64,000 nt of DNA, from assembly GCA_019973155.2 (NCBI GenBank), contig BPQB01000004.1:992001-1056000 (forward strand), in the 5' to 3' direction. The translations under genes and the position numbers were made by a program. Source of the stretch: Phanerochaete sordida (Eukaryota > Basidiomycota > Agaricomycetes > Polyporales > Phanerochaetaceae). Position 1 is the stretch's first letter. The number at the start of each line of letters is the position of its first letter. Below, in pieces: positions 1-64,000 of the stretch. The notes under the pieces are model-generated. The model was not told the origin of the DNA, searched no databases, and was given only the letters and a program-made list of their open reading frames with translations.

Positions 1-2779
1 GAACGCAGAGAAAGAGCAGCTGCAGTCCGCGTCGAAGGTCCAGAGACTCGAAGGCAGGATCAGTAAGTCGACGGGCGGTACTCTTGCGCGACAATCACTC
101 TTACACTTGTGGCCAGGCGAACTGGAGACGCTGCTATCAGAGATGCAGCTAGCACTCGATGTATCTCGTTCCCCGTCGACAGCGCTGTCGCCCTCTTCAT
201 ACGTGAGTCTTGTTGCAGTTCATGGCCGCGACTACATGCTCACGGAACAATACGCGTCAGAGCATTTCCCAGATGGCTGGTCCATCATGTCAATCAATGT
301 CGCCGAGCAATGTAAGTTTGCAGCTTTGCCTCTGATCCGTTAGACTGACAAAAGCTGCGCTCAGACCCTATCCCCACATACTAACGGATCACACTATTAT
401 GATACGACCGGTAGCTACGAAGATGATATGGCCCTCGCCGTCGCCGCCGTGTACTCCAGGACTCCCAGCTCTCTTGTGCCGCATACGGAGCAGAACGCCG
501 TGGTAACTGTGACAAATAGCAGGAAAGCGCAATTACGAGCAATGGGCTGGCCGGAACAGCTTCCAGACCCTCTGGTCGCGAAACACCTGTAAGTCATGTT
601 AATTTCGTGGGCTGCCTACATAATAACCCCCTATTCTAGCGTTCATGCATTCTTTGCCTTCAACATGCACGCCGGGCGACTCTTTCACGGCCCCACATTT
701 CTCGCGTCGCTCAACCTGCACCCCACGGATCCGCGCTTCCCCATGATCGGTGTTCTACACGCGATGTGCGCTGTCGGCAGTCTGTATACCGCAGATATAC
801 CGCAGCCGCCCATGCAGCCGAGAGCCCAACAACCCTGTGAGTCAAATACGTGCAGCCTTATTTATCCCCGCCGTTCATTTACCTTCGATTGGGCAGATAA
901 TGGGCAGTTCTTTCACGTAGACGAGCTATTTCACGGCAGGTGGCGGGCATACGAGCGCAGACCCGACTCGTTTTCAGAGGAGCAAGCACGACGGGCCAAG
1001 ACCGCCACGGAGGAAGCTGTCGATTTAGGAGATCGCCTAGTCGAATGCTTGCAGGGTACGCCATTACTATTTTCTGCGCCGGCCTATTCTAATTTCATCT
1101 GCATATAGCACAGACTATTCTAACCTGGTTCTATCTCATCCAAGCGCGGTAAGTCATCTGGTAAATTGACCGTCGTGTCATCCACTAACCAGCGCGTCGA
1201 TAGGTGGGCGGAGGTCAGTTTGAGACCGTGCGAAGTGACGCAGTCGGCTAACGGCTGGATTTAGTCATATACCTCCTCCGGACAGTCTCTTCGATGCGTC
1301 CCGCCCTGTGGACTCAGTATAGCTGCGCCGTTCCAGTGTATGACCGATGCGGTGGAGCCGGGGAAGACGCCTGCCATCATACACGAGGCGAAAACTGTCA
1401 TCGAGGACGAGACACGGCGGAACGTGTTTTGGATCAGTGCGTCTGCTCACCCGCCGTGAATTATGAAAAGCTGACATTCTTGTGCTAGCGTACGCCCTGG
1501 AGCGTCAAGCAGCCTGCGGACATAGTTTCGCGATGGCGATGGACGACCTGGACGTCTGCCAGCTCCTGCCTGTTCGCGGCGACACGTTCGAGCAAGGGGT
1601 ACGACACGCATCTCTCGTTCTGCACATGGTCACCGCTGACTCGTCTGGCACAGCTCCCAGTCGACATCCGCGAGCGGCAGTGGTCGCACGACAAGCGCAT
1701 GTTCCTCTCGCATGTCGCGAACCAGACCGACTCCTTCGTGCTCTTCATCAAGACGTCGCTGCTGCTCTCGGAGGTGAAGAACTTCGGCCTGCGCTACCGC
1801 GGGCGGTACTACCGGGGCGAGACGAGCATGTACGCGCCGAACCAAGTCCTCGAGTCGCCCGCGACGTACGACCCGCGCCCGTCGCCCGCGTTTAAGGAGC
1901 TCGACGCCCTCATCGCGGCCTTCCGCCCGTCCTTCCCGCCGAACCTCCGCAACCCCGTGCAAGACGAAATGGTCGACGCGTACCTGTATGCGGCGAACTG
2001 TGGCGCATATCTGTATGTATCTCTCCACCCTCACTTATTACGGAGTGCTCACAACCTGGATCGCAGGGCGCAGATCCTTCTGCACGAGCCCCACACGCGC
2101 ATGACGTCTCTGCGCGACCCGTCGGTGCCCAAGCTCCTCGCCGCCGCGCGCAACATCCTGGACCTCATGTATGCGATCAGCGCCACGAGCTACGACCTCT
2201 CGCTGCTCGACCATCTGCCCATCGTACGTCCCGTCTCACCCTTTGCACGATAGCTGCTGATTGATGGTACGCCAGCTCGCCTGGAACGGATGCGGCAGAG
2301 TCTTGATACGGGCGCTGCGCGTGGCGATCGACACCGATAACCTTGAGCAGTCGCTTGTCTTGCAGGCCGAGATTGCCTTCGTGCAGTACGTCCATCGATG
2401 CTTAACCAAATTCCATTGTCTCACAGGCACACTCTCGCACAGCTCCATGCTCTCCAAGGCCGGCGAACGCATGCCCCTCGCATGTATGCACTCTTCCCCT
2501 CTTCCCCTCCCTCCTCCCGCTGACCCGCTTACCTACGCAGACCGCTACAAGAAGATGGTTTACGACTTCCTCGCAAACCACTGCGGCCCGCAGTACGTCG
2601 AGTCGCTCCCGCAGACGTCGTACCACCAGGGGCGCTTCCCGTCGCCGAACGACGGCTTCTACCCCGCCGCGCCCCCGCCGGGCAGCGGCACGCTGTACGC
2701 CGGCGGCATGTACACCGCGGACGACCTCGAGCCGCCTGCACAGATGCATGCGCAGGTGCCGCGGACGCATCTTGGTTAG
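1..2779 (+). CDS. Fungal-specific transcription factor (fungal_trans domain), 5' partial
   Basis: A multi-exon gene already open at base 1. The first exon reads as a charged coil leading to ELETLLSEMQLAL, the linker that follows a Zn2Cys6 cluster in this family, so the DNA-binding domain lies upstream of the window. The core matches the paralogue at 18600-21825 segment by segment: HAFFAFNMHAGRLFHGPTF, LHAMCAVGSLYTADI, ETRRNVFWI, then FVLFIKTSLLLSEVKNF and LRNPVQDEMVDAYLYAANC. These belong to the fungal_trans (middle homology) region of Zn2Cys6 regulators. The stop is TAG at 2777-2779. Introns are 45-75 bp with normal GT-AG ends. The junctions near 290-430 and 1200-1320 could not be joined in one clean frame, so either unusual splicing or decay there is possible. 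The role is presumably RNA polymerase II regulation; the target is unknown. Confidence 0.8.
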
Positions 2780-5700
2780 AGTTTGGCTGGATGGAGCAGT
2801 TTTGTATGGATTTGTAGCGTAGTAGTCCGCTAATGTAGCTCGAGCCCAATTGGTTGTATTATCCGTATCACCCCCTCTCAGCATATCTTTTCTCCAGCGA
2901 TGTCTGAATATAGTCCCGTAGAGATGAGTGTAATGGATGCATGAGACAGGAAGGATCATAGCAGGGGTGTAATCCGGGACGCCCTCGACGCCGTTCGTGC
3001 TTTCGACATGATGCACCGTGCGCACTGCACTCATATGCAGGCGGGCCGCGGCAGCGCGGGCCCTCGCACAAGCGCCGCCTCGTCCTCTCCTTCCTCCACT
3101 ACACCAACAACCGCGTCCGAGCACTTGGCGACCCGTGCGAGCCACTCCGCGGCGTGTGATTCGTGTACTGCGAGAGCGAGCGTAGACACGCTGTGACACG
3201 CGTGCGCCACCGTCGCTTCGTACACCGAGTACGGCTCCGTTAACGGAGTCTGACTGATGCCAGAGGTCGAACTGACCGTCTGGTGCTCTACCCATCGGAT
3301 GCAGGTACGGTTAGCCATATTTCCACGCCACTCATGCTACAGACGGCTCCATACAGTCAACCGTAACGCCACCTATCTAGCTTGTCCCTCATGTTGTCCG
3401 AAGGCTGCCGCTCAACCACACTGCGGTCAATAAGATCTCCCGCGACGAAATAAGCAGACCGCCGGCCGCTCTCCGCAGCGTTCAGCTAACGTACAACGCC
3501 GGACGCAGGCGCACACGAACGACACACGAGCATGTGCTCCCTCCGTCGACCTTCTCCGAAGCACCTGCAGGCGCGCCGCGCCCGCCCTTCGCAGCGCCCC
3601 TGGCCTTCTGCAGCACGACAAAGTTTTAGCCTGTGCCACCGATGACGAGAACGCCCGGCGTCGCGCGCGCCGCTGACGCAGGCCTCGCCCGTGCGGCGGG
3701 CGCTGCGGCCGCAGAGCGCGAACCCTCCTCTCCCTGTCCCCTCCTGGGCTCTCCTGCGCTGCCCTGGCCGTCCTGGGCTCGCAGCGCAGGGCCGCGCACG
3801 CATGTCGCGCTACGGCCTACGCTAAACGGCGCCGCCTGGGCGCGCGGGCGGAGGATCAGCGTTGCGGCCGCTGCTGCCGCCTGGTGCCGGGCCCGCCCTT
3901 GGGCCTTCGCAGGGCTGCGCGGCGCCAGGCGTGCGCACGCCGTGCTGCAGCGCCAATCGATCGTTTCGCAGGACGATGGACAGGCTGATTGCGCCTCTGC
4001 CGGCAGGGCTGCCTTTGCAGCAGCGCGTTTGTTCTGTAGTGGTGCAGGTGGGCTCAGGCTGCGGAACGGTGAGCAGCACGAGGCCGAGCGCTGGTCGAGT
4101 TCGTTTCTCCCGCTTTGGGGGACGTTCTGTCTGCGCCTCCAGAGTGCAGGGTGCACCCAGCTGGCCTGCACGGCCTGAGGGCACTGTGTGTGGTCCAGGT
4201 CTAGTCATGCGAGGGTCAGTCTTCGCAGCCAGGAAGGACGAAGACAATTGAACCGGTTGCCGCTCGGTACGTTCTTACTGCTACTCCTGTAGACAGCAAG
4301 TACTGAAGCTTTGAATGCGAGGCTGGCTTCTCAGTAATATAAGCTATTGCTCCCACATGCCTTCAACTAAGCTACCCATTAAACAAAGTTTATCGCTGCG
4401 CTCAAAGTTCCGTGTTGTATGGATCTCGCGCGCTCCCTTAACTTCGAGGAAACAGGCTCCCGCTCGCCATCTTCCCTGTCGCCTTCCGCTCGAGAGCTTC
4501 GTGACCGGGACAGCACTCAACGTCAATATATCACGCTCACGCAGATGTCCGCCGGGCACATCACGCTCCGCAGGGGGCAGCGCACCTCCCGGCGCGTTCT
4601 CTGCACAAGACCTGCCTCGCACGGCCTTCCAGTTGTGCACGCACGAAGCGCACGCGCGGGCGCCATGGAGCCGCCGCGCGCGCTCCCAGCGTCCAGCCTG
4701 CGAAGCCGCAGATCCCGGCCGCACAATGAAATCGCCTCGTGCAGCGGGCGAAGGCGCGAAGCAGCGTCGGGCTGTGCGTCCCTACACGGCCTGCCTCGCA
4801 GCGCTGCCGCTGCTGTGGGTCCCGGCAGACGCGAGCGCGGTGCAAGACGCCGCGGCGGCCCTCCCCAGCTGTGCGAACATGTGGGGACCGGCCTCGCCCC
4901 TATGACCGCACGGCGCGCCCAGCGTTTTGATTTTGGCGGGCAGAACGTAAGCCTTAGGTACCCAAAGAGCATGCATCTGCAGGGCCCTGCCCTCCCAGCA
5001 GCGCGCCCCCAATCCGGCCTGCTCAGCGAGCACGCCCGGCGTTATTACACCGTCCAATACATGCGCACCCCGCCGGCAGACGCGAGACACACGCAACAGG
5101 CCGTCTGGGGCTCTCGCAGCCTGAGCACGTGGGCAGCGGTTGCCCCGCTTGCTCAGCACTTGCTCAGCCCGCCCAGCCAACGCCGGCGGATTCAGCCAGA
5201 GGGCACGGCCGAACAGCCCCCGACGGGCCCCCGGCGACAATAGCGGAGGGCAATACAGAAAGGCTATCACAGCGGTCCGCGGAGGGCTCGAGCCCCAATC
5301 GGATCGCCTGGGGACGCGCGAACCCTGCTCGAACCTTCGGATTTTGCGTGGTATATCGAGTGTCGCAATTGGATCGGCGTGAGTACCTGCGGTGCGCGTG
5401 GGACGGCCCCGGGGGCTGAGGGTCGCCGTCAGATGACGCGAGCGGGCGAAGGCAAGCTGCGTCAAGTGGGCACTCGCGAATATTGGGCGCAAAGGGTCCT
5501 TCGACGCGATATTGGCTGCGGAGGCGTCGAGAGCCGAGGCATATTCGCGTGCTGCGCAGCCAGCGTCGGACACGAGGCTCCCACGCCACGAAGGCTGAGT
5601 CGCTCCGCTGCGCCAGCCCTCATGGTCACGAACAGAACGCCGCACAGAGCAGATGGAGAGAACAAGACTTATATTTGTTTCTTTACACTTTGTTACACGC

Positions 5701-5820
5701 TTTCTTCTATACACTAATGATCCTACACTTTGTACACTATCTGAGAGAAAACCGAGGCCCGACGCAGAGTCTATGCAAACGAGCAGCAACAAGCAAACCG
5801 GCGTCCGCACCCCGCCACCA
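2780..5820. other. Gene-poor, largely GC-rich stretch
   Basis: No convincing gene in about 3 kb. From about 3500 to 5600 the sequence is rich in G+C and CpG, which makes stop-free runs in several frames at once. Their translations are Arg/Ala/Pro-rich and resemble no family I know, and no splice-joined frame stands out. An AT-rich patch lies around 5660-5740. I see no intact transposon, tRNA or long repeat. Confidence 0.5.
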
Positions 5821-6517
5821 CCGCGAGCAATAAAAACGCAAGTCTAGCCGACAATAAAAAAGTGGGGGACGAGCACAGAGCAAAGATGATGAGACCGTTT
5901 GAGTGGACAGCAAGATGAGAGGAACCGGAGAAGAGCAAATGTACAGTAAAGGCACAGCAGACGAGACTCGGGGACGACGACAGCGGGAGCAGAGGGCGTA
6001 GAGCGTTCGGTCGGCAGGGAGCGGATGGATTTTGGGTGTGCGGCACCGGTGGCGGTGGAGAACGGGTTCGTCGGAGGGAAGACGCGGTGTGCGCGCGGGG
6101 GAAATGATTACGATTAATAATGGTCGCGAAAAGCGAAGGAAAAGGCGTGACTGCGCCGGACCAGGCGGATTATGGGCGAAAGGGCAGAAGGAGCGTACGG
6201 TGTTCTAAGGGTCGAGAATAAAAGAGTGACGTGCTGTACGAGGGCAGAGTGAGATAGATGGGCAGGAGATACGCGTGTGTTGTTAATGACAGTGTGTATG
6301 CGTCTTCTAGGCTGTAGATGGGAAACCAAAATGAATGTGTGTGGTTGCTGGGAGCATTGAGATAGATGGGCAGAACGAATGTGCGTTTCATGGGAGTCGA
6401 GTTGTCCGGCAGGTCCGAGTGTAGTCACGGCGGCGTAGATTGTGTAATTTTGAGATGGCAGTGGCGCACAGGGATGGTGCGGGTGAACACGGTTGTGGGC
6501 CAGGGATGATGCAAGAC
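5821..6517. other. 3' flank of the minus-strand gene at 6518-8875
   Basis: Noncoding as far as I can see. It holds two AATAAA motifs on the plus strand around 5828 and 5853, and two copies of a 16-base word (listed separately) that would lie in the 3' UTR of the neighbouring minus-strand transcript. Confidence 0.4.
6250..6373 (-). repeat. Two copies of a 16-base word in a probable 3' UTR
   Basis: tgagatagatgggcag occurs exactly at 6250-6265 and again at 6358-6373. Read on the minus strand this is CTGCCCATCTATCTCA, about 145 and 250 bases past the stop codon of the gene at 6518-8875. Confidence 0.6.
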
Positions 6518-8875
6518 CTAATTGACATAGTACCAGGCGAGCGTGACCCTGCCGACGCCCTTGATGTGAACCTGCGCGCTCACGCGGCAAACCTGTCAAA
6601 CCGCTCAGCAACATGCCAACTCTAGGAACGCAAGGCACTAACCATGTCAGCGACTTCCCAGTCGCGCCAGTAGACGTGCAGGCTGCCGTCAGGCTTGCGC
6701 TCAAAGCGGCGCACTTCGCCGAACGTCTCGCACCACTTCATGATCGCGTCGTGCCGACGGCGCAGATCGCGGTCGCGGCGAAAGGCGGCGAGCTCTGCGT
6801 TCGCCTCACCCTCGGGCAGTACCTCGGTGCTGAGGCAGGTCACGACGAGTTTCTTCTTGCGGCGGCGGACCCGCCGGCGGGCGAGCGCACTCAGGAAGTT
6901 CGTCGGCTCGGGCTCGGGGTGGAAGAACGAGGCTGTGGGCTGCTTCGGTGACGGGAGGGGAAGCGTGGGCTTCTCCGGCTCATCGTCGTCGAAGTCGACG
7001 AAGCTCTCCGGCTCCGCAGCGGGCGGCTCGGGGAGGTAAGACGCTGGTGCGAACGTCGGCGATGCAGGGCAGAACGGGTCTAGCACTACGTCCGGCTGCG
7101 AGTCCGCCGGCGTAGGCAAGGTCGACATCGATGAGGTAGTCGACATCGTCGAGGTCGATGTGGACACCGAAAGCGGCGGCGGGTACGTGCCGGAGCGGCT
7201 AGTCCTACGCGAGCTCAGCGCCAGCGAGAGCGTCGATGCCGAAGCAGGGCTAGAGATCGTATCCGCCGGCGACAACAGGCTGATGTCGGGGTGCTCCGCA
7301 GTAACTGGGGTTGACGGCACCGTGTCGCTGCGTTTACCGAGCGAGCCAGCACGGCCGCGCGAGATGAAGCTGAGTAGGCGGCTGCGCTTCGGCTTGATCG
7401 GTGGCGAGGGCGGCGTCGCTGGCGCAGAGACCGTTGGGCGGCCCTGTGATCGCGGGTCCATTGAGTCGATCGACCAGCGCGAGTTGCTGGGGATCGTCTC
7501 TTCCTCGAGCGTTACGGGAGGAAGCAACACCGAGTTCATTGCTAGTGGCGACGAAACTGACGGTGTGAGCGACACAAGAGAGGGCTTGTGCGAGATACTA
7601 TGGGTAGAGCTGACACTGATCGGCGATGCAGGGACGTGTGCGAGCTCCGCAAGCGTGCGCAGCTGAGGCGAGGACGTCGACATCGACAGACCGAGGACTG
7701 GGCGGATGCGCTTCGTCTCGGTCTCCATGGTCCGCTGCATCTCGACACTGCTCTTGCGCACAGGCGGGTGGGCGATGACCGTACCTTCAGAGCTCGCGCG
7801 GTCGTCATCAGGCTGAACAAGTACGCCGCTGCGCTTGGCGCTCTCCGAGGAGCGCTCTTCAAGGAGCGAAAGCGTTGACGAGATCGACGGGAATGCAGCA
7901 TGGTGCTGCAGTGACCGGGATGCGCTCATGTTCGCCGATGGTGGCCTAGAGCGCGGCAGAGGCTGTGAAGGAGAGGACGAATTCGACATTGAGACGCGCG
8001 GGGACGACGAGGGTGTCGACGCGGGGGTCAACTTTGGGGTCGACGGCGGCGAGGTCCTGTACACCGAGGGCGGTGGCGGCAGCGGCTGCGAAACGCGAAG
8101 AAAAAAACCATCGTTAGCACCAATCACGAACGGGGTAACATGCGCAGCGAGGAGCGCGGCAGAACGCCGGGTGGTCTGGACGTGCCAAAAGCTTGTCGCT
8201 GGCTAAAGCAGCCGCCGCCTGGGAAACGCAGATGCCCGACAGTGTTGCCTTCTGTCGAGATCTGGGCAGTGTGGCCATCACCGGGGAAACCAAGTGATGG
8301 CGCTGCGCTGATCGCTCGATGTGGACGTGTGCGGGTTCAACGGATTGCCCGGACTCGAACCTCCACACGACACGCAGGCTCGACCGTCGAGGCTCTCGAC
8401 GACGGTGACGCGTCGCCATGCGGCTCTGACGAAATGTATCTCCATGCGGAGGAGCCGTTGCGCCTGCGCGACGCGTCCAGACGCGTCGACCAGGTGGAGG
8501 CACGCTAGAAGCGCACGGGAAAAATTGCTCACCTTGTCACGCTCGACTCCACTCAGCGTAAACGCGGGACGCGTCGGGCTCGCGGGCTGCGAGGTCGAGG
8601 GCGAGAAGAGGGTGGGGTCGTACATGGACGGGTCGCAGGCGTCCGCCTCCTCGTCTGATATACGGGCGGATGTAAGTAAGCAAAGCGGGACAAGACAGCG
8701 GCAGAGACTTGCCCCAGGAGTACGGCGTTGCAGACGCGGGCTCTGCTGCGGCCTTGCCGGTGAAATCTGCGTCCGTGGGCATGTAGTGGATCGAGTCACA
8801 GAGGGAGAGGCGGTGGAGCAGTTCGAGCCCGTCGAGTCTGTGGTCGCAGGGGGAGCCTGCACGGTAGTCGTCCAT
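6518..8875 (-). CDS. Ser/Pro-rich protein with an RRM-like C-terminal end, function unknown
   Basis: Starts at 8875 with MDDYRAGSPCDHRLDGLELL. The first intron appears to be GC-AG (8655-8712, donor GCAAGT), joining PYSW to DEEADACDPSMYDPTLFSP. A second intron follows GVERDK. The exon after it and its junction to the long last exon (starting PLPPPPSVYRTSPP near 8089) are uncertain. About 400 residues are low-complexity Ser/Pro/Thr with scattered acidic patches. The end is compact: a basic RRRVRRRKKK stretch, a charged helix, then SLHVYWRDWEVADMVCRV and VHIKGVGRVTLAWYYVN, produced by a clean 50-bp intron at 6593-6642 and ending at TAG (6518-6520). That tail has the alternating beta-strand feel of an RRM-like fold, but I cannot assign the family. 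A nuclear or RNA-related role is speculation. Confidence 0.65.
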
Positions 8876-11800
8876 GGTGGGGAGGGATGCCTGTGGGCAC
8901 GAGACCGGGTGTGGGGAGGGTGTCCGTCAGGACTCCTGGCTGTATGCAGGAGAGACGCCGGATGGGTGAAGGCTAGGGTGGCGGGCAGATATTGGGCTGG
9001 AGGAGCGGGGGCGAAAGACGAAAAACGGACATGGCCTGGGGGTATTTGAAGAGGGCGGTGATGAGTCTCCCATCAGCCCTTGGGAATTCAGCCATCCCTT
9101 CGCGAGAAGCCGTCCTGCGAGTCCAGATCTCAAAGTTTAATCGCGTCTTTACGTATCCGTCCAAACAGCCTTCCGTCTCCTTTTGCCTAAACCCGGACGC
9201 CCTTATGTAAGCCACACCCCCAGTTTTGCCTCCGTCGTCCACCACCGCCCGGCCGGCACCGACGGCCATCCACGTGCAGCACCGCGCGCCGTGATTTCCT
9301 CTCGATTTCCTCGACATTTTCGCCCTCTTCGCCGCCGCCCTGCCTGCGTCGCTTGTGGGCGCACCTCGTGCACAAAGCATGCATCTCTGTCTCGCTCGCA
9401 TAGCCGCGCTGCCGTGCCACAAGCTCAAGCGTGGGTTACGTCCACGAAGCGTCGAGGCAGCTCGACGCTCTGCGGCCCCGCGCAAGCTGCGCCCCGCGTG
9501 CGGACAGGCTCTCGCTCGCGACGTCGCACTTCGCAGCCCGCTGTCTCCGTCGCATTCCCCCGCATCACCCGCACGCGTGCAGCTGCACTGCCCGATCCGA
9601 GCAGCGCAGGCGAGCGTCGCACGCCGCCCGTGGCTGATTCTGTCGCGCGCGCGCCAGGCCGACTGCCGTCTTTGTCTCGCCGTCCCTGCACGCGACAGCG
9701 CTCCTCGCCCGACGTTGGCTCGCTGTCACGGGCGTGTGCCTGGGCGGCGCGCGTGTTCGTGTCTCCGGCGAAGCCTGCGCCGCTGTGGGCCGCGGGGCGC
9801 CGCATCGGGCAACGCGTTCTCTCGCGCTCGCCCCGCGCCGCCCGCGCCCGCACGAGCACATGCAGCCGGGCCCTGTGCTCGCTGATGCATCACGCATGAT
9901 GGGCCCGGAAATGTCGCTCCTGGGTCGCCCACTGGCGACTTGCGCCTGGACACGGCGTGCACTCACAGCGGTGCCGGCACGCCTAACCTAACGTTGCTCG
10001 ATTGGGGGCGATATGGCGATCGGCAGTCTGCACTGCTGGGAATGTGCTGGGAACACCCCCTGGCGGTAGATGCACGGTGCGTCGCCATGGACGCGTATCT
10101 TCTCCGGTGGTTCAGTCACCTCCAGCTGTCGGACGGTGTGAGTACAATGCAAGGTTCCGCGGCGGGGTGCCTGGTACGTCAGGCCTCTGCACATAACGGG
10201 TGCAGCGCCCCGCGAGATGCGTTGCCCCAGCCCGTGAACCTGAGTCGGGTGCACGCGGGCTCCCATGCCCAAGTTCGCCATGCCGTACCAGCTTGCGGCC
10301 TTCCAGGCAGATATGTTGCCACACGCCGTCATCCTCGACACGCCGCGCTGACCCGCCGCGGCTGAGTCACGCACAGCCCTGGCCCTGGATGTGCCGTGTA
10401 CCTGCAGAGGAGGTAGGGAAGGCCAAGGGCGGAGAGAGGTGTGTTCACTGCCAGAACGCCGCCGCGACGTCTGGTGGCGCGTTTGCCCTGGGATGGACGG
10501 CGGCCTCTCGCGAGCCGTCGTGTCGCGTGGCGCAGGCGCTCCGATAAGATAGCGACGGTCGCCTGCGCCCCGTCGCCCGCCCTCTGCGTCGCGCTGGCCG
10601 CCATCACTCTTGCGATCCGCGCACCTGGCTACCCCGCGGCGCAGCGCAACCGCCCCTGCGACCGCCACAAGGCCGAGCAAATCTCGTTAACACCCAGACA
10701 TTTGTAGCGATGGCGATCGTGTATCGACGGGCCCGCCGAGGCGGTGCGCCGGTGTCAATGTCACTCGGGGCGCAGCAAGCACAGAGGTACGCGCTGCACG
10801 GCCGCGGAGGGCGGACCTGGAAAGGACGAGCGAACCCTTTCCGCCCGGGAGCACGTCTATCGCTGGCGCGGCTTCTCTTTCCGGTGCGCCTCTCCCTTCG
10901 TGACGGCCCTTGCCCGCGCGCCGCTTCTCTTCTCGGCGTGCTCTCGCCCCGTTCTCCCTGTGCCGCATCGCCGACATTGCGTCGTCGGCGAACGTGGCAC
11001 GGAATGGGCCCTTCACAAAGCGTCACACGGCTTCGCGCCGGCGGGCCTCGACGCGCGATGCGCCCCGATGCGGCAGGTGTGCGTCGGCGCGGGGGAACGT
11101 GCCTCGGCGGCGCGCGACGTCAAAGTCGTCAAAATCGATCTAAGGTTCGCCCGATGCCTATCTCGCTGCCGTGCCCCACGACGGCTTCCCGCCGCCGCCC
11201 CGCTATGGCGCGCATCACGCCGACGCGCGCGCCGACCCCCGTCGACGCGAGCCAAACAGCTTCGCCGTCGCCGGTGCTGTGCGTGCCTCGAGGCTCGCAT
11301 GGACGCACTTCATACAACAGCTTCCACCTAGGGTCCTGCGACAGCTGTGCGAGCGGGGCGTACGCGTACCACTTATCTGACTGGCATATGCTGGATGGCG
11401 GCCAGCTTTCTGCCGCTGGCACGCTCCGAGCCTCGTTACGTCCCCGCCTCGAACGGCAGCCTCTACACTCTGGGCGTGCGCTCGGGCACCTTCTCCGCGA
11501 GCCTACGTGACATCGGTGGCGTTTCTATCAAGGCGTACCAGCGGTGCCAGAGCGCGCCCGCGCCCTGCACAGGCCAGGCCACGCTGCACCTTCCGAGCCC
11601 GCTGTCGCGCCAAACCCTATCGCGCGTTCCCGCGCCCGGGATCGCCCCGCCGCGCGCGCCCACGCCCTCGCTTTCCGCCGCGACCATGCTTGATCGACGT
11701 GCTTAGAAGCCGGGTTACGCTCGCGCACCGCACCCGCTGCGCGCTGCGCGCTGCCCGCGGACGCGAGCACGGCGCGACACGCGGCACACGTCTGCGCTCG

Positions 11801-12554
11801 CCGCGGAACGTGGCCTGGCTGCGACGTGCGCGCAGGCACGCGCACAGGCCGCCCTGGTGGGATGCCGCCGCTCGTTTTGGCGGTGCGGCTCCGGGCGCTG
11901 TGCGCGCGGCGACGTGCGTGCGCCTCTGCGCAAGCGACGCCTGCTGCGCTGTTGCTCCGTGCGCGGTCTGGCCAGGCAGCTTGAGCGCACGTGCCTGTGC
12001 TCTGCAGGATGCAGATGTGCATCCACAGCGACCGAACTGTTCCCCTGCTCGCCACAACGTTGCTGGCGCGATGGGCACGACGAACAAGATGCATCCAGCG
12101 CACCTCCGCGCGCCCGGATCCCGCGTCGCTGTTCCCCCGCGCGGACTCGCCATGTCCGCAAGGCCGCAGCGCAGCGCGTACGTATCCTCGGACGGCGCCG
12201 GCCAGTGATCGCACCGCGCAATAAATCACTTGCTGTCGCCCGCTCGGCGAGCAGGCAAGTCGCCTGCCCACACCGCCCGCCCGCGCAGGCCAGGACGCCC
12301 CCGCAGAATATTCCTGGCGCGCCCCGCACGCTGCTCGTACGACGGCACGCTGCACGTCGCGCACGCTCATGCTCATCTTCTCAAGCTCGCGGATCGTTGC
12401 GGGCTCTGGATCTCGTGCGTGGTGCGCCGCACGAGATCGGGGAAGCCGGCCTCCCTTTGTTGCGCTCCTCCAGCTGCGCTCCTCTGTGCCCGTGCGCACG
12501 CACACGCCTCCGCACGAATATTCTCATTCGCCCGCCCCCCGTCGCCGCCGCCGT

Positions 12555-12662
12555 CCAATCAGCACCGCGCTGCCAGCAGCGTTGCGCAGCCAATCGCAGC
12601 GCGCGCATCACGCGCGCCGCACAACGCTCGCAGGCAGGCGCGCGCCCGCATCGGGCGATTGG
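12555..12662. promoter_or_regulatory. Cluster of three CCAAT boxes
   Basis: CCAAT at 12555-12559 and 12590-12594, and ATTGG at 12658-12662, all within about 110 bp of otherwise CpG-rich DNA. CCAAT is bound by the fungal HAP complex. No start codon I trust lies just downstream, so function is unproven. Confidence 0.3.
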
Positions 12663-13941
12663 CTCGGGGGCTTCCCGCGGACGTCCTCTGATTTCCTTCG
12701 TATTCCTCGCGCCTTTCCGCGCGTTTCCATCAGCAGCCCCCGCTCTCGTACACGCGCGGCTTCTAGCTCGCGCGACGTCGAGGCCGGTGGGGCGAATGTG
12801 AAGGCGATCGCGGGCCCGTTGCCAGCTGCGTTGGTGCGTTGCCGTGTGCGGTCGAGAGGGCGCCGGGCGCGGGTGTGCGACTGTGTGCTCGGCCTGTGTG
12901 CTCGCGAATGTTCGAATCCGCTACGTCCGAACCTGCCTCTCCCCTTCTTTCACCGCCCACCGCCGAGTCTATTCGTCTCGCGGGTGAATCGAACTTCCTC
13001 GACGGGCCTCGTCTCGCGCGCGCGATCCCGCCCATCCTGGTTCCACGCCGCCGCCACCAAATCACGTACACGTCCGCTCAGCTGAGCCCATGTGCGCCTG
13101 CCCAGTCGCGCATCCGGTTTTCCCTCGTTTTCCTGCGCTCCCGGTGCACATCAGGAGGCCCCCGCACACGCGCGCCACTAGTCTGCGAACGCATTTCCTT
13201 CTGGCAAGTTTTTCTGCTCGGATTTTTCTGTGCAATTTCCACGCGTGATTGCGACGATGCTCACTGGCGACACTCCTGTCCCCGACGCACCAGACGCCGC
13301 CCCTTGCGACAAGCTCGAGATTGGGGGCATCAGGCTGCATCAGCGAGCTGAGTCGCCGCGGCGCACAGGGACGCCGCCCCCTGCTGGGCCCTGGCTGACC
13401 CAGCAGGTGTTTCTCCGAAGACATACAGTTGCACACGCGCGAATATATGCGCGGTGTACTGCGCCCGGTGTCGGACGAATTTGAGGGCTGAAACAAGGTA
13501 CGCTCGCCCATCGCTGCTGATGGCGAGAAGGCGTGTCCAGAAGGGGCTCCCGCGCGGTGTGCTGGGGTTCCTCCGGGGCTGGCGGAGGCCTTTGCTCAGC
13601 TTTGCTCCCGCGCAGCGTGTGCTGGGAAATGCAGTGATGGGCTGCAGAGATGGCGCGGTGCGTGCATGTGCGCGTGCGCCGTTGGTGTCCCGCGAGAGTG
13701 AGCACAGGTGTCGCGTGACGCAGCGACCCCGGGCCTTACAGCAGCAGCGGGCCTCGAGGCCGCTGCATTCCGCGGCGAGGGTGTCCAGTGGGTGCCCAGG
13801 GTGCCCTCGGCCGCACCGCGAAATTTGTGTGATTTCGCACATATGAGCTGGACGCCTTGAAGGTGCCGAATACGGCACCCGCACATATTGCGCCATCGCC
13901 TTCCTCCGCGCGTCGCGCGACGATCCCGAGCCCCGCGCGCG

Positions 13942-13967
13942 ACGCCTGAAGCTCAAGCTTCAGGCGT
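13942..13967. repeat. Perfect 12-bp inverted repeat with 2-base spacer
   Basis: The left arm acgcctgaagct (13942-13953) is exactly complementary to the right arm agcttcaggcgt (13956-13967), separated by two bases. GC-rich tracts flank both sides. It could be a dimer-binding site, an RNA hairpin or chance. Confidence 0.5.
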
Positions 13968-14289
13968 ACGCCGCGCGCAGCTCTGGAGAAGACGGCCCCC
14001 ACCTAGAAGGCCGCGCGCTATGCAGGGGGTGCGCGCAGCGGGGGTGCACGCCACGGCAACCGCGCGGGCGCGCTGCAGCCGGGCGGGGGCGTCGCACGGG
14101 CCCTCCGATGACGTCCTGCGAAGCGCGAAAGGGCCCGCTGTGCCGCGTGCGCCGCCGATCCTCTCGCCCGGGCATCACAACCTTGTGCACAGTTGCCTCT
14201 TCCGCCACACGCCTCCCGGCGACCCACGCTCGAAGCGCACCCGCCCCGGCCCACCCCCGGACGGCCCACGGCCCACGGCGCAGGGCGAG

Positions 14290-14319
14290 CCAATCGCGGG
14301 CCCCGGCGTCCTGGCCAAT
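14290..14319. promoter_or_regulatory. Paired CCAATCGCGG boxes
   Basis: The 10-base word ccaatcgcgg occurs at 14290-14299 and again from 14315, 25 bp apart in the same orientation. A further CCAAT lies near 14752. This is compatible with a HAP/NF-Y-type upstream region for the gene starting at 15328, though about 1 kb away. Confidence 0.3.
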
Positions 14320-15327
14320 CGCGGAGGGCTGCCGGATGGGGCACGTCGCTTGAGGCCTTGCCCTGTGCGTTCTCAGCGAGTGGACGCTCCGTCTGCGTGC
14401 GGCCCCACTCGTGCTCGCCTCCTCGGGATCGGCGGTCTGCAGGACAGCCTGCGCAGCGCAGCCTGGGCCCCGCGTCGGCCCATCGCAGGCATCGCGGGGC
14501 AGGTCTCAGCGCACGCCTGGAGGGCCGCGCTGCCCGCCCTGCGCACTTCCATGCCAGCCACGCCCGGCAGGGCCCCCTGCGCCCACACGCGAGCCTCGCT
14601 GCGATCCAAGACATCGCAGCCCTTGGCGGAGCGGCGCGCGCGGCGGCGTCCTGTGCCCAGTGCCAACGTAAACGTACGTTCGTCGTATATGCGGACTACA
14701 CCCGCACGCTATCACCTGCCCCGCAGCGCCTCCTCCATCGATCCGACGTGGGCCAATGGGCTCTGGCGGGGCGCGTGCTTGCGCGGCCGACGCTGACAGG
14801 CCTGACGTTCATTTCGTTCGCGTCCTCGGCGTATGAGGTAACAAGGGTCGGGAGGGGTCGAAGACAAAAGGCGCGCCACACAGACAGACAAGTCGCCGGG
14901 GGCGCTGGTGGAAGTACGCTGGTGTCGCCAAGCGAGCTCCGAGCCGCAGGGACTGCTGGTGTGCTCTGGCCAGAGCATCGTCGCCGCGGTGACTGTCAGC
15001 AGCCGTAATCGCCGTTGGCCTGCACAGCCCCAAGTATATGCGCCCTCGCCTCCGTGCGAGACGTCTGTCAAAGCACTGGGTACGTATGGATACGCACGTG
15101 AGTGACTACAGTACCACTCCATCGCGACAAAACGCGTTGGACATATCGCGTCGCGAAGCGCGCACAGTGGACAAAGACAACCTAGTCACTACAGTGCCAT
15201 GGCTGTGATTTTTTGTTGCTGTGGCCAGCGTACCAAAGCAAACACCTACTATTATTTAACCGTATACGCTCATGCTCTGGCTGCCCTCCCTTCCAGACTT
15301 ATTCAGACGATCTCACTCGCAACAGGC

Positions 15328-15992
15328 ATGGCACAGGAGGTGAGCAGCACACTACGTTCTGTACACCGCAGCGACGGCTAACGCACACCCAACAGGAGTC
15401 TGCGCCGCCGGAAGACCGAGTCACAACCCACGGTCCTCAAGACACCACAGCGCCGGACGCACAGACCCCTCCACTGCCGCATCCCGCGGACCAAGACCCA
15501 GCGCGCGCCGCCACAGCAGACACCCCACCCGCCAGCCCCCGTGCGCCACCCGCCGCGCGCAGCGCGACGACGCCGCACCGCCTCGCGCGCGCCATCTCCT
15601 ACATCCTCGCGCAGCCCGACCCGCGCGAGCGGGCGCGGGAAAGCTGCCGGGCGCACACGAACGCGGTGCTGCGCCGCGCGGGCGTCGCGCTCGAGGGCCG
15701 CACCGCGCGGCGCACGCGCCGGCCCCGTGACGGCGAGCACGCGCCGAGCGTCGAGCAGGTGTTGCGGCGGGGCGGGCTCGAGACGCGCGGCGTGACTGGG
15801 CCTGTTTTGTCGGCGGCAGCGGCGGCGGTTGGAGAGGCGGGTGTGCAGCCGCCTGAGCCGCGGACGCCTCCGCCGCGCGTGCCTCCTCCGCCGCCGGAGC
15901 CGCACCCGGTGTACCAGGCGGCGGAGTACGTGTCGAACGGCGTGTTCGCGCTCGGGTATGCGCTGTCGCAGATGCGCGACGTCGAGGGCTGA
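15328..15992 (+). CDS. Unknown Pro/Ala/Arg-rich protein of about 202 aa
   Basis: Proposed model: a tiny first exon encoding MAQE (15328-15339), a 56-bp intron (GTGAGC...ACAG) and a second exon at 15396-15992 beginning ESAPPEDR. The body is Pro/Thr/Ala-rich up to about residue 65. A more helical basic segment follows (HRLARAISYILAQPDPRERA, then SCRAHTNAVLRRAGVALEG), then a PPPRVPPPPPEPHPVYQ proline tract, and finally AAEYVSNGVFALGYALSQM, which could form an amphipathic helix. I recognise no domain. The intron model is supported by frame continuity and a good start context, but the high GC content makes chance ORFs likely, so confidence is moderate. Confidence 0.5.
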
Positions 15993-16624
15993 TGGCTGGT
16001 GACGGGCCGAATGTGTGTTTCGCGTGATACCGAGATTATACCCGTGCTATGCTCGTACCTGTGTTATGCATTTCATGTCACTCATGCCTATGGAATATAC
16101 GTAGACTTGGTCGGAGCAATGGCATGTTGAGAGGGGGTGACACGAGGATACAGGAAACTGGGCTCGGGACAGAGTCGCCTGGGAGTACGCGAAGTGGCGC
16201 GGCAGGTAGTCTGAATGCATCTTCGAACGATGGCCAGAGCAGCGTAACGCCGGTCTGGCCTCAGTCACATTGCACGATCGGGAGCCTGAAGGCCTCGGAC
16301 AGGACGCATGTCGCCGTCGCTCGGCACGCTTGGCGGATCGTCGTGTACGACTGTAAATCATGCTTGTCAAAGGCTGTGCACAGCGAAGACAGAGGATGCT
16401 CACCGGTAATGCACCGGGACAAAGGCCGCAGCTTCGTGGCGTCGCACACCCCCGTCTCCACGCCAGCGGCGGGGTGCCAAACGCCGGGCACGAGGCCGGG
16501 CACGCGCCCTGAACGCACAAAGGAATAAAGAAATGAACGCAGGACAATGCAACGCACGCTGACAGGCCTCATCGCGATTTAATTTCGCGCGCGCGACTGA
16601 TGGCCACATACGGGTGCCAGCTCG

Positions 16625-16630
16625 TATAAA
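16625..16630 (+). promoter_or_regulatory. TATA box of the gene at 16756
   Basis: TATAAA in the context ctcgtataaagtcctg, about 126 bp before the proposed ATG. Confidence 0.5.
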
Positions 16631-16755
16631 GTCCTGCGCGAATTCACCCAAGTCTCGCATACCACCTCAAGAGCCTCAAGGACCTCAAGACAGCAAGACC
16701 GACCGGAAGACGGGGGAGACGAAGGGTTCCCCGCAGAAGAAGAACAGCACGCACG

Positions 16756-17745
16756 ATGGCGCGCAGTGGAGCCGTACGTCGCCCCCTCCCTCCGTGCGCG
16801 CCCCACGCTGACACACCGCAGACTCCGTACAGCCTGCGCACGCGCACACGCGCGCGGCCGCAGCCCAAGGAAAAACCCGCCCCGCATACACCACGACGCA
16901 CGCGCCGCCTGCTCCCGCCACGCACGCCGCAGTCCGCGGGGCCGTCCCCGGGGCACTACCACCCGTACAACGCGTCGTACGACGCGCTCTACGAGCAGGT
17001 GTTCGGGCCTGCGGACCTGGACTTTGATGACCTCACGGACGTGCCGGACGACGCGACGGTGAGGGGCGATGTGGATGACGCGAGCGAGTGTGGGACGGTG
17101 GAGGGGTCGGTGGACGGCGCCGAGTCGGTCGCGACGGAAGGTGCACCGAGGTTCAGCGAGTTGCACAACGAGCCCGTCGACAAGTTGTTCTTCATGAACA
17201 TGTTCCTCAAGACCCAACATGAAGACGCACCCAGCGTTTGGCAATTCTGCTCTGCTCAAGAGGAGACCACAAATTACCAAACGGCGGATGCGGCTCCGAT
17301 GTCGACTCCGATGTCCTCTGGCAGCGGGTCCTCGACGTTTGTGCCTTCCAGTCCGGCGTACGACCCAATCCCCATGGACGGCGAGTTCTGCAAGCCTGTC
17401 CACCTGTTCACCTTCCCCACTGGCGGTCCACAGCCCCCGGCTTTCGTCTCGGCGATGGCGCACTCGGTTCCCTCCGAGTACGACTATCCCGAGACGATCT
17501 CCGGGGATAGCGACATTACCATGAGGACATGCCAGACGGACACGGTTATGGAGGATGCGTCGGACGCGAGCGACGCACGGAGCGACGTCACGATGCGCAG
17601 CGCGGGATCGTTCCGCCTCTCGGACCTCGACTCGGACGACAGCGGGAGCGACGCGGGCTCTGAGTGCTCGACGCGCACCATCATCTCGGAGTATGCCATC
17701 CCGCCCCGCCGCTCGACGCGTATCCGGAAGCCGGTCATCCGTTGA
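16756..17745 (+). CDS. Unknown acidic protein with basic ends, about 329 aa
   Basis: A single uninterrupted exon with a TATA box upstream. The N-terminus (residues 1-60) is strongly basic and Pro-rich (PYSLRTRTRARPQPKEKPAP). The middle is acidic and Ser/Asp-rich, beginning with PYNASYDALYEQVFG and DLDFDDLTDVPDD, with repeated SD/DASD stretches later (DASDASDARSDVTMRSAG). The C-terminus turns basic again (PPRRSTRIRKPVIR). The charge pattern resembles a disordered nuclear or chromatin-associated protein, but no domain is recognisable and no function is claimed. It sits about 850 bp upstream of the Zn2Cys6 gene on the same strand. The length and consistent codon use over 330 codons argue against a chance frame. 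Confidence 0.6.
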   Translation: MARSGAVRRPLPPCAPHADTPQTPYSLRTRTRARPQPKEKPAPHTPRRTRRLLPPRTPQSAGPSPGHYHPYNASYDALYEQVFGPADLDFDDLTDVPDDATVRGDVDDASECGTVEGSVDGAESVATEGAPRFSELHNEPVDKLFFMNMFLKTQHEDAPSVWQFCSAQEETTNYQTADAAPMSTPMSSGSGSSTFVPSSPAYDPIPMDGEFCKPVHLFTFPTGGPQPPAFVSAMAHSVPSEYDYPETISGDSDITMRTCQTDTVMEDASDASDARSDVTMRSAGSFRLSDLDSDDSGSDAGSECSTRTIISEYAIPPRRSTRIRKPVIR

Positions 17746-18599
17746 GCGCGAAGTGGGGCCCACCTGGCTGGTCTAGGCGGGCTAATACCTATTGTCATTC
17801 CTTTAGATATGGTTTCTTTATGGCTGTATTTATGACTTGCCTTGACCTGTATCCGTGTACTTGTGTTTCGGTGCAATAGAACTATGTCATGGTGCTCGAA
17901 CGTGTGCCGTTGAGGAGAGTGTGCGTAACGACTTGAGCGACGAGGTCGTTGTCGAGGGAGGAGTGGGGTGCTTGCTCTGGGGGTCGCCTTCACAGGCTAA
18001 ATACTGGTCTGGGGCGTGCTGCACGCACCTGTCTCGTGTCCTCTTCCTTTGTTCAAGTCGAACAGCGTGCCAGCATCGTGTCATCGATAAGACGGGCCTG
18101 CACAGCCTGCTTGCTTCATCGTCTGCTGCGATCTTGCTCTGCTGTCCTGCAGCTTTCATAAGCCCGCGCGAGACCGGTAGCACAGCCGGGGCGTATTGGA
18201 GGACGAGGAGTGGAAGCCTGGATACCGTGCATTGCATCGCACTCTCGACAGCTGGCGTTTGACCCTGGAACTGGATCCGTGGCCGGAGTCGGTCGGCGCG
18301 GGTGGCATCCGGACGCTGGCTGCGGTCTGTGTGCGCAGACGAGGGGGTTGCGGACGTGGCAGGCGCGCGACGTGGACGAGTGTCGAGGCGGGTTGGCGTA
18401 CGTGGCGATGGAGGACGAGGACCAGGGAGGGCGAGGGGAAGAGGCAAGAAATGACGCGCTGATGCGCCGATCTCGGGGGATTTGCTTCCTTCGGCGGCCG
18501 CGCGAGCTCGTAAGCGCACTGCGGAGCGCTTCTTGCGCTGGGAGATGTCTTCCCGACCACAACCATCCCAGCCCTCAGCCGCGTCCTGAGCCACGCACC
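17746..18599. other. Intergenic region upstream of the Zn2Cys6 gene
   Basis: No gene supported. A long minus-strand open frame (about 17887-18594) has no domain and overlaps the likely promoter and 5' UTR of the gene starting at 18600. Confidence 0.4.
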
Positions 18600-21500
18600 A
18601 TGTCTCAGACTGCCTCCTCGCCCAGCCCCGACGTCCTCGATCTCTTCAAAAAGCCCGTCCCCAGCAGCGCCCTCAAGCGTAACACCGTATGTGTAACCGC
18701 CATAAGCATCATTTCGTCACCTCCTTACCACGCAAGCCCGCTCTCCTTTCCCCTCCAGGCCTGCCATCAGTGCCGGAAGCGCAAACTTGTGAGTGACCTA
18801 TCCTAGCCCTTGCAATCCGCATATTTTGATCTCGGGCATGGGCAGAAATGGTCGGCAACTCGCCTCGTTCGTCATACCCTCGGGCCTGACATCGTCCACC
18901 TTACAGCGACGCAAAACGGCCCTGCGCCACCTGCCTGCGCTCCCATGCGTACGCTGTGGCGCACGCAACTAAGGAACGGCCGGCGCCGCCTTACCCTGAC
19001 TGCTCCTACGACGAAGGTAACAAATATAGCTTGCTCGCTTTGTACCAATTAACGCGTGCCTCCAGGCGCAGAGTCACCGGATGAGCCTCCGTCGAAGACT
19101 AAACATGACATGCTCGAGAGCAGAATCGGTGCGCCCGAGCCTGTTTCCACATGCACCGCCATGCGTGACGTTTGATGCCTCTCTCAGGCGAACTCGAGGG
19201 ACTCCTTCGGGAGATGACCTTAGCTCTGCAAGAGGCGCGCGCGGATAACGCGCGGGCATACTCGTCTGGCAGTAGACAACAGTCCACCACGCCCGACAAC
19301 ATGACCACAGCGTCGACGCCATCCTCTAGCTCGAGTCAACCTATACATTCTCCGCTGCCGGAGGCAAGCATCTTCACCGCTGGGGCCGCCCTAGAGGAAT
19401 CCATGGTCAGTCTGCGCCGTGTAGCGTTCCCCTTAGGAATCAGCTGAAACCGTAACCCAGTTCTCTATGTCATCGCAGAATGGCACGTCAGAAATGTTCT
19501 TCGGCTCATCATCCACAGGCATGGACACCATGACCTGGGACTCCTTGGACAACTTCCCAGCCTCCTCTTACCCGGCGGTCGCAGGCAACGACTTCGGTAT
19601 TCTCCCTGACACAAGTCTCTCGGCTTCGTTCGTCTCCGACACGAGCACGGCGCTGACAATATTAGGCCCGCAACCTCCACTATCCTCGCAGACCGGCGCG
19701 CTCCTGCCGAGCGGCTGGCCGCCAAACTTGCCACTACCGGACGTGACTCGCCACCTGTGAGCACCCACCCTCGTTCTGCACGCTGACTCGTGCTCACGCT
19801 CCGCCAGAGTGCACGCGTTCTTCGCCTTCTGGATCCACGCTGGCCGCCTCTTCCACGGACCGACCTTCCTGTCGTCATTGGACCTCCCGGCGTCCGACCC
19901 GCGCTTCCCGCCACCAGTCGTGCTGCACGCGATTTGCGCCGTCGGGAGCCTCTACACCGCCGACATCGCTCCGACACCGGTCCACACGAGCCGCCTGTAC
20001 CCTTGTGAGCCGCCCTCCGTTCGATTCGTGTACGCGGCCGCTTACGAATCCGGGCAGACGAGGTCTTCACTGGCAAATGGCGCACGGAGGCGCCGCGCCC
20101 CGACTCGTTCGCCGAGCAGCAGGTCAAATTCTCGCAGGCTGAGCTCGAGTACAACGTCGACCGCGGGGAGCGGCTCATCGAAAGCTTGCAAGGTGGGACG
20201 CGGCCGTTGCTGCATCTGGCCCCAAGGCTGACGCGTGTGGTGCAGCTCAGGTCCTCGTTACGTGGTTTTATATCGCGCAGGGACGGTGGTCAGAAGTGCG
20301 TGTGTCGCGTAGTGCATCTGGATTCGGTGCTGACCATGTTGCCAGTCGTTCCTTTCAGCGGGGAACTGCCTGCGGTACTGTAATGCGCTGGGCATGATAA
20401 AGGCAGGTCCTTTCCAGGCGCCGGTGCCCAGAAGACTTGCCCGGGGAAAGAAGGCAGGGGTCATTGCCGAGCCAGCTTCACTCGTGGAGGAGGAGACTAG
20501 GAGGAATATATTCTGGATAGGTATGTTCGCACCAACAGTGTCGACGCGACAGGCTGCTGAACACCTCCATCAGCGTACGCCATCGAGAGGGAGAACTCGG
20601 CAAATACGGGTTTCGCACTTGAACTCGACGACCAGGACATCGACCAAATGCTGCCTCTGCGCGGGGACCAGTTTGAGCTGGGGGTAAGCGCGACCGCCGT
20701 GCTTCCCGACCACACGCTGACAGCCGCACAGCTCCGCATCGCGCCCGAAGACCGGCAGTGGTCGCACGACCGCGAGCTGCTGCTGACGCACGCGCCGGAG
20801 CGCACGGACAGCTTCGTGCTGTGGCTGAAGGCGACGATGCTGCTCTCGCGCGTGAAGGCGTTCAACGTGCGCTACAAGGGCCGCTACTTCGCGGGCGACG
20901 CGGCGTACAGCTCGCCGTCGAGCTCGCCGAGCGAGCGCGGCGGCGAGTACGACCCGCGCGACTCGCCCGCGTTCCAGGAGCTCGACCACGCCGCGCGCGC
21001 CTTCCGCGCGTCCTTCCCGCCGCACCTCCGCGACCCCATCCAGGACGGCACCGTCGACCCGCACCTGTACGCGGCGTGCGTCGGCGCGCATTTGTGAGTG
21101 GTGCGCGTAACGTGTGCTTGGCCGTCGCTCAGCGTGCGTCTGCAGCGCCCAGATCGTGCTGCACGACCCGCACGTCAGCCTCAAAGACCCGTCCGACCCG
21201 TCGCTGCAGCAGATCTCGCGCGCGTCGCAGGCGATCCTCGAGCTCATGTACAGCGTCAACGCGACAAGCTACGACATCTCGCTCCTCGACCAGATGGTCT
21301 TCGTGCGTATTTCCTCTGCTCGGTGCTGCCGCATGCCGCTGGGCTGACGGTGGATGTAGTTTGCGTGGAACTTTGCTGCACGCGCGTTGATCGAGTTCCT
21401 CAAGGTCGCGATCGACACGAACCAGCTCGAGCAGGTGTTCACGATCCACAACGAGATCTGCTTCGTGCAGTAAGCATCCCCACGCCTCACCGTCGCACAG

Positions 21501-21825
21501 GCCAGCTGACCCGCCCGCAGCTCGATGCTCGCCAAAGCCGGCGAGCGCATGCCCGTCGCCTGTACGTCCCGTGCCCGCGCTCCCCGTACCTGCAGCTCTC
21601 ACACGCCCCCACGCAGACCGCTACAAGCGCGCGGTGTACGACAGCCTCGCGCTCGTCTGCGGCGAGCAGTTCGTCGAGCCGCTCCCCGAGACGTCGTACC
21701 ACCGCCCGGGCTACGCCGCGCCGTCCGAGACGCCCTTCCTCGACCCCGCGCCGAGCATCGCGCCGCTCTTCAGCGCGACGGCCATCACGTACCCCGTCGA
21801 CTCGCCGCTGGCGTTCTGTTCTTGA
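18600..21825 (+). CDS. Zn2Cys6 (binuclear zinc cluster) transcription factor
   Basis: A complete paralogue of the gene at 1-2779. Exon 1 (18600-18686) encodes 29 residues starting MSQTASSPSPDVLDL. The zinc cluster is split over three exons: CHQCRKRKL (18759-18788), a 5-base exon aaatg (18846-18850), then CDAKRPCATCLRSHAYA from 18907. Joined, it gives the canonical C-x2-C-x6-C-x5-C-x2-C, with the last Cys in PYPDCSYDE. A coil (RIGELEGLLREMTLALQEA) and a Ser-rich linker follow, then the fungal_trans core (HAFFAFWIHAGRLFHGPTF, LHAICAVGSLYTADI, ETRRNIFWI, LDDQDIDQMLPLRGDQFEL). The C-terminal helical part includes SFVLWLKATMLLSRVKAFN and ends at TGA 21823-21825. The junction near 20290-20360 fits SEV|PGNCLRYCNALGMIKA. 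Expected to be a nuclear DNA-binding regulator; its targets are unknown. Confidence 0.88.
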
Positions 21826-22541
21826 GTATCTTCGTGCGTGAAAGGGTAGTATGAGTGTAGAGTTATCGAATGTGTGTTGTTGTTTCGGTCGCGGTTTGTG
21901 TGCTCCTTGGTTTATTGTAGAGTGTAACATATTGGAAGACATCGCTAATATATCCTGTATCGTTTGCTGACGTTGCTCTGCTCGCTGAATCGGCATACGA
22001 ACGCTCCGGACGTTCAATCTGCGTCCGCTGTACGCGGGCGCCTGCTCGAATATCAACAGCGCGTGCGCTTTCGTGCTTTGTCTTCCACCTCCACCTTCCA
22101 ACTCCAATGTCGACGTAGATCCTCTCATCCAGAACCCATGACGCGCAAATTGCATGGCCGTATTGTCAGGCAAACCATTCAACACGAAGCAATGGGCAGC
22201 TTGTCCCAAAGGATCCAATGAACTGTCCAGAATCGCCTCGATGACTATGCGGGTCTGCGACAAAGGACTGCGGTGGTACGACATCTGGCCTGTGCTCATG
22301 GGTACTTAAGGGCGTCCTCCCCCAGCTCAGAAACGTCGCCTCAACAAGTCTCAAGTCGTGTCGAACCCCGTCGTCTCTGCTGAACAGCGTCGAAAGCCTC
22401 AAGGGGAGCGTGGTGCGTTAGAGGAATCGTTACCAGCGCCGGTGCGCTATTCACTCGTTATCAGGGTGATTCGAATAACTGAATGTATATTGAATGACAT
22501 AGAGAGGTAAAGAGACTACGAGAAGACTCCCACGGCGGTCC
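21826..22541. other. Intergenic, convergent 3' flanks
   Basis: About 700 bp between the 3' ends of the plus-strand Zn2Cys6 gene and the minus-strand gene at 22542. No coding or RNA feature is supported. Confidence 0.5.
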
Positions 22542-23327
22542 TCAAGTTCGCCGCTTGAGGTACCATGGGATGTACCTCTCGATGAGATCGACGGGGACCA
22601 TCACGAACTCCGTCTCCCCATCGCCAACCATCCCACGCGCCGCCCTGAGGAACTCGTCCTTCACCAGGGGCACCGCCGACCCGACATACGCCCTCCCGGA
22701 GGTCGGCGTCGGCGTCAGCGAACGCTCGCGCATGTCGACGTCGCGCGAGCTGCCGGCCACTGGATAGTTTTTGTTTGGCTGAGTAGCCTGACGAGACCGT
22801 CCAGTTGCCCGCAGCCCCGGCGGAGGCTTGCCGACGTAGCAGTGCCCCTCGGCGGCCATGGGATCCAGCTCCTCGCCCTCGTCGTCGCTCACCCCCCGGA
22901 CCGTCTCCTCGTCCACCGACATCGCCCGGACGGTGCTGTCCGAGACGATGGACATCGACGATCCCAGCGAGACGCCGTCCTCGCCGTCCTCCCCCATTCG
23001 CACCTCCTTCGACTTCGTTGGCGAGGTGAACGCGGCCAATGCCGCCGCGGTGAGGGGGGTGGCCTGGCCCGAGGACCACGGCTCGGACTTGCGCCGTGTG
23101 GGAGTTCGGGGCTCGACGTCGCCCGGGGGGAGGAAGGGGAAAGGGGAGCCGGACGGCTCCCTGGCCTTGGTGGTCCGTCCGGAGCGTCGAGGAGGGGGCT
23201 TCTCCCCGGTGACGTGCTCGATGACACGGCGAGCCCTGGATGGGGTCTCGCCGTCGTACGGCGCCTTCCTCGCGGCCTTCGATGGGGACGAGTGTTGCTT
23301 GTTGTTGGGAGTCTTGCCGCGGTGCAT
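22542..23327 (-). CDS. Unknown protein of about 261 aa, low-complexity with an ordered C-terminus
   Basis: A single exon. I start it at 23327 (MHRGKTPNNKQHSSPSKAA) rather than at the in-frame ATG at 23477, because a TATA box sits at 23468-23474 and the extra 50 residues would overlap it. The N-terminal half is basic and Ser/Pro-rich (KPPPRRSGRTTKAREPSGS). The middle is acidic with DEETVRGVSDDEGEELD. The C-terminus looks folded: DEFLRAARGMVGDGETEFVM then VPVDLIERYIPWYLKRRT, stop TGA at 22542-22544. I do not recognise the family. The composition suggests a nuclear, mostly disordered protein with one short interaction module at its end. Confidence 0.6.
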   Translation of the reverse strand: MHRGKTPNNKQHSSPSKAARKAPYDGETPSRARRVIEHVTGEKPPPRRSGRTTKAREPSGSPFPFLPPGDVEPRTPTRRKSEPWSSGQATPLTAAALAAFTSPTKSKEVRMGEDGEDGVSLGSSMSIVSDSTVRAMSVDEETVRGVSDDEGEELDPMAAEGHCYVGKPPPGLRATGRSRQATQPNKNYPVAGSSRDVDMRERSLTPTPTSGRAYVGSAVPLVKDEFLRAARGMVGDGETEFVMVPVDLIERYIPWYLKRRT

Positions 23328-24556
23328 TTTGAGTAGTTCGGTGGGTCGATAGTCGTCAATGTCGATAATGCAGGTGTTGACAACGAGAGTTGCAGTGTTG
23401 ACAGTGTAGTTCACGGGGTGCTTCGTGTATAGGGGAGTGATTGACCGTCGTACCGCGAACGCAGCCGATTTATACACACATTCGTTCGTTGGCCCATTTC
23501 CTTTCTCGGCGTTGGGAGTTGCACCCTCGTTCTTTGCATTGTTCCCTTCACGTGCTCAGTAATCAACGCGCCACGAAACACGAGGCCACGCGTTCGCTGG
23601 TGCCTGACGACGCCACTCGTCCTTGCAAGGCCCACATATCGTCGCGTTGTGACCACCATCACGGCTACATCTCTCCCGCGCAAATCCTTCTACCGCACGT
23701 CACCCCAGAACGTGTTCTGCCCTCGGCCCTTGCTCTGTTGGCCACAAATGGCGCCGTGTCATAGCGAGCGAAGGCCGGTCATTTCTCGCAGTCGGGGCAA
23801 CGCGTACTACAGAGAATCAACGCTCAACGTCAACCCCAACTAGGGAATAGCATCGAGTCGGTAACTCTAGGCGGGCTGGAATGCACGGTCAACTCGTCGG
23901 GCGTCATAGCACGACCTTGCTTGGTACGTACTTCACAGCACACCCTCGAAGGCGGCATAGTGTGGCACCGCGAAGCTTGATACTCGCTTCCTTTGAAGCT
24001 TAGAAAGTGGATTAGGGATTTACCTCGGCGCTCCGTCCTCAATAGCGTACTTCATTTCCGCCGGTCTCGGCTGTGGCAAGGCCTTTATTGCTTTGTCTAC
24101 CTTGTCATTCAGCACGGCCTTGGCAACCGTTATCTGGCTAGAACGCGCTTTGCTTACTTATCGATTTTGCCCCAGGGCTAGGTCTCGACGCCGAAGCACT
24201 GCTACTGTATCTGAAGCGTGCCCCGAGGGGTTTTATAAGTCGCGGTTCTCCCGTTTCAGATTGTTTTTCTCATCCAGCGAGATCATAGCAAAATTCATGA
24301 CCAGCAGCGGCCGTCCGCATCTCGAAGGGACGCGCTGAACTGACTTGCCAAATCGAGGGAACACACTGAACGGCTTTGTGGCGTTTCTAGCGCCCATAAG
24401 CGTCCTTCGCAAAGTAAGTAGACGAAGATAATATGCTTGTATCGAGGGAGGTCTGCTGCAAAAGTGTATGAATTTCAGCGGCTTGTCAACGATATCCTAC
24501 ATCCACACATTCGGGCTCGGAGGTTGTACAGACAAGAAAGGCAGAACACGCAAGGC
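23328..24556. other. Intergenic region
   Basis: About 1.2 kb between two minus-strand genes, holding the promoter of the 22542-23327 gene and the 3' flank of PRP3. No further gene or RNA recognised. Confidence 0.5.
23468..23474 (-). promoter_or_regulatory. TATA box of the gene at 22542-23327
   Basis: GTATAAA on the minus strand, about 140 bp before the chosen ATG. Confidence 0.5.
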
Positions 24557-26811
24557 TCAGAACAGCTCTTCCTCCTCCGGCTTCCAGTTCTTCGCCTGGT
24601 CCCAGTATCCTGCTAGTTTCGCACCAAGCACCTCCTTCGCGGCTGAATCGGTAGGGCAGCTCTTCGGCCTGAAGTTTGTGAACGACCGGTCCCGGAGCTG
24701 GCCCTCCCAGACAAGCCAGCACTTGTTGTCTTCCAACGACACCGCCTCACCCTCGGCCGGAGTGACAGCACGCGCCTTGCCCTTGTCCGCACTGCCCTCC
24801 GCGCCCTCCTCGCCCTCCTCGAGCTCGACGTCCTCGTTGCCGCGCTCGCGCGCAGCCTCTGTCCAGGCGATACGATGGAGCATCAGACGCTTGTACTGTC
24901 GTATGAACTTGTGCGCGCCCTCGACGTAGACCATCGAGAACTGGGGGTGGAAGATGCACACGCCGGAAAGGTTCATCTGTTCAGCATTCTTTCTGACCTT
25001 GAAGCGGTGTGCTGGGTCGGACAGCGTTTTGACCCTAGACCACCTTCGTCAACACGCGATTCTGCACGGAAGACGCAAACTGGGCGGGTACTTACTTGAA
25101 GACAGCAGCATAGATGCCCTTCTTCTCTTCCTCGATCTTCTTGTTCTCGACCTTCTCGCGCCGTTGCTCGTCGGTCAGCTTTCGCTCGGCGTTCATCTTC
25201 TCGTGCGTGTGCTTGCGCATGGCGACCTCACGCCTCACACGAGCTTCGACACGGGTCGGGTCTTGCACGGCGTCCGATGTCAAGACCTTCATGAGGTTCG
25301 CGAGACGGACTGGATATCAATCGTGTCAGTAAAGTCAGGCTGGCCGAGCTGACGAAGCACTCACCCTTCGGGGGATCCGGAGGAATGAGACCCATGCGTA
25401 TCCTATCCCGTTTGTCCTGAAGCTCAGCCTGACGGCGCTGCTTTCGCAGTTTCTTCTGCTCCTTCTTGGTCAGCTTCAGTGGTTTAAGCGCGACCTTGTT
25501 CTTGTCCCCAGGTGCAGGGATAGGAATGGGATGCTGGATGTAAATCGTGATGGGTGAACCTTGGTTACGAATGTTCAGGTTCTCCATGCCCATGGCCAAA
25601 TCGTCGTAGCTCTTAGTGGGCAGCAGGGCAGCATCCCACCACTCGGAATCTGGAGGCGGTTCTCGCTAGTAGCTGCGATCAGGTATTGTCAAATCAACAG
25701 TGCAAGCATGGACGTACCCGGATGTTCTTCTCAAGCGTCTCGAACTCCGTATCCAAACCGGCCTTCTTCGCGCTCTCCGCGATCCTCTGCTTCAGCTGTT
25801 CAAGTTGGGCTTCTTGGCGAATCTGGTTGGCAATGTGCACGTACTTGCCCTTGGGGTTGAAGCGGAACTGGCGGCCGACACGCTCCTTCGGGGCGCCTTC
25901 GAACCCGCTATCAGGCGTCGCAGCGCCAGAAGCGTAGGGGTTGGCAGAGACTTCCACAGGGGCAGTAGGCGTGGGTGCGGGAGGTGGCGTAGGAGCATTG
26001 CGAGCATTGGCCTTAATAGAGGCAAACTTGGGCTGCATAGGCTTGTAGCGATCCTTCTTGGACTGCGGTGCGGTAGGTGTGTTGTCCAGGAGAAGAGGGT
26101 GGGCAGCCATCTTAAGACCAGCACCCTGTTGTGTGGGCTCTACCGGCATCACTGGCTGCTTCTTGCTCTTGCTAGACTGTGCCATGCTCTGAATCCTTCC
26201 TCATCAGCGCACGCACCAACGCGTCAAGCAGACGGGACGCACCATGTAAGGATTATCCTTCACTGCAAGCTTACTTTGTGCCTCTGCCACACGCCGTTTC
26301 GCTTCCGCAACGCGTCGCGCAAGGTCATCGGTGGGTGTGCCGGCAGGCGCGGGAGATGCTGAATGCGGAGTAGCAGGGACAGGCGGCGTTGAGACAGGGC
26401 TCGGGGTCGCGACTGCGGACGTTGAGGTAGACGCAGCCGGTGCTCCTTTCTTCATAGCAGCGATCTTGGCAGCAATCTCGGCCCGCTTCTGGGCAATGAG
26501 GTCCGCAGTAGCCTGCAGGAAGTCACGTCAGAGCGGGGCGGGTACAGGCGGCGTGTGCTACGTACTGAAGGGCCTGGGGACTGAGCATGGGGAGTATTCT
26601 GAATGGCACAGGCGGGTTATAGAACATGCAACAACTATGGTAAGAGGCCATTCACCTTACGGAAGAGAGAGAATAGCACTCACAGCTTCGCTGTTGAGAG
26701 AGACACCAATTAGCATCGGTTCGAAGTTAAGATTATACAAACGGACCTCCTGGGTTTCTTGGCGATCTTGGAGTCGCCATTCCCTTCAAACGCCCGTTTT
26801 CTGTCGCTCAT
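24557..26811 (-). CDS. PRP3: U4/U6 snRNP protein Prp3
   Basis: Spliceosomal protein that binds U4/U6 snRNA in the tri-snRNP, acting in the nucleus. Starts at 26811 (MSDRKRAFEGNGDSKIAKKP). Next come a Lys/Ala coil, KLAVKDNPYM, and the Prp3 segment with RFNPKGKYVHIANQIRQEA. Then ITIYIQHPIPIPAPGDKNKV and LTKKEQKKLRKQRRQAE lead to RVEARVRREVAMRKHTHEKM. The C-terminal DUF1115-type domain reads CIFHPQFSMVYVEGAHKFI ... DNKCWLVWEGQLRDRSFTNF and finishes with the tail EEEELF and TGA at 24557-24559. An acidic insertion (ELEEGEEGAEGS) interrupts it. The 5' part is split by very small exons: a 7-base exon at 26684-26690 fits the frame, and a further in-frame 12-base piece at 26562-26573 may be optional. 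It shares a promoter of about 220 bp with the divergent uL16m gene. Confidence 0.92.
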
Positions 26812-27033
26812 TGTGACTACGGGTGAGGTCACCTAGCGGACGTGCAGGATAGTCGTGGTGGTCTTGGACAAGTCGCAGTGATGGCGCCGAGTAAGACTTG
26901 TACTGACCGAAGTAACAAACGCGCATTACCGGACCTTGAAGTAAGTAAGCTTGTGAACTTATGCGGAGCACTGACCTCCATACAGCTGGGGGCTCATACG
27001 TTCGTTCCGTTCCGACTTCACTCTCGGACAGCC

Positions 27034-27835
27034 ATGAACTTCCTGTCTTCGACGCGGTCGCTGCTCTCAGCATGCAGACCACCAGCTACACTCCCCTCGG
27101 TTGCTCTTGGACTTAACAGTCCACACCTGGGCCTCACCTTTGCGCGATTCCGCTCGCAACTCATGCCTCGGAGGATCGACTGGATCAAGCGTCAGAAGGG
27201 CAAGATTCCCGTACCAACTGGCGGATCCACGAAGGGCACGACCCTCGCGTTTGGCGAGTGGGGTATTCGGATAAAGGGCAACGGTGCTCGCATCACGCAG
27301 AAGCAGCTCCTCGCTGCCGAGGATGCCATTAGGAAGAAGATTAAGCCCATTAAAGGCGCGAAGGTCTTCATGAGGGTGTTCCCAGATATCCCTGTGTGCA
27401 TAAAGGTACGTCGTGTCGTGTCCACGCTAGGCATTTCTCCTCATATCTGCTCTATTACGTTAGGGCAACGAGACTCGTATGGGTAAGGGTAAGGGAACGT
27501 TCGAGTTCTGGGCGACTCGGTGAGTATCTCGTTCTACACGCTTTGGACCCTCCTTAACCTGTTTTGCACGCGTAGTGTACCGCCAGGCCGTGTACTTTTC
27601 GAGATTGGTGGTAGTCCCGTGCGTGAGGAATTGGCTCGTGACGGTACGTTTCGATCTGGTCTCCGCCCACCGTACACACTAACTTTCGGTTCCAGCTATG
27701 CGCCTTGCGTGCGACAAGCTGCCTACTTCTATGGAATTCATTGACCGCCGAGCACCACCACGTCTCGGTAACCTCATATTGGAACATGAGACACCCCCGC
27801 CACCTACACCTGAAGTCAGCACCGTATCTATCTAG
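27034..27835 (+). CDS. MRPL16: Mitochondrial large-subunit ribosomal protein uL16m
   Basis: Component of the mitochondrial large ribosomal subunit. The start MNFLSSTRSLLSACRPP is a typical Ser/Arg-rich mitochondrial presequence. The uL16 domain follows: MPRRIDWIKRQKGKIPVPTG, FGEWGIRIKGNGARITQKQL, AKVFMRVFPDIPVCIKGNET and RMGKGKGTFEFWATRVPPGR. Then come VLFEIGGSPVREELARDAM and a C-terminal extension ending PPTPEVSTVSI. There are four exons; splicing joins ...CIK|GNET, ATR|VPPGR and ARD|AMRLACDKLP, all with canonical ends, and the stop is TAG at 27833-27835. Divergent from PRP3. Confidence 0.93.
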
Positions 27836-28103
27836 ATGGCTGCTTGTATTCGGCGGAAAACCGCGAGTCCGGCTCGAAAGTCGGTAGTAGATGGCTCTGC
27901 CGATCGAATGCATGTTGTGTTGGGTCTCCGCACTCTGCTTTCATGTTTCTGTTGACGTTCGAGCTCAAAGGCTTCGTAGAACTCTAGTCTCGGGTGGTAG
28001 GTCTCGTCCGTGAACTTCTAGGCGTGCTGTAGGGTATGTATAGCAGGAATACTCGGCGATACACGTGCGAATAGCGACAGTGGGAGTGAGCGCGACAGCG
28101 CGA
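27836..28103. other. Convergent 3' flanks
   Basis: Short spacer between uL16m (+) and the minus-strand gene ending at 28104. Nothing further seen. Confidence 0.5.
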
Positions 28104-28762
28104 TTATGAGGGCTGCGCAAGAGCTTCTTGCTTGACCTTCTCCAACTCTCGAAGCCACTGGACGTCCCTCTCCACGCTCGCCTCCCTGGCCCTCCTCCTA
28201 CGCCTGTTGAGGTGACCCCAATCTTCACCGACACCGACATCCTTACCAAAAACCTCTACAGCAGCCTTTGGTTTCGGCACGGGCTGGGGTGCTTTTGGCC
28301 GCCATACCCATATGGCCTTCGACGTTTGAATGTGTGCCGTTCTCCGCTGCGCTTTGGAGAGGGCATTGAGACGCTGCTCAACCTCCTCTGGTGTCATGGT
28401 CGAGATCGTATGGACCTTTTCGACCTCTTTCTTGGCTTCAAGAGCCGGAAGAATGGCCTTCTTCAAGAACCTGAGCGCGCTTTAAGTTGAGGCGACAAGC
28501 AGACGCGAAACTAAGCGTACCTCATAGACCGAACCGCATGATTAGCCTGCGGCGGCATCGGCCCATTGTGCTCTACGTGCTGTCCGGTGAGACGTTCGTG
28601 CCTGGCGGGGCTCTGGCTACCGGACGTGGCAGGTTCTTTCAGCGCAAGCTTGTAGACTTCATGGGTCGTGAGCGGCTTCGGGTTCGAGCAGATCACGTTC
28701 CGGACGATGCGGAGGGCTTCCCTGTTCGCACTGTGGCTCCAAATGTGCTGATGCAGAGACAT
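28104..28762 (-). CDS. Unknown basic protein of about 202 aa
   Basis: Two exons. The first begins MSLHQHIWSHSANREALRIV and contains ICSNPKPLTTHEVYKLAL, a pattern like a winged-helix-type 'what happens downstream' segment. It is joined by a 50-bp intron (GTACGC...CTCAG) at SM|RFLKKAILPALEAKKEVE. The second exon contains TISTMTPEEVEQRLNALSKA, then IWVWRPKAPQPVPKPKAA, and a basic coil (NRRRRRAREASVERDVQWLR) with stop TGA at 28104-28106. The basic, helical character and its neighbours (uL16m, DCP1) suggest a ribosomal or mitochondrial/RNA-linked role, but I do not recognise the family and make no claim. It is divergent from DCP1, with about 190 bp between the start codons. Confidence 0.7.
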
Positions 28763-28956
28763 AGTTTTGGCCTAGTCGGCCGCGGCGTGCGCGAGGAAAG
28801 GCGGCGTAGAGGAGGTTGAGGGCAAGGAGGAAAGGCCGAGGCGCCGTGTGCACGTGCCATGTGAACGACGTAGACGGCGGACGCTTTCGCGGGTTGACCT
28901 GCTTTCACTCTCCCCGCCTCGGTTTCTGTGCACGTCTTGCTTTCTGTGTATCTATA

Positions 28957-31396
28957 ATGGCTCCTAGACGACCTCGCTCAACATCAAATGTATCTGCTAG
29001 CAACAACATCGCAAGAGCACCCACCGCGTCTCCACAACTCAAGAAACAGTTTGTGCTCGCACTCGATTCTATCTACCAGAACAACCTCAAGACCATGAAG
29101 CGCCGCGACCCTACGATAGTCTCTATTCTCGACCAGTTCAGTCATGTATGTTTGTACAGCTTCAATGGCAAGACCAAGAAATGGGAGCGCGAAGGTTTCG
29201 AAGGCAGCATCTTCATCGTCGAACAGTACGTTGCATGCCCGCGTGCCCGCGGTCCAGGCTTCTGAGTGTTTGCCCTTCAGTTCGGACGCACCTTCCTACG
29301 GCTTCTATATTTTGAATCGCCTAGGCACTGGCGATTACAGCAGACGAATCTTCCCAGAGGATGACATCGAAATCCTGGGCAACTACCTCATGTATCGATA
29401 CTACTCCGACTTTACGCAGAAGCGGCTCGCCATGAATCTCCCATTCCCGTTACCTCCCCAGTACCGTCCCATGTTCGACCAGGAGTTTGCCAGGGATCAC
29501 TCGCTGCCAAACGAACCGGATCAGCCCTCACAGCCAGGTCAGCATGACAAGGGCAAGAAAGGCACTTCGGTCACTCTTGGCATCTGGCAATTCCCTCAGG
29601 ACGGCCGGGTTGAGTCATTGAAGGACGTCATGACACGGTAGATCTACCAGATGCTCCAGCGCTGTGATGCAGTTCTCATATTTTTGCCCAGGCTGCACAC
29701 CTACGTGAAGCAAGGCCTACCCTACCCTGAGCAATATCGTTATGGTCCAGGGCGTCCGCCTCCACCTCCACCATCCAATAGCTTGCCTGAGATCGTGCAC
29801 AGAAATGGCCACAGTCAAGGTTCGTTCTCAGATCTGCGAAGGAATACAAAGGAGCTCAGTTGGCACCTAGATTTTGGTCGTGGATCGTCCGTCTCAAACG
29901 GACTTGCTCTCGGCTCGTCTGAGGTTGACAAGCTATTCGCCAAGTTACAGCCTTCCCCAACTACCGCGAACATGCAAACGTCCTCTACACCTTCCACCAT
30001 GTCCGTCCAGAGCCTTTTCGCTGCGCTCCAGGGGCATGATGGCAATGGCCCATCCACTGGAGGAAGTCCGGCGGCGCTTCCTTCTCGTCCTGCTGTAGAT
30101 GTTCCACAGGCTGCACCAACACGAGGACTAGCTCTCCTCGACTCCATCTTTGCGTCTGTCGCGCAGCCAACCAACAGTCCGCCGGCACCCCTGAGCCAGA
30201 GCCAAGCACCTCAGCCCAGGCTTCCATCGCAGCCCGAGAACATCCAAATCGTCTCGCCGAAGCCTCAGTCTTCCGCCCTACCTCAAATACTCACACAGAA
30301 CGTCATTTCCTCGCTTTTGGGACTCGGGCCTGACTCCGCAGGTTCTCGTGCCTCTTCTACGGCCCGCAGCTCGGGTAGTTCACACCGCTCAGTGAACGTA
30401 CGCTATGACGGGGATAACGAGTCGAGCGGTCACTCAGAGGGAGACTTCTCTGCACCCAGCACTGCCGTAGATCCTCCGCAGGACCCCGCCATATTGGCGT
30501 CGGGTGCAGCGTACCTCGAAATCCCTCAGAATGGTGCCACCCCGAGCAGCCAAGGTGACGTTACTCCTCGCGCGGCCGCAAGAGGCATCGGTTCGACCTC
30601 TCCAATCCCGACTACACAGCTCTCCGTGGCCTCATTGCTCACCGCAGCTGCTGCCACCTCCGGTCCTTCCGCGAAGCCTGTCGATGCGCCCCCCACAAAC
30701 CCACACCCCACCGCCGCCGACCCTGCCCAGCGCGCGCGTTCACTCGTTCCCTTCTCCGCGGATTCCGAGCTCTGGCCGTATCCTCGCGCGCCGCTGAATG
30801 ACAATGACGCGTCCGACGCCGGCGTCGTTGAGCTCGATTTCTCCGACACACGTGCCCTTAGCGACCCGTCTCTCTTCCAGGAGAAGCAGAAGCAGGCCAA
30901 GAACGGCGATAAGAAGAAGAAGAGCCGTAAGGAGCGTGCGGCAGAGAGGCAGAAGGAGCGCGAGGCAATTGAAAACGCCTGGGACGACCCTACGAAGGGC
31001 CAGGTCACCGTGAATGGCGTCACGTCTACGGGCGGGGCGTCGCTCTCGGTGGCAGCGCTGCTGCAGTCCGCTGCGATCCAGCAGGTTCCGCAGGTTCCGC
31101 ACGTCAATGGAAATGGTCCGCACGTCGACTACAATGGCGCTGTCACCAACGGAGCTGTGGAGAAGAGCACCGCGGACGTCGCACGGGAGGCTGTCCTGAA
31201 TACCTTGGCAGTGCACCCGAAATCACCTGCGCGGAACTTGTCGCGGAAGGAGTTCATGCAGGAGCTCATGTCGTTGATCTATGTAGGTTTTCCTTCGGCT
31301 TTCGGCCCTGGTCCGTTCTACTCACGTCCATTCTTTCAGACTGATCAGACTTTTGTTGACAAACTCTATCAAGAGTACACCGGTTCAGCGACTTAG
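28957..31396 (+). CDS. DCP1: mRNA-decapping complex regulatory subunit Dcp1
   Basis: Activator of the Dcp2 decapping enzyme in cytoplasmic P-bodies. Residues about 20-150 form the EVH1-like Dcp1 domain: KQFVLALDSIYQNNLKTMKR, IVSILDQFSHVCLYSFNGK and KWEREGFEGSIFIVEHSDAP, followed by SYGFYILNRLGTGDYSR, PEDDIEILGNYLMYRYYS and VTLGIWQFPQDGRVESLKDV. A long Ser/Pro/Gln-rich linker follows, with several ASLLTAAAATS/VAALLQSAAIQ-type short helices, a KKKKSRKERAAERQKERE basic coil, and a C-terminal trimerisation-like helix (SRKEFMQELMSLIYTDQTFV) ending at TAG 31394-31396. Introns split the domain after ...FIVEH and after VMTR, and the last one falls in SLIY|TDQ. The protein is long compared with the yeast homologue, which is usual for filamentous fungi. 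Confidence 0.93.
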
Positions 31397-32447
31397 CTTA
31401 CGCTATCTTCGTATGTGAGTTGTTCCACAATTGCTACGTGCACGTCACGCTCATCTCTCGCATAGACTGACATATCTCTTGCTATATACTCCGTCCATCC
31501 TTGCAACACTAGTTTTGTGTTACGTTGTCGTCCTTGTTGTCGTTGCATCTCGCACTTTTCCTGCTGCAATTGGATCACCACTCCGCCGCGTCTCGAGCAA
31601 TTCTTGTACACCACCACTGTTTAACCTTTCTATCATGCCCCATCGTGCGTCGCCACTCGGCCCGGGTCGCATAAGCGACTGTTCGTGCCCTGCTGCTTCG
31701 CCCCGAATGTTGATTGCCTGTGTGTCTAGGCAAGGCTAACATAGGTTCTAGCCTCCCAAGACCGCACGCGATAGGTCCACGTATGAAGTGGCGGCCGCGT
31801 CCCGAGCCATCGCAGAGGGTGAGTTCTTTCGAAGTTCACGTGTACAGATTGCGCGTATGCCAGAGAGATGTTGTGTTCGCTGTGTTCAACGATTGGCACG
31901 AGAAGACCGTAGCTTGTTATCGTACTGAATAGCATTTGCAGCGAGGTCCGTAACAAGCACAGCTCTGAACATGTTACGATATCATGCTTTACGTTGAATG
32001 TCGGCCGCATGCTGCGGCCGACCGTATGTCGTTATCCCTCCGGTGACTACATGTCCCTCGTCGCCTGGCAAGCCTTCTCCCAGCATCGCCTTACGGTCGT
32101 CCCCGTCTGCCGAATGACGGTTCCTCCCCTCGTAAAGGGCCGGATGGCAACGGTCAGGGCACCGCTCTGGTTATCAGCACATCGATCTTTTTATCGAGCA
32201 TTATCGTCGCGTCTGGCCGAGTGCCAGCGCAGCAATCAGCGTGATGAGCTGTGTCGCTGGGGCAGTGCGATCGTGCACGCCCCGGAATTCGCCCTGCAAA
32301 GCTGATTATGCCCATTTCCAATTATAGGGCAACGTTGCTCGACATAGGCTGCGATACGCGTATATAAGGCCGAGCGCGAGGACGTGGCAGCCCCAACACG
32401 CCCACCACACCTACCTCTACACCACCCACCTCCACACAACTAGCATC
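31397..32447. other. Intergenic region
   Basis: 3' flank of DCP1 and promoter of the first CipC-like gene. No additional gene recognised. Confidence 0.5.
32361..32367 (+). promoter_or_regulatory. TATA box of CipC-like gene 1
   Basis: TATATAA in gcgtatataaggcc, 87 bp before the ATG, followed by a pyrimidine/CA-rich leader (accacacctacctctacacc), the usual look of a strongly expressed basidiomycete gene. Confidence 0.6.
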
Positions 32448-33006
32448 ATGTCTTGGTTCTCCGAGGAGTCTGAGCAGGCCACCTACTACCAGACCGTGAG
32501 TCCGCCGTCCGCTGCCGTGCTGCTGTCGCGCTGACAGCCCGCCCCGACGTCCAGGTCACTGAGAAGCCCCACGAGGCTTCGTGGAGCCACGAGCTCATCG
32601 CCGGCGCTGCTGCTTTCGAGGTGAGCAGCTCTTCACGCAGTACGACCCTGTGCGCGTCGCTGACGCGTCGTATCACCCCCAGGCTGCCAAGGCCTACGAG
32701 AACCACTGCGCCGAGAACGGCCGCCCCGACGACCACTCCACCGCCAAGGAGCTCCTGTGCGTCCCATGGACTCCCTACTTGCATTCACCGGTCGCTGACG
32801 CGTCATCTACAGTGCTGGCTTCGCCGGTGCCTTCGTCGACCGCGAGGTTGAGACCCGCGGCCTTGACTTCATCGACAAGGAGAAGGCCAAGTACCAGGGT
32901 ACGCCTTTCCGCCCTCACCGCCCTCGTGGACTTGTGCTGACATCGTGTCTTTCCTTCAGCTCGTGAGCAGCTCGAGGCTACTTACGACCAGCAATACAAC
33001 AACTAA
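32448..33006 (+). CDS. CipC-like protein (DUF3759), copy 1
   Basis: Five exons give a protein of about 106 aa: MSWFSEESEQATYYQ, then HEASWSHELIAGAAAFEAAK, AYENHCAENGRPDDHSTAKE, LLAGFAGAFVDREVETRGLD and FIDKEKAKYQAREQL, ending YDQQYNN. This is the CipC/DUF3759 family, named from a concanamycin-induced protein of Aspergillus. Members are small, cytosolic and often abundant under stress or on lignocellulose; the biochemical role is unknown. All introns are 50-60 bp with GT-AG ends; one splits FE|AAKAYENH and another LL|AGFAGAF. A nearly parallel gene lies 1.3 kb downstream. Confidence 0.88.
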
Positions 33007-34263
33007 ATGTAGCACTATCCCCGGTTCTGGACTCTGATTACCATGCATCGCACTTTGGGCATACCGCTGTCGTAACACAATATGGAATACCAATGGAAAT
33101 ATATGTACACATGTAAACACGCGTGGTCTTGGCCCAGTCCGATGTACAGCAGCGAATGTTGCTTGGCAGCCGGCTTGTGCTTGTGGGCGACTGTTTGACC
33201 CCCGCCGCGCGCCCGGCCGCGGGGCTCGCAGGGCGATCCTTCCGCTGCGGCTATCAAGGATACCCCACAGCTGTGCCGCGCTGTCTTGGCACGAACATGT
33301 CGTTCGCGGTAGGTGTGCCTTCCCTTCATCGACTGCGTTGGACCGGTGCGCTCCAAGGCACCATCGCGAGGCGCGTACCGCGGAAGCGCGCAACGGTCTG
33401 CAGTCTAGACGCGCTTCACCAAGCTTGGCAGTGAACCATCGCGGTCTGTACCCATGCAACCAACGTCTGCCGTGAGTCTCTACGGAAACATACTGCAAAC
33501 AGCTGTGAACTTCCTACGCTATAGGCTCGAGGTCGTATTCGAGATGATGAACAGTGGGCAGCCCAGGCTGCGGGCTGACGTCACGCGGAAATACCCCAAT
33601 ATCGATAGGAACAACAAAGCCCTACGTAGCACAGGCTCGTGCGAGTTGGGCCCGCTCTAGGCTGTATTGTTGGCCGCCATACGCTGTGGCACTCGTCGCC
33701 ACGCAGATGCTCCAAATCGCGGTTCATCGCGCTCGGGCATGCGCCGCTCAGTTGCGTCACAGCCCCAGGGACGCGAGGCACGGCAAGCAGAGGCTCGCAC
33801 ACGCCCGCACCCATCGATCTTCACATACAGGTCAGGACAGACCTGGGTGCTCGATAGAGTTGAGCAGGCAAAAGATGGTAGCATGTCCTTCTGCACCCTT
33901 CTTCGGCCTTCCTACTCGAGTCTACTCACCGGAGAGGCAAGGCTTCCGGGCAGATCACATTCACACTGCAATGTGGGGTAACTGCGGTGGATTCTGGAGC
34001 CCAAAATAGATTGGCCTAGCATAGCCATGGTGATACACCACCGGATAACAGGGCCTCTTTGCAGATTGGGCCTGATGCCGACCATTCGCGCGGACGCTAT
34101 GATGAAATTGGACCTTCGCCAAACCATGTCATCAGCGGGGCTCTGTGCCTGGGGCATGGTATAAAAGGCCCAGGTGCGTTAACGGAGGACCATCAACAAG
34201 CTCATCTCACTCACACACCCCAAGCAAACTCTCAACCTTTACACTCACTACTACTCATCCAAC
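33007..34263. other. Spacer between the tandem CipC-like genes
   Basis: About 1.26 kb with no supported gene; holds the 3' UTR of copy 1 and the promoter of copy 2. Confidence 0.5.
34160..34166 (+). promoter_or_regulatory. TATA box of CipC-like gene 2
   Basis: TATAAAA in atggtataaaaggccc, 104 bp before the ATG and followed by a C/A-rich leader. Confidence 0.6.
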
Positions 34264-34777
34264 ATGTCCTCTTGGTTCGGCGGCGACTCTGACCAGGCTC
34301 AGGCCTACAACCAGTACCAGCAGGTACGTCACGCACGCCGCCGACGTGCCAGACCTGCCTACTGAACGCGCTTTACACAGTACGATGACCCCCAGGCCCA
34401 CAAAGCTGAGCTCTCGCATGAGCTGATTGCTGGCGCCGCGTCCTACGAGGTACGTGCCGCGTCCCGCATATGAGCACGGACACATGTGCTTACCACGTTC
34501 TCGCCAGGCCGCCAAGGCGTACGAGAACCACTGCGAGCGCAACGGTCAGCCCGGCAGCCACGCCGAGGCGAAGGAGCTCCTCGCCGGCTTTGCTGGCGCC
34601 TTCATCGACCGCGAGGCCGAGACCAAGGGTCTTGACTTCGTGGACCGCGAGAAGGCCAAGTACGAAGGTACGTCTAACTGGCTTGTCTTCACGCCGCTTT
34701 GCAGATGCTGACAACGCCGGCCAACAGCCAGCAGGCAGTGCCACGAAGCCTACGACCAGAACAACGGCCAATACTAA
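34264..34777 (+). CDS. CipC-like protein (DUF3759), copy 2
   Basis: Paralogue of the gene at 32448. Reads MSSWFGGDSDQAQAYNQYQQ, HKAELSHELIAGAASYEAAK, AYENHCERNGQPGSHAEAKE, LLAGFAGAFIDREAETKGLD and FVDREKAKYEASRQC, ending HEAYDQNNGQY. Intron positions in the core match copy 1 (before AAKAYENH and after KAKY). The last junction is ambiguous: the acceptor at gccggccaacag gives the family-like end used here, with stop at 34775-34777. A nearer acceptor would give an unrelated tail ending near 34820, so I prefer the former. Same family and same unknown function as copy 1. The N-terminus is Gln/Tyr-rich and differs from copy 1. Confidence 0.87.
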
Positions 34778-35098
34778 GCGTCTTGCAATGGGACAATGTA
34801 ATATCACCTGTATAGGATAGGATACAACACAACTTGGAATGAAGGACTGCACGCAGCCATGATACTATACTACCGTCGTGTGACACTGACGCATCCATTG
34901 CGGACGGGTGCAAGACATGAGAATTACATTCCAGAGTTCCGGTAACGACAGAAAGTGTACAGCAGGTAACAGGTGGCATGGCAAAGTCCATATTAAAGCT
35001 CAACAGCTATCTTACATTTACAATATAGGGTCCGCTATCGAGAATATGAAATGCGATACTGTGCGCAGCATCCAGCGCTGCCTGGTGGGCTGTACTGA
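34778..35098. other. Convergent 3' flanks
   Basis: Short AT-richer spacer between CipC-like gene 2 (+) and the membrane-protein gene (-). Nothing further seen. Confidence 0.5.
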
Positions 35099-36200
35099 TC
35101 AAGATCCCGCGTATGCTGGAGGTGGCCCCAAGCTGAGATCGTGCCCTGCAGCTGCAAGCGACGGCCTCCCAGCGCCGTCATAGGCCTCGGGCACGCGGTT
35201 GACAGCCGTCCAGGTCATAGAGTACTCTATCCCCTTGTTGGGCGAGCGCGAGTTTTGGATGGACGAATGATCCGCGGGGGAGACGTACGGCTGGATCATC
35301 TGTGCCTGCGTGATATCTGACAGAGGACGTCAGTACGTGGGTCACGGCGCAATGCACGAGGCAGACGCACCACCGAAGCCCGGCTCGTCGGGAACACTAG
35401 CACCAGTTTCCTTCGCCTCCGGGTCCTTGTGCGCGTTCAACCGGGCGAAACGGCGGCGCCACCAGAGGAAGCCTCCCGCGAGCGCGATTAGGAGCACGAT
35501 GATGATGGGGACGAGCACCGCCGCGACGATGGCGCTAGAGTTGCTCCCGCCGCCGCCGTGGCTGCCGCGGTGGTGGCCCCCGGAGAAGTCGCTCATGGCG
35601 GACGTGGCGGCTGCCCCGGGCTGCCCGGAGCTTGACGAAGTCGACGGGGCGGCGAGCGCGCCCGGTCCTGCGAAGCTCGGGTTCGCGTCTGCAGGCGTGT
35701 ATTCGACGTAGTCGACCCAGAAGGTGTTGTCGGGCACGACGTCCGTCGCGGTGACCACCAGTGTATGCTGTTCGTTCGCGAGCGGCGGCGAGACGTAGTA
35801 CGCGAAGCCATATTGCGTCGTTAGCGAGGCCGGCGCGGTCGACGTGACCGGGCTCGCGTCGTCTAGCACATACACGGCCGTCGTGGTTCTGTTCTTCGTG
35901 TCGGACTGAATGGGCCCCACGGTGCCGTAGAGAGCGATGCTGGTTCCTGGTGCTGGTTTAACGACGCTTTAATTTCGAATATTTTAAAGACCATGACGCA
36001 CCATTGAACGTAAAAGAGACGGTAGAGCCGTTAGATATCGCGCCATGCGTGGTCCTGCGCGGTGCATCAAGCTGTCAGTCAGAATCCCAAGTGCGACACA
36101 GGTCCACGTACCCGTTGAACTCCTGGGGTGGCGTTCCTCCAGGAAACCACTGCCCGGTATAATTGAGATGGGTATCATCAACCCGGATGACCATGTTCAT
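35099..36200 (-). CDS. Single-pass membrane protein with ectodomain and cytosolic tail
   Basis: Four exons. The N-terminus MNMVIRVDDTHLNYTGQWF leads into PGGTPPQEFNGTTHGAISNG, STVSFTFNGTSIALYGTVG and NTFWVDYVEYTPADANPSF, a beta-rich module common in Agaricomycete membrane proteins (sugar-binding/galectin-like jelly-roll character is my guess). A Ser/Gly/His-rich stalk (GGHHRGSHGGGGSNSS) precedes one transmembrane segment (IVAAVLVPIIIVLLIALAG) with a basic stop-transfer WWRRRFARL. The cytosolic tail continues in a last exon reading DITQAQMIQPYVSPADHSS to PPPAYAGS, stop TGA at 35099-35101. No signal peptide precedes the ectodomain in this model. Either an upstream exon is missing or the protein is inserted by its TM segment alone, as often annotated for this family. 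Possibly a cell-surface sensor; function unknown. Confidence 0.78.
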
Positions 36201-36888
36201 ACGACCGCGAAAAGAGAACAGACAGAAAAGACAGGAAAACGAAATGCTGCTCTCAAAGCAGAGAAACCTCAGAGCCGGGAAACGAGCTGGCGTGATGTGC
36301 GGGGCATGAGACGTGCACGAGGGCGTCGCGAACGACAGTCCTTTTAGTCCCTATAAACGCACCGCGAAGCACCGCCTGCCGCCATGCCGCCGTGGAGACA
36401 CTGCGCGCGCCACAGCTAGCGCGAGCATCCTCGCGACAGATGAGATGAGCGTGGGTCGTCCCCGACATCTCGACAAGCGTACAAGACGTAATTGAGTGGA
36501 ATGTGCATAGCGACGCGCCTCGCGCGTGGCAATGGAGCAGCACGTATCACAGATGGTCGTCATCGAAGCGTTACCTGGGCGGGGATTAGGAGGACCGGAC
36601 TAGAACCATCAGGTACCGCACACTGCTTCGCTCTTTGTGGGGCACGGGACTCACATGGGCGTGCAGGGTAGGTCGGGACCTTAGCGGGTGCGATAGCTAC
36701 CGCGGGCAACGTGTGATGCTGGCAAGAGGCAAGGGACATCCGAGAAAGTGGGCATATATATGTTTGAGACCGTAGACAGCATATTTTCTAGGTAGCATGG
36801 CATAGGAGCGAAGGGAGAGCATAGACCAAGATGAGCGTAGAGTCGTCAGACGTGCCAAGAGCGAGATGATGCCCAGAACACAAGAAGG
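36201..36888. other. Intergenic region
   Basis: About 690 bp between two minus-strand genes; no gene or RNA supported. Upstream coding exons of the membrane-protein gene, if any, would be here. Confidence 0.4.
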
Positions 36889-38202
36889 TTAGCGCAGAGA
36901 GGTTTGGATGTCGTTGAGTATCCCGGTGATGGCGGTGGCGGTGATGAGGCACTTTTGTTTGTCGTCGGGCAGGACCTTGCGCAGGACAGCCGCGAGCTTG
37001 TCAGGATGGAAGCGAAGGAGCTCCGCCTTCACCTTCTCCCTGTCGCTTCTTCCCTCCGTGGTCTGCGGGCGGGCCTCGTGGAAGATGAAGGCCCTGACGG
37101 CGTCCAGAGTCAACTTGCTCAGATCGCCAAGTGGGTCGAGCACCGGCCACGGCATTTCGTGGAAGGGCACAGAGCCGTCGGGCACTGGCAAGCCATTCGG
37201 GTTGAAGCCAGTCTTCAGCGCGAGCCACTTCTGCTCGTAAAGGTTGAACTTGTCCACTAGGCTGGCCTTGGGGTCCGCGGGTTCGTAGCGGTCTCGGAGC
37301 CGTTGGATCTCAGCGTAAAGTTGGGTGATCTCGTGTTGCGCCGAAGCGCGCAGCTCCTCTACGATACGAAGCTGGTCTTCGTAGGTCGCACGCATCGTCT
37401 CGTGCTGCTGAGCGGCAGCCTCGGCCTTTTCCTTCCACTTGCGGAGCTCGGCCTGGGCGTCTTGGGCGCGCTGCTTCTCCGCGTCGAGCTTGATCTTGAG
37501 GGTGTCTTCCACGTCCATCATGCTCGACCGCTGTTTCTCGGCCTCGAGTCGCTCCTCACGATGCTTCGTTAGAAGAGTCTGGATCTTGCTGTTGTAGGAA
37601 TCCACGGTCCGGTCGAGACGCCTCGCGTGCTCCTCGCTCTCAGCGCGCGCCGCGTCGGCGGCCTCCCTGGCCTTGTCCAACTCGGCACGTTGCTCGTCGA
37701 GCTTCTTCGCGGACTCCTCGAGCTTCTTCTGCAAGCCTGCAGCCAACTCCTCCGCAGCAGCCCGAGTGCTGTACAGATGGTCCATGTCCTCCTTATCGGG
37801 GCAGAGAGGCGTAGACCACGCACCCGTAGGAGTTTTCAGCCCGGGCTCGTCGTCACTGGAGCTGGTGGCGGCCATGTCGAAGTCGTCGTCTAGGTCTGGC
37901 ATGCTGTCGCCGTCGGAATCGTTGCAGGGCAAGCCGTAGGTGGAAGAGGACATCTTCGGGTGGGGCTCTGGCTGGCTCCTGTCCTCGCCCCGGGCCGAAG
38001 AGGAAGGTACTGGCGTCGGGTCGATGAACATGGCGCCGCAACGCGTCAAGGGTGCTGGGCGACGCGGAGAGGTGGGGGAGGTAGGAGAGCCATGCTGGCG
38101 CGAGTTTGGCGAGGAGCTGTAGGGCGCATACCGGTTTGTCGAGCGCTGTGGGGTGCTTGGAGCCTTGCCTGGAGAGCTAGAAAATAAGCTGAAAAAATAC
38201 AT
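36889..38202 (-). CDS. Coiled-coil protein with C-terminal FHPDK helical domain
   Basis: One exon of 437 codons, start at 38202, stop TAA at 36889-36891. Residues 1-110 are Ser/Pro-rich and disordered with an acidic patch (DSMPDLDDDFDMAATSSSDD). Residues about 140-320 are a long coiled coil (ELAAGLQKKLEESAKKLDEQ, EEHARRLDRTVDSYNSK, KAEAAAQQHETMRATYEDQL). The C-terminal 120 residues form a compact helical unit with YEQKWLALKTGF, ELLRFHPDKLAAVLRKVLPD and ITATAITGILNDIQTSL. The FHPDK core and its setting resemble a J-domain-like or NF-kB-inhibitor-like-1-type module seen in many basidiomycete proteins of unknown function; an HPD motif is present as H-P-D. Whether it acts as a chaperone partner or only as an adaptor cannot be told from sequence. 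Confidence 0.75.
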   Translation of the reverse strand: MYFFSLFSSSPGKAPSTPQRSTNRYAPYSSSPNSRQHGSPTSPTSPRRPAPLTRCGAMFIDPTPVPSSSARGEDRSQPEPHPKMSSSTYGLPCNDSDGDSMPDLDDDFDMAATSSSDDEPGLKTPTGAWSTPLCPDKEDMDHLYSTRAAAEELAAGLQKKLEESAKKLDEQRAELDKAREAADAARAESEEHARRLDRTVDSYNSKIQTLLTKHREERLEAEKQRSSMMDVEDTLKIKLDAEKQRAQDAQAELRKWKEKAEAAAQQHETMRATYEDQLRIVEELRASAQHEITQLYAEIQRLRDRYEPADPKASLVDKFNLYEQKWLALKTGFNPNGLPVPDGSVPFHEMPWPVLDPLGDLSKLTLDAVRAFIFHEARPQTTEGRSDREKVKAELLRFHPDKLAAVLRKVLPDDKQKCLITATAITGILNDIQTSLR

Positions 38203-38985
38203 GACCTAGTAAACGGGGGTGAGTCAAACGCAGGCCACCAAAGACTAGCGGCCATTCACTTACCGAATATTTGAGAGGACTCACCACCAAGAGTCGATGC
38301 AAGAGCCTTGTTGACGACCTCTCGGTTGAGTAGAGGGCGGGCCCGACGACCCGACAGATGGCGGGAGGAGGTTATATAACAAGGAGTTGCCACGGTACGT
38401 TACCCCAACAGAGGGTTCGACAAGGTGGCCACATCACGTGTATACGAAGGACAAAGGATACAATGATTAAAGCGTGGACACTCTGTCACATCACGAAATC
38501 AGCAAGCGTACTCCACAGGTAGAACAGGTTACCATGTCGGGGCTCAGGGGACAGTGCACAATGAGGACGGTGGCATCGTTTGCGGCCGGAGACGATCGAC
38601 GGGTCTCAGCGCGCGCATCACCCGCCGTCGGTCAAACCGGAGCGCAATATGCGCGAGTAGCACGAGCGCAGCACAACCGCTGACGGAGGAGCAGACTGAC
38701 GACTCGAAGAATCCCGTAGATGAGGACAACCAGTAGAGTAGGTCCGAGGAAATGCGCACCATATGAATGCTGTCTTCCGCAACAGGGTATGCTTCGTCCG
38801 CTGATGCGAGAAGGCAAGGGCCATATTCAATCACAGCCACCGATGCACAATTGAGGCGATTCATTCCGGACCAGGAGCCATAGTGTGCACGACGTGGTGC
38901 GTAAAAGAGAAGGTCCCTGGTCGAACGGTCGGCGTCACTCACGAGATTGAAGAGACGCCCAGGGTCTAGAGGGCGCAAAAAAGCA
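38203..38985. other. Intergenic region
   Basis: Promoter side of the coiled-coil gene and the downstream flank of tRNA-Asp. No gene supported. Confidence 0.5.
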
Positions 38986-39069
38986 CTCCCTGGCGGGGAG
39001 TCGAACCCCGCTTTCGCGCGCACCGCAATGGATGACAGGCGCGTGTACTAACCGATATACTACCAGGGA
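38986..39069 (-). tRNA. tRNA-Asp (GUC) with a 12-base intron
   Basis: On the minus strand the acceptor stem TCCCTGG pairs with CCAGGGA. The D-arm GTATATCGGTTAGTAC is followed by anticodon stem CGCGC, loop CTGTCA with anticodon GTC, a short intron tccattgcggtg, closing stem GCGCG, variable loop AAAG, T-arm CGGGGTTCGACTCCCCG and discriminator G. The length of 84 less 12 gives a normal 72-nt mature tRNA, and the intron sits after position 37 as expected for nuclear tRNA introns. Confidence 0.93.
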
Positions 39070-39378
39070 TGAGGAAAGAGACTCATGGTACCAGCTAGAC
39101 CGGGATACAGTTTTTGGAGGGTGAAACGGAGAGGAGGACGCGCTGGAGGCCGCTCTGTCATGCTCGCGCCCTGATAGCCGTCCACAGCCGTTCACGACCC
39201 TGCACAGTGCGCCACTCCACCATATCGCCCGCGGTTCGCATCCCGCCCGCTGACAGGAAGGGCCCATCGGAAGCGTATCACGCCCAGCGAGTCGCCCACC
39301 GTCGCCCATAGCACTCATGGCAGCATGCGTCATCGCGCTCGAGGGCTCCCACCGTCCGCGCGCTGTGTGATCGGCAGC

Positions 39379-39386
39379 TATTTAAG
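39379..39386 (+). promoter_or_regulatory. TATA-like box of the SDR gene
   Basis: TATTTAAG in cagctatttaagacgg, 64 bp before the ATG. Confidence 0.5.
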
Positions 39387-39442
39387 ACGGTGCTACACTT
39401 GACATTGCACACAGCCAACTCGCCTTTCTCTCACACTCGACC

Positions 39443-40635
39443 ATGCCAGCTATCACCAAGGGCAAGGTCCTCGTCACCGGTGCCAACGGCTACATCGCCG
39501 TCTGGGTCGTGAAGCACCTCCTTGAGCATGGCTTCTCCGTCCGCGGCACCGTCCGTCGCGACTCCTCTATCCCGTATCTCAAGGAGACATTCAAGGCGTA
39601 CGGCGATAAGCTCGAGTTTGTCGTCGTGCCAGACATTACGAAGGCATGTACTCCTTCCTTCTGTACTTTATCCCACGCTAACCCCAGCCCCAGGACGGTG
39701 CATTCGACGAAGCCGTCAAGGGTGTCGACGCGATCGAGCACACCGCGTCGCCCTTCCACATGCGCGCGAAGCACCCGCAGGAGATGATCGTGCCCGCGGT
39801 GGAGGGCACGCTAAGCGTGCTCCGCAGCGCGCTCGCACACGCGAACGACACGGTCAAGCGCGTCGTTGTCACCGCGTCGTGCGCGAGCGTGATCACCGCG
39901 CAGCCCACGCCGCGCACCTTCAGCGAGGCAGACTGGAACGAGCTCTCGCCGCGCATGTGCGAGGAGCGCGGTGCGGACGCGTCCAACACCGACATGTACC
40001 GCGCGAGCAAGACCCTCGCCGAGCGCGCCGCGTGGCGCTTCGCCGAGGAGAACAAGGACAAGCTCCGCTTCGACGTCGCCGTCCTCAACCCTCCCTTCGT
40101 GTGGGGCCCGTTCATACACGAGGTCGACAAGCCCGAGAATCTCAACCAGTCCATGCTCGATTGGTACGACACCGTCGTGAAGGGCACTAGGCCGGAAGAG
40201 CAGCTGACCAGCGTCAGGTGTGTTGCGATGACCGTTGAGGCCATCACTAGTCTGACATTCGCTACAGCTCCTGCTTCGTCGACGTCCGCGATCTCGGTCT
40301 CGCCCACACCCTCGCCTTGGAGAAGGAGGAAGCCGGTGGCGAGCGCATCATCGTCTCGAGCGGCCAATGGAACTGGCAGGACTGGAGTACGCATATATGC
40401 ACCATTCTTGCGCATATACCCATTCATGAACCTCCTTTTCCTAGTCAACGCTGCGCGCAAGGTGGAGCCATCCTTCCCACCAGGCAAGACGTCGTACAAC
40501 CAGAAGGAAGCCGTGTATTTGGTCAACTACGACACGTCGAAATGCGCTCGCATCCTCGGCCTTCAACTGCGCGGCTTGGACGAGGTCGCCGCCGACATGG
40601 TCAAGCAGTTCAAGGAGAGGGGGTGGGTCCAGTAG
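39443..40635 (+). CDS. Extended short-chain dehydrogenase/reductase (dihydroflavonol/cinnamoyl reductase-like, Gre2 type)
   Basis: NADP(H)-dependent carbonyl reductase family. The N-terminal Rossmann start is ITKGKVLVTGANGYIAVWVV; the usual final Gly of the dinucleotide motif is Ala, common in this subfamily. Then come SVRGTVRRDS, DGAFDEAVKGVDAIEHTASP, RVVVTASCASV, the catalytic YRASK (Tyr-x3-Lys), DVAVLNPPFVWGPFIHEVD, SCFVDVRDLGLAHTLALEKE, IIVSSGQWNWQDW and a C-terminal helix VKQFKERGWVQ, stop TAG at 40633-40635. Four exons; the first intron is GC-AG (39644-39693, donor GCATGT, branch-like gctaac). The third joins DW|INAARKVEPSF. A cytosolic enzyme is expected, since no signal peptide is seen. 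Substrate unknown; methylglyoxal/aldehyde reduction is typical of fungal relatives. Confidence 0.88.
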
Positions 40636-41663
40636 ACTGGCAGACTTCGCACCAATTTCGTCGCACCAACTTTGTAAGAATAGGCTCAGTGGATATCTGA
40701 ACTGTACACCAGCATGATACCTGCGTTATTGAAGGACATAGCTCATCGCAGCGTCTGATCGATGCATTCCCGAGATCGTGCGGTTGATCGTCTCGTTGTG
40801 GCGTATGCGCGCACTGACTTAGCGAATTTCCGCCGCACCCCTGCTGGGCTGCGTGCAGCACGAAAGTACGGTTTGCTTCCAAATTCGCCTAGATCACACT
40901 GCAAGCGTCATGCTCACTAGCCAATGTAGAGCGATGGGCGGTAGAGTCGGCGGCGTGGCGTTTGGTCCTTGGGAGGCAAGGCGCTTTCGGTGCGCCCGCC
41001 TCTTCGCCAGCCCCGCTCCAATTTACCCCCGGTCCCCAAGCCCAGCGACGTAGCCAGTCACGCATCCGGTCATAAAGTGACGTAGCGAGCGACGCGCCCC
41101 CGCCACACGGGCGCTGTCGATCGCATCCGCCGAAAGCGTCGCACCCGCGGTGGCGCGCGCCGCCCTCCTCCAGCGGATGCACCGCACGTCGCCACCGCGG
41201 AAAGCAGGCCTAATCCATGCTCCCGGCCACGCGCCCCGCACGCAAGGACACGCGCTGGCGTCGAAGGTCAGGGCGCGCGAGGTCACTCACGCATGCGCTG
41301 CTACCCGCGTGCTTCTTGGCGCGCTTCGTGTGGCGTCGGGCTCGAGATGCTGCGCGTCCCGCGCGAAATTTGTGCGAGGGCCCAGGCACACGGGGCGGGT
41401 GCGGCAGCTAATGGCCAGGAGAAGTGCGCTCGTCGACGCGCGGGTGCCCTGTGCATTGCGTACCACCGCCGCCTCCGTGCCTGGGATCCGCCGCACGGAG
41501 GCATGACGAGGGCAGGCACAGGAGGCGGGGGACGAGGATAAAAGCATCCCCTGCACGGCGGGGGTCTTCACAAACAGCGACTTCTCTCCTCCGCGGCAGC
41601 TCTACCTCAGAGCGAGTTCAGCTACCTTTACGACCTCTAATTCTTACGCACCTCACGAACATC
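40636..41663. other. Intergenic region upstream of the secreted repeat protein
   Basis: About 1 kb, CpG-rich from about 40930 to 41540, with no supported gene. A TATA-like gataaaag lies at 41537-41544, about 120 bp before the ATG at 41664. Confidence 0.5.
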
Positions 41664-43180
41664 ATGCACTTCACGACGCCCTTCAGCTCGCTCATGGCCG
41701 CGGTGCTCCTCGCGCTCTCGGTCGCCGAGGCGCGCCCCGTCGGCACCGGCCTTGTCGCGCGGTCCCGTGAGTTCCCCGCATCTTCGCACACTATGCCACT
41801 CTGACACGCCCCGCAGCGCAATACCAGAGCACGCCGTACCCCTGCTACCAGTCGTCCCCGGGCTTCGGCGGGAGCAGCTCGTGCGACCCCGCGAGCGCGG
41901 ACCCGTCCAGCGGCACGGGCGACAGCGGCAACGGCAGCGCGGACGACGGGTACAGCAACGGCACCGGCCCCGACGTGAACCAGCCGTGCACCGACGGCAC
42001 CTGCCAGACCCCCAGCGACGGCAGTGACGGTTCCGGCGACGGCTCTGGCGACAACGGCAGCGGCGCTGGCAACAACGGCGACGGCTCTGGCGATAACGGC
42101 GACGGCACCGGAGACAACGGTGACGGCTCGGGCAACAACGATGGAAGCGGCAACGGAGATGGGTCGGGTAACGGCGACGGGTCAGGGACCGGTGACGGGT
42201 CGGGCAGTGGCGACGGGTCGGGCAATGGCGATGGGTCGGGCAACGGCGACGGCAGTGGCACGGGAGACGGGTCGGGCGATGGCAGCGGTGACGGCGATGG
42301 CTCGGGTGGCTTCTTCGGCCGCCTCAACAACAGTATCAACGGCGCCTTCGGCAACGGTGACGACTCGGGCGACGGCAGCCTGGCCAACGTCAACGCCAAC
42401 GCCGGCAACAGCGGTGACGGCAGCGGCGATGGTAGTGGCGATGGCAGCAACGGCGGCCTCGTCAACGTCAACGCCAACGCCGCGAACTCCGGCGGCACCA
42501 CCGACGGCACCAACGGCGGCCTCGTCGATGTCAACGCCAACGCCGCGAACTCGGGCGACGGCTCCACGGGCACCAGCGGTGACGGTAGCCTCATCAACGC
42601 CAACGTCAACGCTGCGAACTCCGGCGGCACCACCGACGGCACCAACACCGGCCTCGTCGATGTCAACGCCAACGCCGCGAACTCGGGCGACGGCTCCACG
42701 GGCACCAGCGGCGACGGCAGCCTCGTCAACGTCGATGCGAACGCCGCGAACCAGGGTGGTTCCACGGACGGCACCGGCACCGGTCTGGTGAACGTGGACG
42801 CCAACGCTGCGAACTCGGACGGCTCGAGCGGTTCCACAGACGGCTCCGGCAGCCTCGTCGACGTCGATGCCAACGCTGCCAACGGCAAGTACTCCCCCTA
42901 CCAGTCCTTCGACTCGTTCGGCGACTCCGGCAGTGATCCCCTCATCAGCGCCGACGCCAACGCACTCAACGACGGGTCGGACGAGACGGAAAGCAACGGT
43001 AGCCTCGTCGACATCGATGCGGATGCTTTGAACGACGGCGACTTCTCGAACGACGTTGGCAACGGCAGATTGCTGAACGTTGGCGTTAACGCTCTCAACG
43101 GGGGTTCCTCTGGCACAGGCGGGGGTATCGGTGGAGCTGTTGGCGGCGCTCTTGGATCCCTGGGTCTTCGCCGTCGGTAA
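41664..43180 (+). CDS. Secreted Asp/Gly/Ser/Asn repeat protein, 488 aa
   Basis: Exon 1 (41664-41766) encodes the signal peptide (MHFTTPFSSLMAAVLLALSV, then AEARPVGTGLVARS, perhaps with a basic processing site). A 50-bp intron leads to exon 2 (41817-43180) at PQYQSTPYPCYQSSPGFGG. Six or so Cys lie only in the first part (PCYQSS, SSSCDPAS, PCTDGTCQT). Two repeat zones follow: a DGSG/NGDGSG zone of roughly 80 residues, then about ten units built on NVNANAANSG with TDGTNGGL or STGTSGDGSL between them. The last units degenerate toward SADANALNDGSDETE. The end is Gly-rich (GGIGGAVGGALGSLGLRRR). It is secreted with no enzyme domain. The DxDGSG pattern could bind calcium, but that is inference. Confidence 0.82.
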
Positions 43181-43740
43181 TCAGGCATAGTCCTTGCAAT
43201 CTGTAACATTATGTAGTTTTATTAGCAGATCACTTGTGATCGTGTTCAATCCATACCCTATCTTTCACAAACTTGCCGTGTCAACTTGCTTCGGGCGTGG
43301 TCGCAAGTCAAAGTTCCTTCATTAATCTCATCGATCCTGGAGCGCACTATGTCTGTTGTCCAGGATATTGTTGATGAAAACGCATCTGCGATCGAAATTT
43401 GTTCAGATTGTTCCAGCGGCGGCGACACTGTTCTGCTTGTTAGTGTCCGTTATAGTTGTACAAGCCAACAAAGATCGACATACTTCGGCTGCCGTATTCG
43501 CTTCAATGTCGTCCGCGTAGCATGGAGCATGCATCATGTGGCGGTCGAGCTGTTGACTTTGTGTGAGACGGTACGCAACACGGATTCTCTTATAGCTGCT
43601 GTAGATCGCGTCGAGGGCGTCCAGCTCGTACCCGGGCCACAAAGCGCGCAACAGTCAGGTGGATGCAGGAGGAGATATAAGCAGTGTTACAACAGTTATG
43701 ATACTGGACCGTCGTGCGATAAAACATGGCAACAAATCAT
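43181..43740. other. Convergent 3' flanks
   Basis: Spacer between the secreted repeat protein (+) and eIF3g (-). No gene supported. Confidence 0.5.
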
Positions 43741-44914
43741 CTACCGCTGCTCCCTCGGTTCTGTGAGGGTAGAGCGTGAGCAGTGATCCAGACAAGACCA
43801 AGGCAGGCGACGTACGTGACCACTGCACACTCAGGATCAGGTTGTCGTAACCACGTCCGTTCGTCTTCTCCATCGCCTTCTGCGCCACAGACTTGTCCTC
43901 GAAGCTGACAAAGGCGAAACCCTTGCCCGCGCCCGTCTCCCTGTCGCGACCGACGTACACTCTCGCCACGCGGCCAAACGCACCGAAGAGGTCGCGTAGG
44001 TCGTTTTCCTGGGTATCCTCAGAGATGTTGGTGACACGGAGAGTGGGGAGATCGTCGCGGTTGCCACCTGGCCGGCCCATAGCCTCTCCGGGCCCGCGAG
44101 CGCCGCCGCCGCGCATCGAAGGGGGGACGTACTTTCCGCCAGTCGTTGGTGCGGCGGGTTCCTGAGGTGCGGCGGTATCGTCTCCGCCGAAGGGAGGGGT
44201 ATCTACCATAATCTGTGTAAGGTATTGAACCCGACACAGTAAGCGTTACGCACCTGCGCCATCCAGACCCGGAAGAGAGTCCTTGTAAGGACATTTTGCT
44301 GTGAAGTGATCACCCTTGCAAAGACGACACACAACCTTTCCAGCACCAGCACGCGCAAGATTGCTCTTCATGGCTTGCTCAGCAGATTGCTCGGGCTCGG
44401 ATTGCTTGTTACCGGCGCTGAGCTTCAGCATAACGCTCTCGCCGACGGTAGTGGTAGCCCTGTCGGGGCCTGGCTTGTTGCCCTTCTCTGCGCCGAACTT
44501 GGACCAGGTCTTGCGCTCTGCAACCGTGTGGTCTACGACTTGCTTTTGAAGGGTACGCTTGATCTTCCGTGTAATCTATTGCATAGAGAGCAGAGACATA
44601 GACACGGATTTGTCAGTATGGCGCTTCGAAGGTATCGCGCAGCGATCTGACCTTGACTTTCTTGCCCTCATCGTTGACAGTGTACTCGACCGTGGTGCGG
44701 ATTCCATTCTCGTCGACGTAGTCCTCGCCCTTGGGTTGCTCTACGAAGGTCCGCAAGTGCTGTTAAGCCAAACCCTGGCAGGACAGTTCGGGATCGGTAC
44801 GTACCGAGCTCGTCGATTTCGTCTGCCCAGGAGGTTTTGGGTGCTCTGTGTATCCATCAGCACTGTGCAGGGGGAGGCCAAGGACGTGGATAAGGATACG
44901 TACGTGCTGGCCAT
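43741..44914 (-). CDS. TIF35: Translation initiation factor eIF3 subunit G
   Basis: RNA-binding subunit of eIF3, active in scanning and reinitiation. Start at 44914: exon 1 MAST joins APKTSWADEIDEL, then EQPKGEDYVDENGIRTTVEY, KITRKIKRTLQKQVVDHTVA and RKTWSKFGAEKGNKPGPD. These form the N-terminal eIF3g domain. A zinc-knuckle follows (CRLCKGDHFTAKCPYKDSL). The linker DTPPFGGDDTAAPQ leads to KYVPPSMRGGG. The C-terminal RRM has LPTLRVTNISEDTQENDL, RVARVYVGRD, GKGFAFVSFEDKSVAQKAME and YDNLILSVQWSQPREQR, ending with TAG at 43741-43743. Six introns were placed by matching family sequence; several acceptors are the second AG available (for instance ggtag before DTPPFGG). It converges with the repeat-protein gene. 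Confidence 0.92.
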
Positions 44915-45026
44915 GGTATACGAGTGGATGTTACAGACGAGCCTGCGCGCAGAGAAATGTCCCACAAGAGCAATCGAAAACCAAGGCCATTACGATTGAC
45001 TGCCTTTGCATATGCTTGAATGCTAT

Positions 45027-45115
45027 CCCCTGATAGCTCAGTTGGAAGAGCGTAAGACTGTAATTGGTTATCCACTGGCATCTTAATGTCGCCTGTTCGA
45101 ACCAGGCTCAGGGGA
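45027..45115 (+). tRNA. tRNA-Tyr (GUA) with a 16-base intron
   Basis: Acceptor CCCCTGA pairs with TCAGGGG. D-arm GCTCAGTTGGAAGAGC, anticodon stem TAAGA/TCTTA, loop CTGTAA with anticodon GTA. The intron ttggttatccactggc (45064-45079) follows position 37. T-arm is CCTGTTCGAACCAGG and the discriminator is A at 45115. Mature length is 73 nt. An intron in tRNA-Tyr is near-universal in eukaryotes. Confidence 0.95.
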
Positions 45116-45291
45116 TTCGTTTTGCGCCGTCTCCTCGTACATTGTCGTACACAGTGCAGACTCCAGAGTATATTTTATAGCTTTGAGGGCTTTGCAATTT
45201 TTTCAACGGCAGTGCAGGAACTGAGCGCTGAGCCTCCATTTACATTTCTCGCTTCGACCTGACCGCAAGGTTCTAAGTTAACGGGCACCGC

Positions 45292-45321
45292 TCGCTTGTT
45301 CGAACCAGGCTCAGGGGACCA
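45292..45321 (+). repeat. Copy of a tRNA-Tyr 3' end including CCA
   Basis: tcgcttgttcgaaccaggct and the following caggggacca repeat the 3' end of the tRNA-Tyr gene located about 200 bp upstream, with one mismatch in 27 bases. They then add CCA, which nuclear tRNA genes do not encode. Nothing upstream of it resembles the 5' half. Confidence 0.7.
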
Positions 45322-46563
45322 CTTTTACGTCTTGTGTCTCCAAGTTTTGTCTCTTCCCTTCTTTCCCCTCCCCTCGAATCGAAAGGCTGACGAGACTTCA
45401 TGAGGGCTCAAAGCTGAACGATATATATTGTCTTGCCGTTTCTCTGTCAGGACCCAGCTTGTGACCGTCCGGACTCCTCTGCATGTCAATCTTCAGCTCG
45501 TCCCGCGCTTGTCGTGGCCTAATCTCAACCTCCATCTCGAAAGCTTGAGGGGTCGACGCAGCCGACTTTTGGCAGCCATGTGCCGGTGATAATGCGACAC
45601 ATAGCTCCCGACCCGAATGCCAAGAGCATCACGTACGCCAATCTTGGTTCTCACCTTCGCAAGCCGGTGAGTCGAACGGGTCCGCATAGCAAGGCCGCAC
45701 CGGCAGCCTTTGGTACGGAGAGGGGCCTAGATGGACTCTTTTTAGGTAAGATCAAGTGCCAAGACTCTCACAGAAACAAGCAGTATCTCTAACATCGAGT
45801 CGGTTTGATTTCAGGTAGTTCTTCTTGCCAGGGCCATTCCCACTCGGCATTCGGAACCCTGGGACTGGTTCACCGGGAGAGAGCTTTGGAACAGGCACAG
45901 TGCCCATCGCATCCGCGTATGGGGTGTACGTGCCCTGAACCTGTGCAGGATACGCATGCTATCCAGGTCAGTCAAATCCCTTCTGGTCATATCCGCTTGC
46001 TGTTGTAAGCCGTAATGAGGTCGAATCATGCAGGGTTTCTGAGCCCGCGTGGGCTGTACTCTCATATGAGGCGTATCGTGGGCGAGATACATATTTACTG
46101 TGCATGCAATATCACTGTCTCGAGTTGAAGTGGCGGCCAGAGTTCATTCCAGGAACGAGGCCAAGTATGCGTACGACGCCTCTGTGCGCGACGACTCGAA
46201 CTCAAACATGTCGGTGACACTTGAACGCAAGTTGGGTGTGCTCAACTGGGTACGGCTCCGAACCATGGTCAAGGGACGCAATGCAACCTGCGGGCTTGTC
46301 TTGCAGGCTGTGTTGATCCACTCATTCCGCTCCCATGAGCTCTGGCGGCCCCGTCCCTAGGTAAGCACGACAAATCCGTATCGCAAGGCTTGTTTATAAT
46401 TTCCACCAGCACACGCTGTTTTTCTCCCAAGGGCAAGGCAGAAGAGAGTCCTCGTCGTTCGCGACAGCATGGCACGCAACCCGCCGCACTGGGTCTAGCC
46501 CACGATGCTGCAAGGCTCCACCCACACTCATGTGAGCTCTCAAAACCGGTCGCCCGTCATTGG

Positions 46564-46570
46564 TGCGCCC
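46564..46570 (+). promoter_or_regulatory. Putative metal-response element, with CCAAT at 46588
   Basis: TGCGCCC fits the TGCRCNC metal-response consensus described for fungal manganese-peroxidase promoters and lies about 290 bp before the ATG. A CCAAT box follows at 46588-46592. Only one copy was found by eye. Confidence 0.35.
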
Positions 46571-46774
46571 TCGAGCGATGCATCGCCCCAATCACGTTGG
46601 GTACCCGACGCTCTGGATGTGAGTGTGTCGGGCCAACCGAACCAACGGATCGCTCGACGGCTCCGGGCACAGAAGCTCCACGCTCCTGTGAGCTCGCGTG
46701 AGTACGCGCCTATACCTTGTTCATTACTCAACCAAGAGATTAAACTACGCCTCGAAGTGGACAGCCCTGGCAGG

Positions 46775-46781
46775 TATAAAA
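46775..46781 (+). promoter_or_regulatory. TATA box of the manganese peroxidase gene
   Basis: TATAAAA in gcaggtataaaagatgg, 82 bp before the peroxidase start codon. Confidence 0.7.
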
Positions 46782-46862
46782 GATGGCCTGTCGGCGAGCA
46801 GAGGCCTCAGGACACCAAGGTCTCTCCTGGCTCTTCAGGTTATCTAGCTTCTGGATTTTGCA

Positions 46863-48390
<1,528 letters not shown>

Positions 48391-48643
48391 GCGACCAGCC
48401 TCGAAGGCATCTCGCCAACTTACGGTATTTATCGGCACAAGACGTAGACGTATCAGGATTTCATGTCACACCGAGTTTGCGGAATATAAGCTTGTTTTTG
48501 AGATCAACGATACACGAATAACCACAGGATGGAGGGTCTACAGGGTAATATTTATGCGGGTGATGTATGCGTACAGGGGACATCTAGTAGTGTCATTGGT
48601 GCGAGAGTCTTGCGAGTCGAGAGTACAACCAATAAATTAGATC
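48391..48643. other. Convergent 3' flanks
   Basis: Short spacer between manganese peroxidase (+) and cystathionine gamma-lyase (-). Confidence 0.6.
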
Positions 48644-50106
48644 TCACGCCTCGAGGGTCGCTGCCGCGGCCTCGAGCGCCTGCTCGACGTCCGCGACGAG
48701 GTCGTCCGCGTCCTCGACGCCGACCGAGAGGCGGACGAGGTTGTCGGTGATGCCGAGCGCGAGGCGCTCCGCCTCGGGGATGCTGCCGTGCGTCATCTTC
48801 GCGGGGTGCTCGCCGAGGGACTCGACGCCGCCGAGCGACTCCGCGAGCGTGAAGAGGCGCGTGCTCGTGAGGAACTTGTCCGCCTGCGCGAGGCCGCCGC
48901 GGATGCGGAACGAGAGCATGCCGCCGTACGGGAAGCCGCCGTCCTCGCCGTGCGCGGCGAGGTGCGCGTCGACGAACTTGCGCGCGTGCGGCGCGAGCGA
49001 GCGGTACGCGAGCTCGTGGCGCGGGTGCGACGCGAGCCCCGGGTAGATGATCTCCTCGACGTACGGCGACTTCGCGAGCGCGGTGGCGACCGCGAGCGCG
49101 TTCGTGCCGTGCGCCTTCATGCGCAGGTGCAGCGTCTTCGCGCCGCGCTGCGCGAGCCAGCAGTCGTACGGGCTCGGGACGGCGCCGATCGCGTTCTGGA
49201 AGAAGCGCAGGGTGTTGTTGAGCTCGGCGTGCCGCGGCGGGAGGATGAGCGCGCCCATGACGACGTCCGAGTGGCCGTTGACGTACTTCGTCAGACTGTG
49301 CATGACGATGTCGGCGCCCTGGAGAAGCGGGGAGGAGTAGTATGGCGACAGGAAGGTGTTGTCGACCAGGACGAGCGGGTTCGAGGGATGCGCGTGCGCG
49401 ACGGCGACAACGCGGGGTATATCAATTAGACGCAGCGTAGGGTTCGTCGGGGACTCGATCCATATGAGCTGCGAGGAATGAGCGGCCGCAGTGCAGGACA
49501 GGGATTGGGCGGACATACCTTGGTATTAGGCCGGATGGCCGCAGCAATGGTATCATCATCTACGTTCTCCAAATCAAGGAAGGTCGTCTCAAGGTTCTGG
49601 TTGACCTTTGCGACCCTGGTCATGTAGCGGAACGTGCCGCCGTAAACGTCATTGACACTGATGATGTGCGCATCCGCTCCCAGCGACTGGAGGACGGTGG
49701 CGGTGGTCGAGGACCCCGACGCGAACGCGATGCCGAATGCACCGCCGGTCTCGATCGCGGCGAGGGTCTCCTCGAGCGCATTGCGGTTCGGGTTGCCCGA
49801 GCGCGAGTACTCGAAGCCCTGCGCAGAGAAAAGGCCGTCAGCACGCTGCCGCCGCCGGGGAAGACATACACAAAAAGCGCACGAAAAATGCGCGAAAAAT
49901 TGAAGGCGCCCGCTCACCTTGTGCACGCCGATGGCCTCCTGCCGGTAGGTCGTCGCGAGCGAGATGGCGGGGATGACGGCGCCGGTCTCGGCGTTGGGCT
50001 CGGAGCCGACGTGGATGGCGCGGGTGCCGAAGCCGTCGACGGGCTTCTTCACGCCGTTCGCGTGGCCGTTGGTGTGGTGCTCGCCGTGGAGGAGTGCGGG
50101 GGACAT
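48644..50106 (-). CDS. CYS3: Cystathionine gamma-lyase (PLP-dependent Cys/Met metabolism enzyme)
   Basis: Cleaves cystathionine to cysteine in the transsulfuration pathway; cytosolic. Three exons. Exon 1 from 50106 reads MSPALLHGEHHTNGHANGVK, then DGFGTRAIHVGSEPNAETGA, VIPAISLATTYRQ. Exon 2 starts GFEYSRSGNPNRNALEETLA, the PLP-phosphate-binding YSRSGNPNR, and holds AFASGSSTTATVLQSLG and VNDVYGGTFRYM. Exon 3 begins LIWIESPTNPTLRLIDI. The Schiff-base Lys is in HSLTKYVNGHSDVVMGALI. Later LAESLGGVESLGEHPAKMTH, GSIPEAERLALGITDNLVRL and SVGVEDADDLV complete the fold. Cystathionine gamma-synthase is the main alternative; the compact N-terminus and the EHPAKMTHGSIP segment favour the lyase. Confidence 0.92.
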
Positions 50107-50919
50107 GTCTGAGCGAGGGGCGGGCAGTTGGCGGGGGTGTTGTGGGTGTGGGCGGGGGCTGGGGGTGGTGGTGGCGAGAGCGGGGGTGCCTGTTGTGCAG
50201 GCTTTTATAGCGAGGGCGCGATGGACCGAGGTGGTTGCGGAATGGCGAGCAAATGCGCAAGCCTGCTTACAAATCCAATTGGCGAGGCGCACTGCTGCTC
50301 TCTCTCCCGCCGCCTCGCTCGCTAATCTGCCGTCCTACAATGGCTCCGACGCCCGCGAGCTGATACATGCTGCCACCAATTCCGAATTGCACAGGCCAAC
50401 GCGCGATATTACGTTGGGAACCGATGTCGTCTTCGCCCGCAGCGCTGGGAGTCCCGCCGTCAGATGACGCTTTGGTCCGCCGACTGCCTTTGTTGTGATT
50501 CGTCGCTCGAACGAGGTCCCCAATCCGAGAACATGGCGGAGGGCAGGCTCGAGGGAAGCGGTCGCGCGGGTGCAATGAGGTGTCGCCACATGAGAAGCAG
50601 ACGATGTGGCACGGCGAGGTACGGTGCAATATAGCTGCCCGTAGCGCGCCAATCCGCAGCTGCATCCGGACTCCACGACCCTGACAGAACCGGCGAGCGC
50701 ACGGACACCAGCCTGGGCGTCGCTGGGCCAGCCGTTGCAACGTCACTGCAGCCGTCACTGACCGCAGAACTCGTGTGCAGGCGCAACAGGCAAGTCACTC
50801 GGTGCAGGTGCATTCCACCATTAAGTATGGTATTGGTACACGGATATCCTCCAGATGTTACATTCCTCCGATAGCGACGCTAATATACAGCAACAGAGTA
50901 GCGACTGTTGATACACTCA
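50107..50919. other. Intergenic region
   Basis: Promoter of cystathionine gamma-lyase and 3' flank of the next minus-strand gene. No gene supported in about 800 bp. Confidence 0.5.
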
Positions 50920-51390
50920 TTAATACAAGTTGGTGCCGCTGCCGGCCTTCTTGCCAGCCTTCTTGGCCGCGGTGCGGTAGCGGGTGATCTGCTTCTTCCA
51001 GCCGTAGCACTGGCTGCAAGCTGTGTGCGCGCGTGAGCAGCACGCCCTCACGCGACCACAGAGTGCGACGTACTGGTCGAGCTGTGCTTCTTGCACTGGT
51101 ACACACCGTCCTTGTTCGGCGAGGAGAGGGGCGCCTCTATGCCCTCGCGGTCGATGGGGTCAAACTGGGCAGACGTCAGGCACGGCGCGATCAGGGGAGG
51201 CGGGGGCACGCACGCCGAAGAAACCGTCGTTCTCCTCCCTCCCGTCGAAGGAACAATCCGAGCACTGCAGGCGGGGTCAGGGCGCGCACGCGTATCGCGG
51301 GCGGCGCGGGGCACTCACAACCTCCTTGAGATGCGCCTGGCAGAAGAGCGCATCGTTGATCTCGACGGAGGTCGCGCTGGTGTCCGACAT
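50920..51390 (-). CDS. Small Cys/His-rich protein of about 104 aa, probable zinc-binding
   Basis: Four short exons starting at 51390: MSDTSATSVEINDALFCQAH + LKEV, CSDCSFDGREENDGFFG, FDPIDREGIEAPLSSPNKDG + VYQCKKHSST, then TCSQCYGWKKQITRYRTAAK and a Lys/Gly tail ending GTNLY, stop TAA at 50920-50922. All junctions are GT-AG and keep frame. The metal-ligand pattern is CxxH-x4-CxxC, then CxxH and CxxC, which would suit one or two zinc sites. The REEND core is striking. I do not recognise the family. The very basic C-terminus could contact nucleic acid or a ribosome. Cytosolic or nuclear, since no signal peptide is seen. Confidence 0.75.
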
Positions 51391-52009
51391 TGCGACGGCG
51401 AGGGTGCTTGCGGGTGTGGGCAGGGGCGTGCGGGGGCTGCTGGAGGCGGGCGACGACTCCGGGTGGGCTGGGAACGCCTGAAACAGAGTTGGCGAGGGCT
51501 TATATACGGCGCGGCGGCTGTTCCCATACATGGGCAGGCCTGCCGCGACTCAATGGGCCACCTGACGTCGCTCCTGGCCAGATGACCCGCTGCACGTGAA
51601 TTGTCACCCAGACGTCTCCAGCTGCGCTCGAGACCCTGCACACGACCGCAGAGCTGGCTACTTATCCTACGGGCCTCGAGATACCACGGCGAGCATGCCT
51701 AGTCCACGCACGACACCGAAACCAGAGCCGGACAGAGACCCAAGTCCAAGGAGACGCGACAGACCAGAACCCGGAGCTGCCACCATACAATCCTGAATGG
51801 TCCGACGCGCAGTAACCCCCTGACGTCGAGTACAGAAGGGCGGCAGACAATGGGCTCGGAGTTGCTGTTGCAGGGTCCCCCATTCCAAGACATGTTCACG
51901 AGCACAGCAGGAGAGAGGTCACAAGCTCCTGCACTAGACGTAAGCTTCTGATGGATCCACGGGATAATGGAGCCTCGCTCCGAACTCACAGTACGAGCAG
52001 CCGGAGCCC
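51391..52009. other. Intergenic region
   Basis: Promoter of the small Cys-rich gene and 3' flank of the tocopherol-cyclase-like gene. Short Pro/Arg-rich frames near 51600-51880 are not convincing genes. Confidence 0.5.
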
Positions 52010-53230
52010 TCAGTCCTCCTTCTCCGTCCTCTCCCTTACGAGGTGGCTGAACACCCCGCCAAACTCCAGCGCCGCGCACGGCGTCCCCTCCGCGGTGACC
52101 CCGCACGGGCCCTCCTCGACGAGCACCCACGGCTGCCACGGCCACCTGCGCTCCCACGCCGCGACGTGCGTGCGCGCGACGAAGCTCTCGTACGCGAAGC
52201 TTGGCTCGTGGCCTCCGGCGAGCGGGCACGCGAGCGCGATGAACGAGGCGGGCGGCGCGCGCGCGGTGACGACGAGCCGGCGCGTGGGCGTGCGCACGTC
52301 GAGCGCGAACGTGCCCGCGGCGCTGTCGTGCGCGACGCGCAGGAAGCCCGGGAGCGGCCAGACGGCGAGCGCCCACGGCGGGCGGAAGTCCCAGCGGCGC
52401 GCGGCGGAGCGGTACCCGACGAGGTACGCGTGCACGCCGGGCAGCGCGGCGCCGCCCGCGAGGCAGAGGCTCGTGCGCGGCGCGCCGCCCGCGAAGGCCT
52501 GGCTCCAGATCCAGCCCGGCGGGAAAGACGAGCCCCAGTTCTTCTCGACGTGCGCGGTGCCGGTGCCGCGCTGCGTGCGGCCGGCGTGGGTGAAGGCGTA
52601 GGTCGCCTTGCTGGAGGTGCAGAAGACGTGCCAGTTCAGCGGGAGGAGCCGGGAGAGGACGGCGAGGACGCCCATGGGGCCGGCGAGCGGGGTGATGGCG
52701 GACCAGGGGACGCGTTTGCTGATCTTGAGGGAGAGCGAGAGGGGTGGGTCCGAGGTCTCGACTGTGTACTCGACACTGTCGCCTTCCAGATTCATGGTGC
52801 CGACGCCAGGCATGTGGATGGTGAAGGGCTGCTGGCCGTCTGGCCGCTTCTGGTGCGTCGTGATCTCAAGTTGGTCGGGGTAGAGCTCGTGCTTGAAGGC
52901 AGTAGACGGAGAGGCAGAGGCAGGAGGGGTGTACGAGACGTGGACGAGGTTGGCACGCTTGGGTGCATTCTTGACCCAGCAGAAGATGACGGCGAGAGTG
53001 CCGCCGTCATCGAGTTGGGTCCGCGAGTAGTAGCCTTCGAAGCGAGGGTAGGGATGGGGAGCAAAGTGGTCGTAGCTCAAGACAGCTCTGTAGACTTTCT
53101 CCCAGGACCGACGAGCGAAGGACAGCAGAGACATCGTGGAAACTTGCGAGTGGATGGAAGAAAGAGGGAGAGCGTCGTCGGCGTCGTCGAGCAAAGCGTG
53201 CCCTCGGTCTGACCCGCCATCAAACGCCAC
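52010..53230 (-). CDS. Tocopherol-cyclase-like protein
   Basis: One exon. The start is either 53230 (MAFDGGSDRGHALLDD) or, more family-like, MSLLSFARRSWEKVYRAV at 53134. The body reads HPYPRFEGYYSRTQLDDGGT, LAVIFCWVKNAPKRANLVHV, then LPLNWHVFCTSSKATYAF and the signature HVEKNWGSSFPPGWIWSQAF. C-terminal segments include VHAYLVGYRSAARRWDF and GVFSHLVRER. The NWG-SFP-WIW-QA block and the beta-rich pattern match the tocopherol-cyclase family, which in plants closes the chromanol ring. Fungi do not make tocopherol, so the substrate here is unknown, perhaps another lipid or prenylquinone. No signal peptide or TM segment is seen. Stop at 52010-52012. Confidence 0.72.
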   Translation of the reverse strand: MAFDGGSDRGHALLDDADDALPLSSIHSQVSTMSLLSFARRSWEKVYRAVLSYDHFAPHPYPRFEGYYSRTQLDDGGTLAVIFCWVKNAPKRANLVHVSYTPPASASPSTAFKHELYPDQLEITTHQKRPDGQQPFTIHMPGVGTMNLEGDSVEYTVETSDPPLSLSLKISKRVPWSAITPLAGPMGVLAVLSRLLPLNWHVFCTSSKATYAFTHAGRTQRGTGTAHVEKNWGSSFPPGWIWSQAFAGGAPRTSLCLAGGAALPGVHAYLVGYRSAARRWDFRPPWALAVWPLPGFLRVAHDSAAGTFALDVRTPTRRLVVTARAPPASFIALACPLAGGHEPSFAYESFVARTHVAAWERRWPWQPWVLVEEGPCGVTAEGTPCAALEFGGVFSHLVRERTEKED

Positions 53231-53674
53231 GACGGGCGTCTCGCAGGCAGACCAAGGTTGCCTCCCGCCGCCATCTTCATCGCCCAGGACGCTGCGACAA
53301 TATTGCTTGTGCTGACCTCTGGAGTGGACATGCTCGAAGATGATTCAACTTGCTGCGAGGTGGATGTAGTAGATAGGTACGAACGTTCGCCACGTCCACG
53401 AGGAGCTGTCAAACGTCTGACACGTTCAGCAGTCTCCACCGCAATGTACCTTTGCATTAACCTCCAATCCCTACTAATCGATGATGTCCCTATGGCCAAC
53501 ATCGATATTAACTTGTGACGAGTCAAACACGCGCTCGCGACGTCAGGGCAAGAGCTTGAGTGACTACCCTGGCGTGCTTCACGTCGAGGCCTCAAGGAAG
53601 TCATCGCTGAAATTTTGGGTATAAATGGAGGGTTGGCAGCCGCTATATATCTCCTTCACTACCAATAAGTTGGA
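53231..53674. other. Divergent intergenic region
   Basis: About 440 bp separating the tocopherol-cyclase-like gene (-) from the small secreted protein (+), so both promoters lie here. TATAAAT at 53620-53626 serves the plus-strand gene. Confidence 0.5.
53620..53626 (+). promoter_or_regulatory. TATA box of the secreted-protein gene
   Basis: TATAAAT in ttttgggtataaatggag, 55 bp before the ATG at 53675. Confidence 0.65.
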
Positions 53675-54585
53675 ATGAACTTCTCTACCATCGTACTCCT
53701 CGTCGCTGCCCTAGCGCACTCGCTTCTTGTCCGTGGTATCAACGAATACCCGACCATATGTGAGCACGCCCACAGCCTTTCGTCCGTATATCGAACCACT
53801 GAAACATGCGTAGCGAGCGTAGCGAGCGTACCGAAGCCTGCGGCGTGCGGAAACAGTGGCACCATACCTGCAGGTGGCTGGCTGGCGAACAAGCCCTGCG
53901 GATATGTGATGGGTACATCCCTCGATGACTCTTCATTCACGTCTCTAACATCAGTGCCAAAGGTACTGCCAGTGCCGGGCAGCGCTTCGACGTCGAGAGC
54001 ACGTCATCCGCTGGCTTTCACTTCGGCCGCTACCGGGGCAGCAGCAACTGGTGCACGTGGATTCTGCCTTCTGTGCGTCGTCTCCTTGCATACGACGCGA
54101 CCAAGTCCTTATCGGAGTGCCAGGCGCTGGACACTTCTCACCCTGTCTCGGTAGCGTCGTCGTGCTCCACCACGACGCAGTCCGCCCTGTGCAATCGACA
54201 GGCGTTTGGCGTCGACTTCGACGCTCCGCCGCACGTCGGCGACGGCGCCATCATCATCCCGCTGGACCTGTCCGGCTGCACGGGCTACTACAACTACTTC
54301 GTCGTACGTGGCATCTACCTGAACTGTACATTCCCCGAATATTGACGTTCCGTATCCTAGGACACCAACTTTGTTTCTGGCGCGTTCCAGGACCCTGTGC
54401 CGTTTGCGCTTCCCGCGAGCGGCGGCGGGTACCGGTACAGCTCGCGGGACAGGGTCGCGAGCATTGTCCGCGCCCCCATCGCGGCCTATGGCGGGGAGAC
54501 GGTGTGGTTCTGGGTCCCCAGGTTGTGCATCGCTACCCAGCTCGCTGGTCATATGCTTGACAACTCGGGCGGGGATAGCTGCTGA
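53675..54585 (+). CDS. Small secreted protein of 249 aa, function unknown
   Basis: Four exons: 53675-53759, 53814-53912, 53963-54303 and 54361-54585, totalling 750 coding bases. The signal peptide is MNFSTIVLLVAALAHSLLVR followed by GINEYPTI. The mature part contains CGNSGTIPAGGWLANKPC, GYVMGTASAGQRFDVESTSS, GFHFGRYRGSSNWCTWILPS, CNRQAFGVDFDAPPHVGDGA and IIIPLDLSGCTGYYNYFVDT. It ends SIVRAPIAAYGGETVWFWV with RLCIATQ and GGDSC. About eleven Cys are scattered through it. I know no family. The second exon has two AG acceptors nine bases apart that both keep frame. Likely extracellular. The intron at 53913-53962 has a good ctaac branch site. Confidence 0.78.
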
Positions 54586-55096
54586 GCAGCCGAGGGCGGA
54601 CAGCCTGTTATCCGACCTCTCCGTGCCTGATCCCTCGTCGAAAGAGATACGGGTATCAGGCCCTCGGGAGGCGTTCCAAGTAAAGGATCGGCCGAAATTT
54701 ACGTTGAGATGATAAGGTCGGCTCATGCATCCAGGGTTGTTGGGGTTGCTCTGCGGAAAGCTCTGTCTGTCACTTCGTAGTGTTGGAGCTACTCGAACGT
54801 TTCAGCATTTAAATATTTATTGCTTGACTTTGCGAAGGATAATCGCGAGGCATCCAGGACATGTACTTTTGCTCGAAATCTTCAGCAACGTGCTACTTAC
54901 GAACGCGATTCGCGAGTCGCGTCGAAAGCTGGGGGAGACGGAGCGCGGGGCGGGCCGCCCGGTGATCGGGAGCGGCTTATCACATCGCGGTTGATACACT
55001 TGCGCGCCATTGCGCTTCCGTCCCGTCCTCACACGCCATGCACGGCTGCCTGGGCACCAAATCTCCGCACGGGCTCTTTGCTCGCTGACCACCACC
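54586..55096. other. Intergenic region
   Basis: About 500 bp with the promoter of the MFS transporter. No gene supported. Confidence 0.5.
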
Positions 55097-57277
55097 ATGT
55101 CCCACGACGAAGAGACTCCGCTGCTTGGCGAGCGGGCGCAGGACGCGACGTACGGCGCCAACGGGACCGGCGACGACTCCGCGCAAGACGAGGGTGTTAT
55201 CCATGCTGCCCTTGCAGATAGCAGGGACGGGGTGGACGGCAAGGCGCACCGCACGTCGCCGTTGACTGTGGTGCGTGGCTTTCTAGCTTGGAGATCAAGG
55301 ATACGGCTCACGCTGGGCGTACCAGGTCGTGCCCATGTCCATAGGCATCTTCCTCGCCGCTATGGACGGCACAATCATCGCGGCGTCGTACGCACGCATC
55401 GGCAGCGACCTGAACCACCTCCAGAACACGAGCTGGATCGCGACGGGGTACATGCTCATGTTGACGAGCTTCCAGTATGTACGCGTGCCTGCGCCCCTTG
55501 CTCGCGTTCGCTGACCCTGTGTCAGACCTCTGTACGGCAAGGTAAACACCACATTATGTGCGAAGCCTGAGCACCGCCTGAAGCTGAATCTGTGTAGCTC
55601 AGTGACATCTTCGGCCGGCGTAGCTGCCTCGTATTCTCGTACACGGTGTTCGCCTTTGGCTGCCTGTTCTGTGGCCTGGCCCGCAATATGACCGAGCTCA
55701 TCGCAGCGCGGGCCTTGGCAGGCATCGGCGGAGGCGGCATGACAACGTAAGGCGTCCCTGGCTCGGCTGCGGTAATGTCCCTACTTACGGGGCACTGCAG
55801 GGTCGCGTCAATTGTGATGTCAGACGTTGTCCCTCTCCGGGAGCGGGGTACCTGGCAAGGTTCGCTGATCCTGTCCAGTCGAGCCTCGTGGAGTTCTGCT
55901 AATACACTTTTGAAAGGTATCTGTAACATGGTATTTGCCACAGGACAAGCTGTGGGCGCACCGCTGGGTGGCTACCTAGCCGACACAATCGGATGGAGAT
56001 GGTACAATTTCCTTTCAAGGTCAAAAACTCGGACTAAGCGCAATGCAGGTCATTCTTGCTACAAGTGCCCCTTGCCGTCGCAGCCATCATCTCCGTTGCT
56101 CTGGCTCTCAAGCTCCCGAAGCGCGAGGCTGAGCACTTCTTCGCGAAGCTCAAACGCGTTGACTTCATGGGCGCGATCGTCCTCGTCTCCGGCGTGTTCT
56201 GCCTGCTGCTGGGCTTGGACCGCGGCGGCAACGTCTCCTGGACCGACCCGCTCACGCTCGGCTGCCTCTCCGCGTTCGCGCTGCTCTTCCTGCTCTTCGT
56301 CGTCGTCGAGATCAAGGTCGCCGCGGAGCCGTTCGCGCCGAAGGCGATCGTCGCGGACCCCGCGCTCGTCGCGAGCTACTTCGCGAACTTCTTCGCCGCC
56401 GGCACCGCCGTCACGCTCTCGTTCATGGTCACGCTCTACTTCCAGGCCGTGCAGGGCCGCTCCGCGGGCGAGTCGGGCATCGTGCTCCTCCCCGCGATCC
56501 TCGCGGGCGTGCTCGGCAGCCTCATCGGCGGCGTCGTCATGCAGGCGACGGGCCGCTACTACTGGCTCACCGTCGGCGTCTTCGCGATTATGGTCGTCGG
56601 CCAGGTGCTTGTGCCGGGGTTCTCTGGGGTGTGGGTGTACTCCTTTGTCGGCATCTCCATGGGTGAGCGCTTCAGTGAACTCGAAGCGACATGAGCTCAT
56701 TCATACTTTGTTTAGGCCTTGTTCTGAGCTCGTTCGGAGTCGGTTAGTGCCTCCAAGTTCCATTCCGTATACTTGGCAAGCTTACACCGTGTATAGGTGC
56801 TGGAATAACCACGACTCTGATTTCCCTCATCGCCAATGCTGGCCCCGAGAACCAAGCAGTCGCCACTGCAGGTACGTTACATTGGGAGTCACCACAAATC
56901 GTAGCCCATCAATCAATACTCTCCAGTGTCATACCTCTTCCGCTCTCTGGGGACGGTCGTATGGCTGTCGGTTTCTACGACACTCATGCAAGACTCACTG
57001 CGCCGTTATTTGTTGGAGCGCTTGTCGGGAGAGAATGTGGACGAGGTCAGAGTCCCTGAGTCCTTTTGCGCTCCCAGTCGCCTGACATGTTCCCCAGATT
57101 GTCCGGCGTGTCCGGGAGTCCCTGGAGTACATCGGCGAGCTCGAGCCGGCCGTGCGCGAGAAGGTGATCGCGTCGTACGCGGACGCCCTGCACGTCGCGA
57201 TGTGGTTCACCAGTGCGATAACGGTCTGCGCGTTGCTGTCGTCGCTCTTCATAAAAGAGAAGCCCCTGACAAAGTGA
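55097..57277 (+). CDS. MFS transporter, DHA2 type (vacuolar basic amino acid / multidrug permease-like)
   Basis: Proton-coupled antiporter family. The N-terminal tail MSHDEETPLLGERAQDATYG has an acidic dileucine (EETPLL) typical of vacuolar sorting. TM1 is MSIGIFLAAMDGTIIAASYA; SWIATGYMLMLTSFQ follows. The TM2-3 loop carries motif A as GKLSDIFGRRS. Later come LIAARALAGIGGGGM, MVFATGQAVGAPLGGYLADT with GWRWSFLLQVPLAVAAIISV, VSGVFCLLLGLDRGGNVSW, GIVLLPAILAGVLGSLIGG and GRYYWLTVGVFAIMVVGQVL. The last exons include FRSLGTVVWLSVSTTLMQDS and VWFTSAITVCALLSSLFIKE, stop TGA at 57275-57277. Fourteen TM segments are expected. There is a 16-base exon at 55526-55541 (PLYGK). Efflux versus vacuolar import cannot be decided; the dileucine favours the vacuole. 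Confidence 0.88.
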
Positions 57278-58089
57278 GGGGCAGTGTCGCGTCTGTGCAG
57301 CTATCTGGCATTGCTATTGTTATCGATTTCGCTTCGGACACAGGCCGGATATGTGGGCGCCGCACAGAATCTGTGGTCCTGGGACGGCTGCGTGCTTTGC
57401 TCGGCGCGTGATGGCTCAGGTCCGGGTCCTTGGGTGAGATGTGCCACGATGGACCACCGCGAGGACGTCGCTAGGCGAGTCGGAAGACATTGCGCAGACA
57501 ATAGTCTACTCCTGAACGTGGGAGCGCAACAACACCTGCCTTTTCTGCTCAGCGCCGGCCTGTCACTTCGAGCTCGCGCTGGGAGCGGTATGTTCAGCAT
57601 CATGATCTTCCGTGTACTTACAAGGATGCGCGAGACCTTGTACTCTTGCTCGCCGCGGTACGATTGGGGTTGAAATATTCTGCAATGTGAGTGTGTGGGC
57701 GCATATGTGGTCACTAGCACTAATGCGAGTTGCCTCAGTTGCTGTAGCTCCTCTCGGACTGGTAAGCCTTGCGCGTGCCACCGTAAATGCCACCCACTCG
57801 GACTGCGGACACAAGCACGCATGGCCCCGGAACGATCGCAAGAAGGCACTCAAGGTTTGACGCATTGCCGAACGGTGGTTACGGCCTGTCAGATATGCTC
57901 CAGCGTCATGAAGAGAGTTTACAATTGGCATTGACAGCCCTTTGAACGCGCGGCTGCTGCGGGCCAACCTCGCGGGACAAGGACGTCCGCGCAGAGGCAG
58001 GAGGCAATGCACGGGTATAAGGCTCGTCCGGCCCCTGTGCGAGCTCGCACAATCGTCCATCATACCCACCCAGTATCTCGCTCGACACC
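57278..58089. other. Promoter region of pseudokinase gene 1
   Basis: About 800 bp. Contains a 28-base block at 57885-57912 that is repeated with two mismatches at 60973-61000 upstream of gene 2, and a TATAAGG at 58016-58022. No coding sequence supported. Confidence 0.6.
57885..58022 (+). promoter_or_regulatory. Promoter module shared with pseudokinase gene 2, copy A
   Basis: The block at 57885-57912 (cctgtcagatatgctccagc gtcatgaa) is followed by ggcattgac, then gacaaggac, then ggcaatgcacgggtataagg. Order and spacing match copy B at 60973-61104. The TATA is 74 bp before the ATG. Confidence 0.65.
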
Positions 58090-60547
58090 ATGGGATTTTG
58101 GACGCGGGCTACGTCCCGACCCGCCGTTACAGCAGTAGAACTTGGTACCGCCGCAGCGAGCATGGGCCCCACACCCGTCGCCGGAGTGTTCCAGCTTCTT
58201 AAGCAAATCCAGCAGATCGCACGGGATACGAAAAACAGCAAGGTGCGCTGGGGTAACTGTCTGCCGCTGCAGCATATTGACACCGGTATGTAGGCGGAAT
58301 GCGCGGAAGTTGCAGAGCTGTGCGAGCAGTACGCGGATGTGTTCGCTAAGCACGTCGAAGACATAAAGGGTACCGGGCTGCAAGAGCCTGTGAATGATGC
58401 CCAGAAGTGTGTGCGCTACCCTGTTGTGACCTGCATCTCCACTCACGAGCGAGGTACTGCAGAACACTCGCCGAAGCAAAAGCGAAGGTCGAGGTCTACA
58501 GTACTTGGACATTCTGGCGTACAATTTGTGCGACAAGCATCCATGGCCCGATGGTGTTTTGCTCACTTTGAGTAGGGTACCGTGAAACACTGGAGGCAGA
58601 CCTGAAAAAGAGCAAGAATGCCATCCAAGTGGCGAAGGACAAATACCTCGTGTGTTCATGCTCTCCGTCTAAGTCTGATACGGCATATAACTCATCGCGC
58701 TTCAGATCGCTGCCAGTGTGAGCGCCTGCAAGGACCGCTGTGCGAGGGCTGGGGACATGTTGCTTTGCACGGAACTCGCACAAGTCATGGCACTGCGGCT
58801 CGACCAGTCGCTTGCCGAATTGACTCCTGACGAAGCAAAGCAACTGGTCGAGCTATTGGAGAAGGTACGTGATCTGATCCTCCTATCCCAGCGCAGCTCA
58901 CGTCTCGCAGATGCTGGATGTCTTGGCCAGCTCAGACAACGGCAAGGACGCCAAGCAACATATCGGGAGCGCGATGATAGATCGGGCCGAGTTCAATGTC
59001 ATTGTCAAGCATATTGACCAAGCCCTGAAGGAAGTGCGAAGTTGGACTGGTGTACATCATGAATACAAGGTCCTCACTGGCCACATCAAGCTCAAGCAGC
59101 CCCTGCCCATCCCAAGCGACTCGCACTACACCGAGGTGTATCGTGGGTGGTATGCGAATACGCAGGAGGTGCGATCAACAGACGATCTGACGTCTGAGGC
59201 TCGCTAAAGAGGCACTGACAGGTAGCATTGAGGCGCTTCGTCCTGAGGTTGGACGCCAGCAAGGCTGTTTTCGTATGTATCTCACACGCTTTGGTGTTGA
59301 CGTAGTCCTGACATGGATTGACTCGAACAGCGCCTGCAGAAGGAGGTCACGATTTGGTCGCGACTTGTTCACCCTAACATTCTTCCTTTCATCGGCATCA
59401 TTGACGTAGAGATAGGTCGTCAAATGATCCCAGCCTTGGTTTGTCTCCCCGTGGTTTACGGCAGCAATTACTAACGGGATTTTTCTCCAGGTATCACCGT
59501 GGCAGGAGAATGGCAATATTGTGAAGTAAGTCAAAATTAATATCTATGCATAAATCGGCTGCTCGAGCCTTGTGTTCAGTTATACGCAATACCATGTCGA
59601 CTACAACAGATTCAACCTGGTACGTATATGTCACGTGCGTATCTTGGAGCGTGACTTCTCACGACGGCCCGGGTGCCCATGTTCTTGTAGCTTGCTGGGG
59701 CCGCTGCAGGCCTCGATTACCTACATAGTCAAGGATATGCTCACGGAAATGGTGAGTCTCGGTCGATAATCTTACATGTCAAATACAGTCCGCTGACGAT
59801 CGCATCCACAGTCAAAGGGGTATGTCGTATCACTCCACAGAACGCGCTGACCGTACTGACCACGCAATTTATCTTGAACCGGAAAATCATCAGTCTAATA
59901 TCCTCGTTAGAGCCGTCACGGAAAAGGTGAGTTTGAATGTGAGCTCAAATGCGTGAATGACTAAAATTGTGTGGTAGGTCGAAGCTGTAGTCGCAGACTT
60001 TCACATGGCGAAAATCATGCAGGACGACCTCACCAAGGACCAGTCCGTCGCGAATACAACAACACGAGACACCGCACACAACTGGATGGCTCCGGAGCTC
60101 TTTGCCCCGCCTGAGGTGCATGAGGAGCCCACAGCTGAGGGAACGGAGGTCATGAAGAGTGTAGAGGTCACGAGCACTGAAAAGTTCAAGGCACAAGAGG
60201 TCAAGCCGACCGCCAAGAGCGACGTGTGGTCCCTCGGGATGGTCATCCTAGAAGTCCTTACGGGCATGGAACCTTTCCAGAAGCGCATTCAGATAGGAAG
60301 CGAAACGCGCATCAAGAAGGTGAACCCCAGCACGATCCCTGGACTCGTGGCACAAGGGATAACGCCTGAGCGCCCTGTCGGAAATTACTGGATTACGGAC
60401 CCAGTATGGGAGCACCTGAAGCATCAGTGCTGGCAGAAGAAGCCGGAGCTTCGCTCAGACATGGCGACAGTGCACAAGCGTTTGTTAGAACTCGCCGCTG
60501 CCCATGACGTCGCACATCCCCCTCAAGTCCAGCTCGTTACAGTTTAG
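58090..60547 (+). CDS. MLKL-like pseudokinase 1 (N-terminal helical bundle plus degenerate kinase domain)
   Basis: Many small exons. The N-terminus MGFWTRATSRPAVTAVELGT, then MGPTPVAGVFQLLKQIQQIA, is followed by helices ECAEVAELCEQYADVFAKHV, LQEPVNDAQKTLAEAKAKVE, VYSTWTFWRYRETLEADLKK, a pattern like MLKL/HeLo-type four-helix bundles. Two more helices (ALRLDQSLAELTPDEAKQLV; DRAEFNVIVKHIDQALKEVR) form a brace-like linker. The kinase fold starts at PIPSDSHYTEVYRGWYA without a glycine loop. Beta3 is VALRRF (Arg for Lys, codon 59231). HRD is HGN (59742-59750) in YAHGNVKGSNILV. DFG is DFH (59996-60004). WMAPELF and SDVWSLGMVILEVLTG keep the kinase core. Stop TAG at 60545-60547. Catalysis is therefore unlikely; a signalling or membrane-active switch is inferred from family resemblance. 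Confidence 0.8.
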
Positions 60548-61163
60548 TATTATATTACAGTGTCTACCCACGAAACGTTACGCATCGCTGCATACGATTT
60601 GCCCTCCCATGAGATGCACTGTGTTCAACCGTGGCTGCTCTGGCTGGCATTCGTCCGGAATCTGGCCATCATAGATACCTTCCATATTTATCGCAGCACT
60701 TTGTGATATGATCAGGAGCGCTTCCCCTGGATACCTTGTACTCGAAAACGACGAGGTTCGAGCTATTGTCCGATATATAGGTCTGTGGACACATGTGTGC
60801 CAGTTGCTGAGACTAACCCGAATTATTGTTGTGCGGCAGCCTACGCCCAACGCCGCTGCTGTGGCCTGGCTGGACATCATAGCTCCAGCGCTGGTGGTAC
60901 AATAAGAACTTCCCGCAGTACCCACGCAGAATGCAGAGGGCCATCCGCTTACGGCGGAGGCGGTGCTTGCAACCTGCCAGATATGCTCGAGCGTCATGAA
61001 AACCCTGACAGCTGGCGTTGACATCGCGTCGCGCGCGACACGGACCGAGTGCGCGTGAGACAAGGACAGCCGCCTCGAGGCCGGGGCAATGCAGGTGTAT
61101 AAGGATCGCCGGGACGCGCAGGCAGTACATGCACAGTTCCCTCTCCGCGCACGACCACACAGC
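60548..61163. other. Spacer between the two pseudokinase genes
   Basis: Holds the 3' flank of gene 1, including a 16-base word at 60672-60687 that recurs after gene 2, and the promoter of gene 2. No coding sequence supported. Confidence 0.6.
60973..61104 (+). promoter_or_regulatory. Promoter module shared with pseudokinase gene 1, copy B
   Basis: cctgccagatatgctcgagc gtcatgaa at 60973-61000, then ggcgttgac, gacaaggac and ggcaatgcaggtgtataagg. TATAAGG at 61098-61104 lies 66 bp before the ATG. Confidence 0.65.
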
Positions 61164-63447
61164 ATGACGCTGTCGACGTTCATCACCCACCCGTACGCCG
61201 TGAACGCTGTCAACGCCGCGAGCGGCGTCGCCAGCCTCTCGCCCATCCCTGGCGTCTCCGTCGTACCCTCGCTCATACAGCAGATACAGCAGATCGTGAA
61301 GGAGGCGAAGAACAACCAGGTGCGCCACGATAAATCCCTTTTCTTTGTCGCCCCCTTCTGACGCACCTGGGCGAGCAGGAGGCATGCCAGACGCTGGCAG
61401 AGAAATGCTCAAACTACGGCGAGATGTTCGCGAAGCACTACCACGAGATCCAGGGCACCGCGATGCATGCACCTGTCAAGGATGCAGAAAGGTGCGCGCG
61501 GCATTCTCTGTGGCTCTCCAAGCTTTCTTATACGGCAAACGCAGATTGCTCAGAGAAGCTGCGGAGAAGCTGCAAGTGTACAGCAACTGGGGCTTCTGGC
61601 GCACTTTATGTGAGTATGTAGCGCGTCTTCATGGGCAATTCTAATGCTTTGCACAGTCAATGGCGATAAGATGCAAGCCGATCTGAAGGCCAGCGCCGCC
61701 ACTCTCGATAGTGCCATGGCGGACTTCAGCGTAAGTAGCTGGTGGACCGGCCCAAGCGGACTAGCAAGGTGCTGATAAAGTATTAGGTCACTGGCACTAT
61801 ACGCAACTATACCGAGGTGAGGACTATGAACGTCAATGTCAGCGCACAGTTGGCCGAACTTCAAGACGGCGTGAGCGAGCTCCTCCAACGCAGGGGCAGC
61901 GCGTCGACTGAGGACGACATTATATTTGCGCAAAAGGCGAAGCAGGTATTTTCTTTCGCCCGCATCTCCTTATTGTCTTCTCTGATGATCTCCAACAGCT
62001 GCTTGCGACCGCTGACGACTCCAGGCTCGAGATCGCGGGCATGCAAGTGAACCAGACGCAGTTCAACGTGATCGTGAAGGAGATCACCAAGACCCTGAAG
62101 CAAGTGCAAGGACGCACTGGCGTGGAACACAACCTCACTGTACTGGAAGACAAAGTTACACTCAGATCGACCATACCGATCCCCAGCGAATCTCACTACA
62201 CGGAGGTCTATCAAGGGTACTATCAGTTCACGCAGCTAGTAAGCTCGTTCCTACGAATGTGATTAAAATCGTTGATGAACATGGAATTGGGTAGGTTGCG
62301 GTACGGTGCTTCCGTAACAAGACCGATTCAGAAAAAGCAGTCAAGGTACGCCTGGCCATCTTTTGGCCTTGCATATATCCATACAAGCACGATCGTGACG
62401 ATGTTATGCAGCGCTTCAAGAGAGAGACCGAACGGTGGTCGCAACTCCACCACAAGCACGTTCAGCCTCTTATCGGCATCATGTACGTTACGATTAGCAA
62501 AGACCTGACCAACGCGGCGCTGGTACGACATTCCACCTTCGTCCTGATAGGGTGTTCATCTGGCACTGCGGCAGGTATCGCCGTGGCAAGAAGGAGGCAA
62601 TATCCGGCAGTAAGCGTCAGTATAGGTGCTCGGATGCGCATACTGATGTGTCCAAAGATTCATTCAGGAACATGTTACACACAATAGGTATTACCTGGTA
62701 TGTGGGTACCATCTCCGACTGATCTAGCTGTGCTCATATTGCGCTAGCTTGCAGGAGCTGCGTCAGGACTCGACTATCTACATAGTCAGGGGATGTCACA
62801 CGGTAACAGTAAGTGTTGCACAATTATCTATATCGCCTTGTACTGACTAACTGTTCGCAGTTCGAGGGGTGCGTGAACCGACTTGGCTCGAGACGCATTG
62901 ATCTGACCTGGCTTCTATTACCAGACGAATGTTCTGATCACCGCTGAGGCAGGTCGCTCAGCATTCTACTATCTCCAGCCCCGATTGACATGCTCTCTAG
63001 GGCGAAGCTGTCATCTCCGACTTCCACATGTCAAAAATCATGAGCGATCTCACCAAAGACTCGTCTGCGATGCACACCGTGACTCGCGACACCTCGCCCC
63101 GCTGGTCGGCGCCAGAGCTCATGATGGGGCAGAACAAGACACCGAACCCGAAAAGCGACGTGTGGTCCTTCGGGATGGTCATCCTGGAGGTCCTGACGGA
63201 CGAGTTCCCGTACGCGAGCTGCAAGAACCCGAACCAGGTCCCCATCATGCTCATCCAGCGGAAAATGCCGCCGCGCCCGCAGCAGAACCACTGGGTCACG
63301 GACCCGGTTTGGCGCCTCATGGAGGACTGCTGGCGGATGGACACCGAGATTGCGCTGCGCCCGGACATGGCGACCGTGCGCGACCGCTTGGCAGAAGCCG
63401 CCGACGACTACGCCACGCGACCACCGCCCATCCCCCAAGAGATATGA
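61164..63447 (+). CDS. MLKL-like pseudokinase 2 (tandem paralogue)
   Basis: Start MTLSTFITHPYAVNAVNAAS, then VSVVPSLIQQIQQIVKEAKN. Helices EACQTLAEKCSNYGEMFAKH, EAAEKLQVYSNWGFWRTL and DLKASAATLDSAMADFSV correspond to the bundle of gene 1. The linker includes LAELQDGVSELLQRRGS and NQTQFNVIVKEITKTLKQVQ. The kinase region begins PIPSESHYTEVYQGYYQFTQ. Beta3 is VAVRCF (Arg for Lys). The catalytic loop is MSHGNIRGTNVLI (HRD to HGN, and the loop Lys also replaced by Arg). DFG is DFH at 63019-63027. WSAPELM and DVWSFGMVILEVLTDEFP follow, and the end is PPPIPQEI with TGA at 63445-63447. Intron positions match gene 1, including an 8-base exon at 62861-62868. One intron (from 62949) appears to use a GC donor. 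Confidence 0.8.
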
Positions 63448-63715
63448 GCATGTCAAGTAACTCTGGAGTTTCTCACACCCATCCCCCACACTCACTCTCG
63501 GATAAGTTTCGCTGCTCTTCACGGTCTGGGTTCCTAGATACCTTCCATATGCGGCATAGGATACTTCTCTGATACCATCATACTCGTCCCCGATCACCTC
63601 TAGATTTCTTGAGCGCCGAGCTCTGGCAGAGGCTTGTAATTTAAATCATGACCTGCTGAACCACATCCTTCTCAGTCTCTTCACGCGTGCACGCCCCCAC
63701 GACCGACACGGACCC
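63448..63715. other. 3' flank of pseudokinase gene 2 and next promoter
   Basis: Contains tagataccttccatat at 63535-63550, identical to 60672-60687 after gene 1. Confidence 0.6.
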
Positions 63716-64000
63716 ATGGCGGTCTCTCTAAAAGCCGAGCCGAAGGAGACGACCATCCCCGCGCCCGCGAAGCCCAAGGTCGACGAGGGCGAGCGCAAAA
63801 AGGCCCTCGAGGTCATCTCAAAGTTCCGCCAGGCGACAGCATGGCAGGTGCACCGTTGGCCGCTGGAAAAGAAGACCGTGGACCACAAGACAAAGATACA
63901 CCTGCCGCGGTCGTACCTCGCCACGGCCGGGGAGGACGTCAAGACCGTGTGGGCGGGCTCTGACCTCAACCAGATCGTGCACCAGCACTACTTCGATGCC
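63716..64000 (+). CDS. 5' end of an unrecognised gene, cut by the window edge
   Basis: Open frame from ATG at 63716 to the last base: MAVSLKAEPKETTIPAPAKP, KVDEGERKKALEVISKFRQA, TAWQVHRWPLEKKTVDHKTK, IHLPRSYLATAGEDVKTVWA and onward to the end. No stop or intron is seen in 285 bases. The N-terminus is Lys/Pro/Glu-rich and without a signal peptide. I do not recognise the family. Confidence 0.55.
   Translation, partial: MAVSLKAEPKETTIPAPAKPKVDEGERKKALEVISKFRQATAWQVHRWPLEKKTVDHKTKIHLPRSYLATAGEDVKTVWAGSDLNQIVHQHYFDA

Follow-up and report, generated by a model that had tools for sequence, protein, structure and literature searches.

A tandem pair of MLKL-like genes in Phanerochaete sordida with a predicted helical bundle, a linker and a pseudokinase domain

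Does a basidiomycete possess proteins with the MLKL order of parts, that is, a helical bundle, a linker and a pseudokinase? In animals, MLKL causes cell death by rupturing the membrane. The question is raised by two neighbouring genes of Phanerochaete sordida, here called A and B, located in a window of 64,000 nucleotides (the whole stretch of DNA analysed). Necroptosis-like death in fungi is best known in ascomycetes, where NLRs trigger HeLo proteins via amyloid motifs. PMC9815663 reports amyloid-like motifs for NLRs of Agaricomycetes too. A basidiomycete pair with the MLKL layout lets one ask whether a fungal bundle is under the control of a pseudokinase switch instead of an amyloid, and also whether the MLKL architecture of animals and fungi comes from shared descent or was assembled repeatedly. 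Since both genes are short and intact, and since P. sordida causes white rot, a direct test is possible.

Gene models and flanking blocks

The region 58090..63447 of the window is filled by the two genes, A followed by B (Table 1). Manual splicing yielded two complete genes, which confirms the tandem pair with one shared layout described by the initial annotation. The exon phases are identical throughout, the exon lengths coincide in 9 of the 14 exons, and both genes contain an 8-nt microexon within the catalytic loop. All introns are GT-AG, with the sole exception of a GC-AG donor in B after 62948. The product of B is identical (527/527 aa) to the deposited P. sordida protein P0001, and residues 25-575 of A are those of the deposited P0003, whose model begins 24 residues later, at Met25. 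Because the upstream Met1 of A aligns with the start Met of B and of P0002, and residues 1-24 align with both, the deposited model of A probably lacks the first helix.

Table 1. Features of the tandem pair, in window positions
Feature	Position	Strand	Description	Basis
Gene A	58090..60547	+	14 exons, 575 aa	manual splicing, open frame, phases same as B
Gene A exons 1-7	58090-58242, 58294-58406, 58463-58527, 58576-58649, 58706-58864, 58911-59168, 59222-59272	+		
Gene A exons 8-14	59331-59438, 59491-59525, 59580-59619, 59691-59751, 59812-59819, 59894-59926, 59978-60547	+		
Gene A extra N-terminal helix and four-helix bundle region (predicted)	58090..58709	+	aa 1-137, introns included	alignment to B region
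Gene A pseudokinase domain	59080..60547	+	R278 for VAIK Lys, HGN 370-372, DFH 393-395	Pfam, alignment, residue positions
Gene B	61164..63447	+	14 exons, 527 aa	manual splicing; equals deposited protein P0001
Gene B exons 1-7	61164-61319, 61379-61491, 61545-61609, 61657-61730, 61787-61945, 61999-62238, 62295-62345	+		
Gene B exons 8-14	62412-62522, 62575-62609, 62658-62697, 62748-62808, 62861-62868, 62925-62948 (GC donor), 63001-63447	+		
Gene B extra N-terminal helix and four-helix bundle (predicted)	61164..61796	+	helix aa 10-23 low confidence; bundle aa 33 to ~138	
Gene B linker ('brace'-like) helices (predicted)	61797..62134	+	aa 141-235	low-confidence full-length model; conserved motif
Gene B pseudokinase domain	62135..63447	+	R273, HGN 366-368, DFH 386-388	Pfam, alignment, residue positions
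40-nt block upstream of A	57873..57912	+	85% identical to block upstream of B	repeat search
40-nt block upstream of B	60961..61000	+	counterpart of 57873..57912	repeat search
Block with TATA-like GTATAAGG	58003..58031	+	59-87 nt before A ATG	repeat search, upstream alignment
Block TCATAGATACCTTCCATAT downstream of A	60669..60687	+	second copy 3' of B at 63532-63550 (95%)	repeat search

Two of the blocks that flank both genes appear to be particular to the pair. The 23-nt core of the upstream 40-nt block has just two occurrences in the 40.8-Mb genome, and the 16-nt core of the downstream block is found exactly at its two places alone. The TATA-like block, which may serve as a TATA element, is repeated for B at 61085-61113 (83%). 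As judged by eye, the upstream neighbour is presumably an MFS-transporter-like gene, and the downstream neighbours are what we take to be a short gene and then an FHA-like gene; no NLR gene was seen adjoining A or B.

Linker, pseudokinase domain and paralogs

The kinase fold was annotated as a pseudokinase, and this agrees with the Pfam kinase domain found in both proteins and with their replaced catalytic residues: the glycine loop is lost, the VAIK Lys is changed to Arg, HRD to HGN and DFG to DFH. The domain of A carries an insert of ~28 aa after APE, and the activation segment of B is Thr-rich (TVTRDTS, 405-411). A, B and P0002 keep the DFG Asp and the alpha-C Glu, which would favour unorthodox active kinases with catalysis through other residues, but the replacement of the Lys, the catalytic Asp and the glycine loop in both A and B makes this the least probable of the explanations considered.

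This genome yielded five genes of the subfamily, arranged as two tandem pairs and a single gene, and the catalytic Asp is absent from all five. The genome contains 146 PF07714 matches, counted exon by exon. Of the kinase matches at 908-972 kb of C4, the contig that contains the window, those inspected carry the canonical HRD/DFG motifs and belong to another type. The large number of matches, the expansion of Agaricomycete kinases (FslK, PMC3937382) and the loss of catalytic residues would suit ordinary members of expanded kinase families in functional decay. We consider such decay very unlikely, given that frames and splice sites are intact over 14 exons in both copies, that dN/dS is ~0.34, that the upstream block is conserved and that the same Asp is missing across the five genes.

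In place of the two linker helices first annotated, the full-length model of B (A4) weakly predicts three (137-170, 178-191 and 208-229); with a mean pLDDT of 49.8, this low-confidence model is useful for the kinase part alone. The FNV-motif helix of this linker is shared by the C67 and C22 paralogs. The order bundle-linker-pseudokinase is supported, with the linker helices weakly predicted.

The N-terminal region and its relatives

The domain model of B predicts a four-helix bundle at the N-terminus, as had been proposed; one further, poorly resolved helix is predicted ahead of the bundle, which corrects the initial annotation. The predicted helices span residues 10-23, 33-47, 52-76, 83-103 and 107-172, the last being helix 4 joined to the first linker helix, which the low-confidence full-length model splits into 115-134 and 137-170. 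The extra helix (10-23) has a pLDDT <50, and its region aligns across A, B, P0002 and C67. The model supports a fold compatible with an MLKL/RPW8-type bundle. Foldseek gave no match at E <=0.001 for this model; among the best 50 of 611 matches, NRG1.1 ranked 8 and the Rx CC domain 17, and MLKL was absent from these 50. MLKL was among the matches in a second fold comparison. Designed helical proteins equalled natural ones in score.

The MLKL N-terminal family is represented in Pfam by PF22215 (MLKL_N), which A and B, searched singly, did not match. Within the family A, B, P0002 and C67, one of the four members, P0002, matched it at E 1.4e-4, below the cut-off. A search of the genome with PF22215 gave C72 (E 0.007), C36 (E 0.05) and C149 (E 0.38), all below the cut-off; A and B were not among the matches. 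For A, B and the A1 members, hmmscan retrieved no Pfam family named HeLo or HELL, a result compatible with remote homology, and the single match of a PF17111 (PigL_N) search (E 0.14) was uninformative. Against the PDB, the best E was 0.75 for the N-terminus of B alone, 0.022 (a bacterial proteasome activator; MLKL not among the 9 matches listed) for that of C72 alone, and 0.085 (a designed repeat protein, followed by 14-3-3; MLKL not among the 25 listed) for the four-member profile A1. The homologue search with the X-padded N-terminal alignment found three proteins. The N-terminus of B, searched against the genome, also had a weak match on C66 (E 0.66), one with two internal stops.

With the widest profile (A8), the first match was a designed protein and the best natural one was the MLKL executioner domain (E 1e-4), so that the hits were not confined to unrelated coiled-coil families. 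Without the paralog C72 (profile A9) the MLKL match falls to E 0.16, and its significance thus hinges on this one paralog. The MLKL-type bundle of the initial annotation gains partial support from the widest profile and none from A or B searched singly. C72 itself is MLKL_N-like and has kinase-competent motifs (VAVK, HGD, DFG). Its hhalign scores, to be read against approximate nulls, were 34.7 with the combined profile (null maximum 20.4), 25.5 with the four-member profile (null 20.3) and 22.7 with the NLR profile, hardly above the null of 21.4.

The BaMLKL domain of basidiomycete NLRs has been described as an MLKL-type bundle with an extra N-terminal helix, hG, in front (PMC9815663, 2022). 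In P. sordida, a similar domain was recognised by eye at the N-terminus of NACHT proteins in 13 of the 20 loci inspected, on the basis of a helix and a P-[GAC]-[LI] step in the first exon (L030, L032-L036, L039-L043, L048, L049); the other seven had no recognisable first exon, L037 and L038 among them having been examined through a pattern scan alone. From their layout, these N-termini would correspond to the published BaMLKL domain. Seven of the 13, joined by eye, entered the hhalign profile, and six of these A8 and A9. The family profile matched them with a score of 41.6 (P 3.2e-6), and 60 column permutations reached at most 18.5. This comparison shows, at the level of sequence profiles, that the N-termini of A and B are related to those of the NLRs of the same genome.

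The same evidence bears on whether the bundle is an unrelated helical region with a convergent likeness to MLKL. The weak E-values, the lack of an MLKL_N match in A and B, the equal scores of designed proteins and the helical bias revealed by the reversed-sequence control of the profile search would all agree with convergence. We nevertheless regard it as improbable, in view of the match to the NLR N-termini far above permuted controls, the separate MLKL_N matches of P0002 and C72 (both below the cut-off), the P-x-P step and K-N-N...C..LA..C pattern, both conserved, and the A8 alignment with MLKL, which spans the entire bundle.

Proposed function and comparison with known systems

The best explanation, in which we place about even confidence, is that the tandem paralogs A and B encode basidiomycete MLKL-like proteins, with an hG-extended bundle of the BaMLKL/HeLo/MLKL superfamily, a brace and a dead kinase, which would work as an MLKL-like membrane-killing switch. 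The bundle itself is predicted; membrane activity, switch, cell death and biological role are suggested by analogy. At rest, pseudokinase and brace would hold the bundle inactive, as in MLKL. A signal might then shift the conformation of the pseudokinase, either because the Thr/Ser-rich activation segment is phosphorylated or because a partner binds, and the freed bundles would oligomerise on the membrane and permeabilise it, with local cell death as the outcome, in defence or non-self recognition.

It is also conceivable, although somewhat unlikely, that A and B are true BaMLKL/MLKL relatives acting as scaffolds or decoys, whose bundle makes homotypic contacts with NLR or kinase partners that carry this domain too, and has no membrane-breaking activity of its own. 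Pseudokinases commonly act as scaffolds, a similar domain was recognised on NACHT proteins, and the predicted extra helix comes before the critical helix of MLKL/RPW8/HeLo. In addition, over residues 1-36 of B the hydrophobic moment of 18-residue windows is 0.0-0.17 and their mean hydrophobicity 0.34-0.47, and hence this stretch does not clearly appear to be a membrane-inserting amphipathic or transmembrane helix. On the other hand, the order of the parts is that of an executioner, common to MLKL, AtMLKL and Pm13 (PMC10951266). Extending the membrane-switch reading to an amyloid-independent necroptosis-like circuit, in which C72 would be a RIPK3-like activator of the five pseudokinase executioners (two tandem pairs and a single gene), and A and B, co-regulated by the pair-specific promoter block, would act together, is quite doubtful.

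Compared with known systems, A and B resemble BaMLKL in the predicted MLKL-type bundle, in the profile match to NLR N-termini and in the weakly predicted extra helix, whereas BaMLKL as first described is fused to NACHT/NB-ARC and in A and B a helical linker and a pseudokinase follow the bundle. They differ from animal MLKL in the predicted extra first helix, the tandem arrangement and the loss of other catalytic residues (K to R, HGN, DFH), and no RIPK3 is known for them. The plant MLKL-type proteins AtMLKL and wheat Pm13, which have a role in immunity, have an MLKL_NTD, a three-helix brace and a kinase-fold C-terminus, which A and B match in the predicted bundle, the weakly predicted linker helices and the kinase fold; unlike A and B, Pm13 keeps all key kinase residues, and the available text of PMC10951266 does not mention an extra N-terminal helix. 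Members of the FslK lineage of fungal kinases, according to PMC3937382, have all conserved kinase sub-domains and are likely active, whereas A and B have the catalytic Lys and Asp replaced. The Glomeromycotina homologues of the MLKL family (TCDB 1.A.105) are fungal as well, but come from a survey of early-diverging fungi and are proteins with Sel1 repeats, as described in PMC8778642. The idea of a fungal HELL domain combined with a kinase or pseudokinase is not new: HELL domains inside such proteins were already noted in a 2025 review (Cell Death Differ., PMC12881547), whose available text names no protein, species or gene pair. Finally, HET-S and HELLP, executioners with HeLo and HELL domains, are placed in the same bundle superfamily; A and B end in a kinase fold and not in an amyloid motif.

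Structure and age of the tandem genes

The region 58090-63447 comprises two complete plus-strand genes, A and B, which were spliced by hand and follow one common 14-exon plan; in each, a microexon of only 8 nt encodes part of the catalytic loop. The product of B is identical letter for letter, over 527 aa, to the deposited Phanerochaete sordida protein P0001. The deposited model of gene A (P0003) starts at Met25, is identical to A from there on, and omits the 24 N-terminal residues. Since this segment lines up with the N-terminal ends of B, of the further family member P0002 and of the paralog on contig C67, gene A probably begins at 58090, and the predicted first helix, conserved as judged from this alignment, is absent from P0003. 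The pair is real and intact, and the main lines of the initial annotation, i.e., tandem genes joining a helical bundle to a dead kinase, were correct.

A and B share 36% identity over 248 ungapped sites of the N-terminal part and 54% over 271 sites of the kinase part. The dN/dS ratios are about 0.40 and 0.30, respectively (NG86), and 0.37 overall (LWL85), with a dS of about 1.4, which is near saturation. The duplication is old and looks constrained.

Both genes are also flanked by similar blocks. Allowing up to three mismatches, a 23-nt core of the 40-nt upstream block occurs twice in the 40.8-Mb genome, only at A and B. The 16-nt core of a downstream block has two exact genome copies, at A and B, and one further copy with a single mismatch; its backwards control also gave one match. 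Given that A and B agree at only 46% of third codon positions, function seems to have preserved these blocks, suggesting joint regulation of the two genes; alternatively, they may be mere relics of the duplication.

Coordinates of the features (window positions, unless a contig is given)
Feature	Location	Description
Gene A	58090-60547	
Segment omitted from P0003	58090-58161	
Gene B	61164-63447	
40-nt block		upstream of both A and B; 85% identity between them
Block with TATA-like box		upstream of both A and B
Second tandem pair	C22:454000-463000	genes about 3 kb apart
C72 gene	C72:39500-43200	about 1504-3450 within the locus
C149 exons	C149:20500-28000	reverse complement, about 5960-7120
C66 match	C66:38858-39136	
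Kinase match group	C4:908901-971719	20-83 kb upstream of the window

The pseudokinase subfamily

Pfam and fold comparison both assign a kinase fold to the C-terminal part of A and B; the matches listed in the latter are tyrosine kinases. A, B, and P0002 share a replaced glycine loop, Arg for the VAIK Lys, HGN for HRD, and DFH for DFG; they retain the DFG Asp, the alpha-C Glu, APE, and DVWS. The C67 paralog carries VAVK, HGN, and DFF. The tandem pair on contig C22 belongs to the same subfamily and, read exon by exon, has VAIK with HGN/DYG in one gene and VAIK with HGT/DFG in the other. Searching the genome with the N-terminal and linker region of the C67 paralog yielded at least 12 exon-wise matches at E ≤1, all within five loci (A, B, C67, and the C22 pair). 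From these motif readings and this search, the catalytic Asp is missing in all five subfamily genes found, four of which sit in two tandem pairs.

The kinase match group upstream of the window shows canonical HRD/DFG where read and is a local expansion of a different type. The gene on contig C72 encodes an MLKL_N-like domain that lacks the extra helix and, after it, a kinase with apparently intact motifs (GQGGFA, VAVK, HGD, DFG) in a six-frame reading; it is possibly a kinase-competent relative and a potential active partner.

The predicted N-terminal bundle and its possible relation to MLKL

The proposal of an MLKL-like N-terminal bundle stood in part. A profile of the N-termini of four pseudokinases, six NLRs, and C72 retrieved MLKL from the PDB sequences in rows 2-6 (E 1e-4 to 1.6e-4), spanning the whole bundle, and in two further rows (E 0.0022 and 0.011); row 1 was a designed protein. 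When C72 was left out, MLKL dropped to E 0.16, behind unrelated proteins. The C72 N-terminus matches Pfam MLKL_N at E 1.5e-4, below the cut-off; searched alone against the PDB, it gave no MLKL chain among the matches listed. The reversed-sequence control contained no MLKL among its 43 rows, although its E-values still went down to 2e-9 for designed coiled coils and to 0.016 for natural proteins. Given the dependence on C72, its own search, and the control scores, the combined sequences make a good case for a relation to MLKL, but one that does not prove it for A and B by themselves.

Weaker resemblances were also observed. Three of the four N-termini in the alignment of A, B, P0002, and C67 weakly match PF25055 (DUF7792; aa 37-136 in B, best E 0.042), which may be another relative. 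Bundle-like exons on contig C149 (NNKRECFRLAKRC pattern; weak MLKL_N match, E 0.38) precede an open frame in which no kinase motif was recognised, and might represent a stand-alone bundle gene. A segment on C66 weakly resembles the N-terminal part of B (E 0.66; 25% identity) and contains two stops; it could be a chance match or a degenerate relative.

Proposed mechanism and comparison with published systems

If A and B work as MLKL does, the dead kinase and the predicted brace would restrain the bundle until a signal sensed through the kinase fold frees it to oligomerise on a membrane. A T(T/V)TRDT stretch, which could be phosphorylatable, is retained in the activation segment of A and B. Foremost among the alternatives, the bundle may act as a homotypic adaptor towards NLRs bearing a similar domain. 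In favour of this reading, the predicted extra helix of A and B, separated from helix 1 by a P-x-P step, precedes the end on which relatives critically depend, and PMC9815663, in a passage on N-terminally extended Goodbye-like domains, calls for experiments before these domains are credited with cell death. The genome has a large NLR set, with 46 NACHT matches at E ≤0.001 (14 on contig C36 and six on C64), and a proline-step first exon was found in 13 of 20 inspected NLR loci.

The architecture of A and B belongs to an already known kind. A section of PMC9815663 describes MLKL_NTD homologues in basidiomycete NLRs ('BaMLKL'), modelled with an additional helix N-terminal to the bundle, a layout predicted for A and B too. 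HELL domains within kinase or pseudokinase proteins are noted in a part of a 2025 review (PMC12881547), MLKL-family homologues of Glomeromycotina in an excerpt of PMC8778642, and PMC8229728, on incompatibility in basidiomycetes, mentions Phanerochaete as well as MLKL. Among the largely open-access papers listed on MLKL in fungi and basidiomycetes, no title concerned these P. sordida genes, as judged mostly by titles and abstract openings. According to the portion of PMC10951266 that describes it, wheat Pm13 has the same order of parts, but its kinase retains the key residues. The new details here are the bundle with a predicted extra helix on a dead kinase and the two tandem pairs, together with the putative kinase-competent relative on C72 and the possible stand-alone bundle gene on C149.
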